The notes under the pieces: generated by a model | Database searches by the model: none | Told to the model about the DNA's origin: nothing | Seen by the model: the letters and a program-made list of their open reading frames with translations, nothing else | NCBI GenBank assembly: GCA_017303975.1 | Contig: JAFLBG010000003.1 | Span: 1 to 64,000, forward strand | From: Bacteroidota bacterium | GTDB taxonomy: Bacteria; Bacteroidota; Bacteroidia; JAFLBG01 | DNA length: 64,000 bases | Direction: 5' to 3' | In this document: one piece after another, positions 1 to 64,000 of the stretch | How the letters are laid out: every line of letters starts with the position of its first letter | How positions within the stretch are numbered: the first letter of the stretch is position 1 | Made by a program: the position numbers and the translations under genes

Positions 1-33
1 TGCTCAAAAATATTTCGTCCAGGTCGTTTGGTG

Positions 34-52
34 TCTTGTCCTGCCGACAAGA
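34..52. other. short perfect hairpin near the window edge
   Basis: TCTTGTC (34-40) and GACAAGA (46-52) form a 7-bp stem around a 5-nt loop. It lies in a stretch that is more GC-rich than its surroundings, with no gene I can see between position 1 and the integrase stop. Function unknown; it could belong to the structure of an element that continues to the left. Confidence 0.3.
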
Positions 53-154
53 TTGCAAAGAAAAAAAAGTCGCAAAAATTAAGATGATTGTTTTCAGGTG
101 TCTCATGTTTTTAAAATTAGGCATAACTCTTTTATATAAAGGGATTTCTATCTA

Positions 155-200
155 AAAACCCTACAAAGCCTTCCAAAATTGGTAGGCTTTCCCCGGTTTT
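155..200. terminator. two-tier hairpin downstream of the integrase
   Basis: Inner arms AAAGCCTTCC (165-174) and GGTAGGCTTT (181-190) pair at 9 of 10 positions around a 6-nt loop. An outer perfect 6-bp stem AAAACC (155-160)/GGTTTT (195-200) encloses it across 4-nt internal loops. T runs follow on both strands (gtcttttttg on +), so it can act as a bidirectional terminator for the integrase gene, whose stop is about 30 bp away. Because it lies next to a tyrosine recombinase, a folded recombination site is an alternative. Confidence 0.5.
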
Positions 201-229
201 GTCTTTTTTGACCCCTCTATTATTTATCA

Positions 230-1369
230 TTATTTTAACTTCAATTTTTCAATTGGACTTGTTACTTTTCCAAGCCCTTCACTACTTACATGTGTATATA
301 TTTGAGTTGTTTTTGGATTCTTATGCCCCAATAATTCTTGTATATACCTTAAGTTAGTTCCACCTTCCAATAGGTGGGTTGCATAACTGTGTCTTAGTGT
401 ATGCAAGCTAACACTTTTATTAATTTTAGCCAATCTTTTTGCCTTATGAAATACCTCTTCAAGGCTAGTTTCGGTATACTTACCGCCTTTCTGCCCTTCA
501 AATAAATATTTTTTTGGTTTATATACTACATAATATTTTCGTAGCATTTCTAAAATTGTTTCAGACAAAGGAACAATCCTATCTCTATTACCTTTTGAAT
601 CTTTTATTGTAATTATCATTCGTTTTGAATCCACATGGTTAATTTCCATATTCAAGAGTTCACTTCTTCTTAAGCCTCCTGAATATATTAATGCCAACAT
701 GGTTTTATGCTTAATATTACTTAAGCCGTTCAGCATTGTTTCAACCTCACTTAAACTTAATACCTGAGGAAGTTTAAATGCTTTTTTAGGGCGATGAATT
801 TGTTCAACATTGATTTTAGTATTCTCAATTTTGCTAAAAAATAATTTTATCGCATTCACTACTTGATTTTGATACGATGCCGATAAGTTATTTTTTAAAA
901 TAAACTCATTGTTGTAAATAATAACATCGTTGTTATTTATTTCGGAAATCGGTTTACTAGAATAAAATTTTAAAAACGATTGCAAAGCTTCTGTATATGT
1001 TTTAATAGTGCTTTCGCTGTATCTTTTGCTGCGCAACCAATATTTGTATTTTAATATTTTGCTTAGTGTTTCTTTGGAGAGTTCATTGCTAGTTATTTTT
1101 TTGTGGCTAACAAGTACGTTAGCGGAATCTTCAATTTTTTCAGGAATAGGGCCTATAACCTCTATGGTAGCTATGTTTTTAAGCAGTCTGAGGATTTCTT
1201 TTAGATTTTCTTTGGTGTTATTTACTATCCAACATTTATTGGTTTGGCTCCAACGTGCATGGTCTATTGTTTTTAATATAGCTTGTAATTCTTTATTAAA
1301 TGGGAATACAACAGCAAAAACTTTTTGTCCTCGGTGTTCTATTGGTTTTATGGTAACAGTAAGCTGCAA
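230..1369 (-). CDS. tyrosine-type site-specific recombinase/integrase
   Basis: A 379-residue tyrosine recombinase that should cut and rejoin DNA through a 3'-phosphotyrosine intermediate. An N-terminal segment (about 1-70), of a type common in Bacteroidota recombinases, precedes a SAM-like core-binding domain (about 100-190) and the catalytic domain (about 200-375). Catalytic residues are visible: the first Arg in GGLRRSE, His323 and Arg326 in HTLRHSYATHL, His349 in GHKNPKTT, and nucleophile Tyr358 in QIYTH. It appears intact. It starts only 12 bp after the korB stop on the same strand and a hairpin follows it. It could be a XerC/D-like chromosomal recombinase, an element integrase or an invertase. 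No matching att repeats are visible in the window, so its target is unknown. Confidence 0.88.
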   Translation of the reverse strand: MQLTVTIKPIEHRGQKVFAVVFPFNKELQAILKTIDHARWSQTNKCWIVNNTKENLKEILRLLKNIATIEVIGPIPEKIEDSANVLVSHKKITSNELSKETLSKILKYKYWLRSKRYSESTIKTYTEALQSFLKFYSSKPISEINNNDVIIYNNEFILKNNLSASYQNQVVNAIKLFFSKIENTKINVEQIHRPKKAFKLPQVLSLSEVETMLNGLSNIKHKTMLALIYSGGLRRSELLNMEINHVDSKRMIITIKDSKGNRDRIVPLSETILEMLRKYYVVYKPKKYLFEGQKGGKYTETSLEEVFHKAKRLAKINKSVSLHTLRHSYATHLLEGGTNLRYIQELLGHKNPKTTQIYTHVSSEGLGKVTSPIEKLKLK

Positions 1370-1381
1370 TAAATTGCTATG

Positions 1382-2413
1382 TTAATTAATCTCCCACGTG
1401 TTTTTCCCTCTCAACAAATCATCTAAATTTCCTTTCCCCTTTTGTTGGATAGTATTTTCAATTTGTTGGTTAAAATCTTCTTCGTAGGTATTTCTTTCCT
1501 CTTCGTAAAACACGCCAAATGGTCGTGGTAAATGATTATCTGCAGTAGCATCATTAAAAAAGCGTACCAACATTTCTGCTTTTACTCTGTCTTTTTCATC
1601 GTGTATCCACAAATCATTTGCAGATACATTCGCTTCGTTTACATTTACCACAATCGGAGTAAAGCCGTCTAACTTAATTCCTTTTTCGTTGTTGTCGCCA
1701 AATAGCAATGGTTTGCTTTGTTCTACAAAAATGGTTTCGTTTTTCTTGCTCGATTTTTCGGTAAACACTTCAAAAGCCCCATCGTTAAATACATTGCAGT
1801 TTTGATAAATTTCTAATAACGAAGTGCCTTTGTGTTTGTGAGTGCGTAAAATAAGCTCTCGCAAATGTTTAGGGTCTCTGTCCATGCTGCGTGCTACAAA
1901 CGTAGCGTCTGCTCCTAAGCACAATGCTAGTGGATTAAACGGATGGTCTAGCGAGCCGTATGGAGTAGATTTTGCCACTTTCCCAATAGGCGATGTGGGA
2001 GAGTATTGTCCTTTTGTTAGTCCATAAATCTCGTTGTTGAACAATAAAATATTTACATCAAAATTTCTACGCAGTAAATGTATTAAGTGATTGCCTCCAA
2101 TAGAAAGTGCATCGCCATCGCCTGTTACAATCCAAACGCTTAAATCGGGGCGCACGGCTTTAAGTCCGCTAGCAACTGCTGTTGCACGACCATGTATGCT
2201 ATGCATGCCATAGGTTTCCATGTAATACGGAAAGCGCGATGAACAGCCAATTCCAGATACAAATACAATTTCTTCGCGCTTCAATCCAATTTCGGGCAAT
2301 ACGCTTTGTACTTGTTTTAATATAGAATAATCTCCGCAACCCGGGCACCAACGTACATCTTGGTCGGTAGTAAAATCTTTTGCTGTAAGTGGTTTATCTA
2401 GTAATGTATCCAT
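1382..2413 (-). CDS. korB: 2-oxoacid:ferredoxin oxidoreductase, beta subunit
   Basis: The thiamine-diphosphate-binding subunit of a 2-oxoacid:ferredoxin oxidoreductase, probably 2-oxoglutarate to succinyl-CoA with reduction of ferredoxin in the cytoplasm. The 343-residue protein shows CPGCGDY (Cys23, Cys26), later cysteines in GIGCSS and YQNC that with them could hold a 4Fe-4S cluster, and the TPP/Mg motif [12 protein letters not shown] followed by [16 protein letters not shown]. It lies 60 bp downstream of korA and is presumably co-transcribed. Substrate choice (2-oxoglutarate rather than pyruvate or branched-chain acids) is inferred from resemblance to the two-subunit enzymes of Bacteroidota and is less certain than the family. 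Confidence 0.9.
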
Positions 2414-2473
2414 GTTTTAAAATAGAATGTCTAATATCTACATTCGAAAAATAATTTATTCCGGATTTAGATA

Positions 2474-4321
2474 TTAGGATTTAGATAGTTGAATTACTCT
2501 GTTTTTTATTTCTGCTGCTGTAAATGGCATTCCTTTTATTTTATTTAATCCAATTGCATCTACCAAATATTTCGAACGAATAAGCATCAACAGTTGCCCC
2601 ATGTTCATTTCTGGGATAAGTACTTTTTCGTAATTACGTAAAATAGTACCTAAATTTTTTGGTAGCGGATTTAGGTATCTGATATGCGCTTGTGATACAT
2701 CATGACCTTCGTCTATCAATTCTTTAACAGCTGTTTTTATAGAGCCAAATGTAGAGCCCCAGCCCAGTACAAGCACTTTCCCTTTTCCGTTTCCTTGTTC
2801 AATTTTTTGTTCGGGTATATAGTCAGCAATTTTTTCAACTTTTTGTGCCCTCAAACGTACCATGAATTCATGGTTATCGGGGTCGTATGAAATATTGCCC
2901 GTTTCATGTTCTTTCTCTAGTCCGCCAATACGGTGCTGTAAGCCTTTTGTGCCAGGCAACGCCCACGGACGAGATAGTTTTTCATCCCGCTTATAAGGCA
3001 AAAACGTATTTTCTGAATTTTTTTCGGTAGTAAATTTTACGTGAATGTCTTTCAAATCCTTTGCTTTGGGGAATTTCCAGGGTTCAGAACCATTGGCGAT
3101 GTATCCATCAGAAAGAAAAAAGATAGGAGTCATGTGCTGCACTGCAATAAGACATGCCTCATAAACAGCATCAAAACAATCGGACGGAGATTGTGCTGCA
3201 ATAACCGGAACCGGGCATTCGGAGTTTCTTCCAAACAAAGCTTGCAACAAATCTGCTTGTTCTGTTTTGGTAGGCAATCCTGTGCTTGGTCCGCCACGTT
3301 GCACATTTACAATTACCAACGGCAATTCTAACATAGTAGCCAATCCTATGGCTTCACCTTTAAGTGCAATTCCAGGCCCGGAAGATGCTGTTACGCCAAG
3401 CGAGCCTCCAAATGAGGCGCCAATTGCAGCAGTTACAGCAGCTATTTCATCTTCGGCTTGAAAGGTGCCCACGCCAAAATTTTTATGTTTCGATAATTCG
3501 TGCAGAATATCCGATGCCGGAGTAATTGGATAGGTAGCGTAAAATAACTTGAGTTTTGATTTGTCACCCGCAGCAATCAAGCCTAATGCAGCTGCTTGAT
3601 TCCCTGTAATGCTTCTGTAGGTGCCCTTAGCCATTGGTGCAGCTTTTACAACATACCTATTCATAAATGTTTCGGTAGTATCTCCATAGCTGTAGCCGGC
3701 CTTCAGTACTTTGATATTTGCATCTGCTATTTCAGGCTTTTTCTTAAAAGTTTCTTTTATATAATCAATAGAGAAATCGATATTCCTGTTGTACATCCAA
3801 TACACAAAACCTAACACAAACATGTTTTTGCATCGGTCTATTTCTTTGGTGCCAAGTCCGGAACCTTCTAAGCATGTTTTGGTAAGCTTTGTTACATCAA
3901 TAGTTTTAAGCTCGTACTCGTTAAGAGACCCATCTGTCAAAGGATTAACATCCTTTGGGAATTTTGCCAACAATAAATTTTTAGGATCAAAACCATCGGT
4001 ATTTGCAATTATAATTCCACCTTTTTTTAATGTCTTCAAATTGGCTTTTAAACCTGCAGCATTCATAACTACTAGCACATCGCACACATCGCCTGCGGTA
4101 TAAACATTTACACTGCCAAAATGCAATTGAAATCCGGAAACGCCTGCCAATGTTCCTTGCGGAGCACGAATCTCAGCCGGAAAATTAGGGAATGTACTTA
4201 TGTCGTTTCCTACCAGTGCAGAAGTAGAAGTAAATTGGGAACCTGTTAGTTGAATACCATCACCGGAATCGCCAGCGAAAAGAATCACAACATTTTTCTT
4301 GTCTTGTATTGTAGTGCTCAT
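2474..4321 (-). CDS. korA: 2-oxoacid:ferredoxin oxidoreductase, alpha subunit (gamma-alpha fusion)
   Basis: Partner of KorB. The N-terminal gamma-type domain (about 1-190, beginning with GDSGDGIQLTGSQF) is fused to the pyrimidine-binding alpha domain (about 225-560, with YPITPASDILHEL and GPSTGLPTKTEQADLLQ), as usual for two-subunit enzymes. I start at the ATG at 4321 (615 residues); an in-frame GTG two codons upstream (4327) would add only Val-Gly. A TAACTTTG element at 4356-4363 would place the transcript start about 25 nt upstream. It is divergent from the secreted-protein gene at 4468 and is the first gene of korA-korB, possibly continuing into the integrase. No separate ferredoxin-like delta subunit is nearby. 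Confidence 0.92.
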   Translation of the reverse strand: MSTTIQDKKNVVILFAGDSGDGIQLTGSQFTSTSALVGNDISTFPNFPAEIRAPQGTLAGVSGFQLHFGSVNVYTAGDVCDVLVVMNAAGLKANLKTLKKGGIIIANTDGFDPKNLLLAKFPKDVNPLTDGSLNEYELKTIDVTKLTKTCLEGSGLGTKEIDRCKNMFVLGFVYWMYNRNIDFSIDYIKETFKKKPEIADANIKVLKAGYSYGDTTETFMNRYVVKAAPMAKGTYRSITGNQAAALGLIAAGDKSKLKLFYATYPITPASDILHELSKHKNFGVGTFQAEDEIAAVTAAIGASFGGSLGVTASSGPGIALKGEAIGLATMLELPLVIVNVQRGGPSTGLPTKTEQADLLQALFGRNSECPVPVIAAQSPSDCFDAVYEACLIAVQHMTPIFFLSDGYIANGSEPWKFPKAKDLKDIHVKFTTEKNSENTFLPYKRDEKLSRPWALPGTKGLQHRIGGLEKEHETGNISYDPDNHEFMVRLRAQKVEKIADYIPEQKIEQGNGKGKVLVLGWGSTFGSIKTAVKELIDEGHDVSQAHIRYLNPLPKNLGTILRNYEKVLIPEMNMGQLLMLIRSKYLVDAIGLNKIKGMPFTAAEIKNRVIQLSKS

Positions 4322-4355
4322 ACCCACAAATAACTAATTGCTAAAAATAATGTTG

Positions 4356-4363
4356 CAAAGTTA
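4356..4363 (-). promoter_or_regulatory. Bacteroidota-type -7 element for korA
   Basis: On the minus strand this reads TAACTTTG and matches the known Bacteroidota -7 consensus TAnnTTTG. An ATTG at 4381-4384 is 17 bp upstream and could serve as the -33 element. The predicted transcript start near 4349 leaves a leader of about 28 nt before the korA ATG. Confidence 0.5.
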
Positions 4364-4380
4364 GTGTAAAATAATAAAAA

Positions 4381-4397
4381 CAATCATTAATTGATTG
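4381..4397. promoter_or_regulatory. 17-bp dyad between divergent korA and the secreted-protein gene
   Basis: CAATCA and TGATTG form perfect 6-bp arms around TTAAT. The dyad lies at the -33 position of the putative korA promoter, where a dimeric repressor or activator could act. No regulator can be assigned, and AT-rich dyads occur by chance. Confidence 0.25.
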
Positions 4398-4467
4398 CGT
4401 TTATTGAGTCTCCTTTGCGTTTTTGGGATTCTTGCGTTATATTAGTGAATGCTTTATTGATATTTTT

Positions 4468-6456
4468 ATGCGAAATACTATTTTTCTAATCTTTGCGCTG
4501 TTTACTTTTAGCAGTCTGCTTGCAAACGATGATTGTTCAAATGCACTAGCTGTTCCGGTTGCTAATAGTGCTTCGTCTTGTGTGTCAACTTCGGTAAATA
4601 CTGCAGGTTCTACACAGTCTTCCGATGCGGCTTCTTGTATAAGTACTTCGCAAGACGATGATGTTTGGTATTCGTTTGTGGCAACAAGTACGGATATTAC
4701 GCTTAAGGTATCCAATGTAAATTCGAGCAATGGGAACAATACAATTTATGCGCCTGGATTTGTGATTTACGAAGCCGGTTGCGGTGGAACAGAAATTAGA
4801 TGTGATGCACGTGTTTCTGATAATGGCGGTACGAATGATACATTGCAACTGCATAGTTTAATTATAGGAGAAACCTATTATGTGAGAACATTTTTTTGGG
4901 GAGGCCCCAACAGCGGAACATTTGATTTGTGTGCGTTTGAAGATGCTCCATCGAACGATGAGTGTGCCACACCCACCTACCTGTCAACAGGAATTGGTCC
5001 GGTTTGCAATATACTTAGTTCGTATAGAGGCACTACTTCCAATGCTACAGCAAGTGCTATAGCCGAAAGTAGTTGTGGTAGTGCTGTTGATATGGATGAT
5101 GATGTATGGTTTACATTCTATGTATATAGCGCAAATACAACGGTAGAAGTTACCGGACTGGGAAATTTTGATGCCGTAGTAGAAGTGTACAGTGGCTGCT
5201 CTGCCGGTTCTTTGGTGGCGTGTCAAGATTCTTTTGCCGCAGGTGCTACAGAGAAGGTAAGGCTTACGGGGCTTACCGTTGGTAGTTTTTACTTTGTGCG
5301 AGTAGCAGATTATAATAATACAGTGCCATCTAATTCGCAATTTGATATTTGTATATACGATTCTGCGCCCACATCAACAGTTCCTCCAAATGATAATTGT
5401 AGCGGAGCTATCACGATAAATGTTGGAGCAAATGCCAATGCCTGTTCCGGAACGGCTGTAAATACAAACAATGCAACGCAATCATCAAATCCTTCCAATT
5501 GTCTTATCTCTTCTCAAGACGATGATGTATGGTATAAGTTTGTGGCAACAGGAAGTACCATTCGATTAAAAGTTTTGAATAGGAGTAGCACTAGTACCTA
5601 CGCCTTTATGTCTGTTTATAGCGGTAGTTGTAGTGGAACTGAAATAAAATGCAGGTCGCAGCTAACAGGAGATACGCTACTTTTATTGGGATTAGTTGTA
5701 GGAAATACGTATTACGTTAGAACCGGTTATAATGGCTCTTCTACAAGGGGTACATTCAATATTTGTGCGTATCAAACCTCTCCTGCCGCAATTAATGATG
5801 TATGCGGTACTGGAGCTATAACGCTATCTGTAGGTACATCATGCAATTTTAGCACGCACAATACTGCAGGTGCTGCTGCTCAAAACCCGCCAGCATCTTG
5901 TTCGGGAGGTAATGTGGCCGAAGATGTGTGGTTCAAATTCGTTGCTCCAACAGCCAATGCAACCGTTAAAGTAAGCGGACAAACTAATTTTGATGCAGTT
6001 GTTGAAGTGTATTCAACCTGCTCTTCAACTGTCGCGTTGGGCTGTTCGGATAATCCTTCGGCTCCTGCCGCAACCGAACAATTATCGTTTACCAATTTAG
6101 TACCTAACAATACGTACTATGTTCGGGTGTACGATTATTTTCCGTCAACCGCAGGCAACAGTTTTGATATTTGTATATTCGATTCTATAACTGCAAATTC
6201 AATCATTACCAACCAAGTAAACATAATTACTGTTTTCCCAAATCCGGCAACCAATAAAGTTGAAATACAAAACCTTTCATTAGAAAATGGTGTAAATGAG
6301 GTTGTTATATTAAATACAAACGGACAAGTGGTTAAAAAAGAGACTGTTGCAGCGGAGAAAATTTTGGTATCTGTTTCTGATTTACCAAGAGGGCTATATA
6401 TTGTACGTACGTCCAACAGCAAACACCTGTATATCAATAAATTGATTTTAGATTAA
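4468..6456 (+). CDS. secreted four-module beta-sandwich protein with T9SS sorting domain
   Basis: A 662-residue exported protein from the chosen ATG (RNTIFLIFALF signal peptide, cleaved near residue 19); an in-frame ATG 15 codons upstream would place polar residues before the signal peptide. Four modules of about 140 residues start near residues 20, 161, 306 and 440. Each opens with a short ND-x-C motif, contains DDVW(Y/F)xF, and ends with YYVR followed by FDICxY or a variant. They resemble bacterial PPC-like beta-sandwich domains and have paired cysteines. The C-terminus (about 587-662, VFPNPATNKVEIQN ... GLYIVRT) is a type A T9SS sorting domain, implying secretion and attachment at the outer membrane. 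No catalytic domain is present, so binding or adhesion is likely. The next gene is a longer paralog. Confidence 0.85.
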   Translation: MRNTIFLIFALFTFSSLLANDDCSNALAVPVANSASSCVSTSVNTAGSTQSSDAASCISTSQDDDVWYSFVATSTDITLKVSNVNSSNGNNTIYAPGFVIYEAGCGGTEIRCDARVSDNGGTNDTLQLHSLIIGETYYVRTFFWGGPNSGTFDLCAFEDAPSNDECATPTYLSTGIGPVCNILSSYRGTTSNATASAIAESSCGSAVDMDDDVWFTFYVYSANTTVEVTGLGNFDAVVEVYSGCSAGSLVACQDSFAAGATEKVRLTGLTVGSFYFVRVADYNNTVPSNSQFDICIYDSAPTSTVPPNDNCSGAITINVGANANACSGTAVNTNNATQSSNPSNCLISSQDDDVWYKFVATGSTIRLKVLNRSSTSTYAFMSVYSGSCSGTEIKCRSQLTGDTLLLLGLVVGNTYYVRTGYNGSSTRGTFNICAYQTSPAAINDVCGTGAITLSVGTSCNFSTHNTAGAAAQNPPASCSGGNVAEDVWFKFVAPTANATVKVSGQTNFDAVVEVYSTCSSTVALGCSDNPSAPAATEQLSFTNLVPNNTYYVRVYDYFPSTAGNSFDICIFDSITANSIITNQVNIITVFPNPATNKVEIQNLSLENGVNEVVILNTNGQVVKKETVAAEKILVSVSDLPRGLYIVRTSNSKHLYINKLILD

Positions 6457-6543
6457 GCTGTTTAAGTTCCATTAGAATACCATTATTATTGGGTTTCCTG
6501 TTTTTGTTAACATTAATTTAACATACAAAAGGTGTTTCTTAAA

Positions 6544-6551
6544 GTACCTTT
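6544..6551 (+). promoter_or_regulatory. -7 element for the six-module secreted protein
   Basis: TACCTTTG matches TAnnTTTG. A weak TTTA at 6517-6520, 23 bp upstream, is the best -33 candidate. The transcript would begin near 6558, about 38 nt before the chosen start codon. Confidence 0.45.
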
Positions 6552-6595
6552 GCTCGTGTGATTTCAACAATTGAATGTTAATAAACTCAAAAACA

Positions 6596-9355
6596 ATGAA
6601 AGCAAAAAAATTACTATCAGTAACAACCCTCTTCTTTTTATTCCTCTTTAATGCATTTTCGCAGGCTCCGTCTAACGATGAGTGTAGTGGCGCAATAACT
6701 ATTTCAGTAGCACCTAACTCCGGTTCTTGTGGCACGTATAGCCTAAACGTAGATACGTGGGGTGCAACTCAGTCATCAGCAAGTGCAACGTGTGTAACGT
6801 CATCACAAGATGATGATGTGTGGTACAAATTTGTTGCAACAGGTTATAACGCTTATTTTTCTGTAAGCAATGTTTATAACGACAACGGTAATGCAGCAGC
6901 ATGGAGACCAGGTTTTGTTATATATAGTGGTTCATGTTCAAGCCTTACACAAATTGCATGTAACGCAAATGTGGCTAGCACAAGTGATTTAGCTTCTGTT
7001 TCAGGATTAACACCTGGGAATACCTATTACGTAAGAACATTTTTAGCCGGATCTCCAAATTCCGGATATTTCGATTTGTGTGTTTATACTACTAGCTTAG
7101 CAGCAACTCCACCAGCAAATGATGCTTGTTCAAATGCAACTTCAGTAACAGTAGGAACAACCTGCAATTATACAAGCGGGACGAATGTTAATGCAACACA
7201 ATCGTATGCGCCCTGTGGAGGTTCTTCGGCATTAGATGTTTGGTATAAGTTTACCGCAACAGCTACAACAGCAACTATATCTGTAGCGCCAACCGGATCT
7301 ATGGATATTGTTTATCAAGTATATACAGCTTGTGTAAGTACAAGTACTTTTAGCCCCTGTGTTGACAACGGAAGTTCGGGCACAGAAACATCTGTCCAAA
7401 ATGGGTTGACAATAGGAACACAGTATTACGTTCGAGTTTATGGGTGGAGCGGAGCAACAGGAGCATTTAATCTTTGTATTCAATCCGCAGCGCCATCAGC
7501 ACCTGCAAATGATGCATGTGCTAATGCGATAACCTTAACTCCAGGTACATCTTGTTCTCCAACATCTGGAACAAACGTAAATGCAACTCAAACTTATGCA
7601 GCATGTTTAGGTTCAAGTGCAAAAGATGTTTGGTATAAATTTATCGCAACAGCCGCTACTGCTACAATTACAGTAGCTCCAGGTTCTAATTTAGATGCGG
7701 TTTATCAACTGTACACATCATGCTCTTCGACTTCTAATCTAGGCACTTGTGTTGATAATAATTTTTCTCAAGGCGGTACAGAATCTAATGCACACGGCAG
7801 CTTAACTGTTGGTTCTACATATTATATTAGGGTGTATGGCTTTAATGGCTCTGCAGATGCATTTACTATTTGTGTGGCTTCGGCAACATCATCAGGAAAT
7901 CCTCCTGCAAACGATAATTGTAGTGCAGCTACTACTCTAAATGTTAATGCTTCTTGCAGTTATACACCGGGTAATAGTGCTAATGCTACTCAAGTGTACG
8001 TTAATTGTAGCAATGGAAGTAATGCCGCAAAAGATGTGTGGTATAAATTTGTCGCAACTGCATCAACTGCAACAGTTACAGTTGCTGGAGGCTCATCCTT
8101 CGATCCGGTATTTGAGGTGTATTCAAACTGTAACGGAACAAGAGTTTCTACTTGTGTTGATTACGATACAAATAATGGTGGCATAGAAACGGAGGGATTA
8201 AGCAGCTTAACTGTTGGGAACACCTATTTGATTCGTGTGTACGACTATGCAGGAGGAACAGGTACATTTAATATTTGTGTGGTATCTTCTGCTTCTTCAA
8301 ATGCGTCTAACGATGCGTGTGGCAATGCAATTACATTAACAGCAAGCGCTTCTTGTAATTATACTACAGCGTCTAATATTGGTGCAACCATGTCAGGATT
8401 TTTACCTTGTGGTAATTTCTTCTCGCCTAAAGATGTATGGTATAAGTTTACTGCAACTGCTACTACTATGTATATCAATATGGCTGGGCAAGGTTCTTTT
8501 GATGCAGGTTTTGAAGTATTAGATGCTTGTAGTGGAAATAGCTTAGCTTGTGTAGATTCAACAGGTGGTGGTGCAGTTGAAATGGGTAAAATAACTGGTT
8601 TAACAACTAATCAAACTTATTTTATACGTGCATACGAAAGCTTTGGCGGAACAGGTGCGTTTGGTATTTGTGTATATTCTGCCCAATCTGCAGCTTCTTC
8701 AAATGACGATTGCTCTAATGCTACCGCATTAACTGTAAACGGAACAAATTGCAATATGATAACAGGTTCTACCAACGGTGCAACTCAAACGTATACTGGT
8801 TGTTCCGGAAATGCAGACGATGATGTGTGGTATAAATTTACGCCAACATATGGAAAAATGGCTGTTTATGTGCAAGGTCAGGCTGGTTTCGATCCGGTAA
8901 TACAGTTGTTTACTGCTTGTAATCCTTCTGCAGGACAAGCTTGTAAAAATGCAACTGGTGTTGGAGGTTCTGAGATTATTCAGTCAAACGTAACTATTGG
9001 TGCTACTTATTATGTTAGAGTATATGATGCAGGTACAGGAAGTAATTCTTCTTCATTCAGCATCTGTGCTTACAATGATCCAAGTGTTGGTATTGCTGAA
9101 GAAGCTGTGCAAGGAGCAGAGGTGTTGGTTTACCCAAATCCAACCAGTGCATCTGTTAATATGGTAATCGGCTCGACAGATAAAAACGCAAAAGTTGTTT
9201 TTGTAAATACTCAAGGACAGATTATAAAAGAGTTTTCGGCTCAAGGTTCAAATGCGCTAAATACATTTGATATTTCGGATGTAGCAAAAGGTATTTACTT
9301 TGTGCAGTGTGTATCTAGCGAAGGTGTTACCACTAAACGTTTATTAGTAGAATAA
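6596..9355 (+). CDS. secreted six-module beta-sandwich protein with T9SS sorting domain
   Basis: A 919-residue paralog of the preceding gene. I chose the ATG giving a signal peptide with KAKKLLSVTTLFFLFLF; an upstream in-frame ATG at 6575 adds seven residues. Six modules begin near residues 25, 172, 302, 437, 570 and 701, each with ND-x-C, (K/D)DVWYKF and YY(V/I)R or a variant. A type A T9SS sorting domain closes the protein (VLVYPNPTSASVNM ... KGIYFVQCVSSEG). The inner modules resemble each other more than the first and last, which suggests growth by internal duplication. It has its own promoter-like element and a strong terminator, so it is probably a single-gene unit. A surface adhesin or glycan-binding role is inferred; no enzyme motif is visible. 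Confidence 0.86.
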   Translation: MKAKKLLSVTTLFFLFLFNAFSQAPSNDECSGAITISVAPNSGSCGTYSLNVDTWGATQSSASATCVTSSQDDDVWYKFVATGYNAYFSVSNVYNDNGNAAAWRPGFVIYSGSCSSLTQIACNANVASTSDLASVSGLTPGNTYYVRTFLAGSPNSGYFDLCVYTTSLAATPPANDACSNATSVTVGTTCNYTSGTNVNATQSYAPCGGSSALDVWYKFTATATTATISVAPTGSMDIVYQVYTACVSTSTFSPCVDNGSSGTETSVQNGLTIGTQYYVRVYGWSGATGAFNLCIQSAAPSAPANDACANAITLTPGTSCSPTSGTNVNATQTYAACLGSSAKDVWYKFIATAATATITVAPGSNLDAVYQLYTSCSSTSNLGTCVDNNFSQGGTESNAHGSLTVGSTYYIRVYGFNGSADAFTICVASATSSGNPPANDNCSAATTLNVNASCSYTPGNSANATQVYVNCSNGSNAAKDVWYKFVATASTATVTVAGGSSFDPVFEVYSNCNGTRVSTCVDYDTNNGGIETEGLSSLTVGNTYLIRVYDYAGGTGTFNICVVSSASSNASNDACGNAITLTASASCNYTTASNIGATMSGFLPCGNFFSPKDVWYKFTATATTMYINMAGQGSFDAGFEVLDACSGNSLACVDSTGGGAVEMGKITGLTTNQTYFIRAYESFGGTGAFGICVYSAQSAASSNDDCSNATALTVNGTNCNMITGSTNGATQTYTGCSGNADDDVWYKFTPTYGKMAVYVQGQAGFDPVIQLFTACNPSAGQACKNATGVGGSEIIQSNVTIGATYYVRVYDAGTGSNSSSFSICAYNDPSVGIAEEAVQGAEVLVYPNPTSASVNMVIGSTDKNAKVVFVNTQGQIIKEFSAQGSNALNTFDISDVAKGIYFVQCVSSEGVTTKRLLVE

Positions 9356-9378
9356 TTAAATTGAGAAATTTGAAATAT

Positions 9379-9415
9379 AAAGGAGGCTGTTTCGTAGAGA
9401 CAGCCTCCTTTTTTT
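9379..9415 (+). terminator. strong rho-independent terminator
   Basis: A perfect 12-bp stem AAAGGAGGCTGT (9379-9390)/ACAGCCTCCTTT (9400-9411) with a 9-nt loop is followed by a run of T. It lies 23 bp after the stop of the six-module secreted protein and separates it from carA. Confidence 0.93.
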
Positions 9416-9451
9416 ATGCTTGTTTGTAAAATAGTAATGTTTAAATATAAG

Positions 9452-9479
9452 AGTAGTTGGTTATAACCAAAAGCCTACT
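9452..9479 (+). promoter_or_regulatory. palindrome and bulged hairpin in the carA leader
   Basis: TTGGTTATAACCAA (9457-9470) is a perfect 14-bp palindrome. Outer arms AGTAG (9452-9456) and CTACT (9475-9479) extend it across a 4-nt bulge, and an ATTTTT run follows. It could be an operator or a weak attenuator-like structure controlling carA. No regulator is identified. Confidence 0.3.
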
Positions 9480-9512
9480 TATTTTTAAGCGAAAATTTAA
9501 TCATAACGTGAT

Positions 9513-10631
9513 ATGAAATACACTCCTCGCTCAAATGCACTTTTAGTTTTGCAAGATGGAAAAGTTTTTCATGGGAAAGCAGCCGGAAAAATTGGGACTA
9601 CCACCGGTGAAATTTGCTTTAATACAGGCATGACAGGTTATCAAGAAGTATTTACCGACCCTTCTTATTTTGGTCAAATTTTGGTAGCAACCAACGTACA
9701 TATTGGCAATTACGGCATTCATGCCGAGGAAGTAGAGTCCGAAACGGTAAAAATAGCCGGCTTTGTTTGTCGCCAGTTTAGTGAGTTTTATTCTCGTGCC
9801 GCTGCTTACACTTCTATAAAAGAGTATTTTGAACGAGATAATATTGTTGCTATTTGTGATGTTGATACGCGCGCATTGGTGCGTTATATCAGAGATAAAG
9901 GCGCTATGAATGCGATTATATCTTCCGAAATAACAGATGTAGAGTTGCTAAAACAACAATTGGCCAAAGTGCCATCTATGCAAGGGTTGGAGCTGTCTTC
10001 GAAAGTGGCAACTAAAAAATCATATACTGTTGGTAATGCAAATGCAAAACATAAAGTTGCGTTGTTGGATTTGGGTGTAAAGAAAAATATTATTAGAAGT
10101 CTTGTAGAACGAGATTGTTTAGTACATGTATTTCCAATGAAATCAACACTTGCAGCTATGTTAGCTTGGGAACCTAGCGGATTCATGATTTCAAATGGTC
10201 CTGGAGATCCGGGTGTGATGAAAGATGAAATTAAATTGGTAAAAGAAATTATTAATGCCGGATTGCCTGTGTTTGGTATCTGTTTGGGGCATCAGTTGCT
10301 TGCAGAGGCAAATGGGATTTCTACATTTAAAATGCATTCGGGTCATAGAGGAATAAATCATCCGGTGAAAAATATACTTACAGGAAAATCTGAAATTACC
10401 TCACAGAACCATGGGTTTTCGGTACATGCAGACGATGTGAAAAAAGTAAAGAATATAGAGATAACACATGTTAATCTAAACGACAATACCATCGAAGGAT
10501 TGCGAATGACAGATAAGAACGTGTTTTCAGTACAGTACCATCCGGAAGCCTGTCCCGGGCCTTACGATGCACGTTATTTGTTTGATGATTTTGTAAAAAA
10601 CATGTCGAGTGTTAAGCAGCTTGCAAACTAG
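9513..10631 (+). CDS. carA: carbamoyl-phosphate synthase small (glutaminase) subunit
   Basis: This subunit hydrolyses glutamine and channels ammonia to the large subunit CarB to make carbamoyl phosphate for pyrimidine and arginine synthesis. The 372-residue protein has the N-terminal CPSase small-chain domain (about 5-140, with GMTGYQEVFTDPSYFGQI) and a class I glutamine amidotransferase domain (about 180-365). Nucleophile Cys257 lies in FGICLGHQLLA; His343 and Glu345 lie in QYHPEACPG. Full length for the family. carB is not in the window, so the subunits are encoded at separate loci. The AlkD-like gene begins one base after the stop and is likely co-transcribed. Confidence 0.97.
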   Translation: MKYTPRSNALLVLQDGKVFHGKAAGKIGTTTGEICFNTGMTGYQEVFTDPSYFGQILVATNVHIGNYGIHAEEVESETVKIAGFVCRQFSEFYSRAAAYTSIKEYFERDNIVAICDVDTRALVRYIRDKGAMNAIISSEITDVELLKQQLAKVPSMQGLELSSKVATKKSYTVGNANAKHKVALLDLGVKKNIIRSLVERDCLVHVFPMKSTLAAMLAWEPSGFMISNGPGDPGVMKDEIKLVKEIINAGLPVFGICLGHQLLAEANGISTFKMHSGHRGINHPVKNILTGKSEITSQNHGFSVHADDVKKVKNIEITHVNLNDNTIEGLRMTDKNVFSVQYHPEACPGPYDARYLFDDFVKNMSSVKQLAN

Positions 10632-10632
10632 G

Positions 10633-11292
10633 ATGACAGTTTCGGATGTTATCAAAGAATTAAAAAAAGTAAGTGATGCAAGTCGGTTGTCCGGCATGAG
10701 TTCCTTTGGTATTGATGTATCTAAAGCAATTGGTGTTTCTATTCCAAATGTTAGAGCACTTGCAAAAAAAATAAAAACAAATCATTCTCTAGCATTGCAA
10801 TTGTGGGATACAGAAATTCACGAGGCTAGAATATTGGCATCTATGATTGCAGATTCGAAACAAGTAACCAAATCCTTGTTTAATAAGTGGGTTGCAGATT
10901 TTAACTCTTGGGATTTGTGCGATCAAACATGCGGAAACTTATTAGACAAAACACCTTTTGCGATTGACAAAGCAATTGAATTCTCTAAGAATAAAAGAGA
11001 ATATGTAAAACGTGCCGGGTTTGTCTTGATGGCTGCACTTGCCGTTCATGATAAAAAAGCAGACGATGCAGTTTTTATAAATTTCTTGCCAATCATTCAG
11101 CGAGAAGCAAATGATGAGCGAAATTTTGTTAGAAAGGCTGTTAATTGGGCTCTCCGGCAAATTGGAAAGCGAAATAAAAAACTAAATAGGGCCGCTCTTT
11201 TGTGTGCTGAGAGTATCTTAACACAAGAATCAAAATCGGCAAAATGGATTGCAACAGATGCAATACGAGAATTAAAAAGCAAGAAATTCTAA
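10633..11292 (+). CDS. AlkD-like DNA alkylation repair protein
   Basis: A 219-residue HEAT-like-repeat protein of the AlkD/AlkC superfamily, whose members remove 3- and 7-alkylated purines without base flipping. Helical repeats run along the whole length, with DSKQVTKSLFNKWVADF, NSWDLCDQTCGNLL and ERNFVRKAVNWALRQIGKRN typical of the family; Trp and Asp in the NSWDLCD segment are the expected active-site region. I start at the ATG one base after the carA stop; an earlier in-frame ATG (10609) lies inside carA. The enzyme has no known metabolic link to carA, so the arrangement is probably only transcriptional. Confidence 0.87.
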   Translation: MTVSDVIKELKKVSDASRLSGMSSFGIDVSKAIGVSIPNVRALAKKIKTNHSLALQLWDTEIHEARILASMIADSKQVTKSLFNKWVADFNSWDLCDQTCGNLLDKTPFAIDKAIEFSKNKREYVKRAGFVLMAALAVHDKKADDAVFINFLPIIQREANDERNFVRKAVNWALRQIGKRNKKLNRAALLCAESILTQESKSAKWIATDAIRELKSKKF

Positions 11293-11309
11293 CCACTAAA
11301 TTAAGACTA

Positions 11310-12308
11310 ATGCAAACTAAACTTACTGAACTATTAAATATCGACTTCCCATTAATTATGGCTCCCATGTTTTTGGTAAGTAACGAATCTATGCTTGTAG
11401 AGGGTATGAAATCGGGAGTTGCAGCGTCATTCCCATCTTTGAATTACAGAGACGAAAAAGAGTTGGCAGAAATACTTGATAAACTAAATACAGAAAAAAA
11501 TAAGGTAGCAAAAGGAACATACGGAGTTAATTTAATCGTGCAAAAAACAAATATATATTACGAAAAGCATTTGAAAATTTGTGTGGAGAAAAAGGTGCCT
11601 TTTTATATAACATCGCTCGGTAGCCCAAAGCAAGTAATTGATATGGCACACAGCTATGGAGCTAAAGTTTTTTGCGATGTTACTAATATTGTGCATGCAC
11701 AAAAATGTTTTGAATTGGGCTGTGATGGATTTATTGCAGTGGGGCAGGGGGCCGGAGGCCATGCGGGTTCTATATCTTTACAAATTTTAGTGCCTGCGCT
11801 AAAAAATAAATTTCCTGATACGCCTGTTGTTTCAGCCGGAGGGATAGCAACCGGTGCAGGTGTGCTTTCTATGTTGGCATTGGGCGCAGCGGGCGTATCG
11901 GTGGGTACACGATTTATTGCTACTAAAGAAGCTTCTGTTAGCAGCGAATATAAAAATGCTATTGTTGATGCAAAAATGGATGATATTGTGCTCACAGAAA
12001 AAATTTCCGGAACTCCCTGTACAATTATAAATACTCCATTTGCTAAAAAGATTGGCTACAAACAAAATTGGTTCGAAAAATTATTGTCAAACAACAAGCG
12101 TACGAAAAAATATTTTAAAATGTTGGTGCAGTTTCGTGGAATGAAAAATTTAGAAAACGCTGTGAAGCCCGGTAATTATAATAATTTGTGGTGTGCCGGA
12201 CAAAGTGTAGAATTGATAAACGAAATAAGTTCTGTGAAAGAAGTAATTGATAAAATGAAATCAGAGACGAGTGTTGCATTGAAAAATCTTACCAATCTTG
12301 TTCACTAG
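11310..12308 (+). CDS. nitronate monooxygenase family FMN enzyme
   Basis: A 332-residue TIM-barrel flavoprotein of the 2-nitropropane dioxygenase/nitronate monooxygenase family, which oxidises alkyl nitronates with FMN and O2; some relatives act as enoyl reductases. The start IDFPLIMAPMFLVSNESM, the conserved GQGAGGHAGSIS containing the catalytic His, and the phosphate-binding VSAGGIATGAGV and ALGAAGVSVGTRF are all visible. I use the ATG at 11310, 17 bp after the preceding stop; an upstream in-frame ATG (11244) lies inside the alkD-like gene. Probably the last gene of a carA-led operon. The physiological substrate cannot be told from sequence. Confidence 0.88.
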   Translation: MQTKLTELLNIDFPLIMAPMFLVSNESMLVEGMKSGVAASFPSLNYRDEKELAEILDKLNTEKNKVAKGTYGVNLIVQKTNIYYEKHLKICVEKKVPFYITSLGSPKQVIDMAHSYGAKVFCDVTNIVHAQKCFELGCDGFIAVGQGAGGHAGSISLQILVPALKNKFPDTPVVSAGGIATGAGVLSMLALGAAGVSVGTRFIATKEASVSSEYKNAIVDAKMDDIVLTEKISGTPCTIINTPFAKKIGYKQNWFEKLLSNNKRTKKYFKMLVQFRGMKNLENAVKPGNYNNLWCAGQSVELINEISSVKEVIDKMKSETSVALKNLTNLVH

Positions 12309-12402
12309 CAAATAGCGGCTATTTTTTAAAAGTGATTCTGCTTTTTTTGAACACCCAGTTCCGTATTTAGTCTACTTAGTTTTTTTCTTACGTTTATTAA
12401 CC

Positions 12403-12416
12403 TACAAATGTTTGTA
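12403..12416. promoter_or_regulatory. short dyad upstream of the giant surface protein
   Basis: TACAAA and TTTGTA flank a TG centre. It lies in the 215-bp gap between the nitronate monooxygenase-like gene and the 2480-residue protein and could be an operator. The rest of the gap is AT-rich without a convincing -33/-7 pair. Confidence 0.2.
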
Positions 12417-12502
12417 AATTAAGTTTAATAGCTAGTGTTTTTTCTGTTTTTATTCCTTTTTTTCGTAACTTAAGTAGGATAATCTAAGTATAAGTAGTTA
12501 GT

Positions 12503-12526
12503 GTTATAGTTATAGTTATAGTTATG
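12503..12526 (+). repeat. hexanucleotide tandem repeat running into the start codon
   Basis: Three perfect GTTATA units (12503-12520) are followed by a fourth, GTTATG, whose ATG is the start codon of the giant surface protein. Copy-number change would not shift the reading frame but would alter spacing between the start codon and any upstream promoter or ribosome-contact sequence. Confidence 0.85.
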
Positions 12527-15500
12527 GTCAATAAAATCTTTAAATTTTATATTTCTCTTTTCTCGTTTTTTTTGGTGTGGATGAATAGTTACTCTGCCAA
12601 TTATTACTCTGTAATTGCTGCTACAGACCCTAATGCAACAGCAAGCTGGACTCAAAACTCTGATGGCACGGCCGGGGTTCAACCTCCCAATTTTACTACA
12701 GCAGGCGATGTCTTTATTGTACGAAATGGAAGCACGATGACAACTTCCGCAACTTGGGCTGTAACAGGCAGTGTGGAGGTTTCATTTGGAGGGTCGTTGA
12801 CTTATGGTCACGATAGTAGTGTTGGTGGGTATATAAAAAATGAGGGGACTCTCAATACCACATCAGCTAATACAGATTTAGTGGTTACAGGAAACATAAT
12901 ATATAATGGGGGTACTACTGCATTCGGTAATAACAACAATACCATAAGCACCGCTGCTGGTACGTTTAGTGTGAGTGGAACCTGTTCTATAACCGGAGAT
13001 AATAATACCCGTTCTCTCTCTGCTTCTCTAATGGAAGTTACTAGCGGGGCTTCTATTACTTTCAATGGACAAAGCTACACATTTACTAGTACCAATATAA
13101 ATGGCACGGTTAATTTTGCCAGTACAACCGGTACAAAGTCATTAGGAGCTTTAAGTATTAGTTCAACGGGTAGTTTTGTTTCAATAAATGAAACGTTTGC
13201 TGTAACTACAGTTAATTTGACCGGAGCGGACTTTAATACACTGGGAGGAAACACTCCAACCATAAATGCATCAGGAGACGTAACTATTGGAGCGGGAACT
13301 ACCTCCATTGGTCGTTCTACTTGGAACGTTACCGGCAATTTTAATGTAAACGGAACTGCAACTTTCTCGTCCGGAACAGGAACTAAAACAATTGGTGGAA
13401 ATGCAAATATTGCTGCCGGAGGCAATTGGAATTGCACAGCTAGCCCATCATTTAGAATACGAGGAAATTTAGATATAGACGGCACTTTTACTTCAGGAAA
13501 TGGTATTTATTATTTTGATGGTGGTGGTGCCCAACAAATACTGGGGGATCAAGCCAGTGCAACAATTGCTTATATTTCAGTTGATGGCGGAACAACCTTA
13601 ACAAATAATTTAACAACCTTAAATATTAGTACGAGTTTGCAAACATCTGCAGGAGCTGGCACATTTGTAGTAGCTGCCGGAACTACTATTAACTATTCTG
13701 GTGCTGGTACAGGAACCTCCTTAGATGTTACGACCCTAGATACTGATCAAGCGAATTGTACGTTCAATTATGCAAGAGGAAACACCCAAACGGTAAAATC
13801 TACCACTTATCACAATTTAATTTTTTCGGGAGGAGCCTTTGTAAAAACACTTGGCGGTGCTATTACGGTCAACAACAACCTTTGGATTCAAACCGGAACA
13901 CTTGACATGAGCACATTTGATATTGCTGGGAATGCAGTGGGTACATTTACTATGGCTGCTTCTACTGCGCTCAGAGTTGGCAACACAGGTTCTGCTGTTG
14001 CAGTTGCTTTTCCTTCTGGCTTTACCGCAGGGAATATTTCACTAAACGCTTCAAGTACAGTTACGTATCAAGCTAATACAGCTCAAACAGTTAGTTCAGT
14101 CCCCACTTATGGTAATTTAACACTATCTACAAGCGGAAATAAAACTTTGGGTGGGGCCACTACTAATGTTGGTGGAACCCTTACAGTTAGTTTAGGTCCA
14201 ACCTTAGTTATTGGGGCCAATACGCTTAATGTAACTGGTGGTAATTGTGTTAATACTGGGGAAATTACAATTTCCACAGGTCATTTGGATATTGCAGACA
14301 GTTACGATTATACAAGTACAGGCAATTTAACATTTTCCGGAGCAGGTACAATGGAGGTGGGGGATGACTGGACAAATACAGGAACATTTACGCCTAACGT
14401 TTCTACGGTTACATTCAATGGCACGCAAGCCACGCAGCAAGTTGCCTCTGAAACCATGAGTTTTTATAATTTGGTGTTGAATAATTCCACGTCTACGAAT
14501 GATTTTACGGTAGTGGATGGATCTACTGTTTCTATTACCAACAATCTTACTATTACCAGTGGAGAGTTTATTTTTGATAGCACGGATGATTTGGCTGTAA
14601 CCAATGCTACTACCATTAATACAGGTGGAACTCTGCGTGTATCAGGAACTATCACTTACGACTTGGGTGCAACAACACAAATAAATGGAGCAGGACAAAT
14701 CGAAGGATCTAATAATAATCCAATTGTGAATTGTGGAGCATTAACCATGGACGGGACTTCTGCGGTGGGTGGTAATAATGGAAGCAGGACACACGATATT
14801 AATTGCACCTCTCTTACAGTTGCATCTACTGCCACCGGAGCACAAATAGAAGACTGTGATTTTACTGTAACCGGAGGGGGAACGGCAACCATAAATGGAG
14901 TTTTGGACTTTACAGATAATACAGGCACAAAAAGCTTTACAGGGGATGTAATTATAAATGACACCGATGGCTCTTGGTCTTCAAGCGGAAATGAAAGTAT
15001 TTCTATTGCCGGAAATTTAACTATTGACGATTCTTTTTCTTCTGGTACAGGGACATACACTTTTAGTGGTGCTACAAAAAACATAACAACTACCGCAGGT
15101 GTAGCTTCTGCTACTTTCAGTGGACCAGTAGTTTTTTCAGGCACATACACCAATGCAATAGCTACATTAAATTTTGCTGGCACTATTACAACCAATGGTG
15201 GTGGTAGCATTACTATAAATGCCACTACTGTTAACTGTGCCAGTACCATTACAAATAATGGTGATATTGTAATTACAAGTGGCACGTGGAATGCAAATGG
15301 AGGAAACCTTACCAACGATGGAACTATTACAATTGCTACTGGATTGTTAGATATTGCAGATGGGTACGATTATAATGGCACTGCAGGATTGGGTACACTT
15401 ACATTTACCGGAGCAGGAACAATGGAGGTAGGAGATGATTGGAATAATACCGGCACCTTTAATGCGAATGTTTCTACCGTTACATTCAATGGCAATCAAG

Positions 15501-18500
15501 CATCACAAATTGTTGCAGCAGAAGCACAAGCGTTCTATAATTTAGTACTTAATAATACTACCAATACAAATGATTTTACTTTTCCTGATGGTCTAACTAC
15601 TTCAGTTAGTAATAATCTTACTGTTACTAGTGGCGACATAATTTTAAATACCGCTGATGTGCTAACTGTTTCAGGCGCAACTACTTTTGCGACCAACGGA
15701 CATTTATATCTTGACAATACTGCAGGTACCATTGCAAACTTGGGAACTGCAACAACTATGAATGGAGCTTCCTTTATTCATGGTACAGGTAGTAATGGTG
15801 TAATAAACTGTGGCGCATTAACAATGGATGGCACGTCCTATACAACTAGCGACAATGCCAATAGAGCATATGACATTAATTGTACATCTCTTACCATACC
15901 AAGCACTGCAACCGGTGTTATAATTGCTGATTGTGATTTTAGCGTTACCGGTGGGGGGACTGCTACCATTAACGGTATAATTGATTTTAGTGATAATTCG
16001 GGAACAAAAACTTTTTCCGGAGATGTAATTATAAACGATACGGATGGCTCTTGGTCATCCAGTGGTAACGAAAGTTTTTCAATAGGAGGAAGCTTACAGG
16101 TGGACGATTCTTTTTCTTCAGGCACAGGAACTTATACATTTACAGGAGCTACTAAGAATATAACAACCACTGCCGGGGTGGCATCGGTAACATTTGGAGG
16201 AGCTGTGGTGTTTTCAGGTACATATACCAACTCAATCGCAACGTTAAACTTTAGCAGTACACTTACTGTTGATGCAGGAGGTTCTTTGGCCTTGGCTGCG
16301 ACAACTGCAAATGTAAATGGAGGCAATGTTTCTAATGATGGAACTATAACAATTAGTACCGGTGTGCTTGATATTGCAGATGGTTATGATTATACCTCTG
16401 TCGTTGCGGGTAATGGGACTCTAACCTTTTCAGGGGCTGGAAGTATGGAAGTTGGCGATGATTGGCTTAATACCGGAACATTTACCGCAGCTCAATCTAC
16501 AGTTACGTTTAACGGTAATCAAGCTTCACAAACAGTTTCATCAGAGGCTCAAGCATTTTATAATTTGGTGTTAAATAATACAACTTCTACTAACAATTTT
16601 GTTTTTACCAATGCGGTAACAGTAACTGTAAATAACAATTTTACCCTTACCAGTGGTGAAATGCTTTTTGATGGTACCGAAACATTTGATGTGCCTGCCG
16701 CTGCAGGCAACTCAATCATTCAGACAGGTGGTTACATAAATGTGAATGCAAATGACGTTACCATTAATTTTTTAGGCACTGGCGGTTTGGCCATGCAAGG
16801 AGCTGCAAGAATTGGTGACACAGGAAACAATACCGGTGATGTGTTTTGTAAGTTTTTATCTGTAGCTGCTGGAGCTACTGCTCGAATTGGGGATGTAGAT
16901 TTTACCTGTAACAATGATGCCACTATCGATGGTTCTTTAGAGTGGGACGATGCTACCGGAACTAAAACCATAACAGGTAATTTATTGGTAAATGGAACAG
17001 GTACATGGAATAATTCAAGTAACGAAGGATTTACGATTGGCGGAAACGTAACCAACGATGGTGGAACATGGAGTGGCGGAACAACAGCGGGAGCTTACGT
17101 GATGACAGGAACAGCTAAAACAATAAACAGTACAGGCGGAAGTTTACATATGTATTCATTACAAGTAAATGTCTCCGTTCAGAATAATGTAAATTCATTT
17201 ACTATTTATAATGATTTAACCGGAGTGGGCACAATCACTAATGCAGCTTCTAAAACTCTTTATATTGGAGGGGATGCTACAATTACTGGATTAACTGCAA
17301 ATACTGCTAATAATATTGTAAGATACAACGGATCGGCTGCGCAAAGTGTAAAAGGAACAACGTATGTTAATTTAATAATTGAAAATTCAACAACAACATC
17401 GGTGCTTACTGCAGCCGCTAATATTACCTGTAACGGTTATTTAAATGTTACCGGAGGAATTTTGAGGATAGGAAGTGGTATCGCTGTGAGTGTAAATACT
17501 GCTGAAGATGTAACCATTTCTACCGGAGGGACTATTGATTTTGCAACAGACGCAACAGGAACATTCACCTGCGGAGATCTAATTTTAAATGGAGGAACAA
17601 TGGGTGGGAATCAAAATTCTGTAGTAAGTTGCCAAACAATAACCTCCAATGCTGCGGTAAATTCTACTATTGGTCGCTGTACAATGAATAATGCAGGAGC
17701 AACCACTGTAAACGGACCTTTAAATTGGAGTAATGCCAATGGTGTAAAAACATTGAGCGGAGATGTTACCATTGGAGCGACAGGTTCGTGGACAAATACG
17801 GGTAATACTGCTGTTTCTATTGCCGGTACGTTTTCGTTAGTTCCTGCTCAATCTAATTTTGACATGGGTACCGGTAATTTAACTTTTACAGGTGCAGCCA
17901 AAGGTTTTTATGCTGATTTGGGCAGCTTAATATTTACAGACGATTTAGTAATAAGCGGAAGTTATACAAACTATACAAACACACTAACTGTAGGTAGAGA
18001 TGTAAGTGGAGGAGGAAGTCTGGCGAATGATGCGGGTAATCTAATTCAAATAGGAAGAAACATGACTATGGCAAATTTTGATGCCACAAGTTTGGGCGAA
18101 AATACCGTAGAGTTTAATGGAACACAAAATCAAACAATCAATGTAGCCACCCAGTTTAGAACGCTAAAAATAACTAATACAGGCATTGCTGGGGCTAACA
18201 CAGTTAGTTTCTCTGTAGATATGTCTGTTGCTACTTTGTTGGATATACAGTCAGGCGTAATGTATGTTTCTGGAGCAGGAACTAACCTTATTGGTGCTGG
18301 TGCGGTTACGATGGCAGCAGGATCGGAACTTCAGTTTTACACGGGTACAGCTGTGGTTCCTGAAATGACAGGAGTATTTACATTAGCAGCAGGTTCAAAA
18401 ATTACATTCAATAGAAACAATGTTCAAACGATTGAAGGAACTCCCGGTTCTAATAACGCTTCCTACGCAGATGTAGAGTTTGCAAATGCCGCTACAAAAA

Positions 18501-19966
18501 CCTTGAACAATGATTTATCTGTAAGCGGAAACCTTACTATATCCGGAACTGCAGTTTTATCTACTGGCGTAAATAGAAATATTACGGTGGGGGGCAATTG
18601 GACCGTTTCATCTTCCGCAGCAGATCCTTTTGTTCAGAACAGTGGTTTAGTAACCTTTAATGGGGCAGGTACGCAGGTAATTACAGCAGGGACATCCGTT
18701 ACCGAAGAAACATTTTATCAATTTACTCGATCTAACGGAGGTACTACGCAACTTGCTGCAGGAGATAATATGGTTGTAACTAATCAGTTAAATATGACAA
18801 GTGGGAATTTCGATTTGAATGGTCAAACACTGACATTAGGTAGTGGTGCAGGCGCTTCCTTGTCTCGTACTTCCGGAATTTGTTACGGAGGAACATTTTC
18901 AAGGTGGTTACCAACGGGAGCAATCACAAGCACTTCGGGTAGTTTCTATGGTTTATTTCCGGTAGGAACTTCTACAGAATATCGTCCGGTTGAAGTTAGC
19001 AACACAAACGTTTCTGCTGCCGGATTATTAAATGTTCGTCATTATGATGCCGTAACGGTAACAGATGTAAGTTATGTAGATGCTTCCGATGGAGCTACTA
19101 TCGAGCGTATTCATAATATGAATAACGTGATATCTGTTCCTGGTGCTTTGGCAAAAAATGGAGACCCTTCCTCAGGTCTCTCATTGCTTGCCGGAACTTT
19201 TGATGTAGCTATGACGTTTACCGGTTTAAGTAATTGGGGAACAAGCTCGTTAAGTCATATACGTCCTTCTTTGGCAGGTTCTGCAGCGCCTGGCACTTAT
19301 TCTGTTAGTACAGGTTCTGTAACAAGCCCTAAAGTATATAAGTACCAAATTTCCTCTGCAGAGCTTGTGGGTACTTGGCATCCGGGCACAACAGATAAAG
19401 ACCAAACCCCATTGCCTATTGAATTGCTTGAGTTTAGTGCAAAATTAAATGAGCATAAAACGGTAGATGTTTCATGGACTACCGTTACAGAAATAAATAA
19501 CGAATATTTTACGGTTGAAAAATCTGCTGATGGAATTGATTTTGAAGCAGTACAGCAAATTGACGGTGCAGGCAACTCCAGTGAGGTTATATCCTACCAA
19601 ATAGTTGATGAGAACCCATTTAAGGGTATTTCTTATTATAGATTAAAGCAAACAAACTTTGATGGTTCTTATACTTATTCTAAGCCAGTTTCAATCAATA
19701 ATGCAATTAGTGGTGTTGTTTCTATTTATCCTAATCCATCTTTAGATGGTAGCATTACTATAAAAGTATCAGAAAATACAGCGATAGATAAATTAGTAAT
19801 TACTGATATTAGTGGTAAGATTGTTTTTCAAAATAATTCGATTACTTCTGAACAAACTTCCAGTATTTCGAATAGTATTGAGGTGTCCGGATTGGCAGTA
19901 GGAGTTTATCTTGTTTCTGTTGAGCAGCAAGGAAAAGTAATCATTGAAAAGCTAATTGTTAAGTAA
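12524..19966 (+). CDS. giant repetitive T9SS-secreted surface protein
   Basis: A 2480-residue secreted protein. A signal peptide (FKFYISLFSFFLVW, cleaved near residue 26) leads into about 2250 residues rich in Gly, Thr, Ser, Asn and Val with short beta-strand periodicity, like the parallel beta-helix of filamentous adhesins. Large internal repeats of about 340-360 residues are marked by (T/S)MEVGDDW (codons near 14351, 15422 and 16445) and by NCGALTMDGTS (14729 and 15806, a period of 1077 bp). Near the end is a domain with VDVSWTTVTEINNEYFTVEKS and SYYRLKQTNFDG (about 2290-2390), often seen before sorting signals, then a type A T9SS sorting domain (about 2399-2480, VSIYPNPSLDGS). Cysteines are few. 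A surface adhesin or matrix role is inferred; no catalytic motif is visible. Confidence 0.85.
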   Translation: MVNKIFKFYISLFSFFLVWMNSYSANYYSVIAATDPNATASWTQNSDGTAGVQPPNFTTAGDVFIVRNGSTMTTSATWAVTGSVEVSFGGSLTYGHDSSVGGYIKNEGTLNTTSANTDLVVTGNIIYNGGTTAFGNNNNTISTAAGTFSVSGTCSITGDNNTRSLSASLMEVTSGASITFNGQSYTFTSTNINGTVNFASTTGTKSLGALSISSTGSFVSINETFAVTTVNLTGADFNTLGGNTPTINASGDVTIGAGTTSIGRSTWNVTGNFNVNGTATFSSGTGTKTIGGNANIAAGGNWNCTASPSFRIRGNLDIDGTFTSGNGIYYFDGGGAQQILGDQASATIAYISVDGGTTLTNNLTTLNISTSLQTSAGAGTFVVAAGTTINYSGAGTGTSLDVTTLDTDQANCTFNYARGNTQTVKSTTYHNLIFSGGAFVKTLGGAITVNNNLWIQTGTLDMSTFDIAGNAVGTFTMAASTALRVGNTGSAVAVAFPSGFTAGNISLNASSTVTYQANTAQTVSSVPTYGNLTLSTSGNKTLGGATTNVGGTLTVSLGPTLVIGANTLNVTGGNCVNTGEITISTGHLDIADSYDYTSTGNLTFSGAGTMEVGDDWTNTGTFTPNVSTVTFNGTQATQQVASETMSFYNLVLNNSTSTNDFTVVDGSTVSITNNLTITSGEFIFDSTDDLAVTNATTINTGGTLRVSGTITYDLGATTQINGAGQIEGSNNNPIVNCGALTMDGTSAVGGNNGSRTHDINCTSLTVASTATGAQIEDCDFTVTGGGTATINGVLDFTDNTGTKSFTGDVIINDTDGSWSSSGNESISIAGNLTIDDSFSSGTGTYTFSGATKNITTTAGVASATFSGPVVFSGTYTNAIATLNFAGTITTNGGGSITINATTVNCASTITNNGDIVITSGTWNANGGNLTNDGTITIATGLLDIADGYDYNGTAGLGTLTFTGAGTMEVGDDWNNTGTFNANVSTVTFNGNQASQIVAAEAQAFYNLVLNNTTNTNDFTFPDGLTTSVSNNLTVTSGDIILNTADVLTVSGATTFATNGHLYLDNTAGTIANLGTATTMNGASFIHGTGSNGVINCGALTMDGTSYTTSDNANRAYDINCTSLTIPSTATGVIIADCDFSVTGGGTATINGIIDFSDNSGTKTFSGDVIINDTDGSWSSSGNESFSIGGSLQVDDSFSSGTGTYTFTGATKNITTTAGVASVTFGGAVVFSGTYTNSIATLNFSSTLTVDAGGSLALAATTANVNGGNVSNDGTITISTGVLDIADGYDYTSVVAGNGTLTFSGAGSMEVGDDWLNTGTFTAAQSTVTFNGNQASQTVSSEAQAFYNLVLNNTTSTNNFVFTNAVTVTVNNNFTLTSGEMLFDGTETFDVPAAAGNSIIQTGGYINVNANDVTINFLGTGGLAMQGAARIGDTGNNTGDVFCKFLSVAAGATARIGDVDFTCNNDATIDGSLEWDDATGTKTITGNLLVNGTGTWNNSSNEGFTIGGNVTNDGGTWSGGTTAGAYVMTGTAKTINSTGGSLHMYSLQVNVSVQNNVNSFTIYNDLTGVGTITNAASKTLYIGGDATITGLTANTANNIVRYNGSAAQSVKGTTYVNLIIENSTTTSVLTAAANITCNGYLNVTGGILRIGSGIAVSVNTAEDVTISTGGTIDFATDATGTFTCGDLILNGGTMGGNQNSVVSCQTITSNAAVNSTIGRCTMNNAGATTVNGPLNWSNANGVKTLSGDVTIGATGSWTNTGNTAVSIAGTFSLVPAQSNFDMGTGNLTFTGAAKGFYADLGSLIFTDDLVISGSYTNYTNTLTVGRDVSGGGSLANDAGNLIQIGRNMTMANFDATSLGENTVEFNGTQNQTINVATQFRTLKITNTGIAGANTVSFSVDMSVATLLDIQSGVMYVSGAGTNLIGAGAVTMAAGSELQFYTGTAVVPEMTGVFTLAAGSKITFNRNNVQTIEGTPGSNNASYADVEFANAATKTLNNDLSVSGNLTISGTAVLSTGVNRNITVGGNWTVSSSAADPFVQNSGLVTFNGAGTQVITAGTSVTEETFYQFTRSNGGTTQLAAGDNMVVTNQLNMTSGNFDLNGQTLTLGSGAGASLSRTSGICYGGTFSRWLPTGAITSTSGSFYGLFPVGTSTEYRPVEVSNTNVSAAGLLNVRHYDAVTVTDVSYVDASDGATIERIHNMNNVISVPGALAKNGDPSSGLSLLAGTFDVAMTFTGLSNWGTSSLSHIRPSLAGSAAPGTYSVSTGSVTSPKVYKYQISSAELVGTWHPGTTDKDQTPLPIELLEFSAKLNEHKTVDVSWTTVTEINNEYFTVEKSADGIDFEAVQQIDGAGNSSEVISYQIVDENPFKGISYYRLKQTNFDGSYTYSKPVSINNAISGVVSIYPNPSLDGSITIKVSENTAIDKLVITDISGKIVFQNNSITSEQTSSISNSIEVSGLAVGVYLVSVEQQGKVIIEKLIVK
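14351..17050 (+). repeat. about 1-kb internal coding repeats
   Basis: Three long units within the giant protein begin at comparable points near 14351, 15422 and 16445 (spacings 1071 and 1023 bp). The first two share blocks such as INDTDGSWSSSGNES and GATKNITTTAGVAS; the third is more divergent. Third codon positions have drifted, so the duplications are not recent. Confidence 0.8.
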
Positions 19967-19977
19967 AATTTCTAGCA

Positions 19978-20001
19978 ATTAGATTATCATTTTAATCTAA
20001 T
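19978..20001. other. hairpin four bases before the MmcQ/YjbR start codon
   Basis: ATTAGATTA (19978-19986) and TAATCTAAT (19993-20001) form a perfect 9-bp AT-rich stem with a 6-nt loop. No T run follows, so it is a poor terminator. It overlaps the expected ribosome-contact region of the next gene and could damp its translation or protect the 3' end of the upstream message. Confidence 0.4.
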
Positions 20002-20005
20002 CCTA

Positions 20006-20356
20006 ATGCATATCGAAGAGCTCCGTGATTATTGCCTTTCTAAACGTGGAGTAGAAGAAACTCTTCCCTTTGGTCCGGATGTGCTAGTGTTTAAGGTGCG
20101 AGGCAAAGTTTTTTTACTTTGTCCTATTGATAACAGTTCGCTTCAGTTCAATGTGAAATGCGATCCTCAAAAAGCAATTGATTTAAGAGACCAATATTCT
20201 TCTGTGTTACCTGGTTATCATATGAGTAAAAAGCATTGGAATACAGTTTTGGTAAATGGCGAAGTGGCAGACAATCTCTTGAGAGAATGGATAGACGATT
20301 CTTATAACCTGGTAGTAGAATCGCTACCTAAAAAAATTAGAATTACTTTGCTGTAA
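20006..20356 (+). CDS. MmcQ/YjbR family protein
   Basis: A 116-residue protein of the MmcQ/YjbR family (CyaY-like fold, proposed DNA-binding). The family pattern is clear: an N-terminal helix with LRDYCLSKRGVEETLPFG, the KVRGKVFLL strand, KCDPQKAIDLRDQY, the PGYHMSKKHWNTVLV motif and a C-terminal helix with DDSYNLVVESLPKK. Molecular function is not established for the family. It lies 40 bp after the giant surface protein and 19 bp before a membrane-protein gene, probably co-transcribed with the latter. Confidence 0.85.
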   Translation: MHIEELRDYCLSKRGVEETLPFGPDVLVFKVRGKVFLLCPIDNSSLQFNVKCDPQKAIDLRDQYSSVLPGYHMSKKHWNTVLVNGEVADNLLREWIDDSYNLVVESLPKKIRITLL

Positions 20357-20374
20357 AAGAATGTAAATTGTGGC

Positions 20375-21067
20375 ATGCAAAGGGTGTATAAAATTTTAAG
20401 GATAGTTTACTGGCTTCTTATAATTGTATTTTCAATTCTTATTATTTATAATTCCTTTCCCTATTATTTTTTCGATTCTTCACTTTTAAAAGAATATGCT
20501 ATTCAAGGCAAGTATGTTTTCTTGCTCGAAAAAAGTGATTTGCTCGACTCGTTTTTGTGGAGAGCTTCATTTTATGTGCATATAACCGGAGCCATGATTT
20601 GTATTATATCGGGTATTCCACAATTTTTTCGTTCTATATTACGCAAGTATAAATCTGTGCATAATGGATTGGGCAAAATTTATATTGCCTCAGTTTTAAA
20701 TATATCTTGTCCGGCAGGATTTTATTTGTCTTTTTTTACAAAGGGAGGAGCTTTGGGTGTTATTCCTTTTATGTCGATTGCCATTTTGTGGTTTACAACT
20801 ACGTTTGTCGCCTATAAGTACATTCGTGCTAAAAACTATTATTTGCACAGTTTGTGGATGGTTAGGTCATTTGCAATTACACTTTCTGCCGTTACCTTTC
20901 GAATTTTTCAGATTCTATTGTATTATGGTACGGAAATTGCTCCAATAGATAATTATATTGCGTCTCTCTGGTTGAGCTTGTTTGCAAATGTTGTTTTTGG
21001 TGAAATAGCTGTACTTTACTACAAAAAATATATTTTTAAAAGAACAAGTAGTTTTACTTTACGTTAA
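20375..21067 (+). CDS. DUF2306-like multi-pass membrane protein
   Basis: A 230-residue inner-membrane protein with about six to seven hydrophobic segments, the first near residues 8-28. It has the family's conserved features: YVHITGAMICIISGIPQF after the first loop, a small basic motif with HNGLGKIY, and a later histidine in YLHSLWMVRSFAITLSAVTF. These His/Arg residues next to helices look like possible haem or quinone sites, but no function is established. It is followed 10 bp later by a small secreted-protein gene. Confidence 0.72.
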   Translation: MQRVYKILRIVYWLLIIVFSILIIYNSFPYYFFDSSLLKEYAIQGKYVFLLEKSDLLDSFLWRASFYVHITGAMICIISGIPQFFRSILRKYKSVHNGLGKIYIASVLNISCPAGFYLSFFTKGGALGVIPFMSIAILWFTTTFVAYKYIRAKNYYLHSLWMVRSFAITLSAVTFRIFQILLYYGTEIAPIDNYIASLWLSLFANVVFGEIAVLYYKKYIFKRTSSFTLR

Positions 21068-21077
21068 TTAATTAACT

Positions 21078-21482
21078 ATGAACGAGCTGAAAATGTTTTT
21101 TGTTGCTTTGTTCTTACTCTATAATTTTAGTGTGAGCTCACAAGAAGTTGTTGTAAATATTCCACCGAAAGTTTCAACTGCTATAGAAGATAAACTACTT
21201 GTTAAGATAAAAGCAATGCATGACCCCGCAAACGCAGCCATGTTTTCAAGGGCATTTGTTGGTTCTGTTTGGAAGTATGAACTTGTAAAAAAGCCTGCCG
21301 GAAGAGATTTATTTTATTTATTTGTTTTGAGAGAATACAGAGGTTCATTTGTAATAGACCAATACAAGGTAAAAGTTTTCGAAAAGGATAATGTGGTGTT
21401 GGTAGAAGATTGGGTTAGCAACAAGTTTGTTTCTGTGGATGATTGGTTGAGGCTTTATTCAGACGTAAAGAATAAAAAATGA
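21078..21482 (+). CDS. small secreted protein of unknown function
   Basis: A 134-residue protein with a signal peptide (MFFVALFLLYNFSVSSQ, likely cleaved near residue 21). The mature part is mixed alpha/beta with a short basic region (ELVKKPAGRDLFYLFVLREY) and an acidic, aromatic end. It has no cysteines, lipobox or recognised domain. The gene stops one base before the convergent trmB stop and probably belongs with the two genes upstream. I do not recognise the family. Confidence 0.68.
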   Translation: MNELKMFFVALFLLYNFSVSSQEVVVNIPPKVSTAIEDKLLVKIKAMHDPANAAMFSRAFVGSVWKYELVKKPAGRDLFYLFVLREYRGSFVIDQYKVKVFEKDNVVLVEDWVSNKFVSVDDWLRLYSDVKNKK

Positions 21483-21483
21483 C

Positions 21484-22155
21484 TTATGATATTTTAAACT
21501 GAATATATTTAATGGGAACACCTTTTTTTAAATAAATGCTTTCGTAAAACGTTTGAATTCCCTTTGCCTCATCAAATATAGGAAGTGTCTCGTTGTAAAG
21601 ATTTGCAGTTGAAAGAACCGTAGAATAACCTTCTTGTTTTATTATTTCTAATGCATATAAATATAATCCTTCGCTGTCAGTTTTTAAATGAATAAGACCA
21701 CCCGGTACTATTAGCTTTTTGTATCTGTTGGTAAACATTGTGGATACAAGTCTTTTACGTTCTCTAGTTTTTTGTGGTTGTGGGTCGGGGAATGTTATCC
21801 AAATTTCAGAAACTTCATTGGCAGCGAAACAACTTTCAATAAAATCGATGCGAGTTCTTAGAAAGGCTACATTTTTTATATTGTTTTCTAAAGATTCTTT
21901 TGCTCCTTTCCATATCCTATTTCCTTTAATATCAACGCCAATAAAATTTTTCGATACATATTTTTTTCCTAACCCAACTGTGTATTCTCCTTTCCCACAT
22001 CCCAATTCAAGCACAATAGGGTTGTTGTTATTGAAATAATTTTCATTCCATTTGCCCTTCATAACAGATCCTTTTAGTGATTGTTCAAAGGAATGGTAAA
22101 AGCAGTTAGGGAATTGTTTTACTTCTTCAAATCGTTCTATTTTGCTTGTTGCCAT
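21484..22155 (-). CDS. trmB: tRNA (guanine-46-N7)-methyltransferase
   Basis: This SAM-dependent enzyme methylates G46 in the tRNA variable loop. The 223-residue Rossmann methyltransferase shows the SAM motif LELGCGKGEYTVGLG, the ribose-binding NFIGVDIKGNRIWKGA and the TrmB signature FPDPQPQKTRERKR followed by KTDSEGLYLYAL. Length fits the family. It is divergent from a glycosyltransferase gene across a 38-bp gap and convergent, with a 1-bp gap, with the small secreted-protein gene. Confidence 0.94.
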   Translation of the reverse strand: MATSKIERFEEVKQFPNCFYHSFEQSLKGSVMKGKWNENYFNNNNPIVLELGCGKGEYTVGLGKKYVSKNFIGVDIKGNRIWKGAKESLENNIKNVAFLRTRIDFIESCFAANEVSEIWITFPDPQPQKTRERKRLVSTMFTNRYKKLIVPGGLIHLKTDSEGLYLYALEIIKQEGYSTVLSTANLYNETLPIFDEAKGIQTFYESIYLKKGVPIKYIQFKIS

Positions 22156-22193
22156 TTTCTTTTAAACCGAGAATAAAATCTTACTTTTAATAA

Positions 22194-23204
22194 ATGCTCA
22201 GCGAATTTACAAAAAAAACAATTTTAATTTGTCCTTTAAATTGGGGGCTTGGGCATGCTACACGTTGTATTCCAATAATTAAAGAGCTGGAGGTGTCAAA
22301 TCGCATAATAATTGCGTCTGATGGTATTGCTTTGGATTTGCTTAAGGCGGAATTTCCGCATTTGACTTTTATGGAGTTGCCTGCATACAATGTTAAGTAT
22401 TATAACATAGGCATGTTGTTGTCTGTTTTTATGCAGCTACCTAAAATATTTTTAGCAATTTTTCGAGAACATATTGCCGTAAAAAAAATTAGAAAAAAGT
22501 ATTCTGTTGATGTTATTATTTCGGATAATAGATATGGATTGTGGGATAAAAGTGTAAGAACAATTTTTATTACACATCAAATTTATATTAGAATGCCCTT
22601 TTTTAAAAGTATAGTGAATTTTGGTAATAGATATTTTATTGGAAAATTTAATGAGTGTTGGATTCCGGATTATGTAGATTCTTTGGTTTCATTGTCAGGG
22701 GATTTATCACATGGAAAAAATTTGCCAACTAATTGTAAATACATAAATCCACTTTCTAGATTTTCTAAGAAAGGTGAAGTGGTAGAATGCAAGTACGATA
22801 TTGCAGTGGTATTAAGTGGTCCGGAACCACAAAGAACAAATCTAGAAAAAGAAATAGCGAAGGAATTGTATACTAGAAAAGAACGTGTACTTGTGGTAAG
22901 AGGAACAACCAATGCAAGCACTATCGGAAAATGGAATGCCAATACAACAGTTAAATATTTGGTAACAGGCAATGAGCTAGAAACCATTTTAAGTCAATCA
23001 AAAGTTGTGGTAGCTAGGTCGGGTTATTCTACTATAATGGATTTACATGTATTACATAAAAAAGCGCTATTGATTCCGACTCCCGGACAAACTGAGCAAG
23101 AATACTTGGCTGAGTTTCATAAAGAAAGCGATTTGTTTGTTTTTCAAAAGCAGAATGAAATTGATTTTGAGCAAGTGCTTAACCAACCGCCTTTTTCAGG
23201 GTAA
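22194..23204 (+). CDS. MurG-like glycosyltransferase
   Basis: A 336-residue GT-B fold glycosyltransferase-like protein. The N-terminal nucleotide-fold start contains PLNWGLGHATRCIPIIKEL, matching the glycine-rich G-x-G-H motif of MurG-type enzymes. The C-terminal half has SGPEPQRTNLE and VARSGYSTIMDL, positions that contact UDP-sugar in relatives. Residues 75-110 contain a hydrophobic segment that could touch the membrane. Donor and acceptor are unknown; MurG itself is unlikely because of poor overall similarity and no cell-wall gene context. Its 3' end overlaps the convergent phoR-like gene by 26 bp. Confidence 0.77.
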   Translation: MLSEFTKKTILICPLNWGLGHATRCIPIIKELEVSNRIIIASDGIALDLLKAEFPHLTFMELPAYNVKYYNIGMLLSVFMQLPKIFLAIFREHIAVKKIRKKYSVDVIISDNRYGLWDKSVRTIFITHQIYIRMPFFKSIVNFGNRYFIGKFNECWIPDYVDSLVSLSGDLSHGKNLPTNCKYINPLSRFSKKGEVVECKYDIAVVLSGPEPQRTNLEKEIAKELYTRKERVLVVRGTTNASTIGKWNANTTVKYLVTGNELETILSQSKVVVARSGYSTIMDLHVLHKKALLIPTPGQTEQEYLAEFHKESDLFVFQKQNEIDFEQVLNQPPFSG

Positions 23205-24225
23205 ACGAAAAAATAGAGCCAGCGCCTTCGGTACTCATTACTTCAATATGTTGGTTGTGCGCTTCAATAATGTGTTTTACAATAGCCAAGCCTAATCCTG
23301 TGCCACCTTGATCTCTAGATCTGCTTTTGTCTATTCGGTAAAAACGTTCGAATACTCGTGGCAAATGCTCTTTGCTCATTCCAATTCCATTGTCTGAAAT
23401 TTGAACAAGTATGTTGGTTCCTGTATCGCTAAATTTGATTTTTGTTTCTCCGCCTTCTTTTCCATAGTTAATAGAGTTTACAATGAGATTGGTAAACACT
23501 TGTCTAATTCGAAATTTGTCGGCAAATACAAAAACAGATTTTTCTGATTTGTCTTTTAGTGAGAGTTGTATTTTTTTGTTTTTGGCTTTTATTTCTTGAG
23601 CCTCAAAAACATCTTTTATAAGTGGAATTAAATCAAATTTTTCATACTCAAGTACCAGTTGCCCTGTTTCTAGTTGTGATATAGCTTCTAAATCGGCAAT
23701 TGTGCTAATCATTCTATCTACGCTTTTTTCTGCACGTTGCAAAAAATTAACGTTTATTGATGGGTCGTTGATGCCACCATCTAGCAGGGTTGAAATATAT
23801 CCTTGAATATTAAAGATGGGCGTTTTTAGTTCGTGAGAAACATTGCCAATATATTCTTTTCTGTGTAGCTCTAGTTTTTTAGTTTTTTCTAAATCATTTT
23901 TTCTATTTGCAATCCAACTACTAACAGCCAGCTCTAGTATAGCAAGTGAATTGTTGTTTTTGTGAGAAAGTAATCGTTTGTCTATGGCATCATTAGTATA
24001 TAAATCGTCAATTATGGAGTTTATTTTTTTGTAAAAAAAATGCCTGTGAATGATTAGAACAGTATAGTAAGAAACCGCTCCAAAAATAAGCAGTGCTGAA
24101 ATAATAGCAATAGTAGAAATAGGAAAATAATTGGTAATACGAACACCAATGAGTAGTGCGAGTAGAAACAAATCTAATAGCAATGCAATAACAAGAGAGC
24201 TGGTTCTAGCAGAAGTAAGTTTCAT
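23179..24225 (-). CDS. PhoR-like membrane sensor histidine kinase
   Basis: A 348-residue kinase that should phosphorylate the response regulator encoded 25 bp upstream. Two membrane segments (about 10-28 and 34-58) with almost no periplasmic loop lead to a linker and the dimerisation domain with the phospho-accepting His in NVSHELKTP. The N box (NLIVNSINYG), G1 (DNGIGM), F box (FERFYR) and G2 (GGTGLGLAIVKHI) are intact. The missing periplasmic domain suggests sensing within or through the membrane, as in PhoR, which responds via the Pst/PhoU complex. No pst or phoU gene is in the window, so the phosphate role is inference. Confidence 0.88.
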   Translation of the reverse strand: MKLTSARTSSLVIALLLDLFLLALLIGVRITNYFPISTIAIISALLIFGAVSYYTVLIIHRHFFYKKINSIIDDLYTNDAIDKRLLSHKNNNSLAILELAVSSWIANRKNDLEKTKKLELHRKEYIGNVSHELKTPIFNIQGYISTLLDGGINDPSINVNFLQRAEKSVDRMISTIADLEAISQLETGQLVLEYEKFDLIPLIKDVFEAQEIKAKNKKIQLSLKDKSEKSVFVFADKFRIRQVFTNLIVNSINYGKEGGETKIKFSDTGTNILVQISDNGIGMSKEHLPRVFERFYRIDKSRSRDQGGTGLGLAIVKHIIEAHNQHIEVMSTEGAGSIFSFTLKKAVG

Positions 24226-24250
24226 TGAAAATTAAGATAGGTAAAATGTG

Positions 24251-24952
24251 CTAAGATTCAAATTTGTAACCAACTCCTTTCACTGTTTTTATACAGTCTT
24301 CACCTATTTTTTCTCTTAGTTTGCGTATGTGCACATCAATTGTTCTGTCGCCTACAACAACTTCTCCGCCCCATACTGTATCAAGAATTACTTCTCTAGT
24401 AAATACTTTTCCGGGTTTTGAAGTTAGTAATGCAAGTAGCTCAAATTCTTTTTTTGGTAGGGTAATCTCTACACCATCCTTAATAATAACGTAGCGCTCT
24501 CTGTCAATTACAAGTCCATCTAAATCAACATTTTTTATTTCGTCAATTTGTTTTTCGCTCGTGCTATAGCGTCTTAACAGTGCTTTAATGCGACTCACTA
24601 AAACCCTAGGTTTAATGGGCTTATTTATATAATCATCTGCGCCCACTTCAAAGCCTGCAATTTGCGAATAATCTTCGCTACGTGCAGTCAAGAATGCAAT
24701 AAGTGTATTTTTTAACGAGTCGATTTGCCTAAGTTCTCTGCACGTTTCCATACCATCCATATCCGGCATCATTACATCTAATATAATTAAATGGGGATTT
24801 GTTTTTTTTGCTATTGATACAGCCTCTCTGCCGTTTCCGGCAGAAAATACTTCATACCCTTCCTTCTTCAAATTGTATGTCAGAAATTCTAAAATATCCG
24901 GCTCATCATCTACCAGCAGTATTTTGTATATGGGGTTATGCTCGCTACTCAT
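24251..24952 (-). CDS. OmpR/PhoB-type response regulator
   Basis: A 233-residue two-component regulator with a receiver domain (YKILLVDDEPDILEFL, phospho-acceptor Asp in LIILDVMMPDMDG, Thr in IAFLTARSE, Lys in INKPIKP) and a winged-helix DNA-binding domain ending VGDRTIDVHIRKLREK. The domain order and the start of the wing match PhoB-like proteins. I chose the ATG at 24952. An in-frame ATG 15 codons upstream (24997) overlaps the predicted -7 element, so it would lie upstream of the transcript start. The histidine kinase gene follows after 25 bp. Confidence 0.88.
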   Translation of the reverse strand: MSSEHNPIYKILLVDDEPDILEFLTYNLKKEGYEVFSAGNGREAVSIAKKTNPHLIILDVMMPDMDGMETCRELRQIDSLKNTLIAFLTARSEDYSQIAGFEVGADDYINKPIKPRVLVSRIKALLRRYSTSEKQIDEIKNVDLDGLVIDRERYVIIKDGVEITLPKKEFELLALLTSKPGKVFTREVILDTVWGGEVVVGDRTIDVHIRKLREKIGEDCIKTVKGVGYKFES

Positions 24953-25353
24953 ACGCTTTTTATTTACCTCTAATTTAAGGTATTTAACCGTGCTCAAAAT
25001 TATTAAACTGTTAACAATGGGTTAAAATAGTATGAAGTGTTGTGTTTGCATTTGTATTCAAGGTTTTTCTTCCTTAATTAATTGTTTTGTCCTTGGGTTG
25101 TGTTGTATTAATACGTCCATTTGAGCTTTTAATTTGTAGCTTCTCTTACTTTACTAGTTTCTTGAGTGTTTTTTTATGTTCTGTTCGTTTATATTCTGTT
25201 TTCGATTATTGTTATTTACCTATATTCTTTTGTCATTTGCAAAGAGGAAAATAGCATAACAATTGTGCCCCAAATCCCTAAAATGATTAGTTAAATGATG
25301 CAATCATTAAGTTGAAAAGCTTTCAATAGAGAATTTTATAGTGTGTCAATTTA
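24953..25353. other. non-coding gap of about 400 bp with promoter signals
   Basis: No plausible gene is seen. The right part has two inverted repeats: AATGATT/AATCATT (25282-25308) and TTGAAA-AGC-TTTCAA (25312-25326). The middle (about 25060-25250) is T-rich on the plus strand. The left end carries the response-regulator promoter. A small RNA in the middle cannot be excluded. Confidence 0.6.
24995..25026 (-). promoter_or_regulatory. response-regulator promoter with 11-bp-spaced TTAAC repeats
   Basis: On the minus strand TAATTTTG (25002-24995) matches TAnnTTTG. Just upstream, GGTTAAA (25020-25026) and TGTTAAC (25009-25015) repeat at an 11-bp interval, with another TTAA at 25003-25006. Direct repeats at 11-bp spacing suit tandem binding by a PhoB-type dimer, suggesting autoregulation. 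AT-rich sequence makes chance matches possible. Confidence 0.38.
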
Positions 25354-26274
25354 TTATTTGAATTGGGTTACCCATTTGAAATTTGTAGACAGAATGGTTT
25401 GTTTTTCTTTTTTAATGTACTCTAAATATGCTGCTGCAGCATGCGATAGCTCTTTCTTTTTTAGCCATACCAATCTCCAATTTGATTTCATTGGCAGATT
25501 AGGCGATTTTATTATGTATAATTCTTTGTTCTTTAATTCATTTCTAATTCCAATTAATGGCATTATTGAATAGCCAAGTCCAGCAATTACAGCTTGTTTA
25601 ACTGCTTCGTTAGATGTTAATTCTACTTTTTTTCTAACAGAAATATTTTGTTTGTCGAGATATCCTTCCATTGCTAAGCGTGTTGCTGAGCCATCTTCTC
25701 TAAAAATATAAGGAAGTGAGTTTAGTTCTTTTGTAGTTACATTCTTCTTATTTGCGTCTTTGTTTCCTATAAGATAAAGTTTGTTTTCAAGTAGAATCTC
25801 CTCTTCTAGTTTAAGGTTTTTAGGTATGGTTGAAATGAGTGCAAAGTCGGTTTCATTGTTTTCAAGACTCTCAATTACTTTTGCCTTGTTGGTTACATCA
25901 ATAACGAAATCTATACCGGGGTTGGATTTGTAGAATCTGCTTATGAAGTAGGGCATGATGTATTTTCCGGTTGATACCGATGCTATTTTTACCTTGCCTG
26001 CCAGAACGCCTTTGTATGCTAGTGTTTTGTAATTTATGGCATACACTTCGTTTAGTATTTTTTCGGCCATTTTAGCAAGTTGAATGCCAAATTCAGTAAT
26101 GTGTATTTTTCTTCCAATAACTTCTGTTAAAGGAACTTCAAATTGCTCTTGTAATTTTTTTAGTTGGATAGAAACCGCTGGTTGTGTCATAAATAATTCT
26201 TCCGAAGCTTTTGTAACGCTCTGTGTTGATACCACTTTTAAGAATATTTGTAGTTGATGTAAAGTATAATGCAT
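25354..26274 (-). CDS. LysR family transcriptional regulator
   Basis: A 306-residue LysR-type regulator. The winged helix-turn-helix is at the N-terminus (HQLQIFLKVVSTQSVTKASEELFMTQPAVSIQLKKL, given here as its outline only), followed by a two-lobed effector-binding domain with the usual GKVKIASVSTGKYIMPYF entry. It is divergent from the isocitrate dehydrogenase gene across 89 bp, the classic arrangement for a LysR regulator and its target, so it probably controls icd. The effector may be a TCA-cycle or nitrogen-related metabolite (inference). The overall outline resembles CysB/CbbR-like members. Confidence 0.9.
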   Translation of the reverse strand: MHYTLHQLQIFLKVVSTQSVTKASEELFMTQPAVSIQLKKLQEQFEVPLTEVIGRKIHITEFGIQLAKMAEKILNEVYAINYKTLAYKGVLAGKVKIASVSTGKYIMPYFISRFYKSNPGIDFVIDVTNKAKVIESLENNETDFALISTIPKNLKLEEEILLENKLYLIGNKDANKKNVTTKELNSLPYIFREDGSATRLAMEGYLDKQNISVRKKVELTSNEAVKQAVIAGLGYSIMPLIGIRNELKNKELYIIKSPNLPMKSNWRLVWLKKKELSHAAAAYLEYIKKEKQTILSTNFKWVTQFK

Positions 26275-26282
26275 AAATATAA

Positions 26283-26299
26283 ATTATGATAACTATAAT
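26283..26299. promoter_or_regulatory. possible LysR operator in the icd/LysR intergenic region
   Basis: ATTAT and ATAAT flank a 7-nt centre and contain a T-N11-A core, the known half-site pattern for LysR-type regulators. It lies between the divergent genes, upstream of the icd -7 element. The region is extremely AT-rich, so the match is weak evidence. Confidence 0.3.
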
Positions 26300-26332
26300 A
26301 AATATAAATAAAAACTTATGAATAGATGTATA

Positions 26333-26340
26333 TAGATTTG
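26333..26340 (+). promoter_or_regulatory. -7 element for isocitrate dehydrogenase
   Basis: TAGATTTG matches TAnnTTTG. The expected transcript start near 26347 leaves a short leader of about 17 nt before the ATG. No clear -33 TTTG is present, which would fit a promoter that depends on an activator such as the divergent LysR protein. Confidence 0.42.
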
Positions 26341-26363
26341 TGCCATAACTAAATATTTTTAAC

Positions 26364-27800
26364 ATGAATACTATAACAGTTGCTAAAGGAGATGGTATCG
26401 GTCCGGAGATTATGGATGCTACTATCAAAATTCTACTTGCTGCAGGAGCTAGAATTAAAATCGAGGAAATTGAAGTGGGTGAGAAAGTTTATCTCTCAGG
26501 AAATACTTCCGGTATCGCAAAAGAGTCTTGGGATAGTATCCGTAAGAATAAAATATTTTTAAAGGCTCCAATAACAACTCCACAAGGTGGAGGTTATAAG
26601 AGCTTGAATGTAACTACTCGCAAAATGTTGGGATTGTACGCCAATGTTAGGCCATGTCAAAGTTTTCATCCATTTGTAGAAACAAAGCATAAGGCAATGG
26701 ATTTGGTAATAATTAGGGAGAATGAAGAAGATCTATATGCAGGTATTGAACATCAACAAACAGATGAAGTTATTCAATGTTTGAAATTAATAAGTAGACC
26801 GGGTTGCGAAAAAATTATTCGCTATGCTTTTGAGTACGCAAAACAGGCAGGCAGAAAAAAAGTTACCTGCTTCACGAAGGATAATATAATGAAGCAAACA
26901 GATGGTTTGTTCCATCAAGTGTTTGATGAAATTGGTATTGAGTACCCCGAAATTGAAAAAGAACATTGGATAATAGATATTGGTGCTGCGAAAATGGCAG
27001 ATACTCCCGAGTCTTTTGATGTAATTGTTACGCTTAATTTGTACGGAGATGTTTTATCGGATGTGGCAGCGCAAATAGCTGGTTCTGTTGGTTTGGCGGG
27101 TTCTGCAAATATTGGAGAAGAATGTTCTATGTTTGAGGCTATCCATGGTTCGGCCCCTAGAAGGGCAGGGCAGAATGTAGCAAATCCATCCGGTTTGTTG
27201 CAAGGTGCTATTATGATGTTAAATCATATTGGGCAGTCCGATATTGCAGAAAAAATTCAGAATGCTTGGTTAAAGACTCTTGAAGATGGAGTACACACGT
27301 ATGATATTTATAAGCAAGGTATAAGTAAATTGAAGGTAAGTACTACTGAATTTGCCGATGCTGTTATTGATAGATTAGGTCAATTTCCAACAATTTTAAA
27401 ACCTGTTACGTATTCTAAATCAGAGGCTCTTGTTTTAAAACCGTATAGTCGAAAATCTAGCAAGAAGAAAGAGCTTGTTGGGTTTGATGCATTTCTACAT
27501 TGGAGAGGGGTAGATGTAAATAAACTAGGAGAGCAGGTTCGGAAATTAGGTTCCAAAAATTTAGAGCTGAATATGATTACCAATAGAGGCATTAAAGTTT
27601 GGCCGGATGGTTTCAAGGAAACTTTTTGTACAGATCATTGGAGATGTAGATTCAAATCAAAAGATGGCTCTGCGGTAGATAAAAGAGAAGTGGTGGAAAT
27701 TATTTCTCAGGCACTTAATAGCGATTTAGATGTAATTAAAACAGAAAACCTTTATACGTTTGATGGAGTACAGGGTTTTTCTTTGGGTCAAGGACAATAG
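26364..27800 (+). CDS. icd: isocitrate dehydrogenase (long, Thermus-type)
   Basis: The enzyme oxidatively decarboxylates isocitrate to 2-oxoglutarate with reduction of NADP (cofactor inferred), supplying the substrate of KorAB. The 478-residue protein has the isopropylmalate/isocitrate dehydrogenase fold: VAKGDGIGPEIMDA at the start, substrate-binding SLNVTTRKMLGLYANVRP, IIRENEEDLYAGIEH, and GDVLSDVAAQIAGSVGLAG. The extra C-terminal domain of about 140 residues (about 340-478) is like the Thermus thermophilus form and common in Bacteroidota. Probably the first gene of a unit continuing into the CutA-like gene 29 bp downstream. Confidence 0.93.
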   Translation: MNTITVAKGDGIGPEIMDATIKILLAAGARIKIEEIEVGEKVYLSGNTSGIAKESWDSIRKNKIFLKAPITTPQGGGYKSLNVTTRKMLGLYANVRPCQSFHPFVETKHKAMDLVIIRENEEDLYAGIEHQQTDEVIQCLKLISRPGCEKIIRYAFEYAKQAGRKKVTCFTKDNIMKQTDGLFHQVFDEIGIEYPEIEKEHWIIDIGAAKMADTPESFDVIVTLNLYGDVLSDVAAQIAGSVGLAGSANIGEECSMFEAIHGSAPRRAGQNVANPSGLLQGAIMMLNHIGQSDIAEKIQNAWLKTLEDGVHTYDIYKQGISKLKVSTTEFADAVIDRLGQFPTILKPVTYSKSEALVLKPYSRKSSKKKELVGFDAFLHWRGVDVNKLGEQVRKLGSKNLELNMITNRGIKVWPDGFKETFCTDHWRCRFKSKDGSAVDKREVVEIISQALNSDLDVIKTENLYTFDGVQGFSLGQGQ

Positions 27801-27829
27801 TATGGTGTAATTTATAAATACTGAATTAG

Positions 27830-28141
27830 ATGATTAATGTAGTGTTGTATTTGTCTCAAAATCATAATCCAATAGATGTAGTGGAGCAACTACTTCGAAA
27901 GGAGTTAGTTGCTTCCGCATTTGTTGATTATAATAACGAGTCCTATTCTCTTAAAGAAGGAGTTTTGGTGAAAACCCTGAATCATGTGATTACAGTGCAA
28001 ACAAAACAATTGCTGTTTAGTGAAATTGTAAAATTTATTGCTGTTAACTATGGGCAAGATATCGCTATTAATTCCGTTCCTATTGTATCTGCCAACGATT
28101 ATTTTGATAGCATGATTCGAGTTAATACCAAAAAGATATAG
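27830..28141 (+). CDS. small CutA-like protein
   Basis: A 103-residue protein whose strand/helix outline follows the CutA1/PII-like ferredoxin fold: an N-terminal beta strand (VVLYLSQNH), a helix VVEQLLRKELVASAFV matching the A-x-x-L-V-x-x-x-L-A-A pattern, a middle strand VLVKTLNHVITVQTK, and a final region I-NSVPIVSANDYFDSMI that resembles the CutA end. Family metal/trimer residues are not conserved well enough for certainty. It follows icd by 29 bp and precedes the small paralog pair by 44 bp. A regulatory trimer is possible; assignment is moderate. Confidence 0.5.
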   Translation: MINVVLYLSQNHNPIDVVEQLLRKELVASAFVDYNNESYSLKEGVLVKTLNHVITVQTKQLLFSEIVKFIAVNYGQDIAINSVPIVSANDYFDSMIRVNTKKI

Positions 28142-28185
28142 CGCTACAAAAAAAATAATTATATCAAATCTTAAAACTAACTGAA

Positions 28186-28479
28186 ATGAAAATAAAATTA
28201 ATTCAAGGGGCATTTGGCAAAGAAGATGCGGTAAGCCTTCTAACACAAATTATTCATGTGAAAATAAAGTTTCATGAAAATAAAATACAAAAATCGCACA
28301 ACGAAGAGGATATAAAAATGCGCGAATCTAGGATAAAACAATTGCAAAAGGAGTTGTACGAGCTTAGGTCTGCAGTAAATTCTATAACCGGAATTGTTTA
28401 TTTAGACTCTACTATAGAGGTAGGGAAGAACAATTCGCAAAAGGAAAATCGGTTAAAAAATAATTATGTAGCTAATTAG
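28186..28479 (+). CDS. small coiled-coil protein, paralog A, upstream of the exporter
   Basis: A 97-residue cytoplasmic-looking protein without signal peptide or cysteines. An N-terminal LIQGAFGKEDAVSLLTQII segment is followed by a charged helix (KIKFHENKIQ ... RESRIKQLQKELYELR) with heptad spacing, then a short polar tail. It is a clear paralog of the next gene: both share L-I-(Q/K)-G-(A/S)-F, K-I-x-(F/Y)-H-E-x-K-I and R-I-x-x-L spacing. Similar small proteins occur near ABC exporters in Bacteroidota to my knowledge, but no function is established. It could be a substrate, a regulatory subunit or an assembly factor of the complex encoded downstream. Confidence 0.68.
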   Translation: MKIKLIQGAFGKEDAVSLLTQIIHVKIKFHENKIQKSHNEEDIKMRESRIKQLQKELYELRSAVNSITGIVYLDSTIEVGKNNSQKENRLKNNYVAN

Positions 28480-28569
28480 AGAGGAACATAACATTCAAAA
28501 CTTTAATTAACCATACATCTCTTTTAAACATAGGATTTCTATAAAACATGTAACAAATAACATTAATTT

Positions 28570-28860
28570 ATGAAAACAGTAAATGAGTTAAGCTTAATAA
28601 AAGGTTCGTTTAACGCATCAGATGCTAACGAAGTTTTACTTACAATGATTAACAGTAAAATTGCATATCACGAGAAAAAGATTCTAGCAATGCGCGAACA
28701 TTCCGGTCTGGAAGATTTTAATTCGATAGCAAGAATTGCTGAGTTGAGGGAAACGGCTTCTGAATTACGTGCGCTTGTTTCTTTTGCAGGGAAGTCCAAT
28801 AATGGTTTAAAGATAACAGCCTCTGTAAAAATTGAACTAGAAGAGTTGTCGACTGTTTAG
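28570..28860 (+). CDS. small coiled-coil protein, paralog B, upstream of the exporter
   Basis: A 96-residue paralog of the preceding gene, 90 bp downstream. LIKGSFNASDANEVLLTMI and KIAYHEKKI align with paralog A, and a helix ending IARIAELRETASELRALV follows. Its C-terminus differs (ITASVKIELEELSTV) and could form a beta strand. There is no signal peptide or cysteine. The ABC gene begins 50 bp downstream in the same direction. Two divergent copies kept next to one exporter suggest distinct roles, for example a heterodimer. Function unknown. Confidence 0.7.
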   Translation: MKTVNELSLIKGSFNASDANEVLLTMINSKIAYHEKKILAMREHSGLEDFNSIARIAELRETASELRALVSFAGKSNNGLKITASVKIELEELSTV

Positions 28861-28910
28861 TTCTAATTGTGTTTTGTTGTATATTTAAGGCCTTTAATTA
28901 AATTTTGTTT

Positions 28911-30629
28911 ATGCATTCGAAAATACATCCTTTGCGAAGGTTTTTAAAGCTATTAGAGGCCGATAGGAAGGATATATATAATTTATATGTGTATGCTGTT
29001 TTGGCTGGTATTATTGGATTGTCGCTACCGTTAGGTATTCAAGCTATCATTAATTTAATTACTATTGGTCAACTTTCTACATCTTGGGCAGTATTGGTTT
29101 CGTTGGTAATTGCAGGAGTTATAGTTGCAGGACTTATGCAGGTTATGCAACTTCGAATAACAGAAAGTTTACAGCAGCGAATTTTTTTACGTACGTCTTT
29201 CGAGTATTCCTACAGGCTTCCCCGAATTAAGCTTGAGGCAACCGATAAATATTACTTGCCGGAACTTGTAAACCGTTTTTTCGATTCATTGAGTATTCAA
29301 AAAGGATTGCCGAAGGTGCTTATAGAATTTTCAACAGCGGTACTGCAAATAGTATTTGGGTTGATTTTGTTGTCTTTATACCATCCGTCATTTATTTTAT
29401 TTGGAGTTTTACTTTCACTTATCATTTTTCTTATTATAAAACTAACCGGGCAAAAAGGCTTGTCCACTAGCATTAATGAATCCAATTATAAATACGAAAT
29501 GGCTCATTGGCTTGAAGAAATTAGCCGTACAATGAAAAGTTTTAAAGTTACGGCTAATACCGATTTATTAATGCAGAAAACAGACGAAGTTGCTGCCAAT
29601 TATTTAGGCTATAGAAAACAACATTTTAAAATTTTGCAACTTCAGTACTTTGGTATGATTGCATTTAAGGCTGTTGTAGCAAGCGGGTTGCTTATTATTG
29701 GGAGTATTTTAGTTGTAAATCAGAAAATTAATTTAGGGCAATTTGTTGCAGCAGAAATAATAATCGTAATGGTAGTAAATTCTGTTGAAAAATTGATTCT
29801 GTCAACAGAAACTATTTACGATGTACTAACTGCTGTTGAAAAATTAAGTGCACTAACCGATTTGCCTTTAGATAAAGAAGAGGGCGAATCTGTAGATGTG
29901 TTGCAGATGAATTCTGGTCCATCAATTTCTATCAAAAACCTTTCTTTTGCGTTTCCGAATCAGAAGGGTTTTGTGCTGAATAATTTATCACTCGATATTA
30001 AACCCTCCGAAAGAGTTGTTATTGCAGGATACAATAGTTCCGGAAAATCAACATTGCTACAATTGATTGCAGGTATTTATAATCAATACTCCGGCAGTAT
30101 TTTAATTAATAATTTGCCTTGTGGAAATCTAAATAAATCAAGTTTGAGAAGTCAAATTGGATTAAGCTTATCGAATGATAATATTTTTAAGGCAAGATTA
30201 TATGATAATATTGTGATGGGACGAAGTGGAATTAGTTTTGATACGGTGCGTTGGGTATCAGAAAAACTATTGTTGGACGACTTTGTTAAATCTACCGAAA
30301 AGGGTTTTGATACTATATTAGAAACCGAAGGAAGAAAATTATCTAGAAGTGTTGTTCGTAAAATACTGTTAGCAAGAAGTATAGTTCATCGCCCCAGAAT
30401 TTTATTGTTAGAAAATCCAACGGATGAAATTGATAGCAAGAAGTCCGATGCAATTGTTAATTTTTTATCCGATAGGTCAATAGACTGTACTGTTTTAGCT
30501 GTTAGTAATAATTTGGAGTTGGCGGAAAAATTTGATCGTGTAATTGTATTAAAAAATGGAAGTATTATAGGAGAAGGTAAAGTGGAAGAGCTTAAAAAGT
30601 ACGATTGGTTTAAAGATGTATTTAGATAG
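28911..30629 (+). CDS. ABC exporter with degenerate nucleotide-binding domain
   Basis: A 572-residue half-transporter of the type I secretion/PrtD-like class: about six membrane helices (roughly 20-310) then a nucleotide-binding domain (about 340-560). Walker A is usable (GYNSSGKST, 373-381). The other catalytic motifs deviate: Q-loop Gln is Ser (about 421), the signature reads LSRSV (477-481) rather than LSGGQ, Walker B reads ILLLEN with Glu501 for Asp and Asn502 for the catalytic Glu, and the H-loop His is Asn533 (AVSNN). ATP binding without normal hydrolysis is implied, unless a partner NBD contributes. I start at ATG 28911; a TTG two codons upstream is possible. HlyD and TolC genes follow at 12 and 7 bp. 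Confidence 0.86.
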   Translation: MHSKIHPLRRFLKLLEADRKDIYNLYVYAVLAGIIGLSLPLGIQAIINLITIGQLSTSWAVLVSLVIAGVIVAGLMQVMQLRITESLQQRIFLRTSFEYSYRLPRIKLEATDKYYLPELVNRFFDSLSIQKGLPKVLIEFSTAVLQIVFGLILLSLYHPSFILFGVLLSLIIFLIIKLTGQKGLSTSINESNYKYEMAHWLEEISRTMKSFKVTANTDLLMQKTDEVAANYLGYRKQHFKILQLQYFGMIAFKAVVASGLLIIGSILVVNQKINLGQFVAAEIIIVMVVNSVEKLILSTETIYDVLTAVEKLSALTDLPLDKEEGESVDVLQMNSGPSISIKNLSFAFPNQKGFVLNNLSLDIKPSERVVIAGYNSSGKSTLLQLIAGIYNQYSGSILINNLPCGNLNKSSLRSQIGLSLSNDNIFKARLYDNIVMGRSGISFDTVRWVSEKLLLDDFVKSTEKGFDTILETEGRKLSRSVVRKILLARSIVHRPRILLLENPTDEIDSKKSDAIVNFLSDRSIDCTVLAVSNNLELAEKFDRVIVLKNGSIIGEGKVEELKKYDWFKDVFR

Positions 30630-30641
30630 AATAAGAAAGAC

Positions 30642-31988
30642 ATGTTAAATATTTCTGATAGTAAGTTGAAAGGATTGAAAGAAGATTCGTATGAATCTTT
30701 TCAAGAGGTTACTTCTACAAGTCTTACTCGTAAAATTGGTCGCGCAATTAGGTTTTTAAGTTTATTCTTATTTTTATTTCTTTTCTTACCGTGGACACAG
30801 AATATTTTTGAAAAAGGAAATGTAACTGCCTTGCATCCTGATCAACGCCCGCAAACTATTCATTCTATTATTCCTGGGCGAATAGAAAAATGGTTTGTAA
30901 AAGAAGGCGATTATGTAAAAAAGGGAGATACCATTTTATTTTTGAGTGAGATAAAAGATGATTATTTCGACCCTAATTTATTGCAGAATACCGACCAACA
31001 AATAAAAGCCAAAGAGATGGCGGTTTCTTCCTACGCAGAAAAAATAAAATCTCTCGATTCTCAAATTGACGCGTTGTTTCAAAGTCGGCTTCTTAAGTTG
31101 GAGCAAACAAGAAATAAATACCAACAGGCACTTTTAAAAATTGCATCCGACAGTGCAGATTTTGAAGCCTCCAAAACTAATTATGCAGTTGCAGAAGAGC
31201 AGTTTAAACGAATGGAAAAACTCTATAAAGACGGGCTAAAATCGTTAACTGAGTTTGAGGTTAGAAAGCTTAAGTTGCAAGAAACGTATGCTAAGTTAAT
31301 TTCTTCGGAGAACAAACTTTTAACATCACGGAACGAATTGATTAATGCTAAAATTGAATTAGGTGCTATTGATAACGAGTATAGAGATAAACTAGGGAAG
31401 GCAGAATCAGAAAAATATGCATCCATGTCTAGTATGTACGATGCAGAAGCAATCGTTACAAAGTTGCAGAATCAATACATGAATTATTCTGTTAGGTCTG
31501 GAATGTACTATGTTACTTCCCCTCAAAATGGGTATATAACAAAGGCTGTTAAAACAGGGCTTGGCGAATCCATTAAGGAAGGTGAAGCATTAATTAGTAT
31601 AATGCCAGCTAAGTATGATTTAGCGGTTGAAATGTATGTAGATCCAATGAATTTACCTTTAATAAACAAACAGCAAGATGTCCGATTTTTGTTTGATGGG
31701 TGGCCTGCACTTGTTTTTTCAGGTTGGCCTAAGATATCTGTAGGTACGTTTAGCGGAAGGGTTACCGCTATTGACAACTTTATTAGCGATAATGGAAAAT
31801 ATAGAGTTTTGGTAGTGCCCGATACAACCTACAAGCCTTGGCCTAAAGAACTACGTATTGGTGTGGGTGCTAAATGCATGGCTTTGATGAACGATGTTCC
31901 TATTTGGTATGAACTGTGGCGACAGATTAATGGATTTCCTCCGGACTATTATAATTCTAAACCAATACTAGATAGTAAGGAAAAATAA
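30642..31988 (+). CDS. HlyD-family periplasmic adaptor protein
   Basis: A 448-residue membrane-fusion protein expected to bridge the inner-membrane ABC transporter and the outer-membrane TolC channel. One N-terminal membrane helix (about 34-52, FLSLFLFLFLFLPW) is followed by a biotinyl/lipoyl-like half motif (PGRIEKWFVKEGDYVKKGD), a long coiled coil (about 105-275) and the returning half (YYVTSPQNGYITKAVKTG, GESIKEGEALISIMPA). The gene starts 12 bp after the ABC gene and ends 7 bp before tolC. It appears intact, so the complex is probably real despite the odd ATPase. Confidence 0.9.
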   Translation: MLNISDSKLKGLKEDSYESFQEVTSTSLTRKIGRAIRFLSLFLFLFLFLPWTQNIFEKGNVTALHPDQRPQTIHSIIPGRIEKWFVKEGDYVKKGDTILFLSEIKDDYFDPNLLQNTDQQIKAKEMAVSSYAEKIKSLDSQIDALFQSRLLKLEQTRNKYQQALLKIASDSADFEASKTNYAVAEEQFKRMEKLYKDGLKSLTEFEVRKLKLQETYAKLISSENKLLTSRNELINAKIELGAIDNEYRDKLGKAESEKYASMSSMYDAEAIVTKLQNQYMNYSVRSGMYYVTSPQNGYITKAVKTGLGESIKEGEALISIMPAKYDLAVEMYVDPMNLPLINKQQDVRFLFDGWPALVFSGWPKISVGTFSGRVTAIDNFISDNGKYRVLVVPDTTYKPWPKELRIGVGAKCMALMNDVPIWYELWRQINGFPPDYYNSKPILDSKEK

Positions 31989-31995
31989 AGTAGTT

Positions 31996-33402
31996 ATGAA
32001 ATTTAAATTTGCTATTTTATTTTCATTGTTTTCGTTGCTGCTTCAAGCAGATTCGTTATCCGTATTTTCACTAGAAGATTTTTTAAATATTGTAAAGCAA
32101 AATCATCCTGTCGCAAAGCAAGCCGATTTACAAAAAAGAATGGGTGAAGCGCAGTTGTTAAAAAACAAAGGATTGTTCGATCCCTATATTTATTCACAAC
32201 TCTCTCAGAAGAACTTTAACAATAAAAATTACTACTCTATAAACGAAAATGGGGTGGAGATGCCTACTCGAATTGGAGTTAAACTAAAGGCTGCTTATGA
32301 TGTTTCAGAGGGTGTTTTTTTGAATCCCGAAAATTCAACTTCTGTCAATGGACTTTTATCAAGTGGAGTTTCAGTGCCTCTATTGCAAGGCTTGTTTACA
32401 GATCAACGAAGAACAGCATTAAAACAAGCAAGATTATACCAAGACGCAACTGTTTATGAGCGTCAGCTAATGCTTAATAATTTAGTGTTCGATGCTATTA
32501 ATGCGTATTTGGAATGGGCTTTGTCTTATAATCAATTGCTGGTATATAAAGATGTATTAGATTTAGCTCAGATAAGATTTGATGGAGTTAAATCAAGCTA
32601 TTTATTTGGAGATAGGGCAGAGATTGATACTGTGGAAGCGTTTATACAATATCAAACACGTAAAGCGGATTATTTTCAAGCACAGCAAAACTATGCTAAA
32701 AACTCCATTTATTTATCTGAATTTTTGTGGACAGAAAGATTAACACCACTCCAATTAGCAAGCTCTACATATCCTGCTTCATTCTCCGCTTTAGAAGAGA
32801 AAATAGTAATCAAGCAAGATTCGTTAGAAAGAATTATTACGAACCTTCCTTATACTCAGCCTGCAATTAAAATCAGTAATTATAAAGTACAATTTTTAAA
32901 AGCAGAACGCTTGCTTAAAATCGAGAAGATAAAACCTAAGCTTGATGTAGATTATAATTTTTTAACCGAGAGTGTAACACCTAATTATTCGCAGCTCTTA
33001 AATTATAATTCAAATAATTATAAATGGGGTTTTAGTTTTTCTTTCCCTTTATTAGTAAGGGAAGCAAGGGGCGATTTAAATTTTACAAAGGCTAAAATGC
33101 AAGACGCAGATTATGATTATACATTTAAAATAGTTGAATATACCAACAAGGTAAAATCATATTATGTGGAGTTTGTTAATGCAAGCAATCAGGTTGGGTT
33201 TTATAAGAATATAGCGGCAAATCAGTTTCGGTTGCTAAATGCAGAGAAGTCAAATTTTGATAGTGGAGAGGGCTCCATTTTTATGATAAATATTCGAGAG
33301 CAAAATTTATTAAGTGCTCGATTAAAGCTGGTAGAGCAGCAAATCAAATATGAAAAGGCGTATTATTCTATATATTGGTCTGCCGGATTGCTTGCTCTTT
33401 AA
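31996..33402 (+). CDS. TolC-family outer-membrane channel protein
   Basis: A 468-residue outer-membrane efflux protein with a signal peptide (KFAILFSLFSLLLQA, cleaved near residue 17) and two repeated helical-hairpin halves typical of TolC, forming a trimeric beta-barrel and periplasmic tunnel. Markers include LSVFSLEDFLNIVKQNHP at the mature N-terminus, KNKGLFDPYIYSQ, GVSVPLLQG and AKLKLVEQQIKYEKA-like helices near the end. It closes the small-protein/ABC/HlyD/TolC gene set; a gap of 165 bp with a new promoter separates it from HU. Confidence 0.89.
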   Translation: MKFKFAILFSLFSLLLQADSLSVFSLEDFLNIVKQNHPVAKQADLQKRMGEAQLLKNKGLFDPYIYSQLSQKNFNNKNYYSINENGVEMPTRIGVKLKAAYDVSEGVFLNPENSTSVNGLLSSGVSVPLLQGLFTDQRRTALKQARLYQDATVYERQLMLNNLVFDAINAYLEWALSYNQLLVYKDVLDLAQIRFDGVKSSYLFGDRAEIDTVEAFIQYQTRKADYFQAQQNYAKNSIYLSEFLWTERLTPLQLASSTYPASFSALEEKIVIKQDSLERIITNLPYTQPAIKISNYKVQFLKAERLLKIEKIKPKLDVDYNFLTESVTPNYSQLLNYNSNNYKWGFSFSFPLLVREARGDLNFTKAKMQDADYDYTFKIVEYTNKVKSYYVEFVNASNQVGFYKNIAANQFRLLNAEKSNFDSGEGSIFMINIREQNLLSARLKLVEQQIKYEKAYYSIYWSAGLLAL

Positions 33403-33495
33403 TTCTCAAAACATTTGATTTTACTTATTCTTGGGCTTGATGCAGCTTAAAATGCCTTGTTTTCAACAATTGTGTAAAAGTATTTTCTTAAACTA

Positions 33496-33526
33496 TTGAC
33501 TATTGGCGGATTTTGGTGTACGTTTG
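33496..33526 (+). promoter_or_regulatory. promoter for HU
   Basis: TACGTTTG (33519-33526) is a perfect TAnnTTTG -7 element; TTG at 33496-33498 is 20 bp upstream and fits the -33 element. The transcript would start near 33533, about 35 nt before the HU start codon. This is the best promoter match in the window. Confidence 0.65.
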
Positions 33527-33567
33527 CTCTGTAATTCAATAAATGTCTAATAAATAAACAAATTAAA

Positions 33568-33840
33568 ATGAACAAAGCAGAATTAGTTGATTCAATTGCA
33601 AAAGATTCAAAACTTACAAAAGCTGATGCTGAAAGAGCATTAAACGCTTTTATTACTTCAACATCTAAAGCGTTAAAAAAAGGCGATAGATTAGCTTTAA
33701 TCGGATTTGGTTCTTTCTCTGTTGCTAAAAGAGCAGCAAGAATTGGAAGAAATCCTCAAACAGGAAAAGCAATTAAAATTGCAGCTAAAAAAGTTGTAAA
33801 ATTTAAAGCTGGATCTGATTTAGCTTCTAAAGTAAAATAA
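33568..33840 (+). CDS. HU-family nucleoid DNA-binding protein
   Basis: A 90-residue basic histone-like protein that bends and compacts DNA as a dimer. The HU/IHF signature GFGSFSVAKRAARIGRNPQT is complete, including the Pro that intercalates DNA (RNPQTG), and the rest matches HU closely (MNKAELVDSIAKDSKLTKAD at the start). It stands alone, with its own promoter and a strong terminator. Which HU paralog it is cannot be told. Confidence 0.97.
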   Translation: MNKAELVDSIAKDSKLTKADAERALNAFITSTSKALKKGDRLALIGFGSFSVAKRAARIGRNPQTGKAIKIAAKKVVKFKAGSDLASKVK

Positions 33841-33858
33841 TAATATTTTATTTTTTAT

Positions 33859-33897
33859 AAAAGGAGCCCAGTGGTTATAACCACTGGGCTCCTTTTT
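33859..33897. terminator. strong bidirectional-looking terminator after HU
   Basis: AAAAGGAGCCCAGTGGTT (33859-33876) and AACCACTGGGCTCCTTTT (33879-33896) are perfectly complementary and meet at a GGTTATAACC centre; T residues follow. It lies 18 bp after the HU stop. An upstream A run also allows termination in the opposite direction. Confidence 0.94.
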
Positions 33898-33970
33898 GTT
33901 AAATGCTGTTAAAAGCCACACAAACCCAATATTTTTTGGTAAGTTTATTTACTAACTAAAAATAGCACAA

Positions 33971-36076
33971 GTGAAATCTATATTCAAACCAATTTTCATT
34001 TCTCTTTTACTAAGTACAGCTTTTGTCTTTATCTTTTCTTTTAGAGCTCCGACATTCTCTGTCCAAAGAGGTCAATTATCCATGGAACTGATGATGAGCA
34101 CGCTTGGCGCGTCTCACTACCAACCATTATCGGTGGATGATTCGTTATCTGCAAAGGTGTTTAAAATGTATTTGCCAAAACTAGATTACTCGAAAAAAAT
34201 ATTTACGCAAAAGGATATTAAGGAACTGCGTGAGTTTGAATATAGAATAGATAATGACATTAACGACCACACCCATAATTTTTACAATAAAGCAAATGCT
34301 CTTTATGTACAACGAATTAAGCAATGCGAAAATTTCTATAAAGAAATTCTTGCCACACCATTTACTTTTGATGTAGAAGAATCTGTAGTGTTGGATCCGG
34401 ATAAAATTGATTATCCTGTTGATGAAAATCAATTAAAAGAGGAATGGCGCAAGTCGCTAAAATACCAAGTGCTAGCCAGAATTACCGATATGATTGATGC
34501 GCAAGAAAAGGCGAAAGAGAAGAAAGATACCACCTTCAAATCAAAATCTTTTGAAGAAATGGAAAAGGATGCACGGGAGAAAGTACGAAAATCGAACGAA
34601 GAGTTTTTTAAAAGAGTAAATCAATTATCATCATTAGATAGATACAATAATTTGCTATACACAATCTCCTCTATTTATGATCCACATACTGAATTTTTTG
34701 CCCCCAAAGAAAAAAAGAATTTTGACATTGGAATGACCGGTCAGCTTGAAGGTATTGGTGCACAGCTGCAAGAGAAAGATGGGTATATAAAAGTTTCCAA
34801 CGTGGTTCCCGGCAGTGCTTCATGGCGCCAAGGAAGCCTAAAGGCCGGAGATTTGATTTTGAAAGTGGCACAAGGTGCCAACGAGCCTGTTGATGTAGTT
34901 GGAATGCGTTTGGACGATGCTGTTGAATTAATACGCGGGAAAAAAGGTACTGAGGTTCGTTTAACAGTAAAAAAAGCAGACGAGTCAATTACAACTATTC
35001 CAATTGTTAGAGATATTGTGGTGTTAGAGGAAACATATGCGCACTCACTAATTTTAAATAATAACAAATCGAAAATTGGGTATATTAAATTGCCCGGTTT
35101 TTATTCAGATTTTGACGGGAAGGGCGGAAGGCGTTGTGCAGTTGATGTGCGTACGGAGTTAAATAAATTAAAAAAGGAAAATGTACAAGGTGTAATTTTA
35201 GACTTGCGTGATAACGGTGGAGGATCGCTTCAAGATGCAGTAGAGATGGCAGGGTTATTTATTGCATCCGGTCCAATTGTTCAGGTTAAATCAAGATTGT
35301 ATCCTGCGCAAGTATTGAAAGATAATGATTCGCAAGTGGTTTATGATGGCCCTTTAGTAGTTATGGTAAACCAAAATAGTGCATCGGCATCTGAAATTTT
35401 AGCAGCAGCTATTCAAGATTATAAAAGAGGTATAGTTGTTGGTACTAATAGTACATTTGGTAAAGGAACTGTACAGCGCTTTATAAACTTAGATGATTAT
35501 TTATTACCGGCATTCGATTCGTTAAAGCCACTTGGTTCGTTAAAGGTAACATTCCAAAAGTTTTATAGAATTAATGGTGGAGCTACTCAGCTCAGAGGAG
35601 TAGTGCCGGATGTTATTTTGCCCGATCCATATACGTATATCGAAACAGGTGAAAAGGATTTAGATTATCCAATGCCTTGGGATGAAATAAAACCGGCTGA
35701 GTATGAGCTGTGGAATAAAAAAATAGAGTATGAAAAAATAAAAAAGGCAAGTAGTCTTCGTGTAGCAAGTAATTCAAGCTTTACAGCTGTTACAAAAAGA
35801 GCCTTGGAGTTAAAGGAAGTAAAAGAGGATTTGAGTTTACCACTTACCCTTTCTAAAGCAATAGCAGAAAAAAAAGAAAGCAAAGAGAAAAGCAAAAAGT
35901 TTGAAGATGCTACATCAAAAGAAATATCTGGGTTTGAAATAGTTGCCTTGCAAGTAGAAGATGCCCTACTCAAATCGGATACTTTAAAAGGAGCAAAGCA
36001 TAAGGATTTAGTTAAGAATCTACGTAAAGATTTTTATCTGCACGAAACAACAAATATTATCAACGATTTAAAGTAA
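33971..36076 (+). CDS. prc: carboxy-terminal (tail-specific) protease
   Basis: A 701-residue periplasmic or membrane-tethered S41 serine protease of the Prc/Tsp class (E. coli Prc has 682 residues), which trims exported proteins at their C-termini. A signal anchor (FKPIFISLLLSTAFVFIF), a helical N-domain, a PDZ domain (about 235-330, with GIGAQLQEKDGYIKVSNVVPG), the protease core and a Lys-rich helical C-terminal domain are visible. The catalytic Ser is Ser472 or a neighbour in NQNSASASEILAAA, and Lys498 lies in TFGKGTVQ. Translation starts at a GTG at 33971; no better ATG precedes the signal peptide. It ends 21 bp from a convergent gene. Confidence 0.93.
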   Translation: MKSIFKPIFISLLLSTAFVFIFSFRAPTFSVQRGQLSMELMMSTLGASHYQPLSVDDSLSAKVFKMYLPKLDYSKKIFTQKDIKELREFEYRIDNDINDHTHNFYNKANALYVQRIKQCENFYKEILATPFTFDVEESVVLDPDKIDYPVDENQLKEEWRKSLKYQVLARITDMIDAQEKAKEKKDTTFKSKSFEEMEKDAREKVRKSNEEFFKRVNQLSSLDRYNNLLYTISSIYDPHTEFFAPKEKKNFDIGMTGQLEGIGAQLQEKDGYIKVSNVVPGSASWRQGSLKAGDLILKVAQGANEPVDVVGMRLDDAVELIRGKKGTEVRLTVKKADESITTIPIVRDIVVLEETYAHSLILNNNKSKIGYIKLPGFYSDFDGKGGRRCAVDVRTELNKLKKENVQGVILDLRDNGGGSLQDAVEMAGLFIASGPIVQVKSRLYPAQVLKDNDSQVVYDGPLVVMVNQNSASASEILAAAIQDYKRGIVVGTNSTFGKGTVQRFINLDDYLLPAFDSLKPLGSLKVTFQKFYRINGGATQLRGVVPDVILPDPYTYIETGEKDLDYPMPWDEIKPAEYELWNKKIEYEKIKKASSLRVASNSSFTAVTKRALELKEVKEDLSLPLTLSKAIAEKKESKEKSKKFEDATSKEISGFEIVALQVEDALLKSDTLKGAKHKDLVKNLRKDFYLHETTNIINDLK

Positions 36077-36097
36077 TCGAGTTTTACGTTGGGCTTA

Positions 36098-37924
36098 TTA
36101 TTTGATAATAGATACGTGCCCAATGTAATCTTTTATTTTATTTCCGGGATCTCTCAATTCAAGTGTCCAAACATAAACATCTTGTTGAGCAAGCTTTTCG
36201 CCACTATTAGCATGCCCATCCCAATTTATAGTAAATTCTGTGTCTTGAATTGTTAAGTTCTCGTCACGGTAAATCAAATCTCCCCATCTATCAAACACTC
36301 TAAATGTATAGGCTTTCGCACCAATTACATATATAGTAAATTTGTCGTTGACAAGATCTCCATTTGGAGTTAGTGCATTAGGAGCATAAACTACAAATGC
36401 CGATTTAATATATATACGATCGTAAATAGTATCCCTGCATCCCTTATCGGTAGTGACAATTTGTGTAATATATACACTGTCGGGTTTTGATAAGTCTAGC
36501 CAAACTATTGGGTTGGCGTTTGTGTCAACTAGCGCAGTAGATTCGTAGTTAATGGTATATTCCCAATGTGATGAATTTTGAGAATTGTCTTTTATGTGTA
36601 GTTGCGATTCCAATAAATTCATTTCATTGGAATTGGTGCTGAATCCTGCCACAGCATCAGGATATACCTCAATATAATTTTCTTTTACAGATGTTGTTGT
36701 GCAACCGTTGGTATCTATGTAACTATATTTTACATCAAAAATACCCGATGTAGTGTAGCAGTGATTGCCTTCGCATGTTTGGGTGGAGTCTCCATCTCCA
36801 AAATTCCATTTGCACGAAAATGGAAATGTTGTGGCGGTATAACTAAATGAAACGCATAAAGGTCCGCAACCTCTTAAAGTATCTGCACTAATTTGTGCTT
36901 CCGGTTTTGGAAATAATGTTACGGTAACAAAATCTGGCTGCATGCAAGTTCCTGCTCCAGGATCTACTTTGTATATGGTAGGGCTGTCTGTTGGAGTTAT
37001 ACTAAATTGTGGGTTGGTTGAAATATAACCCGGAGTTCCAATTTTACTCCAATTGTAAATGTTTTGTGGGTTTCCGGTTGCAGCAAGTAATACACTTTTT
37101 CCCGGACAAATGCTCGTATCATTATTTGCTGTAATTACTGGTGGATTGGGGCATGTAAATCCTTGATACTCGAACATCACACCGGAGTCCCAACCACCAT
37201 CACCGGCATCGCTTATGGTAAGAATCATTTTGTAGGTGCTACAGGGTACTACATTTAGTTTGGCTTCTAAAGGAACAGTAAATCCATCGTACACAATAGA
37301 GGATGGGGTTGGTGCAGTATTGTCAACATAAAGGGAGCTGTTGGATCCTCCATTAATTGTATTAATAGTAACAGGACTATTGCTGCCTGGTGTCAACGCA
37401 ATGTTCTCTTTTACATAATTGCCGCCCGATGGGTTGGCGCCTGAAACAAAAAAAGCGAATGCATCATTGTAGCCCGAGTTTACATATTCCGGGTATTCTT
37501 CAGAGCCATAAACATATCTAATTTTTAAACTATCACAGTAAGGTGTTATGTCAAACTCTATTTTACACCCATCAAATACACTATTCCCCGCAATGCCTCC
37601 AAGGTCGGGGTCTCCGGCAGATCCGTTTCCTGTACTGGTTTGATAGCTGCTATTTTGGTCTAAATCGGAAATAACTCCTGTAGTGAGTATTAATCCGGAA
37701 TCAAGCCCCAAATTACTTGTGGTTGCATTGGAAAATAGTCCCATACTACTGCTCGGGCAGTTTACTACAATATTGCTTATTGTAACACCGTTTCCGGCAA
37801 GTGCATTTTTAATTTTATTGGTATCTACCGTATTGGTAGTTTGAATGTTGTTTTGTGAGAATAAGAGTAACTGCAAACAACATAAAAAAAGGAGAGCCCA
37901 AATTTTTTTGTTGAAGCAACTCAT
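36098..37924 (-). CDS. choice-of-anchor-L/PKD protein with gliding-type (T9SS type B) C-terminus
   Basis: A 608-residue exported protein from ATG 37924 (signal peptide IWALLFLCCLQLLLFS); an upstream in-frame ATG at 37957 abuts the previous stop. Domains in order: a choice-of-anchor-L domain (about 25-265, with YVYGSEEYPEYVNSGYNDAF and DAGDGGWDSGVMFEY), an Ig-like segment, a PKD-like domain (about 330-425, CKWNFGDGDSTQT), and a type B T9SS sorting domain (about 510-608, APNALTPNGDLVNDKF, VFDRWGDLIY, INWDGHANSG). Type B domains occur in SprB-like cell-surface adhesins. It is the last gene of a likely three-gene operon; surface binding is inferred. Confidence 0.86.
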   Translation of the reverse strand: MSCFNKKIWALLFLCCLQLLLFSQNNIQTTNTVDTNKIKNALAGNGVTISNIVVNCPSSSMGLFSNATTSNLGLDSGLILTTGVISDLDQNSSYQTSTGNGSAGDPDLGGIAGNSVFDGCKIEFDITPYCDSLKIRYVYGSEEYPEYVNSGYNDAFAFFVSGANPSGGNYVKENIALTPGSNSPVTINTINGGSNSSLYVDNTAPTPSSIVYDGFTVPLEAKLNVVPCSTYKMILTISDAGDGGWDSGVMFEYQGFTCPNPPVITANNDTSICPGKSVLLAATGNPQNIYNWSKIGTPGYISTNPQFSITPTDSPTIYKVDPGAGTCMQPDFVTVTLFPKPEAQISADTLRGCGPLCVSFSYTATTFPFSCKWNFGDGDSTQTCEGNHCYTTSGIFDVKYSYIDTNGCTTTSVKENYIEVYPDAVAGFSTNSNEMNLLESQLHIKDNSQNSSHWEYTINYESTALVDTNANPIVWLDLSKPDSVYITQIVTTDKGCRDTIYDRIYIKSAFVVYAPNALTPNGDLVNDKFTIYVIGAKAYTFRVFDRWGDLIYRDENLTIQDTEFTINWDGHANSGEKLAQQDVYVWTLELRDPGNKIKDYIGHVSIIK

Positions 37925-37957
37925 CTCAAAAATTAAATCTAGTATATATTTTAGCAA

Positions 37958-38707
37958 CTAGTTTATAACAAATGCATAAACACTACCCGTAAATACATTG
38001 CCTCCACAACCACCATTTCTGTCGTAATGCACCTCATAAATATTGGAACCTAAAGCAGGAGATGCATCTAGCCAGCTAAAGGTATAGTAGCCATCTTCTC
38101 TTCGTTCTATAGCCTTTAAATAGGTGCCATTTCTATAAATAGCAAACTCACAACCTCCGTATGTATTTGCCGAATTATTTTCAACGGTAATTAGTAAAAA
38201 CACTTTTTGAGTCGCTCCAACTGTAGTGCTAACAGATCCCATAAGAGTAGATGCAGTTGGTGTAAATGGGCTTGTTGCATATACATTTACTTGGCTATAC
38301 CCAGTAAGTGCTAATGAAATTCCCGGAGGGCCTTGAGGACCCGCTGGGCCTGTAGCTCCTGCTGCACCTGCAGGTCCTTGTGGACCAGTTGGACCTTGCG
38401 GCCCTGTTGGCCCAGAGCTAGGGCAAAGAGAAATCCAAGAGGTACTGCTAGTTTGGTAATGATAAAAACATCCCACCGTTGTGTCATAAACCAAAAGACC
38501 ATCTGCAGGGTTGAGTATGGCTACACGTTGAATGGTTGTTAATCTAGGAACTAGCATTCCTTTGTTGGTTGCTACAACATCTAATACCGATGATGCATCT
38601 GGAGCGCTTGTCCCGATACCAACATTATTAGTCTGTGAGAATGTATTCGTATTTGCAAAAATGCAAGCTATTGAAAGAACACTAATTAGTTTGCTTAAGT
38701 AATTCAT
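37958..38707 (-). CDS. secreted collagen-like repeat protein
   Basis: A 249-residue secreted protein with a signal peptide (LSKLISVLSIACIFANTNTF). The N-terminal part (about 25-90, with VGIGTSAPDASSVLDV and KGMLVPRLTTIQRVAI) resembles bases of tail-fibre-like surface proteins. A run of about ten Gly-x-y triplets follows (about 101-131, GPTGPQGPTGPQGPAG), predicted to form a collagen triple helix. A C-terminal beta-rich head (about 140-249) ends in a Cys/Gly-rich loop. No T9SS sorting domain is present, so its export route is unclear. It sits 9 bp after the FG-GAP gene in the same direction. Confidence 0.82.
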   Translation of the reverse strand: MNYLSKLISVLSIACIFANTNTFSQTNNVGIGTSAPDASSVLDVVATNKGMLVPRLTTIQRVAILNPADGLLVYDTTVGCFYHYQTSSTSWISLCPSSGPTGPQGPTGPQGPAGAAGATGPAGPQGPPGISLALTGYSQVNVYATSPFTPTASTLMGSVSTTVGATQKVFLLITVENNSANTYGGCEFAIYRNGTYLKAIERREDGYYTFSWLDASPALGSNIYEVHYDRNGGCGGNVFTGSVYAFVIN

Positions 38708-38716
38708 AAACGTATT

Positions 38717-41113
38717 TTATTGTTTAATAATTTTCGTGAATAGGCTGTGTTGTGTTGATTTAATACTTAAAAAATAAATGCCATCTGAAAAATTTGTTAA
38801 ATCCAGAAGAGTTTTTCTGTCCGTATTAATAAGGGAGATTACTCGTTTTCCTGTTAAATCAAAAAGAGAAATATCTGCATTTTCTCCGAACGGATTATTT
38901 ATATGCAAGATTCCTGATGTTGGATTAGGGTAGAATGTAAATTGATCTGTGGATAAATTATTGTCGATGCCGGTACAAGGGGATACAAATACGTTTACCG
39001 TAGATGTGTTAGTGCATAAATTGGCATCAATTCCTATCACTGTATAAGTAGTCGTAGTCGTAGGGTTTATATTTACAAATTGACCGCTTTGATTGATAGG
39101 AAGCCAATTAAAAATACTAGCTCCATTTGCAGACAAAATAACTAAGGCTCCTGAACATGTTGTATAGCTTGATGCTGCGGAAGTTATAGTTGGCAGGGCA
39201 TTTACAGCTACAGAAATAGCGGTATCTGCAGTACATCCATTTGCATCGGTTCCGGTAACAGTATATGTTTGCGAAGTGCTTGGCTGTATTTGAATACTAT
39301 TTGTATTTGCTCCAGTACTCCACGAATAGTTGGTTGTTCCACTTGCAGTTGCAGAAAAATTTTTCCCTTGGCATATTGTATTTGCAGAAGCTTGAACAGT
39401 TATTGATGGACTTGGGTTTACTGTTAATGAAAAATAAGTTGTATCATTTACACACTGATTATCCGTGGCAACAATATAAATTGTGGATGTTCCATACTGA
39501 CCAGAATTTGGGGTGATGGAAATGCTTCTATTCGTTGAGCTGCCACCGAAAACAATGCCTGTATCGGGCACTACAGTTGTGTTAGAGGAATACCCTGTAA
39601 GTGTTACGGAGTTGGCGTCCTCATCAGTAATTGAAAAAGAAATATTATTTATGGCGCCACTTACACATACAGATTGATTAATTATGGCAGAGGCAATAGG
39701 CTTGGTGTTTGACGTAATTAAGTAGATAGCTCCGCTTCCGGATAATGTATTTATTTCTAAAGAGTCTTCATCTTCTAATGGAACACCAATAAAACCATCA
39801 AGACTATCTATTGCAACTGCAAAGCCAAAATTGTCGCTCGTGTTTCTGCTACAAGGTGTTAGTTTGTTAAGTTGCTCCCAAACGCCTAGGCTAGAAGTGC
39901 TGTAGGTGTATGCAGCCCCGGCATTGGAAAGTGAATTTAGCTCCTTTTTGTCGCTATCATTGTTTAATGCACCTACTAATGCAAGTTTAGAGTTAATTGA
40001 TACTGAGCTGCCAAAATTATCGTTGGCAGTACGCGCTACTGCTGTTACTTTTTGTAACTGTAACCATGCTCCAGAAATGGTGCTTTTTTTGAAAATATAG
40101 GCCGCTCCTGCATTGGTAATTGTATTGGCATCTGTTGCGTCTTCATCCTCGTTTGGCGCTCCAATAATTGCATTTGAATAATGGATGTCAATAGATTTTC
40201 CAAAATTATCATTGGCTGCATATTGTGTTGTTCTATAAATTGTTTGAACGAAGTTCCATGTGTTGCTTGAATATTGCCACCCAAACACAGTACCGGCATT
40301 ACTATAGGTGTTTACTGGAGCTATATCATAATTAGGGGCTCCAATTAAGATGTGATTCCCTTCAATAGCAACCGCTTCTCCATATCGCCCTCCGGCTTGG
40401 TATATATTCCAATCCATCCCTAAACGTGCAGTTATAACCCATGTATTAGAAGTGTTTCGGTTATACACAAATGCACTTCCCATGTTTAAGTAATTGCTGC
40501 CTTGGTCTGTACCTGTGTAGTAATAGGTAGATGCGGGAGCTCCAACAACAACATTTTTCCCGGAAATAGAAACACTATATCCAAACCCTTCTGATGTTTG
40601 TGGGTTGGTACAACCAGACCATCCAAAGCAAGATGTTCCTGTTCTATCAGGAATTAAAGTTGTTTTCTGTGTCCATGTTCCGCTGCCTTGTCTTTCAAAA
40701 ATCCAAACAGCACCTGCATCAGGAACTGTAAGTGTAGGTCCGGTATAAACAACTTGTGCAAGATGAGAACCAATTACAGCGTAGGTTCCGGAGATATCTA
40801 CACTCCACCCAAATTGATCTAAAGAATAGCGGGAGGAAGGGACTATTTTTTGTTTTTGAATCCAAATTCCGTTTGAATTTTTTTCAAATATATATGCAGC
40901 GCCTGCATCAGTTAATGTGTTTGCTCCGTTTGCATCTGTATCGTCTTGATACGCACCAACAATAGCATAATTTCCATCGATAGCAACCGAATACCCAAAG
41001 CCGCTTCCGCTTGTTCTATCCGATGCAACTTTTTTTATCAGTCCATCCCAATTTTGAGAGATTGAAATGTGACTTAGAAGTATATAAACACATAGGGTAA
41101 TTATTTTCTTCAT
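38717..41113 (-). CDS. FG-GAP repeat surface protein with T9SS sorting domain
   Basis: A 798-residue exported protein. A signal peptide (KKIITLCVYILLSHISIS) precedes about seven FG-GAP-like repeats (about 30-430, recurring (F/Y)G-x-(S/A)-V(A/S)I and L-(T/S)-(D/N)AGAAY(I/T)(F/Y)), suggesting an integrin-alpha-like beta propeller. Two Ig/PKD-like domains follow (about 440-720, with a Trp/Gly motif in YSWSTGANTNSIQI), then a type A T9SS sorting domain (about 725-798, FTFYPNPTSGILHI ... GIYFLSIKS). First gene of the operon with the collagen-like and type B genes. Calcium-binding acidic loops (e.g. DDTDANG) are visible in the repeats. Confidence 0.87.
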   Translation of the reverse strand: MKKIITLCVYILLSHISISQNWDGLIKKVASDRTSGSGFGYSVAIDGNYAIVGAYQDDTDANGANTLTDAGAAYIFEKNSNGIWIQKQKIVPSSRYSLDQFGWSVDISGTYAVIGSHLAQVVYTGPTLTVPDAGAVWIFERQGSGTWTQKTTLIPDRTGTSCFGWSGCTNPQTSEGFGYSVSISGKNVVVGAPASTYYYTGTDQGSNYLNMGSAFVYNRNTSNTWVITARLGMDWNIYQAGGRYGEAVAIEGNHILIGAPNYDIAPVNTYSNAGTVFGWQYSSNTWNFVQTIYRTTQYAANDNFGKSIDIHYSNAIIGAPNEDEDATDANTITNAGAAYIFKKSTISGAWLQLQKVTAVARTANDNFGSSVSINSKLALVGALNNDSDKKELNSLSNAGAAYTYSTSSLGVWEQLNKLTPCSRNTSDNFGFAVAIDSLDGFIGVPLEDEDSLEINTLSGSGAIYLITSNTKPIASAIINQSVCVSGAINNISFSITDEDANSVTLTGYSSNTTVVPDTGIVFGGSSTNRSISITPNSGQYGTSTIYIVATDNQCVNDTTYFSLTVNPSPSITVQASANTICQGKNFSATASGTTNYSWSTGANTNSIQIQPSTSQTYTVTGTDANGCTADTAISVAVNALPTITSAASSYTTCSGALVILSANGASIFNWLPINQSGQFVNINPTTTTTYTVIGIDANLCTNTSTVNVFVSPCTGIDNNLSTDQFTFYPNPTSGILHINNPFGENADISLFDLTGKRVISLINTDRKTLLDLTNFSDGIYFLSIKSTQHSLFTKIIKQ

Positions 41114-41146
41114 ACAAGGATAGTTGTTAATGCTATTCTAAATTTA

Positions 41147-41154
41147 CAAAACTA
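41147..41154 (-). promoter_or_regulatory. -7 element for the FG-GAP operon
   Basis: On the minus strand this reads TAGTTTTG, matching TAnnTTTG. It would start transcription near 41140, about 27 nt before the FG-GAP start codon. No clear -33 TTTG is present. Confidence 0.4.
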
Positions 41155-41189
41155 GCGGCAATAAAAAAAGTTGTGCGTGTTGGCTTATT

Positions 41190-41372
41190 TTACAAGCCAA
41201 GTGTGTGTTGCGCATTACTAATTATATTGTAATTACGGGAGTGCATTCTCTTTTTTGCTTGAGAGAAATTGTTTTGTTCTGTCGAGTTCTTTTTGGAGAG
41301 TAGAGTTTTATTGGAAAATAATTCACGTAACACCAATAATGGATTGCTCCAGTTGTTTTTAATTGCTTTCAT
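41190..41372 (-). CDS. possible 60-residue basic protein
   Basis: An ATG-initiated frame for a 60-residue, Lys/Asn-rich protein without signal peptide or recognised domain. It lies in the 427-bp gap between serS and the FG-GAP gene. Composition (Asn, Lys, Ser) is what unselected AT-rich DNA can give, and its stop is separated from the FG-GAP start by the putative promoter. Listed with low confidence; it could equally be leader sequence. Confidence 0.25.
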   Translation of the reverse strand: MKAIKNNWSNPLLVLRELFSNKTLLSKKNSTEQNNFSQAKKRMHSRNYNIISNAQHTLGL

Positions 41373-41488
41373 AATAAGTTAAGTTAAAAATGGGTTATGT
41401 AAATATAATCTAAAATGAGCTACAAGTCAATAGTTTAGAATGGCTTTCTTTAAAAACAATAGTTTTGAGAGTATTTTGTTGAAATTTC

Positions 41489-41517
41489 TTGTTAACTCTT
41501 TCAAATTCTTAACTTTA
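41489..41517 (+). promoter_or_regulatory. weak promoter for serS
   Basis: TAACTTTA (41510-41517) is one base from TAnnTTTG. TTG at 41489-41491 is 18 bp upstream. The predicted transcript start near 41524 leaves a leader of about 17 nt. Confidence 0.4.
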
Positions 41518-41540
41518 GCAATTATTACAATCAATACATT

Positions 41541-42812
41541 ATGTTACAAATAAACTACTTGCGAGATAAAAAGGACGAGGTGCTTGCTCGCTTAAAAATT
41601 AAAAATTTTAAAGAACTTGATTTAATTGATAAGGCTATTGAGGTAGATTCCGATAGAAGAAAAATTCAGCAGGAGCTAGATGCTATTTTAAATGAATCGA
41701 ATACAATAGCAAAGCAAGTGGGCGATTTATTTAAAGCAGGTAAAAAAGCGGAGGCAGACGATTTAAAAAATAAAAGTGTTGCTTTAAAGGAAACTGCAAA
41801 AACGCTGGAAGAGCAGCAACGAAATGTTGAATTGGAGCTTCAGTCTATTTTAGTTAAAATTCCTAATGTGCCTAGCAGTAAAGTTCCTGCGGGAGTAAAG
41901 CCGGAAGACAACGAAAAGGTTGCTGAGCACGGAACAATTCCTGTATTACCCGAAACAGCACAACCTCATTGGGAGTTGGCCGCAAAATATAATATTATTG
42001 ATTTTGAATTAGGCGTAAAGCTTACCGGTGCGGGGTTTCCTGTGTATAAGGGTAAAGGGGCTCGATTGCAACGCGCGCTAATTAATTACTTTTTAGATAA
42101 AGCCACTGCTGCAGGTTATATGGAAATACAGCCTCCGATAATGGTAAATGCCGATTCTGGTTTTGCTACAGGGCAGTTGCCGGATAAAGAAGGGCAAATG
42201 TATTTTGCAAGTGAAGATGGTTTATATCTTATTCCTACCGCTGAAGTGCCAATTACTAATATTTATAGAGATGTAATTTTAAAAGCAGAAGATTTGCCTA
42301 TTAAAAATTGTGGATATACACCTTGTTTTAGACGAGAGGCCGGAAGTTATGGGAAAGACGTGCGTGGGCTAAATCGGTTACATCAATTTGATAAGGTTGA
42401 AATAGTTCAAATTGCGCATCCTTCTAAGTCATACGAAACATTGGAAGATATGGTGCAGTTTGTTGCGGGTCTTTTGAAAGAACTCGAATTGCCTTATAGA
42501 ATAATGAAATTGTGTGGTGGTGATATGAGTTTTAATTCGGCTCTAACATACGATTTTGAGGTGTTTTCTGCAGCTCAAAAAAGATGGTTAGAAGTGAGCT
42601 CTGTTTCTAATTTTGAAGCGTTCCAAAGCAATAGATTGAAATTGCGTTTTAGAGAAGGTGCTGAAAAGCCTCAGTTGGCGCATACTTTGAATGGTAGCGC
42701 ATTGGCATTGCCTAGAATTGTAGCATCGTTATTAGAAAATAACCAATCCGATAGGGGGATTGCTATTCCTAAGGCATTGGCCGCCTACACAGGATTCGAT
42801 TATATAGTATAG
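41541..42812 (+). CDS. serS: seryl-tRNA synthetase
   Basis: This enzyme charges tRNA-Ser. The 423-residue class II synthetase has the N-terminal tRNA-binding coiled coil (about 1-110), motif 2 (CFRREAGSYGKDVRGLNRLH), the serine-pocket/motif region VSSVSNFEAFQSNR and motif 3 (LNGSALALPRIVASLLENNQ). Length matches the family (E. coli 430). It heads an apparent operon with a lipoprotein and a TPR gene 9 bp downstream. Confidence 0.97.
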   Translation: MLQINYLRDKKDEVLARLKIKNFKELDLIDKAIEVDSDRRKIQQELDAILNESNTIAKQVGDLFKAGKKAEADDLKNKSVALKETAKTLEEQQRNVELELQSILVKIPNVPSSKVPAGVKPEDNEKVAEHGTIPVLPETAQPHWELAAKYNIIDFELGVKLTGAGFPVYKGKGARLQRALINYFLDKATAAGYMEIQPPIMVNADSGFATGQLPDKEGQMYFASEDGLYLIPTAEVPITNIYRDVILKAEDLPIKNCGYTPCFRREAGSYGKDVRGLNRLHQFDKVEIVQIAHPSKSYETLEDMVQFVAGLLKELELPYRIMKLCGGDMSFNSALTYDFEVFSAAQKRWLEVSSVSNFEAFQSNRLKLRFREGAEKPQLAHTLNGSALALPRIVASLLENNQSDRGIAIPKALAAYTGFDYIV

Positions 42813-42821
42813 TCTAAGTAT

Positions 42822-43412
42822 ATGAGTGCAGGTAGTAATAGTTCTATTCGTTTTATTGCGTTATTTTTTTGTACTCTAGTTGCATTGGTGTCTTGCAAAA
42901 GTGGTGAGGAGAAATATAAGTCTCAATTACTTGTTTTAGATAGTTTGTCAAAACAACTAACTAGTGTTTCTGAGAACATGCAGAGGATTGACACTTCTGT
43001 GGTGCGTCATAATGCAAAGGATATTAAGGAGGATTTGTTATTTATTCAAACAAATTTTCATGATACGTTAAACGAAACGGCTGCTACTTTAATTTCTACC
43101 TATAGTTTGCTAGAATATTCATTTTCTAATTTTTTAACTCAACGAGATTTTTTTACTAAGGAAGTTGATACTACTCAAATTCAAATTTCTAGTTTGACTC
43201 ACGACATGAAACATGATTTATTAGAGGAATCGAAAGTCACCGCATATTATGAAAAAGAGAAAGCGAATGCCGAACAATTAATACAACTTATTCCAAGAAA
43301 AGTAGATGAACTCCAAGCTGCAATGGCAGATTTTGAAAATACGAAACCGCAAATAAACACGTTTATTGAGCAAATGACGGATTTAGAATTAAAAAGGAAG
43401 AATGAAAACTAA
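42822..43412 (+). CDS. coiled-coil lipoprotein of unknown function
   Basis: A 196-residue lipoprotein: hydrophobic leader and lipobox LVALVSC (lipidated Cys25). The mature part is mostly helical with heptads (e.g. QLLVLDSLSKQLTSVSENM) and no cysteines. I recognise no domain. It starts 9 bp after serS and overlaps the TPR gene by 11 bp, so the two are probably translationally coupled, suggesting joint action in the envelope. Membrane attachment (inner or outer) is uncertain. Confidence 0.8.
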   Translation: MSAGSNSSIRFIALFFCTLVALVSCKSGEEKYKSQLLVLDSLSKQLTSVSENMQRIDTSVVRHNAKDIKEDLLFIQTNFHDTLNETAATLISTYSLLEYSFSNFLTQRDFFTKEVDTTQIQISSLTHDMKHDLLEESKVTAYYEKEKANAEQLIQLIPRKVDELQAAMADFENTKPQINTFIEQMTDLELKRKNEN

Positions 43413-45225
43413 CAAACTATTCTTATTTCTTATTTCTGTTTTTTTATTTCTTGCTTCTTTGTGTCATTCACAGTCAAATGTAGATGAACAATTAGCGCAG
43501 CAATATTTTCAGAATAAAGAGTTTGAAAAGGCTTTAGTTTATTTTGAAAAATTGTTTGCTAAAAATCCTATTACGTATTACGAAAACTATTTAAGCTGTT
43601 TGGTAGAGCTAAAAGATTTTAAGTCCGCAGAGAAAGTAGTTAAACGTATTGTGAAACAGAATCCATTAACACTCCGCTACAATGTTGATTTAGGTTGGCT
43701 TTACAGATTACAAGGCGAGCAAAATAAAATGAAAGAGGAGTTCGAAAAAGCAATTAAGCAATTGCAGCCAAGTCAAGAGCAGGCAGAAGATCTAGCACAA
43801 GCATTTATGAAAATTAAGGAGTGGGATTATGCAATTGCAACATATAAAAAAGCGCAGCGAATGATGAAGGATATGTATCCTTATAATTTCGAATTAGCTG
43901 AAGTACATGCGGCTAAAGCCGATTGGGCAAGTATGATAAATGAATATTTAGATTTGTTGGAGTTGAATGAAGGATATTTACAAAGTGTGCAGAGTGCTGC
44001 AATTACATTTTTAGGCAAAGAGAATGACGACAAGAAAATAGAAATAGTTAAAACCGAACTGCTAAAAAGAATTCAAAAATCATCGGACAATGTTGTTTTT
44101 TCTGAATTGCTAATTTGGTTACAAATGCAACAGAAGGATTTTGAAGGAGCTTTATTGCAGGCAAAAGCATTGGATAAAAGAAAAAAAGAAGAGGGGAGAA
44201 GGATAATGAGTTTAGCAGATATATTTACCTCGAATGGTGCTTATGATTTGGCAATAAAGGCATATGAATTTGTTATTGCCAAAGGGAATCAGAATGAAAA
44301 CTATATAAATGCACGCATGCAATTATTGGATGTGTTGTATAAAAAAGTTGTGGAAAAGGGAATATACACAACGCAAGATATTGTAAGCTTAGAAGCCAAT
44401 TATATTCAAACACTTACAGATATTGGCAAATCGGCTTCTTCCGTTAATTTGCTAAAGTCATTAGCACACATACAAGCGTTTTATTTGAATAAGAATCAAG
44501 ACGCTATCGGGCTTTTGCAGGAGGCAATTGCTTTGCCGGGCGTAAATAGTGTTACACAAGCAGAATGCAAGCTAGCGTTAGGTGATGTGCATTTGTTTAA
44601 AGGAGATGTTTGGGAAGCATCGTTAACGTATTCACAAGTAGAAAAGGCTTATAAGTACGATGCAATAGGACAGGAGGCTAAATTGAAAAATGCAAAAATT
44701 TCATACTACACCGGAGATTTTAAATGGGCGCAAGCTCAGTTGGATGTGTTGAAAGGCGCTACTTCAAAATTGATTGCTAATGATGCTATGGATTTATCCT
44801 TGTTAATTGCAGATAATTTAGGATTAGATACTAATACGGCTCCGCTGTTGTTATTTGCGCAGGCTGACTTGTATTTTTTTCAGACAAACTACTCCAGTGC
44901 ACTTGCAAAATTAGATTCTATTAATTTGTTATTCCCTAATCATACATTGGATGATAATGTACTTTTTAGAAAGTATCAAATTGCTTATAAGCAAAGTAAA
45001 TACGATAGTTGCGCTATGTATTTAGAAAAAATAATTGCGAATTATAGTTACGATATTTTGGCTGATGATGCCACATTTTTGTTGGCAGAATTGTACCAAC
45101 AAAAATTAAATAATAAAGAAAAGGCAATGGCAATGTATCAAGATGTGTTAACAAAGTTTCCGGCCAGTTTATTTGTGGTAGAGGCTCGTAAGCGTTTTAG
45201 ATTGCTTAGAGGCGATGGGATTTGA
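43402..45225 (+). CDS. periplasmic tetratricopeptide-repeat protein
   Basis: A 607-residue protein with a signal peptide (LFLFLISVFLFLASLCHS) and about eight to ten TPR-like helical pairs along its whole length (for example AQQYFQNKEFEKALVYFEKL and the later YQQKLNNKEKAMAMYQDVL). It has no membrane segment after the signal peptide, so it is probably periplasmic or loosely attached. Overlap with the lipoprotein gene suggests a scaffold partnership. A hairpin with a T run follows 57 bp downstream. The exact role (cell envelope assembly, transport or gliding) cannot be deduced. Confidence 0.83.
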   Translation: MKTNKLFLFLISVFLFLASLCHSQSNVDEQLAQQYFQNKEFEKALVYFEKLFAKNPITYYENYLSCLVELKDFKSAEKVVKRIVKQNPLTLRYNVDLGWLYRLQGEQNKMKEEFEKAIKQLQPSQEQAEDLAQAFMKIKEWDYAIATYKKAQRMMKDMYPYNFELAEVHAAKADWASMINEYLDLLELNEGYLQSVQSAAITFLGKENDDKKIEIVKTELLKRIQKSSDNVVFSELLIWLQMQQKDFEGALLQAKALDKRKKEEGRRIMSLADIFTSNGAYDLAIKAYEFVIAKGNQNENYINARMQLLDVLYKKVVEKGIYTTQDIVSLEANYIQTLTDIGKSASSVNLLKSLAHIQAFYLNKNQDAIGLLQEAIALPGVNSVTQAECKLALGDVHLFKGDVWEASLTYSQVEKAYKYDAIGQEAKLKNAKISYYTGDFKWAQAQLDVLKGATSKLIANDAMDLSLLIADNLGLDTNTAPLLLFAQADLYFFQTNYSSALAKLDSINLLFPNHTLDDNVLFRKYQIAYKQSKYDSCAMYLEKIIANYSYDILADDATFLLAELYQQKLNNKEKAMAMYQDVLTKFPASLFVVEARKRFRLLRGDGI

Positions 45226-45282
45226 AGGAATTTTGAGTGGTGAAGGAAATGCTGGTTAAGAGAGAGTCAAGAATTGAGCAAT

Positions 45283-45310
45283 AAGAAACTGGTGAAGGTG
45301 TTTCTTTTTA
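45283..45310 (+). terminator. probable terminator after the serS operon
   Basis: AAGAAAC (45283-45289) and GTTTCTT (45300-45306) form a 7-bp stem with a 10-nt loop followed by TTT. It lies 57 bp after the TPR stop and before a promoter-like element for the next gene. Confidence 0.5.
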
Positions 45311-45359
45311 GGCTAGTTAGAGGGAGGGCAACAATATAATTAAATATGAGTAATCAATT

Positions 45360-45367
45360 TAATTTTG
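45360..45367 (+). promoter_or_regulatory. -7 element for the DUF4286-rsmA unit
   Basis: TAATTTTG matches TAnnTTTG. The transcript would start near 45374, giving a leader of about 25 nt. No clear -33 element is visible. Confidence 0.4.
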
Positions 45368-45398
45368 CAACTTTTTAACTGAGATAAAATTTATTAAT

Positions 45399-45713
45399 AT
45401 GATAATTTATAACGTTACAGTAAATATTGATGCCGATGTACACGATGAATGGCTACATTGGATGAAAAGTGTGCATATTCCCAACGTATTAAGTACAGGG
45501 TGTTTCTTGGATAATAAAATTTGCAAAGTATTGGTTGATGAAGAAAAAGGCATCACTTATTCTATTCAATATACATGCGCAAATATGGATAGTATGAAAC
45601 GCTATCAACAAGAGTTTGCTGCTGCAATGCAAAAAGAACACATGGAGAAATATGCAAATAAGTTTGTGGCTTTTAGAACACTATTGGAAGTTGTAAGCAA
45701 TCAAAAAGTATGA
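45399..45713 (+). CDS. DUF4286-like small protein
   Basis: A 104-residue protein with a ferredoxin-like outline: strand IIYNVTVNIDADVHDEWLHW, helix, strand ITYSIQYTC, helix and C-terminal strand. It matches the DUF4286 pattern widespread in Bacteroidota (YNVT-N-x-(D/E)-x-x-x-x-(E/D)-W-x-x-W(M/L)), whose function is unknown. It overlaps rsmA by 4 bp (ATGA), so the two are translationally coupled, hinting at a link to ribosome maturation or a shared regulation. Confidence 0.85.
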   Translation: MIIYNVTVNIDADVHDEWLHWMKSVHIPNVLSTGCFLDNKICKVLVDEEKGITYSIQYTCANMDSMKRYQQEFAAAMQKEHMEKYANKFVAFRTLLEVVSNQKV

Positions 45714-46486
45714 GTCTAGTTCGTGCAAAAAAATACTTAGGACAACATTTTTTACGAGATGAGAATATTGCTCGTAAAATTGTTGCTAGCTTAACACTGT
45801 TAAATGAGTACCCTCGTGTAATAGAAGTGGGGCCTGGAATGGGTGTACTTACAAAGTATTTAGAGGAACAACAAACTATTTCTTATACTGCTATTGATTT
45901 AGATAGTGAGTCGATTGAGTTTTTGAAAAATAAATATCCTGATAAAGCCACTTGTTTTATATATGCAGATTTTTTAAAAACGCAGCTTGATACTATTTAT
46001 TCTCAACCATTTTTGGTTCTTGGAAATTTCCCTTACAATATATCGTCACAAATTTTATTTCATGTAATTGAATATAAACATTTGGCAATGGAGGTTGTGG
46101 GTATGTTTCAAAAGGAAGTAGCGGTAAGGATTGCTGCCAAACATGGAAATAAAGATTACGGAATTCTTTCTGTGCTATTACAAGCTTATTACGACATTGA
46201 GTATTTATTTACCGTTCATGAGAATGTATTTTCTCCCCCGCCAAAGGTTAAGTCGGCTGTAATTCGATTAAAAAGGAATAGTGCAGCCGATTTGGGTTGC
46301 GATGAAGTATTGTTTAAAGATGTTGTAAAAACAGGCTTTAACCAGCGGAGAAAAACATTACGCAATTCACTTAAAAAATTTACTATAAAACCAAATTTTG
46401 GTTCCCATGTTTTTTTCACAATGCGACCCGAACAGCTATCCGTTGCTGATTTTATAAGTCTTACAGAGATGATAGAAAAAAAGTAA
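45710..46486 (+). CDS. rsmA: 16S rRNA dimethyladenosine methyltransferase
   Basis: RsmA (KsgA) dimethylates two adjacent adenosines (A1518 and A1519 in E. coli numbering) near the 3' end of 16S rRNA during late 30S assembly. The 258-residue protein shows the N-terminal KKYLGQHFLRDENIA, SAM motif EVGPGMGVLTKYLE, catalytic loop LGNFPYN (NLPYN in E. coli) and the C-terminal FNQRRKTLRNSLKK. Length and order fit the family. It overlaps DUF4286 by 4 bp and ends 6 bp from the convergent hydrolase gene. Confidence 0.96.
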   Translation: MSLVRAKKYLGQHFLRDENIARKIVASLTLLNEYPRVIEVGPGMGVLTKYLEEQQTISYTAIDLDSESIEFLKNKYPDKATCFIYADFLKTQLDTIYSQPFLVLGNFPYNISSQILFHVIEYKHLAMEVVGMFQKEVAVRIAAKHGNKDYGILSVLLQAYYDIEYLFTVHENVFSPPPKVKSAVIRLKRNSAADLGCDEVLFKDVVKTGFNQRRKTLRNSLKKFTIKPNFGSHVFFTMRPEQLSVADFISLTEMIEKK

Positions 46487-46492
46487 TGCTCT

Positions 46493-48523
46493 TTATTTTT
46501 CTATTCTAAGTATAGATTTTGAAATAATTTTATCGTCAAGTTGTATTCTAATTGTATAAAATCCTTCTGGAATGTATTTAGTAAACTCAAGTTGGTGAAT
46601 TCCAGAAGTATAAAATTCGTTTGTAATTATAGTGCTCGTTAATTCCCCTAATGTATTATATAATTCTGCTGTTACTTTGGAGGCTTTATCTAACCTAAGT
46701 TCCAGAACTGTGTTGTTTGAAAATGGATTAGGGTAGATTGATAAATATTTGTCAGCCTCTGTTTCTGTTACGGAGCTGGGGTTTGTATAAATTAGTTTTG
46801 ATGTAGTTTTGCTTCCGCATGGATTGCTTATGGTAAGTGAAAAAGTTGTAGAGGTGCTATTTGTTATTACGGCAGAAATAGAAGTTGTGGTAGCTCCTGT
46901 ACTCCACAAATACGAACAGCTTGAGCAACTGCCGGAAGCAGAAAGAGTAACTGTTGTTCCGGAATTTACATTTGTTGGTCCGTTAATAGAAACGCCATTT
47001 ACATTAGGAGCACAATACGTAAAGCCTGTGGCGAAAGCACTTTCGTTATGCAGTGTATCTATGGCAGTAACTTTATAACTTACTTTTTTAAATGGTGCAG
47101 GAACAGCATTTTTATCAGTATAGTAAGGCAAATTATCGTAGGTTATAAATCTTATTTTTTCTGCAAGGCTTGTGCTTACGGTAGCACCGGTATCTCTATA
47201 TATTACATATCTGTATGCACCTTCGCCATCTGTTGCAGTTGTAGGTGGTGTCCAAATTAAATCTAAATCCAATCCATTAACAGCAGTTGTAATTGAAAGA
47301 CCTGAAGGACTATTGGGCTTTACATTGTCTTTCCATGTCATGGTAGGTTGCAAGCTGTAATATTGATAGTATCTTACGCTCAACGAATCTTTTATTTTTT
47401 TATGGTTATATAAAATAGAGTTCGCACTGTAAAAACAGCTGCCTTTAATATCGTTTGCGTAGGAGCCTCTATTTAATCTAATTTGTTTGGTTATTTCGCT
47501 GATATTCCAATTAGAGCCTAATGGATTGAGGTTTTCACTTGCATGGCCAATAAACAAAAGGCTATTGGTGCTCGGTACAGCACTCCACCATTGAGCCAGC
47601 ACACTATAGTTTGCAACAGAGTTCCCAATTTTCCAGTAGAGCTGAGGCATGGTATAATCAACATATCCCATTTTATGCCAAAGTCGAGAATCGCAGTATA
47701 GGTCGTCATAGCTTTCTAATCCTGATGTTGCAGAGCCAAGTGCATCGTTGCTTTGGTTACGCCAAATTCCAAATGGGCTCACTCCAAATTTCACTCTTGG
47801 TTTGTAATGATTGATGGTGTCTTGCACCATTTGTATAAACAGATTTACATTATCTCTTCTCCAGTTGTTTTGATTTGTAAATCCTCTTGGGTCGGCCGCA
47901 AATGCTGCATTGTCATTAAATGGATTTCCGTTTGGATATGGATAGAAATAATCGTCAAAGTGAATGCCATCAACAGCATAACGCGTAATAATGTCTTTAA
48001 TCACGGAACACACATACTTTCTTGCTTGCGGCAAACCAGGATTCAGATATTTTACATTCCCATACGTTACACACCAAGTGGGCTGAGTAACAGAAATATG
48101 TGAGTTGCTGATATTACTACCAGAAATGCTTACAACTGCTCGAAATGGATTTAACCAGGCGTGTAATTCCATTCCTCTTTTTCTACATTCGTTAATGGCA
48201 AAAGCTAATGGGTCGAATGAATTTGGTGGAGGTGTGCCCTGTGTGCCCATAAGCCATTCAGACCAAGGTTCGATAGAGCTTTGGTAAAATGCATCACACG
48301 AAGGTCGTACTTGAAAAAAAACAGCATTAATTCCAGCTGATTGCAGGCTGTCTAGTATTTCACGCAACTCACTTTGTTTAGCGTTAGATGAGGTGGATGA
48401 TGGCCAATCGATATTATAGACAGTTGCTATCCAAGCCCCTCGTAGTTCTCGTTTTGGGGCTTGTGCGTATATAATATGAAATGAAAATAGTATTAAAAAA
48501 AGAAGTTGTAGTTTTTTTTGCAT
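46493..48523 (-). CDS. glycoside-hydrolase-like (GHL10/DUF187) protein with T9SS sorting domain
   Basis: A 676-residue secreted protein from ATG 48523 (signal peptide KKLQLLFLILFSFHIIYA); another in-frame ATG five codons upstream is less suitable. A TIM-barrel glycosidase-like domain (about 22-370, with ELRGAWIATVYNIDWPSS, MELHAWLNPFRA, DGIHFDDYFYPYP and MGYVDYTMPQLYW) matches the GHL10 family that acts on carbohydrate or peptidoglycan-like polymers. Fibronectin-like and Ig-like domains follow, then a type A T9SS sorting domain (about 600-676, LSIYPNPFSNNTVLEL). Acidic residues in IHFDDYF are the likely catalytic region, but substrate is unknown. Last in a run of five same-strand genes. Confidence 0.87.
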   Translation of the reverse strand: MQKKLQLLFLILFSFHIIYAQAPKRELRGAWIATVYNIDWPSSTSSNAKQSELREILDSLQSAGINAVFFQVRPSCDAFYQSSIEPWSEWLMGTQGTPPPNSFDPLAFAINECRKRGMELHAWLNPFRAVVSISGSNISNSHISVTQPTWCVTYGNVKYLNPGLPQARKYVCSVIKDIITRYAVDGIHFDDYFYPYPNGNPFNDNAAFAADPRGFTNQNNWRRDNVNLFIQMVQDTINHYKPRVKFGVSPFGIWRNQSNDALGSATSGLESYDDLYCDSRLWHKMGYVDYTMPQLYWKIGNSVANYSVLAQWWSAVPSTNSLLFIGHASENLNPLGSNWNISEITKQIRLNRGSYANDIKGSCFYSANSILYNHKKIKDSLSVRYYQYYSLQPTMTWKDNVKPNSPSGLSITTAVNGLDLDLIWTPPTTATDGEGAYRYVIYRDTGATVSTSLAEKIRFITYDNLPYYTDKNAVPAPFKKVSYKVTAIDTLHNESAFATGFTYCAPNVNGVSINGPTNVNSGTTVTLSASGSCSSCSYLWSTGATTTSISAVITNSTSTTFSLTISNPCGSKTTSKLIYTNPSSVTETEADKYLSIYPNPFSNNTVLELRLDKASKVTAELYNTLGELTSTIITNEFYTSGIHQLEFTKYIPEGFYTIRIQLDDKIISKSILRIEK

Positions 48524-48558
48524 AGTGGTTAGTGTCAAACAAAAATGAATTTAACGCT

Positions 48559-49674
48559 TTATTTGCTTTGAAGCAAGAGTTTAAAGCATTCGCTAATATT
48601 CTGTAGCCCCATTTGCAATTCTTCTTTAGATGGCCAGCCGTATCCTATTCGCATATATCTTTTATCTTGCTCGAACCAATGTCCTGGGCCTACAAAAGTT
48701 CCAAATTTTTTGTTTAGTGTTTGGTAAAAAAGTTCTATATCAATTTTTATTTCTTGTTTAATTCTCGGAAAGCAAACAACACCGCCAACTGGTTCAATCC
48801 ATCCTAGGTAAGGATTATTTAGCATCCAAGTATCTAAAATTTTTCTTTTTTCGGCTACTTCAAGTTTTACATTTTCTAAAATTGTAGTTTTGTTTTGTAA
48901 AAACTGGTAAGCAATTTCTTCATCTACAACTGAATTACAAACATAAATTTGTTCTTTGGCTGCTAAAAAAAGTTCTTGAAGGTTAGTGTCACGCGTAATA
49001 ATCCACCCAATACGAATTCCTGGCAATCCATAGGCTTTTGACAAAGAGGAAACGCTAATTACTTTTTCTGATAATTCAGCCGCGATAGGTAGTTTTTGGG
49101 AGAATGATAAATCACGGTACGTTTCATCAACCAGCAGGTATAAATTGTTTTTTTCTGCCAATGCAATTAATTTATTTAAGTCTTCATCGGAGATTATTGT
49201 TCCTGTTGGATTATGGGGTGCTGTAATACTAATGTATGCAGTGTTTTTTTTAATTGATTTTTCAACCTCGTTGATGTTTAATTTGAAATTGTTGTCAAAC
49301 GATAGATTCAAATAGCTTATTTCGCAGCCTATTGCTTTAGGCGTTTCGATATTAGTTGCATAATTGGGTCTTACAACCAATATGTGAGAGTCTTTTTCAA
49401 GCAAGGATGTAGCAACAATGAATAAGCCTGCAGCCGCACCTGCCGTAACAAGAACATCTGTTGGTTTTAGTATGCTGCTTTCTGAAATAATGGAAGCACA
49501 TAATTCTTGTTTCCCAACGTGGTGTCCATAACAAAGAGTTAGCGTAGATATGTCAATTTTCAAATTTTTTAGTACCGCATCCGTAAAAGAACTTTCGGTA
49601 AGATTGTATTTAATGTTTTCATATCCCATTTGTTCAGGAGATTCAATTTCAATGGGCATTCTTGTGTATTTCAT
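48559..49674 (-). CDS. PLP-dependent class I/II aminotransferase
   Basis: A 371-residue aminotransferase. Cofactor features are visible: PHNPTG, (D/E)-T-Y (LLVDETYRDL) for the pyridoxal ring, the Schiff-base Lys in VSSLSKAYGLPGIRIGW, and a C-terminal Arg region (MRIGYGWP) for the substrate carboxylate. The N-terminus SPEQMGYENIKYNLTES resembles a group of Bacteroidota aminotransferases related to capreomycidine synthase-like or alanine-type enzymes. Substrate cannot be assigned. The gene lies 9 bp after an acylphosphatase gene on the same strand. Confidence 0.86.
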   Translation of the reverse strand: MKYTRMPIEIESPEQMGYENIKYNLTESSFTDAVLKNLKIDISTLTLCYGHHVGKQELCASIISESSILKPTDVLVTAGAAAGLFIVATSLLEKDSHILVVRPNYATNIETPKAIGCEISYLNLSFDNNFKLNINEVEKSIKKNTAYISITAPHNPTGTIISDEDLNKLIALAEKNNLYLLVDETYRDLSFSQKLPIAAELSEKVISVSSLSKAYGLPGIRIGWIITRDTNLQELFLAAKEQIYVCNSVVDEEIAYQFLQNKTTILENVKLEVAEKRKILDTWMLNNPYLGWIEPVGGVVCFPRIKQEIKIDIELFYQTLNKKFGTFVGPGHWFEQDKRYMRIGYGWPSKEELQMGLQNISECFKLLLQSK

Positions 49675-49683
49675 AAGAAAAAT

Positions 49684-49959
49684 TTAAATCGAAACGCCAA
49701 AAACCTTATAGTACTTTGGCTCTGCATCACTAACATTTACTGAATCTACAATAGCTTGCGGAGGTCCTTTTTTACACCACTCGATTAATTTATTTAATTG
49801 AGTTTCTTCTCCTTCCGCTTCAATATAAACGCTGCCATTTGGTTGATTGCGCACCAGTCCTTTTAATCCTAAACCTTCTGCCAGTTCGCGTGTAAGTGCT
49901 CTGAAATATACTTTTTGAACTTTTCCTGTAACTATTATAGATATTGCTTTGAATGCCAT
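49684..49959 (-). CDS. acyP: acylphosphatase
   Basis: A 91-residue acylphosphatase that hydrolyses acyl phosphates such as carbamoyl or acetyl phosphate. Catalytic Arg20 lies in the GKVQKVYFR loop and Asn38 in GLVRNQPNGSVYIEAEG, both intact. The usual GVQG in the phosphate loop is KVQK, an unusual pair of lysines. It lies between a STAS-like gene (3 bp upstream) and an aminotransferase, so it is part of an operon. Confidence 0.92.
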   Translation of the reverse strand: MAFKAISIIVTGKVQKVYFRALTRELAEGLGLKGLVRNQPNGSVYIEAEGEETQLNKLIEWCKKGPPQAIVDSVNVSDAEPKYYKVFGVSI

Positions 49960-49962
49960 AAA

Positions 49963-50364
49963 CTATCGAACTACTAATGCTTTTTTTTCAATTGTTTTTG
50001 CCCAAGCCAAACCATCTTCGTAATTGGTAAATACTTTGGTTGGCACTTTGGGTTTAAAGGTGGCTAAATAAAAACTTGCCAATAGTTTCAATCCTAATGA
50101 TTTTACAATAAATACATCTGCTATGCTATATTGCTCATATTCATTATCTGCTTGGTACGAAAATGCTTCTTTACTGATGTGTCCTAGGTTGATATTACCA
50201 AGTTCAATCATGGAAATGTATTTCGTGTTTGAGATTTTTTCAAAAATCAACTTATTTATTGAGACAAGGTCTGCTTTCTCAATGTTTACGCCCTCTTTCA
50301 AGGTAACGTGAACAACGTTGTCTGTTATAGTAACATCAGCTATTTTGGAGGTAAACGAAATCAT
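49963..50364 (-). CDS. STAS/SpoIIAA-like protein
   Basis: A 133-residue protein whose outline fits the SpoIIAA/STAS-like group found in many Bacteroidota: a beta strand (NVVHVTLKEGVNIEKADLV), a helical segment SINKLIFEKISN, the strand KYISMIELGNI, a central helix-rich ADVFIVKSLGLKLLASFYLAT, and the C-terminal KVPTKVFTNYEDGLAWAKTI. No phosphorylatable Ser is obvious. Function unknown. It lies between the UDP-glucuronate decarboxylase-like gene (3 bp) and acyP (3 bp), so it is likely co-transcribed with them. Confidence 0.65.
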   Translation of the reverse strand: MISFTSKIADVTITDNVVHVTLKEGVNIEKADLVSINKLIFEKISNTKYISMIELGNINLGHISKEAFSYQADNEYEQYSIADVFIVKSLGLKLLASFYLATFKPKVPTKVFTNYEDGLAWAKTIEKKALVVR

Positions 50365-50367
50365 TTA

Positions 50368-51348
50368 TTATGCAAATTGTCTATGTTCTTTTTTAAATAA
50401 TTCTTCTTTGGGTAAATTTTTAAAATACTCAAATGTTATTTTCAATCCTTCTGCTCTAGCTACTTTAGGTTCCCACCCTAGTATTTGTTTGGCTTTTGTT
50501 ATATCTGGCTTACGTTGCTTTGGGTCGTCAACCGGTAGTGGTAACGAAATTAATTTTTGGTTGGCACCAGTCAGTTTTAAAATTTCTTCTCCAAACTCTT
50601 TTATCGTAATCTCTGCCGGATTTCCGATGTTTACGGGGTTTGCGTAATCACTCAGCAATAGTCTGTAAATACCTTCCACAAGGTCATCCACATAGCAAAA
50701 TGAGCGTGTTTGAGAGCCATCTCCAAACATGGTTAAATCTTCGCCTCTAAGTGCTTGGCCAATAAACGCAGGCAATACACGTCCATCATTTAAACGCATA
50801 CGCGGTCCATAGGTGTTGAAAATTCTAATTATTCTAGTTTCTAGTCCATGATAGGTATGGTATGCCATTGTCATGGCTTCCATAAATCGCTTAGCTTCGT
50901 CATATACCCCGCGCGGCCCAACAGGGTTTACATTCCCCCAATACTCTTCTGTTTGTGGATGCACTATTGGGTCTCCATACACCTCGGATGTAGAAGCAAC
51001 CAATATGCGCGCTTTTTTTGCTTTGGCTAAACCAAGTAGATTGTGAGTGCCTAATGAACTTACCTTTAAGGTTTGAATAGGTATTTTTAAATAGTCAATT
51101 GGGCTAGCCGGTGATGCAAAATGTAAAATATATTTTAAATCGCCCGGTACATATACAAATTTTGAAACATCGTGATGGTAAAATTCAAAGTTGGGAAGCT
51201 TAAATAGGTGTTCAATATTTCGAAGGTCGCCTGTTATAAGATTGTCCATTGCCACCACATAGTAGCCTTCTTTTATAAATCTATCGCATAAGTGGGAGCC
51301 CAAAAAGCCCGCAGCACCTGTGATTAAAACTCGTTCTTGTTTCGACAT
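50368..51348 (-). CDS. UDP-glucuronate decarboxylase-like NAD-dependent epimerase/dehydratase
   Basis: A 326-residue SDR-fold nucleotide-sugar enzyme. The Rossmann start ([19 protein letters not shown]), a substrate segment with [19 protein letters not shown], Tyr/Lys catalytic pair in [20 protein letters not shown] and the C-terminal [16 protein letters not shown] match UXS, which converts UDP-glucuronate to UDP-xylose and CO2. I start at the ATG 51348; an in-frame ATG ten codons upstream lacks support. It heads the five-gene run (UXS-like, STAS-like, acyP, aminotransferase, GHL10). UDP-xylose use in surface polysaccharide is inferred. Confidence 0.88.
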
Positions 51349-51420
51349 GGTTGGTTTACTTGCCCTAAATTTAAGCAAAACGTTTTAGTAGGGAAAATAA
51401 ATTTTGGAGGGGACCTGTAA

Positions 51421-53670
51421 TTAGGAAAATTTCACACCAATAACCAATATGTCATCAATTTGCTCCTTGTCTCCCTTCCATTCTTCAATCTCATTATTGA
51501 GTTTTTCTTTTTGTATTGGCATTGGTAAATAGGCAATTTCAGAAATAAAGCGTTTGAAATTTTTTGTCATGTATTTTTTTCCGAGCGCTCCACCAAACTG
51601 ATCAGCATATCCATCGGACGACATATAAACAATATCTCCTTTTTCCATTTGAAGTGTTTGGTTAACAAACGGAACTCGCTCAATGTGTCCTCCACCAATA
51701 GGTTGTTTTGTTGGGGCAATTTCGGATAGTATATTGTTTTTTATTACGTATAGAGGTCTGTTTGCTCCGGCAAAATCAATTTGTTTAGTGCGTTTGTTTA
51801 TTCTGCACAGTGCAATATCCATTCCATCGCGCGATTCTGAACCGGGAATATTTTGTTTTAATGCTTTTGTAATTTCATCGTGTAGGTTATTTAGAATGAA
51901 AGAAGGATTGGTTACCACAGACTCGCCAACAATTTGGTTAAGAATATTATTTCCAATCATACTCATAAATGCTCCTGGTACACCATGTCCGGTACAATCG
52001 GCTGCTGCTATAAAACTGTACACTTCGTTTTTGTCGTAAAACCAGTAAAAATCGCCACTCACAATGTCTTTAGGTTTGTATAAAATAAAAGATTCGGGCA
52101 ATATTTCGCTAATTTTTTCTGTTTTAGGTAAAATAGCTTCTTGTATTTTTTTAGCGTATTTAATACTGGCAGTTATGTCATCATTTTTGTGTCGAAGCTC
52201 TTCTTCGGTAAGCTGCTGTTTAATGATAGTTTCGGCCAGCTGTACATTTATTTTTTGCTTTTGTTTGTAGTTTCTAAAGATAAATGCTCCGCCAAGTAAT
52301 GCAGCTAGAAGTAAAATTGCAATTCCAATATTTATATATAATTGTTGTTTTATTTTCGAATTTTTCAATTCTTGTTCGGTTGTGAGAAGTGCTATTTCTT
52401 TTTCTTTTTTGTCGGTATCGTATTTGGTTTGCATTTCGGCAATTATAGATGCATTTTCTTCTTCGTAAATACTGTCTTTTAGCGCAACACTTTTTTCTAA
52501 GTATTGATATGATTTTTTATAGTCGCCCGCAGTATATGCTGCAGTGGATAATTCCTCGTAGCATCGTTGTTGAAGATCTTTGTTGTTTATTTCTTTAAAA
52601 TACACCAAGCTTTTTTCTAAATAATTAAATGCTTGGGAGCTTTTCCCCTTTTTAATTAATGTGCTACCTATATTAAGTTGCATTTTGGCAACTCCTGATG
52701 CATTTCCAATTTCTTCGTGTATTTCAATTGCTTCATTGTAAAGCTTTAAAGCTTCGTCATATTTTTGTTTGATGGTGTATATTGCTCCAATATTGTTTAG
52801 TGATTTTGCAACGCCCTTTCTATCGTTTAATTTTTTTTTCAATTCTAATGACATGAAATGATTTTCAAGTGCTTTATCATATTCATTAAGATGTTGATAT
52901 GTCAGACCAATGTTGTTGTAGCATAACGCAATATCTCGCTCGTCCTTTATTTCTTTATTTAATTTTAGGGCTTCTTGGTAGTATTTTTGTGCGTTGGTAT
53001 ATAATTTTTGTGCAAGGTATATGTTGCCAATGTTTAGGAGTCCTTGCGATTGGGCTGCTTTGTCTTTTGTTTGTTCCGCTATATTAGCCGATTGTATATA
53101 ATTGCTCAAGGCATTTTGATAATCTGATTTGTAGTAGTAACTGGAGGCTAAGTAATTGTAGCAAATAATTTTTTGATTGGTCGTAATTATTTCTTTATAG
53201 TTCGATAGAATGTAGTTAAGTGTTTGTATTGCTTTGTCGTAGTTGCCCTCGTTCATATATACATCGGCTACTCCTGTTTGAGCCGATACTAACGATTCAA
53301 TTGTATTGTTATCATAGCACAACTTTATTACTTTGTTGTAGTAGTTTAAGGAGCTTTTATAGTCGCCTTTGTACAAAAAGGCTTCTGCCATGGCTTGTGT
53401 AGCTATGCGAACACCTTTCTTAAATTCTATTTTTTCGGAAAGTTGCAGCGCTTCGTATGCTTCTTTGTAGGCTGCATCGACATCGGTATTTAATAAAAGA
53501 TTAGAAGTTTTTGTTTTTGCTATTACTCGCGTGCTGTCTTCTGCTGTGCTATTAATAATTTGCTTTAGGCTATCAAGCTTACTTTGTTTCCCCAATACAA
53601 ATGTGCTATGCAATAAAAAAAATATGCACACAATTGTTACTAAAGAATAGTTCTTGGGTTTAAAAAGCAT
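51421..53670 (-). CDS. TPR-repeat membrane protein with SpoIIE/PP2C-type phosphatase domain
   Basis: A 749-residue protein: signal anchor (SLVTIVCIFFLLHSTFVLG), about eight periplasmic TPR repeats (about 40-400, e.g. YDKAIQTLNYILSNYK and ALCYNNIGLTYQHLNEYDKALENH-type pairs), one membrane helix (about 451-472, INIGIAILLLAALLGGAFIF), a short coiled coil, and a cytoplasmic SpoIIE-type PP2C phosphatase domain (about 520-749). Metal-binding Asp residues are visible in DIVSGDFYWF, ADCTGHGVPGAFMSMIG and MSSDGYADQFGG. Such proteins dephosphorylate anti-anti-sigma or STAS-like partners, and a STAS-like gene is two genes away in the same orientation, a possible partner (inference). Confidence 0.88.
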   Translation of the reverse strand: MLFKPKNYSLVTIVCIFFLLHSTFVLGKQSKLDSLKQIINSTAEDSTRVIAKTKTSNLLLNTDVDAAYKEAYEALQLSEKIEFKKGVRIATQAMAEAFLYKGDYKSSLNYYNKVIKLCYDNNTIESLVSAQTGVADVYMNEGNYDKAIQTLNYILSNYKEIITTNQKIICYNYLASSYYYKSDYQNALSNYIQSANIAEQTKDKAAQSQGLLNIGNIYLAQKLYTNAQKYYQEALKLNKEIKDERDIALCYNNIGLTYQHLNEYDKALENHFMSLELKKKLNDRKGVAKSLNNIGAIYTIKQKYDEALKLYNEAIEIHEEIGNASGVAKMQLNIGSTLIKKGKSSQAFNYLEKSLVYFKEINNKDLQQRCYEELSTAAYTAGDYKKSYQYLEKSVALKDSIYEEENASIIAEMQTKYDTDKKEKEIALLTTEQELKNSKIKQQLYINIGIAILLLAALLGGAFIFRNYKQKQKINVQLAETIIKQQLTEEELRHKNDDITASIKYAKKIQEAILPKTEKISEILPESFILYKPKDIVSGDFYWFYDKNEVYSFIAAADCTGHGVPGAFMSMIGNNILNQIVGESVVTNPSFILNNLHDEITKALKQNIPGSESRDGMDIALCRINKRTKQIDFAGANRPLYVIKNNILSEIAPTKQPIGGGHIERVPFVNQTLQMEKGDIVYMSSDGYADQFGGALGKKYMTKNFKRFISEIAYLPMPIQKEKLNNEIEEWKGDKEQIDDILVIGVKFS

Positions 53671-53711
53671 CTATAATATTACTAACAAATGAGCAATATC
53701 GCAAAAGCCTT

Positions 53712-53760
53712 AAAAGCTTGGGGGCTGCATGCGAGAATCGCATGCAGCCCCCAAGCTTTT
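53712..53760 (-). terminator. perfect 23-bp hairpin after the giant SprB-repeat gene
   Basis: Left arm 53712-53734 and right arm 53738-53760 are perfectly complementary over 23 bp with a 3-nt GAA loop; the core is GC-rich (GGGGGCTGCATGC). It lies 9 bp beyond the stop of the giant gene read on the minus strand, so it probably terminates it. The following T tract is only four bases long. A stem this long and perfect is unusual compared with the other terminators here. Confidence 0.72.
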
Positions 53761-53769
53761 ACAATTCAA

Positions 53770-56700
53770 TTATTTTCCGCCCAATTCGATTATTCTGGTT
53801 ATCTGTCTGAACTCGTTTATGTTTATCTCTACCATGTATGTTCCGCAGCCATGTCCTAGCTCTGAAGCAGAGAACGGTACTTTATAGGTATTTGGTAATT
53901 GCTCCTGTTCGTTGTATTCTGCAATTACTTCGCCAAGTAAATTGTACACTTTAACAGAAACGTTTGCGCGTTCCGAAATTTTATACTCTACTGTAGTGCT
54001 TCCGTAATATGGATTTGGATACACTTTAATAAATCCATCACTCATTACCGATTTTGGAATAGAGGTAAGTGTAGCAGATGTAATCGTAATTAGATTAGAA
54101 TCTGCAGCAAAATCTATTCCTGTAAAGACGGTGTCGGTTGGAGTTACAGAAATACTGTAGGTGGTATCCATTGGAAGTCCGGGTATGCTTACATAAACAA
54201 AGTAATTTCCAATGTCTATGTTTTCAAATTCAAACTGACCTGTGCTGTCTGTTTGAGTTACAGCCGAAATACTTCCGGAAGGTTTTTTTCCAAGACTAAC
54301 ATCTACATCTGTTACTGGGTCTCCTTTTTTCTTAAAGCCTAGTCCTTCTAAAACGGTACCTGCAATTCTAGCAAAGCCGGTTGGTGGAACTACTTCAAAT
54401 AGAGTAATATCTGCGGTATAGGTGTTTGCACACTGTACGCCAAGCTTTGTGGCTTTATCCCAAGCAATGGTATCGTTTGGTATTGCATAAAAAGTGCCGT
54501 AGGTATTGCTGTATGTTCCAATCGACTTATCGGCTTCGGCAAATACAATGAAGGAGTCTGGTAAAATATTGGTAAAGGTATAAGTGCCATTTGTAGCATT
54601 TAAATTTACCAATTGTACGGTATCCATTTTGCTACCAAAACTATAACGTAGTAATACTGCCGTTCCTTGTGTTACCGCTCCTCCGCTGTAGGTTACGGAA
54701 CCTGTAAGGGTTCCTGCAGGGATTACGTTTACTGTAGTTGTTGCCGTGTCACTGCAAGTTATACCTGCACTGCTGTTTTGTATTACAAGAGAATAAGTTG
54801 TATTTGTGGTTGGTGAAACAAAATAATTTTGTCCATTGAATCCTCCTGGCATCCATAAATAGTTTGTAGAATTAGTTGATTTTAAAAGGGCTGTACCGCT
54901 TTTACATATTAATGTATCTGCATAAACGATATTAGCACTAGGTGCAGCAATAGAAATAATGGCAATTGTCTTAGTATTTATACAGGTATTTAAGTCAGTA
55001 CCAAATACGGTTAAGCTAGTTATAGCGTTGCCTGGTATTGTGGGGGTAAAGAATACAGTGTCGTTTTGTAGTTCGTTAAACGTTCCATTAACTGAGGTAT
55101 TCCACGCATAGTAACTTGCTCCGGTTGTTATTAATCCGACTTTGGTACCAGAACAAACAGTTGTTGTATTTAACGCTGTTATTGTTAATGCAGGTAATGA
55201 ATTCACTGTAACCGATATAGCTGCGGTATTTGTACATCCATTTGCATTAGTAACTAATACCGAATACGTTGTATCTATAGATAAAGTACTTGTAGTTATT
55301 GCACTTGTTGTATTCCCTGAGCTCCATAGGTATGCATAACCACTTCCAATCGTTGCTGATAGATTTGCAGCTTGACCGAAACAAACAGTAGAATCTCCAG
55401 TAATACTCAAACTAAATTGATTAGGCTGAGTGATTATTATATTTATAGAATCGATTGAACATCCATTGCCATCTGTTATGTGTACAGAATATGTACCTAA
55501 AGGAATACCGGTAACATCTTCCGCTGTCGATGCATTACTCCAAATAAAGGAATAATTTCCAACACCTCCTGAAGGAGTTATATCAATTGAGCCTGTTGAT
55601 TTTCCAAAACAATCAACATTAGTTATATTGATTGAAGTAGATAGCGCTGCAGGCTGTGTAATAGAAATGTTTGTCAAGTCAAATACACAATTGTTATTAT
55701 CAGTAATATGTACAGAATAGGTTCCTACTGATAGTCCTGTTACATCTTCGGTTGTAGCACCATTCTTCCATAGGAATGAGTAAGGGAAAGTTCCACCTAT
55801 TGGGTAAATATCTACTGATCCGGTTGAAGTTCCGAAGCAGGCAACATTTAAGGAGCTTGAAACTGCCGCTGTTAAAGCACTTGCAGGCTGTGTAATAGAA
55901 ATGTTTGTCAAGTCAAATACACAATTGTTATTATCAGTAATATGTACAGAATAGGTTCCTACTGATAGTCCTGTTACATCTTCGGTTGTAGCACCATTCT
56001 TCCATAGGAATGAGTAAGGGAAAGTTCCACCTATTGGGTAAATATCTACTGATCCGGTTGAAGTTCCGAAGCAGGCAACATTTAAGGAGCTTGAAACTAC
56101 CGCTGTTAAAGCACTTGCAGGCTGTGTAATAGAAATGTTTGTCAAGTCAAATACACAATTGTTATTGTCAGTAATATGCACAGAATAGGTTCCTACTGAT
56201 AATCCTGTTACATCTTCGGTTGTAGCACCATTCTTCCATAAGAACGTGTAAGGGTAAGTCCCTCCTACTGGAGCAATATCTATCACACCTGTTGCATTTC
56301 CAAAGCATCCTACATTTATGGAGCTTGTAACTGCCGCTGTTAATGCTGCCGGTTGAGTAACTTGTGTTGTAAATGTTTTTATACATCCCAATAAGCCTAA
56401 ATCTTCTATTGTTACGCTATAGGTGCCTGCTAAAAGCCCGTTAATGTTACTTGTGGTAGAACCTCCGTAAGACCACAGATAGTTATATGGACCGGTACCA
56501 TTTGCTAAGGAGGTGTTTATACTACCAGAAGAATTACCATTACAATTTACATTGGTAGGTGTAAGTGTAGCACTAAATCCAGGAATTAAACCAACTGTTT
56601 GATTTGTGGAGGTAATAGAGCAGCCTAATGAATCTGTAACCGTAACAGAACTTTGAAAATTGGCAGCAAGTCCATTAATCATAGGTGCGGTGGATCCACC

Positions 56701-58671
56701 ATTGCTCCATGAAAATAGATAGCCTCCAAGTCCATTGCTTGGCCAACCTCCACTAGGGAATACATTAAGCTCTCCATTGCTTTGTAGGCAAGTGGCAGGC
56801 TTCATATTTAAACTATCTATTTGTAATGCCTTGAATGGTTGTGAAATATAGGTATAAGCAATTGTCGTGCACCCATTATTTTCTGTTACAACTACGTTAT
56901 ACGAATTTGATGCCAAATTATTGACCGTTTGCGTTGTTTTTCCATTAGACCATTGATAGGTATATGGCAATGATCCTCCAATTGGATTTACGGTGGCAAC
57001 ACCATTGCTATCGCCTTTGCAGCTAACGTTAGTATGGATTATAGTTGCAGCTAAGTCGCAACTGTTTGTATAAGTAAAACACGCAGAAAATTCGGAGGTG
57101 TTATTGTTGGGCGATTTTTTTGTGATAGTGGCAAAAACCTTATCTATATTCTTTTGCAGATTGTAATTGCCGGACAAAGTCCAACTACTGCCGGAAACAG
57201 CTGCTTTCCCTAAAAATTGTAGTGCTGAATTACAATTAGAGAGATCTGATTTATATACCTCTACGGTGTCTTGATCATAGCCACTATTAGGTGTAACTCC
57301 TGAAATATAATACAGGTCTGTTGCTGTAATAGTAGGGGTTTGTACCACCCCTTGTGCATTGTTTTGCAATACAATTGGCTTAAATGAAACATTCCCTATT
57401 TTAGCTTTTATAATATTTTGAGTTATTCTGTTGGCGTATGTTCCGGAACCGTCTAGCTCAATTCCGTTTAGGTCATTATAAAAAACAAGATTAGAGTCGT
57501 TTAGTAAAGGCCCTCCCACTAAATTATTATTAGCTCCTCCCTCAAACCTAATCCCTACTTTCTGGTAAGGGAATCCCGTTACCTGATTTTTTGTTTTTGA
57601 ACATCCTATGAAATTACCCTTTATCGTATTCCCTGTGCTTTGAGAGCCTTTTAACAGTATTCCGGCATCATAATTGTCAGAAATGACATTTTTGGCAGCA
57701 CCTGGGCCACCAATTATGCAACTGTTTGAATTGTCAATTAAAACTCCTTTGTATTGCAGAACGCTTCCTATAATCTCATCTTCTCCTGTTGCTCTTAAAC
57801 CTAAATAATTACCTTGAACAATCGTTCCATTAGCATTTTGCAAATCTATCTGTTTGTCATTTCCGGCAATAATATTTCCATCTCCTGAAGCTGTTCCTCC
57901 AATCGTATTATTAGCAGAACTCATAATTTTAATCCCCGTAGGAGCCATAGATATTCCTGTAGCTGTACTTCCATCATTTTTCAATCCAATTATATTTCCC
58001 TGTATTTTATTGTTGCTTGTAGACGCTATATTATTTATTTCTATAGCAGCAATGGTATTGCCGTATATTACATTCGCATTATTGGGATTGTTATTTCCTA
58101 TCTGATTCCCATTTCCCCCTGTTATCCTAATTCCATAAAGTTGCTTATCTAAAGCATTTCCCAGTATATCAGCACCAATCAAACATCCATATACTTGGTT
58201 GTCTTGCCCACCACTAATTACAATTGCTTCACTTACAAAATCAGAAATTACCAATCCTTTAATAATATTATGTTTGCCTGTAATCTCAAAAGCTCGACTT
58301 ACTGTACCATTACCATTATTGTTACTGATAATAATTTTATGCTGAGTTGTTAGAGGATTTGCAGCAGTAGCATCAAATATACTTACTGTATTTGCAACAG
58401 CACCGGGCTGAGAAAAGCCATTAATTTCTACTCCATCGTTATCAGAAATCATTAAAGGGCTGTCTAAGTAAATTATATGCGGTCCTCCTCCTGCTATATT
58501 GAAGTTAATTACATCAATACCAGGGGATGCTGTTGCGCTATAAATAGCGTTTCTCAAAGAGCCTGCACCGCTATCATTTGTGTTTGTTACAGTATAAATG
58601 GCTTGCGAATACGAGTATGATGTTACGCATGCTAATAATAAAAAAAAGGAAAGTAGTTTTTTGGTTTGCAT
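53770..58671 (-). CDS. giant beta-helix/SprB-repeat protein with T9SS sorting domain
   Basis: A 1633-residue secreted protein from ATG 58671 (signal peptide KKLLSFFLLLACVTSYSYS); an upstream in-frame ATG at 58722 is less suitable. Domains: a right-handed beta-helix with many Asn/Gly turns (about 60-430); seven SprB-type repeats (about 537-1080), including three nearly identical 78-residue units with LWKNGATTEDVTGLSVGTYS; three Ig-like segments (about 1080-1315) with Cys-Gly pairs; two Cna/carboxypeptidase-regulatory-like beta domains (about 1315-1530); and a type A T9SS sorting domain (about 1545-1633, IKVYPNPYYGSTTVEYKI). SprB repeats are typical of gliding-motility adhesins. It appears intact and is followed by the 23-bp hairpin. 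Confidence 0.88.
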   Translation of the reverse strand: MQTKKLLSFFLLLACVTSYSYSQAIYTVTNTNDSGAGSLRNAIYSATASPGIDVINFNIAGGGPHIIYLDSPLMISDNDGVEINGFSQPGAVANTVSIFDATAANPLTTQHKIIISNNNGNGTVSRAFEITGKHNIIKGLVISDFVSEAIVISGGQDNQVYGCLIGADILGNALDKQLYGIRITGGNGNQIGNNNPNNANVIYGNTIAAIEINNIASTSNNKIQGNIIGLKNDGSTATGISMAPTGIKIMSSANNTIGGTASGDGNIIAGNDKQIDLQNANGTIVQGNYLGLRATGEDEIIGSVLQYKGVLIDNSNSCIIGGPGAAKNVISDNYDAGILLKGSQSTGNTIKGNFIGCSKTKNQVTGFPYQKVGIRFEGGANNNLVGGPLLNDSNLVFYNDLNGIELDGSGTYANRITQNIIKAKIGNVSFKPIVLQNNAQGVVQTPTITATDLYYISGVTPNSGYDQDTVEVYKSDLSNCNSALQFLGKAAVSGSSWTLSGNYNLQKNIDKVFATITKKSPNNNTSEFSACFTYTNSCDLAATIIHTNVSCKGDSNGVATVNPIGGSLPYTYQWSNGKTTQTVNNLASNSYNVVVTENNGCTTIAYTYISQPFKALQIDSLNMKPATCLQSNGELNVFPSGGWPSNGLGGYLFSWSNGGSTAPMINGLAANFQSSVTVTDSLGCSITSTNQTVGLIPGFSATLTPTNVNCNGNSSGSINTSLANGTGPYNYLWSYGGSTTSNINGLLAGTYSVTIEDLGLLGCIKTFTTQVTQPAALTAAVTSSINVGCFGNATGVIDIAPVGGTYPYTFLWKNGATTEDVTGLSVGTYSVHITDNNNCVFDLTNISITQPASALTAVVSSSLNVACFGTSTGSVDIYPIGGTFPYSFLWKNGATTEDVTGLSVGTYSVHITDNNNCVFDLTNISITQPASALTAAVSSSLNVACFGTSTGSVDIYPIGGTFPYSFLWKNGATTEDVTGLSVGTYSVHITDNNNCVFDLTNISITQPAALSTSINITNVDCFGKSTGSIDITPSGGVGNYSFIWSNASTAEDVTGIPLGTYSVHITDGNGCSIDSINIIITQPNQFSLSITGDSTVCFGQAANLSATIGSGYAYLWSSGNTTSAITTSTLSIDTTYSVLVTNANGCTNTAAISVTVNSLPALTITALNTTTVCSGTKVGLITTGASYYAWNTSVNGTFNELQNDTVFFTPTIPGNAITSLTVFGTDLNTCINTKTIAIISIAAPSANIVYADTLICKSGTALLKSTNSTNYLWMPGGFNGQNYFVSPTTNTTYSLVIQNSSAGITCSDTATTTVNVIPAGTLTGSVTYSGGAVTQGTAVLLRYSFGSKMDTVQLVNLNATNGTYTFTNILPDSFIVFAEADKSIGTYSNTYGTFYAIPNDTIAWDKATKLGVQCANTYTADITLFEVVPPTGFARIAGTVLEGLGFKKKGDPVTDVDVSLGKKPSGSISAVTQTDSTGQFEFENIDIGNYFVYVSIPGLPMDTTYSISVTPTDTVFTGIDFAADSNLITITSATLTSIPKSVMSDGFIKVYPNPYYGSTTVEYKISERANVSVKVYNLLGEVIAEYNEQEQLPNTYKVPFSASELGHGCGTYMVEININEFRQITRIIELGGK
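55651..56352 (-). repeat. three 234-bp tandem coding repeats
   Basis: Units at 55651-55884 and 55885-56118 differ at a single base (55865 G versus 56099 A on the plus strand), giving Ala versus Val. A third unit (56119-56352) begins almost identically but diverges in its second half. Each encodes one 78-residue SprB-type repeat. The near-identity of two units implies recent duplication or gene conversion. Confidence 0.95.
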
Positions 58672-58744
58672 AGTAATTGCATTAAGAGGTTCGATTGAAT
58701 ATACAAAATAATCGACAAACACTAAAATTTTATACGTAAAGAAA

Positions 58745-59758
58745 TTAATTGGGTTTCACTTGCAAGTATAATTTCCCTGCATGATTTATAGAATCGGCTA
58801 CGGAAATAAATTTATGTCCAATGACGGTACTTATTTTTTTGTTGCTGAACTTTTTTTCAGATAATGCTACTGTAGCCGTTTGGCGAGTTACATAAGGGAT
58901 TCCTCGGGTAAACAATAGTCGCAAGGCATCTAAGCGCCATGCAATTGCTAACAGTGCTTTGTTAAGCTTAATAGAAGGAGGTTTTGCACCTACACTAGTA
59001 GCACATTGTGTAAAAAAATCTTTGAACGAGATATTTTCAGAATTTACAATGAAGCGTTCTGCGGTAATAGGGCTATTCATCAGTTTTACCATGCAATCTG
59101 CTACATCACGTACATCCACATAGCCGGTTGTTCCAAGTGTGTATGCCGGAATGCCTTTGTATGCTTTCGCAAAAATAACCGCACTCGATTTTTTCCAATC
59201 TCCTGGACCAATTATGTAAGATGGATTTACAATTACGGCATTTAAGCCTTCTTCAATTCCCCGCCAAACCTCCATTTCCGACACAAATTTACTGATGGCA
59301 TAGTGCGAATTGTTTTTATTCGATTTCCAAATACAGTGTTCATCCACTTCATTGTTTTGAGTTGGATTTCCAAGAGCTGCAACGGAACTTACGTGGATTA
59401 ATTTTTTAATCTTGTGTTCTAAACACCCATTTACAATATTTTGCGTGCCATTTATATTCGTTTTGTAAAGCTTGTCTTTGTGTTTGGGATTAAATGATAC
59501 ATATGCTGCACAATGATACACGTATTCGCACTCTTTTGTCAATTCAAAAACAATGCTTGAGTCGGTAATATCACCTTCTACCCACTGGATGGTGTCAATT
59601 AATTTTTGATAATTTTCGGTATAAAACGAAAATATTTTTTCTACTTCTTTTATGCGATCTTTTGTGCGCACCAATGCTTTTACCTTTTCGCCTTGTTGCG
59701 CCAATTTAAGCAGCAAATGTGCTCCAACTAATCCTGTTCCACCGGTAACGAGTATCAA
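58745..59758 (-). CDS. SDR-family NAD-dependent epimerase/reductase
   Basis: A 337-residue extended short-chain dehydrogenase resembling dihydroflavonol 4-reductase/NAD-dependent epimerase proteins. The Rossmann motif GGTGLVGAHLLLKLA, the HCAAYVSF region, Tyr/Lys catalytic pair YAISKFVSE and VNPSYIIGPGDWKKSS are visible. Length and outline fit. Substrate is unknown; a sugar-nucleotide or small ketone is possible. It is divergent from tyrS across 52 bp and follows no obvious operon partner. Confidence 0.87.
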   Translation of the reverse strand: MILVTGGTGLVGAHLLLKLAQQGEKVKALVRTKDRIKEVEKIFSFYTENYQKLIDTIQWVEGDITDSSIVFELTKECEYVYHCAAYVSFNPKHKDKLYKTNINGTQNIVNGCLEHKIKKLIHVSSVAALGNPTQNNEVDEHCIWKSNKNNSHYAISKFVSEMEVWRGIEEGLNAVIVNPSYIIGPGDWKKSSAVIFAKAYKGIPAYTLGTTGYVDVRDVADCMVKLMNSPITAERFIVNSENISFKDFFTQCATSVGAKPPSIKLNKALLAIAWRLDALRLLFTRGIPYVTRQTATVALSEKKFSNKKISTVIGHKFISVADSINHAGKLYLQVKPN

Positions 59759-59782
59759 AACGGTTTTTGTTTATATTTAGGT

Positions 59783-59790
59783 CAAATTTA
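59783..59790 (-). promoter_or_regulatory. -7 element for the SDR epimerase gene
   Basis: On the minus strand this reads TAAATTTG, matching TAnnTTTG. It would start transcription near 59776, about 18 nt before the SDR gene ATG, in the 52-bp region shared with the divergent tyrS. Confidence 0.4.
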
Positions 59791-59810
59791 GTTTTTAAAC
59801 TTAATATAAT

Positions 59811-61088
59811 ATGAATTTTATTGAAGAGTTGCGTTGGAGAGGTTTGTTGCACGATGCAATGCCAGGAACAGAGGAGCTGTTAGCTAAAGAGATGGTTAGC
59901 GGATATATTGGTTTCGACCCTACGGCAGATTCGCTGCATATTGGCAGTTTGTCTCAGATTATGACATTGGTTCGCTTTCAGTTGGCTGGTCACAAACCTA
60001 TTGCATTAATTGGCGGAGCAACCGGTATGGTGGGCGATCCAAGCGGAAAGTCGGAGGAGAGAAATTTGCTGGATGAAGCAACTCTTACCAAAAACATTAA
60101 CGGAATAAAAAAACAGTTAGAGAAATTTTTAAATTTTGATTCCGGTGCCACCAGTGCAGAATTGGTAAATAATTACGATTGGATGAAAGACCAATCTTTC
60201 TTGGGCTTTATACGTGATGTCGGTAAGTTTATTACCGTTAATTATATGCTAGCTAAAGATTCGGTAAAGAATAGACTAGAGAATGGAATGAGTTTTACCG
60301 AATTCAGTTATCAATTATTGCAAGGCTATGATTTTTACTGGCTGTACAACAATAAGAAATGCAAGTTGCAAATGGGTGGATCCGATCAATGGGGCAATAT
60401 TACTACCGGTTCGGAGTTGATACGCAGAAAATCTGGCGGAGAGGCTTATGCGCTTACTACACAACTAATAAAAAAATCGGACGGAAGTAAATTCGGAAAG
60501 TCAGAAGGCGGAAATATTTGGTTGGATAAAGAAAAAACATCTCCATATAAATTTTATCAATTTTGGTTAAATACAAGCGATGAAGATGCAAAGTCCTACT
60601 TGCGCATATTTACATTGCTTTCTCAGGAAACAATTTTAGCTATAGAGAACGAACACGCCAAAGCTCCGCATTTGCGATTGGTACAAAAGGAGTTGGCTAA
60701 GGATATTACCATTCGAGTGCATTCGCATCAAGATTATGAAACAGCGGTAGAAGCTTCTGAAATATTATTTGGCAAAGGAACATCGGAAAGTTTGTCTAAG
60801 TTAAGTGAGAATGATTTTTTATCGGTTTTTGAAGGTGTACCTACCTTTTCTGTTTCAAAGAATGAATTGCATGCGGGTATTCCAATAATTGATTTTTTGG
60901 TGGAGAAGGCAGCGGTATTCCCTTCTAAATCGGAAGCTAGAAAGATGTTGCAGGGTGGTGGTGTTTTTATCAATAAAGAAAAAATGGAAGATGTAAATGA
61001 GTCAATTACCACAACCAAGCTGATAAATAACAGATATATAATTGCTCAAAAAGGAAAAAAGAATTATTACTTAATTAAGGCAGAATAG
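59811..61088 (+). CDS. tyrS: tyrosyl-tRNA synthetase
   Basis: This enzyme charges tRNA-Tyr. The 425-residue class I synthetase shows the HIGH motif in [11 protein letters not shown], the tyrosine pocket GGSDQWGNI, the KMSKS-type motif KFGKSEGG, and the C-terminal S4-like RNA-binding domain with [16 protein letters not shown]. Length matches E. coli TyrS (424). recJ follows 5 bp downstream in the same direction, so the two are probably co-transcribed. Confidence 0.97.
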
Positions 61089-61093
61089 CAAGG

Positions 61094-62800
61094 ATGAAGC
61101 GTTGGAGCATAAAACAAACCGCAGATAAAAGTACTGTTGAGAAATTAGGCAAAATGCTAAATGTAAGCGAGCCTATTGCTCAGCTATTGTACCAACGCAA
61201 CTTAACCGATTTTGAAGATGCGAAAATTTTTTTCAGACCCGATTTAAATAATTTACACAATCCATTTCTAATGAAAGATATGGATGCGGCTGTAACTCGC
61301 ATCCAAAAAGCAATAGCAGGTAATCAAAAGATTTTGATTTACGGAGATTACGATGTTGACGGTACAACAGCCGTAGCCTTGGTATATAGTTTTTTGAGTA
61401 CCATTTATTCTAATTTGGATTACTATATTCCAGATAGATACGCAGAGGGGTATGGTATTTCCTTTCAAGGCATTGATTTTGCGAAGCAAAATAGTTTCGA
61501 TTTGATAATTGCACTCGATTGTGGAATAAAATCGCACGATAAAATTGAGTATGCAAATTCGTTGGGAATAGACTTTATTATTTGTGATCATCATCGTCCG
61601 GGAGAAACAATCCCCGCTGCTGTGGCGGTACTTGACCCTAAGAGAGAAGATTGCAGCTATCCTTTTAAGGAGTTGAGTGGCTGCGGTGTTGGATTTAAAT
61701 TAATGCAGGCATTGTGTATTAAACTCAATATTGATGTAGAAAAATTATATCCTTATTTAGATTTAGTGGTTGTAAGCACAGCAGCCGACATTGTTCCTAT
61801 TTATGGCGAGAACAGAATATTAGCCTACTATGGCCTTAAGCAAGTGAATGCCAATCCACGTCCCGGCATTAGAGCGATACTGGAATTGAATAAGATTAAA
61901 AAGCAATTAAGTGTAAGCGATTTGGTTTTTTATATTGGACCGCGGATTAATGCCGCAGGTCGCATTGACAAAGGAAAAAGAGCTGTTGAGTTATTGATTT
62001 CAAAAACAAAAAAAGAAGCAGAGGAATTTGGTGCAGGAATAAATACAAGCAATACAGAGCGTAAAACAATTGATAGCACCATCACTCAAGAAGCCCTAGC
62101 TTTGATAGCAGCTGATGAGAATTTTGGTTCTCGAAAATCTACCGTGTTATTCAACCCGGGGTGGCATAAAGGAGTAATAGGTATTGTGGCATCTCGTTTA
62201 ATAGAAAAGTATTACAAGCCAACCATTATACTTACAGAGTCGAACGGCAAGGCTACCGGCTCGGCTAGGTCGGTGAAAGATTTTGATGTTTACGAAGCTA
62301 TAGATGCATGTAGCGACTTATTGGAGCAGTTTGGTGGGCATAAATATGCTGCAGGACTTACTATGTTACCCGAGAATGTAGATGCGTTTATTCAGCGATT
62401 CGAACAGGTTGTTAGTTCTACCATTCAAGACCATTTATTAATTCCGGAAGTGGAAATTGATGTAGAGGTTGATTTTAAAGATATTACTACCAAATTTTAC
62501 AATGTACTTAAACAGTTTGCTCCGTTCGGTCCGGATAATATGAATCCTGTATTTGTAACCCGTGGGGTGATTTGCAAAGGCTATGCACGAATAGTTGGGG
62601 AAACACATATCAAGTTTGATGTGTTTCAGCCGGAAAGTAAAGAGAGTATATTTTCTGCCATCGGTTTTGGATTGGCCGGAATGTATGATAAAATTCAAAC
62701 CTCAGTACCCTTTGATATCTGTTATACCATCGAAGAAAATGATTGGAATGGTATAGTAAACCTTCAATTGAATATTAAGGATATTCGGTTTTTGGAGTAG
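61094..62800 (+). CDS. recJ: single-stranded-DNA exonuclease RecJ
   Basis: A 568-residue DHH-family nuclease that degrades single-stranded DNA 5' to 3' in recombination and repair. The DHH motifs are complete: YGDYDVDGTTAVAL, ALDCGIKSHD, the DHH box CDHHRPGE, and DLVVVSTAADIVPI; the DHHA1 domain (about 350-455) has QFGGHKYAAGL. An OB-like C-terminal domain follows. Length is close to E. coli RecJ (577). It ends before a bidirectional hairpin terminator. Confidence 0.95.
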   Translation: MKRWSIKQTADKSTVEKLGKMLNVSEPIAQLLYQRNLTDFEDAKIFFRPDLNNLHNPFLMKDMDAAVTRIQKAIAGNQKILIYGDYDVDGTTAVALVYSFLSTIYSNLDYYIPDRYAEGYGISFQGIDFAKQNSFDLIIALDCGIKSHDKIEYANSLGIDFIICDHHRPGETIPAAVAVLDPKREDCSYPFKELSGCGVGFKLMQALCIKLNIDVEKLYPYLDLVVVSTAADIVPIYGENRILAYYGLKQVNANPRPGIRAILELNKIKKQLSVSDLVFYIGPRINAAGRIDKGKRAVELLISKTKKEAEEFGAGINTSNTERKTIDSTITQEALALIAADENFGSRKSTVLFNPGWHKGVIGIVASRLIEKYYKPTIILTESNGKATGSARSVKDFDVYEAIDACSDLLEQFGGHKYAAGLTMLPENVDAFIQRFEQVVSSTIQDHLLIPEVEIDVEVDFKDITTKFYNVLKQFAPFGPDNMNPVFVTRGVICKGYARIVGETHIKFDVFQPESKESIFSAIGFGLAGMYDKIQTSVPFDICYTIEENDWNGIVNLQLNIKDIRFLE

Positions 62801-62839
62801 GGGTGTATTCCTAGAAAATGGGAAAAATTTTTGAATGAA

Positions 62840-62878
62840 AAAACAAGAGCCGACAGCATTAGAGTCGGCTCTTGTTTT
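62840..62878. terminator. bidirectional terminator between convergent recJ and bacilliredoxin
   Basis: AAAACAAGAGCCGAC (62840-62854) and GTCGGCTCTTGTTTT (62864-62878) form a perfect 15-bp stem with a 9-nt loop. A and T tails on either side suit termination from both directions. Confidence 0.92.
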
Positions 62879-62903
62879 TAAGATTTTTTATGACTGCGAA
62901 TTG

Positions 62904-63317
62904 TTAGCAATATTCATCAAAAGCCATTTTTAAGTTGTCTGCAATCATTTGCGCAGAGCGACCTTCAATATGATGGCGTTCTACAAAATGTACTAGCTTG
63001 CCATCTTTAAATAATGCAATACATGGAGATGAAGGAGGATATGGCAACATGTGTTTTCTAGCTTGTGCTGTGGCTTCTGTGTCAAAACCTGCAAAAACGG
63101 TAGTTAGTTTATTAGGTTTTTTAATAGATCCTTCTACTGCTAGTTTTACACCCGGCCTTGCAGCTCCTGCAGCACAACCACACACAGAGTTAATAACCAC
63201 TAAAACTGTTCCTTGGCTTTTTACTGCATTGTCAACAGCATCCGGGGTAGTTAAATCGGTAAATCCAACCGAAGTTAACTCTGCTTTCATTGGTTTTACT
63301 ATTTGTTCTGGATACAT
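62904..63317 (-). CDS. BrxA/BrxB (YphP/YqiW) family bacilliredoxin-like protein
   Basis: A 137-residue thioredoxin-fold protein of the bacilliredoxin family, which in Firmicutes removes bacillithiol from oxidised protein thiols. The Cys-Gly-Cys active site (Cys46, Cys48 in NSVCGCAAGAARPG), the DAVDNAVKSQGTVLVVI strand-helix entry and the SSPCIALFKDGKLVHFVERHHIEGR end fit closely. Redox partner is uncertain because bacillithiol production cannot be judged here. It stands alone between a terminator and a small gap before the PfkB gene. Confidence 0.9.
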   Translation of the reverse strand: MYPEQIVKPMKAELTSVGFTDLTTPDAVDNAVKSQGTVLVVINSVCGCAAGAARPGVKLAVEGSIKKPNKLTTVFAGFDTEATAQARKHMLPYPPSSPCIALFKDGKLVHFVERHHIEGRSAQMIADNLKMAFDEYC

Positions 63318-63383
63318 AAGTTTATTTTTTAGTTATTCTAAAGTTACAAAATTTAGAACCATAATTTATAATTAGCTTTTATA

Positions 63384-64000
63384 TTAAGCGTTTTCTGATA
63401 CTAGCGCAATGTCAAACTGAACAAGGTCAATAAACTCTTGTACTCGTTCGTCTAGTTCTTTTTGAGACAGATTAAGTAGTCGTTCAATACCAAATTTTTC
63501 TACACAAAATGACGCCATTGCAGAACCATAAATAATAGCTCTTTTCATGTTGTCAAACGAAATGTCTTTTGTGTGTGCTAAGTAACCTATAAATCCACCT
63601 GCAAAGGTATCTCCAGCACCAGTTGGGTCAAAAACGTCTTCTAGTGGTAAAGCCGGAGCAAAGAAAACTTGTTCTTTATTAAATAATAATGCGCCATGCT
63701 CACCTTTTTTTATAATCAAAAATTTAGGGCCCATTTGTAGTATTTTTTGCGCTGCTTTTACTAACGAATATTCGCCTGATAGTTGTCTTGCCTCGCCATC
63801 GTTAACCGTTAAAACATCTACTAGTGAAATTGTTTTCTTTAAATCGTCTAGCGCAATATCCATCCAAAAGTTCATGGTATCTAATACAATTAGCTTCGGG
63901 CGCTTAGGAAGTCTTTCTATTACTTGTCGTTGAACAGTAGGTGTTAAATTTCCAAGCATTAAAAATTCACAGTCTTTGTATTGCTCGGGTATAATTGGGT
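63384..64000 (-). CDS. PfkB-family carbohydrate/nucleoside kinase, partial (N-terminus outside window)
   Basis: The C-terminal 205 or so residues of a ribokinase-like kinase; the frame stays open to the window edge, with PEQYKDCEFLMLGN upstream of the first internal Met, so the gene continues beyond 64000. The family's anion-hole/catalytic motif DPTGAGDTFAGGF is intact (catalytic Asp in GAGD), and FLIIKKGEHGALLF and TVNDGEARQL mark the nucleotide-binding lobe. It phosphorylates a sugar or nucleoside with ATP; substrate is not resolved. Confidence 0.88.
   Translation of the reverse strand, partial: PIIPEQYKDCEFLMLGNLTPTVQRQVIERLPKRPKLIVLDTMNFWMDIALDDLKKTISLVDVLTVNDGEARQLSGEYSLVKAAQKILQMGPKFLIIKKGEHGALLFNKEQVFFAPALPLEDVFDPTGAGDTFAGGFIGYLAHTKDISFDNMKRAIIYGSAMASFCVEKFGIERLLNLSQKELDERVQEFIDLVQFDIALVSENA

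Follow-up and report, generated by a model that had tools for sequence, protein, structure and literature searches.

In the available text of PMC12618676, T9SS cargo is described as bearing a C-terminal signal. As far as the accessible parts of PMC12618676 and PMC9143113 describe them, substrates with a type B CTD are genetically linked to a dedicated neighbor (PorP/SprF shuttles), and anchoring is through a noncovalent partner. Untagged T9SS cargo has been proposed for TANFOR, a family of polymorphic toxins of Bacteroidetes, whose members have signal peptides and neighborhoods rich in T9SS-tagged genes and are hypothesized by the authors to be T9SS substrates (available sections of PMC7073777); a demonstration of such cargo was not found in the portions of the literature available. 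Two further literature leads were discarded: judging from the accessible text, pep25/lbp26 of F. collinsii are other genes, and the available part of PMC9478572 names a tail fiber in its reference list only.

Here, we analyzed a locus in a stretch of 64,000 nucleotides (referred to as the window) from a member of the Bacteroidota. Three genes in this locus encode an FG-GAP/type A protein, a collagen-like protein, and a choice-of-anchor L/PKD/type B protein. The collagen-like protein belongs to a family defined by an N-terminal domain, which we named VGIGT. Based on the partial text of PMC7073777, the nearest published parallel is TANFOR, which resembles VGIGT fibers in comprising signal-peptide proteins with T9SS-tagged genes enriched nearby. 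TANFOR proteins, however, have a toxin architecture with an N-terminal TIGR02542, while the fiber combines a trimerization domain, collagen, and a head; the collagen-like protein of the window, the one protein searched, had no match to TIGR02542 in NCBIfam at E 0.1. The locus also resembles the type B CTD/PorP-SprF systems, as outlined in the accessible texts, in that a type B substrate is linked to a dedicated neighboring gene, but here the neighbor is a fiber protein and not a PorP/SprF barrel. The third gene resembles those for SprB-type gliding adhesins in encoding a type B-tagged protein with PKD/Ig repeats; it differs from them in that no PorP/SprF shuttle gene lies beside it and that domain scans of the window proteins gave no SprB repeat match. 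Because all 13 PorP/SprF genes of this genome are off contig C3, the type B protein in the window looks like an orphan.

The fold and the sequence relatives of the VGIGT domain suggest a possible connection to phage fibers (Mtd N-domain, CBA120 TSP3/TSP4, and streptococcal phage hyaluronidase); in contrast to phage tail fibers and tailspikes, the gene is cellular, encodes a signal peptide, and is not accompanied by virion genes in the window. With BclA of the Bacillus exosporium and Lcl of Legionella, the protein shares a short collagen rod and may share a C1q/TNF-like or other globular head, but it differs from them in having an N-domain of putative phage tail-fiber type and adjoining T9SS genes. 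An exosporium leader and LPXTG, which are features of bacterial collagen-like adhesins, were not seen in the window protein, and the NCBIfam Lcl and Scl models matched its Gly-rich stretch only, far below cut-off.

RESULTS

The original prediction placed the three genes on one strand with spacings of 9 and 33 bp, and an ORF check confirmed the strand, the spacing, and the coordinates (Table 1). The order is FG-GAP/type A, collagen-like, and choice-of-anchor L/PKD/type B. The gap between the first and second genes spans 38708-38716, and that between the second and third genes spans 37925-37957 if the third gene begins at the ATG at 37924; with the upstream in-frame TTG at 37957 as the start, this gap would be 0 bp. 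No terminator-like sites were reported in either gap. Because the two flanking genes, for an S41 tail-specific protease (33971-36076) and serS (41541-42812), are both on the opposite strand, the trio is an isolated unit. Upstream of 41113, there are only weak promoter-like matches. Matches to TAnnTTTG, which we take to be a −7-like promoter motif, number 6 on the strand of the trio in 36000-41540 versus ~2.4 expected in shuffles. The three genes probably form an operon that encodes surface proteins.

TABLE 1 Features of the three-gene locus (positions in the window)
Feature	Coordinates	Strand	Basis or remark
First gene, 798 aa: signal peptide, FG-GAP_2, Ig/PKD-like linker, type A signal	38717..41113	-	ORF and domain scans
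FG-GAP repeat region, ~residues 29-470	39704..41029	-	Domain scan; end estimated from paralogue alignments
Type A T9SS signal, Por_Secre_tail/TIGR04183, residues 728-798	38720..38932	-	Domain scans
TAGTTTTG, TAnnTTTG-type −7-like match	41147..41154	-	~34 bp upstream of first gene; no spaced TTG; weak
Second gene, 249 aa, collagen-like fiber protein without T9SS C-terminal signal	37958..38707	-	ORF, domain scans, model
Probable Sec signal peptide, residues 1-25, with ..FSQ at its end; cleavage site lacks a lipobox Cys	38633..38707	-	Sequence
VGIGT N-domain, residues 28-95, putative trimerization-type fold, Cys80 and Cys95	38423..38626	-	Model, homologues in phages
Collagen stretch, 11 G-X-Y triplets, residues 99-131	38315..38413	-	Domain scan, shuffle test
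Putative C1q/TNF/BclA-like jelly-roll head, residues 136-249	37961..38302	-	Predicted structure, fold comparison
Third gene, 608 aa: choice-of-anchor L, Ig_7, PKD, type B T9SS signal	36098..37924	-	ORF and domain scans
Choice-of-anchor L domain, residues 37-255	37160..37816	-	NCBIfam scan
PKD_4 domain, residues 355-418	36671..36862	-	Domain scan
CHU_C/type B T9SS signal, residues 514-600	36125..36385	-	CHU_C and near-threshold TIGR04131

The domain scans agreed with the identities predicted for all three products. FG-GAP_2 matched the first protein with E 4.9e-57 in seven stretches, which probably form a beta-propeller. Its C terminus matched Por_Secre_tail/TIGR04183 (PF18962) with 51 bits (cut-off, 23), and a signal peptide could be read from the sequence; by these two features, the protein is a predicted T9SS type A substrate. 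In the third protein, choice_anch_L scored 227.5 bits (cut-off, 27) and CHU_C 52.5 bits (cut-off, 27). Because TIGR04131, the NCBIfam type B model, fell just short of its cut-off (34.4 versus 35), the type B call rests on CHU_C together with a near-threshold TIGR04131, and the protein is a predicted type B substrate by this C-terminal domain. The collagen-like protein had been described as lacking a visible T9SS signal, and none of type A or B was found on it in the Pfam/NCBIfam scans. All of its G-X-Y triplets are perfect and uninterrupted, while the longest run in 2000 shuffles of the same protein was 5; the Pfam Collagen model matched residues 99-129 with 23.9 bits, just below the cut-off of 27.2.

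In the predicted structure of the collagen-like protein, the signal-peptide region has a helix at residues 2-18, and the N-domain model has a pLDDT of 91.9. The PDB neighbors of the N-domain are mainly trimeric phage tailspike/tail-fiber proteins and human collagen XV/XVIII trimerization domains, including TSP3 (Z 4.8, rmsd 1.4, 41 aligned), collagen XV (Z 4.1, rmsd 2.6, 45 aligned), and Mtd (Z 4.1, rmsd 2.4, 46 aligned), with overall Z scores of 3.8-4.8 over 41-60 residues, which are low and concern a small domain. With a composed consensus as the query, sequence relatives were found in phages (E 6e-16 to 1e-5), and the gene for one of these lies between tail fiber and tail-fiber assembly genes. 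A search of solved-structure sequences with the N-domain profile gave one chance match (E 0.089), and Pfam has no model for this domain. DUF2793 matched weakly in 6 of 54 N-domain family members. The head matched BclA, ExsFA, F-BclA, Cbln1, and C1q in fold at Z 7.9-8.8 (7.9-8.9 with Pgp3 included), with BcsB domains on top at 9.6, and Z scores near 8 can reflect a common arrangement. By sequence, it had no convincing relatives; at E 0.01, matches came from 5 of the 395 genomes, its own among them. The single-chain prediction of the whole fiber was only moderate (pLDDT 73, pTM 0.43), and we consider the protein a candidate for a modular trimer.

The VGIGT N-domain is present in 247 of the 395 sampled genomes of the class. 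It is the one conserved part of these proteins and in most members begins soon after the signal peptide; heads, rods, and neighbors vary. Scanning the last 130 residues with curated models, we detected a T9SS signal in 0 of 134 complete N-terminal members. Proteins of <150 aa and those whose N-domain begins beyond residue 110 were dropped before counting, and the 134 contain no truncated proteins. In one protein of 1771 aa (L234), the N-domain is internal and the protein itself carries a type A tag. SprA was detected in 385 of the 395 genomes; the N-domain occurs in 2 of the 10 without detected SprA versus 245 of the 385 with it (p 0.007). With SprA in almost every sampled genome, this is a weak test, and one of the two exceptions is a genome of 56% completeness. 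A small ORF directly follows the VGIGT gene in 14 of 65 collagen versus 2 of 107 noncollagen members (p 2.7e-5); this count was done after the pattern was noticed, and the two noncollagen cases look different, one being itself a VGIGT ORF.

Using curated models, we identified type B signals in 26/95 and type A signals in 25/95 close same-strand neighbors of VGIGT genes, counts that may include proteins matching both, compared with 5/95 and 3/95 for neighbors of other signal-peptide genes, a random 95 of the 193 control neighbors. The curated scan serves as a check on in-script models built from the same loci, with which 44/95 VGIGT neighbors and 15/193 controls were tagged. For gaps of <=150 bp, the in-script models gave 27/98 for VGIGT versus 8/152 for other signal-peptide genes in a first sample, and 18/50 versus 7/55 in a second, nonrandom sample of the best-scoring match per genome from which the duplicates L206 and L222 were dropped. 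Over the two samples, the VGIGT excess is ~4 to 7 fold in odds, and larger with curated models; these counts ignore relatedness, and seven loci (L093, L094, L096, L098, L099, L100, and L117) are Flavobacteriaceae type A pairs that probably represent one ancestral pair. As the control counts are above zero, tagged genes cluster near exported genes generally. Most VGIGT genes have no tagged neighbor within 150 bp (71/98 and 32/50), while 4 of the 5 in the genome of the window adjoin a T9SS-tagged gene. In the reverse test, which started from a partner body family, a VGIGT gene adjoined in 13/42 versus 7/295 cases; by the strict rule, 29/42 had no adjoining VGIGT gene, as is also the case in the genome of the window at C16. 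Because partner bodies vary (choice-of-anchor L, a beta-rich body family, and Flavobacteriaceae type A proteins), a specific interface is not evident.

It had also been suggested that the trio could be a multipart surface appendage. No second FG-GAP/collagen/choice-of-anchor L triplet was found in 80 loci, 40 VGIGT, 20 choice-of-anchor L, and 40 partner-body regions, and the sole FG-GAP protein near VGIGT outside the genome of the window (L118) is 441 and 192 bp from its two VGIGT neighbors. A single appendage conserved as this set of three genes is not supported. A choice-of-anchor L plus type B sequence lies beside a VGIGT-collagen gene in two other genomes, L185 and L190, where the fiber gene follows the type B gene, while it precedes it in the window. 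L185 was picked because two match lists placed choice-of-anchor L and VGIGT close together; of the other 19 choice-of-anchor L regions, 1 (L190) has a VGIGT gene beside a choice-of-anchor L/type B sequence, there with the choice-of-anchor L and type B end as two overlapping ORFs. The choice-of-anchor L partner in L185 contains SprB repeats. What stands of the appendage is the recurrent link between a fiber and a T9SS partner, while the exact trio was found in none of the other loci examined. The idea that the untagged fiber is anchored or displayed via a partner is also supported. The appendage idea is thus partly supported, in the form of a recurrent fiber plus T9SS-partner module of which the window is one local variant, with the FG-GAP type A gene probably a local addition; that propeller head, rod, and adhesin are joined in one object is speculation.

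DISCUSSION

Gene arrangement, domain anatomy, the absence of a tag, and neighbor enrichment were computed. From here, we infer a trimer, its surface location, its partnership, and its export route, and we lean slightly toward the explanation that the collagen-like protein is a homotrimeric fiber of a widespread Bacteroidota family and is exposed on the cell surface together with a tagged neighbor, the trio being an operon and the FG-GAP gene a local addition. The VGIGT domain, of the phage tail-fiber type and directly after the signal peptide, would nucleate the trimer; the short collagen rod would be a spacer of ~9 nm if fully helical, given the rise per residue of collagen; and the C1q/BclA-like head may bind a ligand. 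The partner in display would most likely be the type B choice-of-anchor L/PKD protein, with the fiber either coexported with it or docking on it after export.

An expression-only explanation, in which surface genes are clustered and coregulated while fiber and tagged proteins neither touch nor depend on each other, is a possibility that we take seriously but consider doubtful. It fits with the variable partner types, with the many VGIGT genes that have no close tagged neighbor, and with other signal-peptide genes adjoining T9SS-tagged genes too (8/152 and 7/55); it does not account for the excess over these controls, which is larger by curated models, or for the independently found partner family that also adjoins VGIGT genes. 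Less likely still is that the N-domain or the folded trimer is recognized by some outer-membrane route or anchor, with no need of tagged neighbors for display. The N-domain as the one conserved part is in line with such self-sufficiency, as is its absence from 8 of the 10 genomes without detected SprA, but that association is weak with SprA in 385/395 genomes and an incomplete genome among the exceptions, and no dedicated conserved neighbor was found.

The lack of a recognizable outer-membrane export signal would suit a protein that never crosses the outer membrane and serves as a collagen-like spacer or as a component of the envelope. The C1q/BclA-like head and tail-fiber-like base, which suggest ligand binding outside, and the strong link to secreted partners make a periplasmic location improbable. 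We rejected an origin of the gene as a remnant of a defective phage-like element or tailocin, which is highly improbable: homologues of the N-domain occur in phages and its fold resembles tailspikes, but the fiber has a signal peptide, its gene is surrounded by housekeeping genes and by two T9SS genes, and 247/395 genomes of the class contain the family.

Extending the preferred explanation of a fiber displayed with a tagged neighbor, VGIGT fibers might, tentatively, represent a second class of surface proteins that depend on the T9SS but have no tag themselves, i.e., phage-tail-fiber-derived trimers that ride on a tagged neighbor, with one tag serving two products and often a third small, disordered exported protein after collagen members. 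With a widespread untagged fiber family often encoded beside tagged proteins, rider export or docking on a partner can be tested directly, and the fiber/partner reading offers a hypothesis for many uncharacterized genes. If true, Bacteroidota would build collagen-rod adhesins from trimerization modules of phage fibers.

Organization of the gene trio and domains of the collagen-like protein

As had been predicted from the sequence, the FG-GAP/type A, collagen-like and choice-of-anchor-L/PKD/type B genes lie on one strand with gaps of 9 and 33 bp (Table), and domain searches confirmed that the collagen-like protein has no T9SS signal. For the third gene, CHU_C (Pfam) gives a firm type B assignment, and TIGR04131 scored just below the threshold. 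The genes flanking the trio, encoding an S41 protease and serS, are both on the opposite strand. No terminator-like sites were reported in the gaps between the trio genes, and promoter-like matches at the trio were no more numerous than expected by chance; based on the spacing, the three genes are likely co-transcribed.

In the collagen-like protein, a signal peptide is followed by an N-domain of ~70 residues (the VGIGT domain), then by a collagen stretch of 11 Gly-X-Y triplets and finally by a C-terminal domain of 114 residues. The N-domain follows the pattern NNVGIGT..LDV..P R.T..QR.AI..PA.GLLVYDT..C....W.SLC, and the collagen run is longer than any in 2000 shuffles. For the whole chain, AlphaFold2 gave a model of moderate confidence (pLDDT 73), and for the N-domain on its own a confident one (pLDDT 91.9). 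Most PDB matches of the modelled N-domain are to trimeric phage tailspike/tail-fibre proteins or to the trimerisation domain of collagen XV/XVIII; the scores are low, as expected with <50 aligned residues, and the fold match is therefore a lead, short of proof. By sequence, 57 records with the N-domain come from cyanobacterial and other phages, and one such phage gene has a tail fibre gene on one side and a tail-fibre assembly gene on the other. Given these low-scoring fold matches and phage relatives, the suggestion of a putative tail-fibre-like base is well founded. The modelled C-terminal domain aligns to BclA, ExsFA, cerebellin, C1q, and Pgp3 over 99–111 residues (Z ~8–9), with BcsB domains scoring slightly above the BclA/C1q-type matches. 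We read it as a putative C1q/TNF-type head, consistent with its location after the collagen.

Coordinates and context of genes and ORFs
Feature	Location	Strand	Description
First trio gene	window 38717-41113	minus	Seven-stretch FG-GAP protein, type A T9SS signal
Second trio gene (VGIGT gene of contig C3)	window 37958-38707	minus	Collagen-like, without T9SS signal; tagged genes on both sides
Third trio gene	window 36098-37924	minus	Choice-of-anchor-L, Ig, PKD, type B T9SS signal
VGIGT gene	contig C2		24 bp before type B gene
VGIGT gene	contig C30		1 bp before type A gene
VGIGT gene	contig C26		51 bp after type A gene
VGIGT gene	contig C28		Without tagged neighbour
Small ORFs	L185:6557-6835; L075:11215-11511; 12 other loci		Signal peptide, disordered-looking body, directly after VGIGT-collagen gene
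Type A protein, 2480 aa	window 12524-19966		Contains partner-body domain; without VGIGT neighbour
Second partner-body protein, own genome	C16:40642-41748		Contig C16 without VGIGT gene
DLFxLIKSLTxxEKRxF family	L059:10922-12439 (own genome C2); six more places		About 500 aa

Proteins with an N-terminal VGIGT domain lack T9SS signals and are often encoded next to tagged proteins

The VGIGT N-domain is present in 247/395 genomes of the class and, in 80 named loci, is followed by collagen repeats, S74-like tails, or other heads. Of the complete members whose VGIGT domain is N-terminal, 134 were scanned with NCBIfam over their final 130 residues, and we found no T9SS signal (0/134). A 1771-aa ORF outside this set (L234) has an internal VGIGT domain and its own type A signal, and is the sole VGIGT-domain protein seen with one. 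A minus-strand 289-aa collagen-rich ORF (L134) was flagged by our in-script type A model, built from the same loci; this match may be spurious.

Neighbours were defined as genes on the same strand ≤150 bp from a VGIGT gene. Using curated NCBIfam models, 26 and 25 of 95 such neighbours matched type B and type A, respectively, vs 5 and 3 of 95 controls picked randomly from 193 genes that, by the same definition, neighbour other signal-peptide genes of these loci. Using the in-script models, the per-gene counts were 27/98 for VGIGT genes, 8/152 for signal-peptide genes, and 5/324 for others (Fisher p 1e-6 vs signal-peptide genes), and in a second sample, with two duplicates removed, 18/50, 7/55, and 3/142 (p 0.006); because of shared descent, the samples are not independent. 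In the window's genome, 4/5 VGIGT genes have a tagged neighbour. Two type B + VGIGT-collagen pairs are also present in CP034120.1 (L081), a record titled Glaciecola amylolytica and so labelled a gammaproteobacterium, which may reflect mislabelling or transfer.

The choice-of-anchor-L domain is common (246/395 genomes). Among 20 regions encoding it, the first of which was picked because its match list coincided there with that of VGIGT, two (L185 and L190) have VGIGT-collagen genes beside choice-of-anchor-L/type B sequence. In L185, a 1415-aa choice-of-anchor-L/type B protein is followed after 32 bp by a 328-aa VGIGT-collagen protein, after 10 bp by a 93-aa ORF, and then by a second VGIGT-collagen gene; in L190, the choice-of-anchor-L domain and type B end are split over two overlapping ORFs. 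Besides the window, no FG-GAP protein adjoined a VGIGT gene in the loci examined, except loosely in L118. The conservation test proposed for the trio thus has a split outcome: across the loci examined, the exact trio is not conserved, but the arrangement of a fibre with a tagged partner is.

Partner families and small ORFs

Thirteen type B partners, including that on C2, share a body of ~350 residues without a Pfam model, and seven Flavobacteriaceae partners form one type A family, most with a gap of 1 or 2 bp to a VGIGT gene downstream. In a search started from the body, it was present in 87/198 genomes; taking a single region from each of 40 genomes, a VGIGT gene was adjacent to 13 of the 42 body proteins vs 7 of 295 other genes. 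In four further regions (L270, L271, L273, and L283), a single ~153-residue gene separates the two, and a conserved subgroup of body proteins has no VGIGT gene. The pairing is therefore frequent but optional.

Within 30 bp after 14/65 VGIGT-collagen genes, we identified a signal-peptide ORF of 82–130 residues with a low-complexity, charged/polar-rich body; 2/107 non-collagen VGIGT genes have a small ORF at this place, both of another kind. The L185 ORF has no Pfam match, and the window has no such ORF after the fibre gene. The products of these small ORFs are a possible third component alongside fibre and partner. Separately, proteins starting DLFxLIKSLTxxEKRxF, which match no Pfam family, have seven copies in the window's genome; several of their genes adjoin type B genes, and one is divergent from the C2 VGIGT pair. 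They are possibly regulators.

Relation to known systems

Type B substrates are reported to need PorP/SprF shuttles, which are often encoded adjacently, and orphans exist (PMC12618676; PMC9143113). SprA is encoded in the window's genome, as are 13 PorP/SprF genes, all of them outside contig C3, and the window's type B protein would, therefore, be an orphan. TANFOR toxins are a close conceptual precedent for VGIGT fibres: their gene neighbourhoods are reported to be enriched in T9SS-tagged genes, and the authors propose that these toxins are T9SS substrates (PMC7073777). In the open-access literature searched, we found no description of the VGIGT fibre family or its pairing with T9SS proteins.

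Domain anatomy, absence of the tag, and the excess of tagged neighbours are shown here by computation; beyond that, we suggest that the N-domain would nucleate a fibre trimer, with the short collagen stretch as rod and the head as binding end, and that the fibre would be displayed at the surface together with, and dependent on, its tagged neighbour. It would be a collagen-like adhesin coupled to T9SS proteins.
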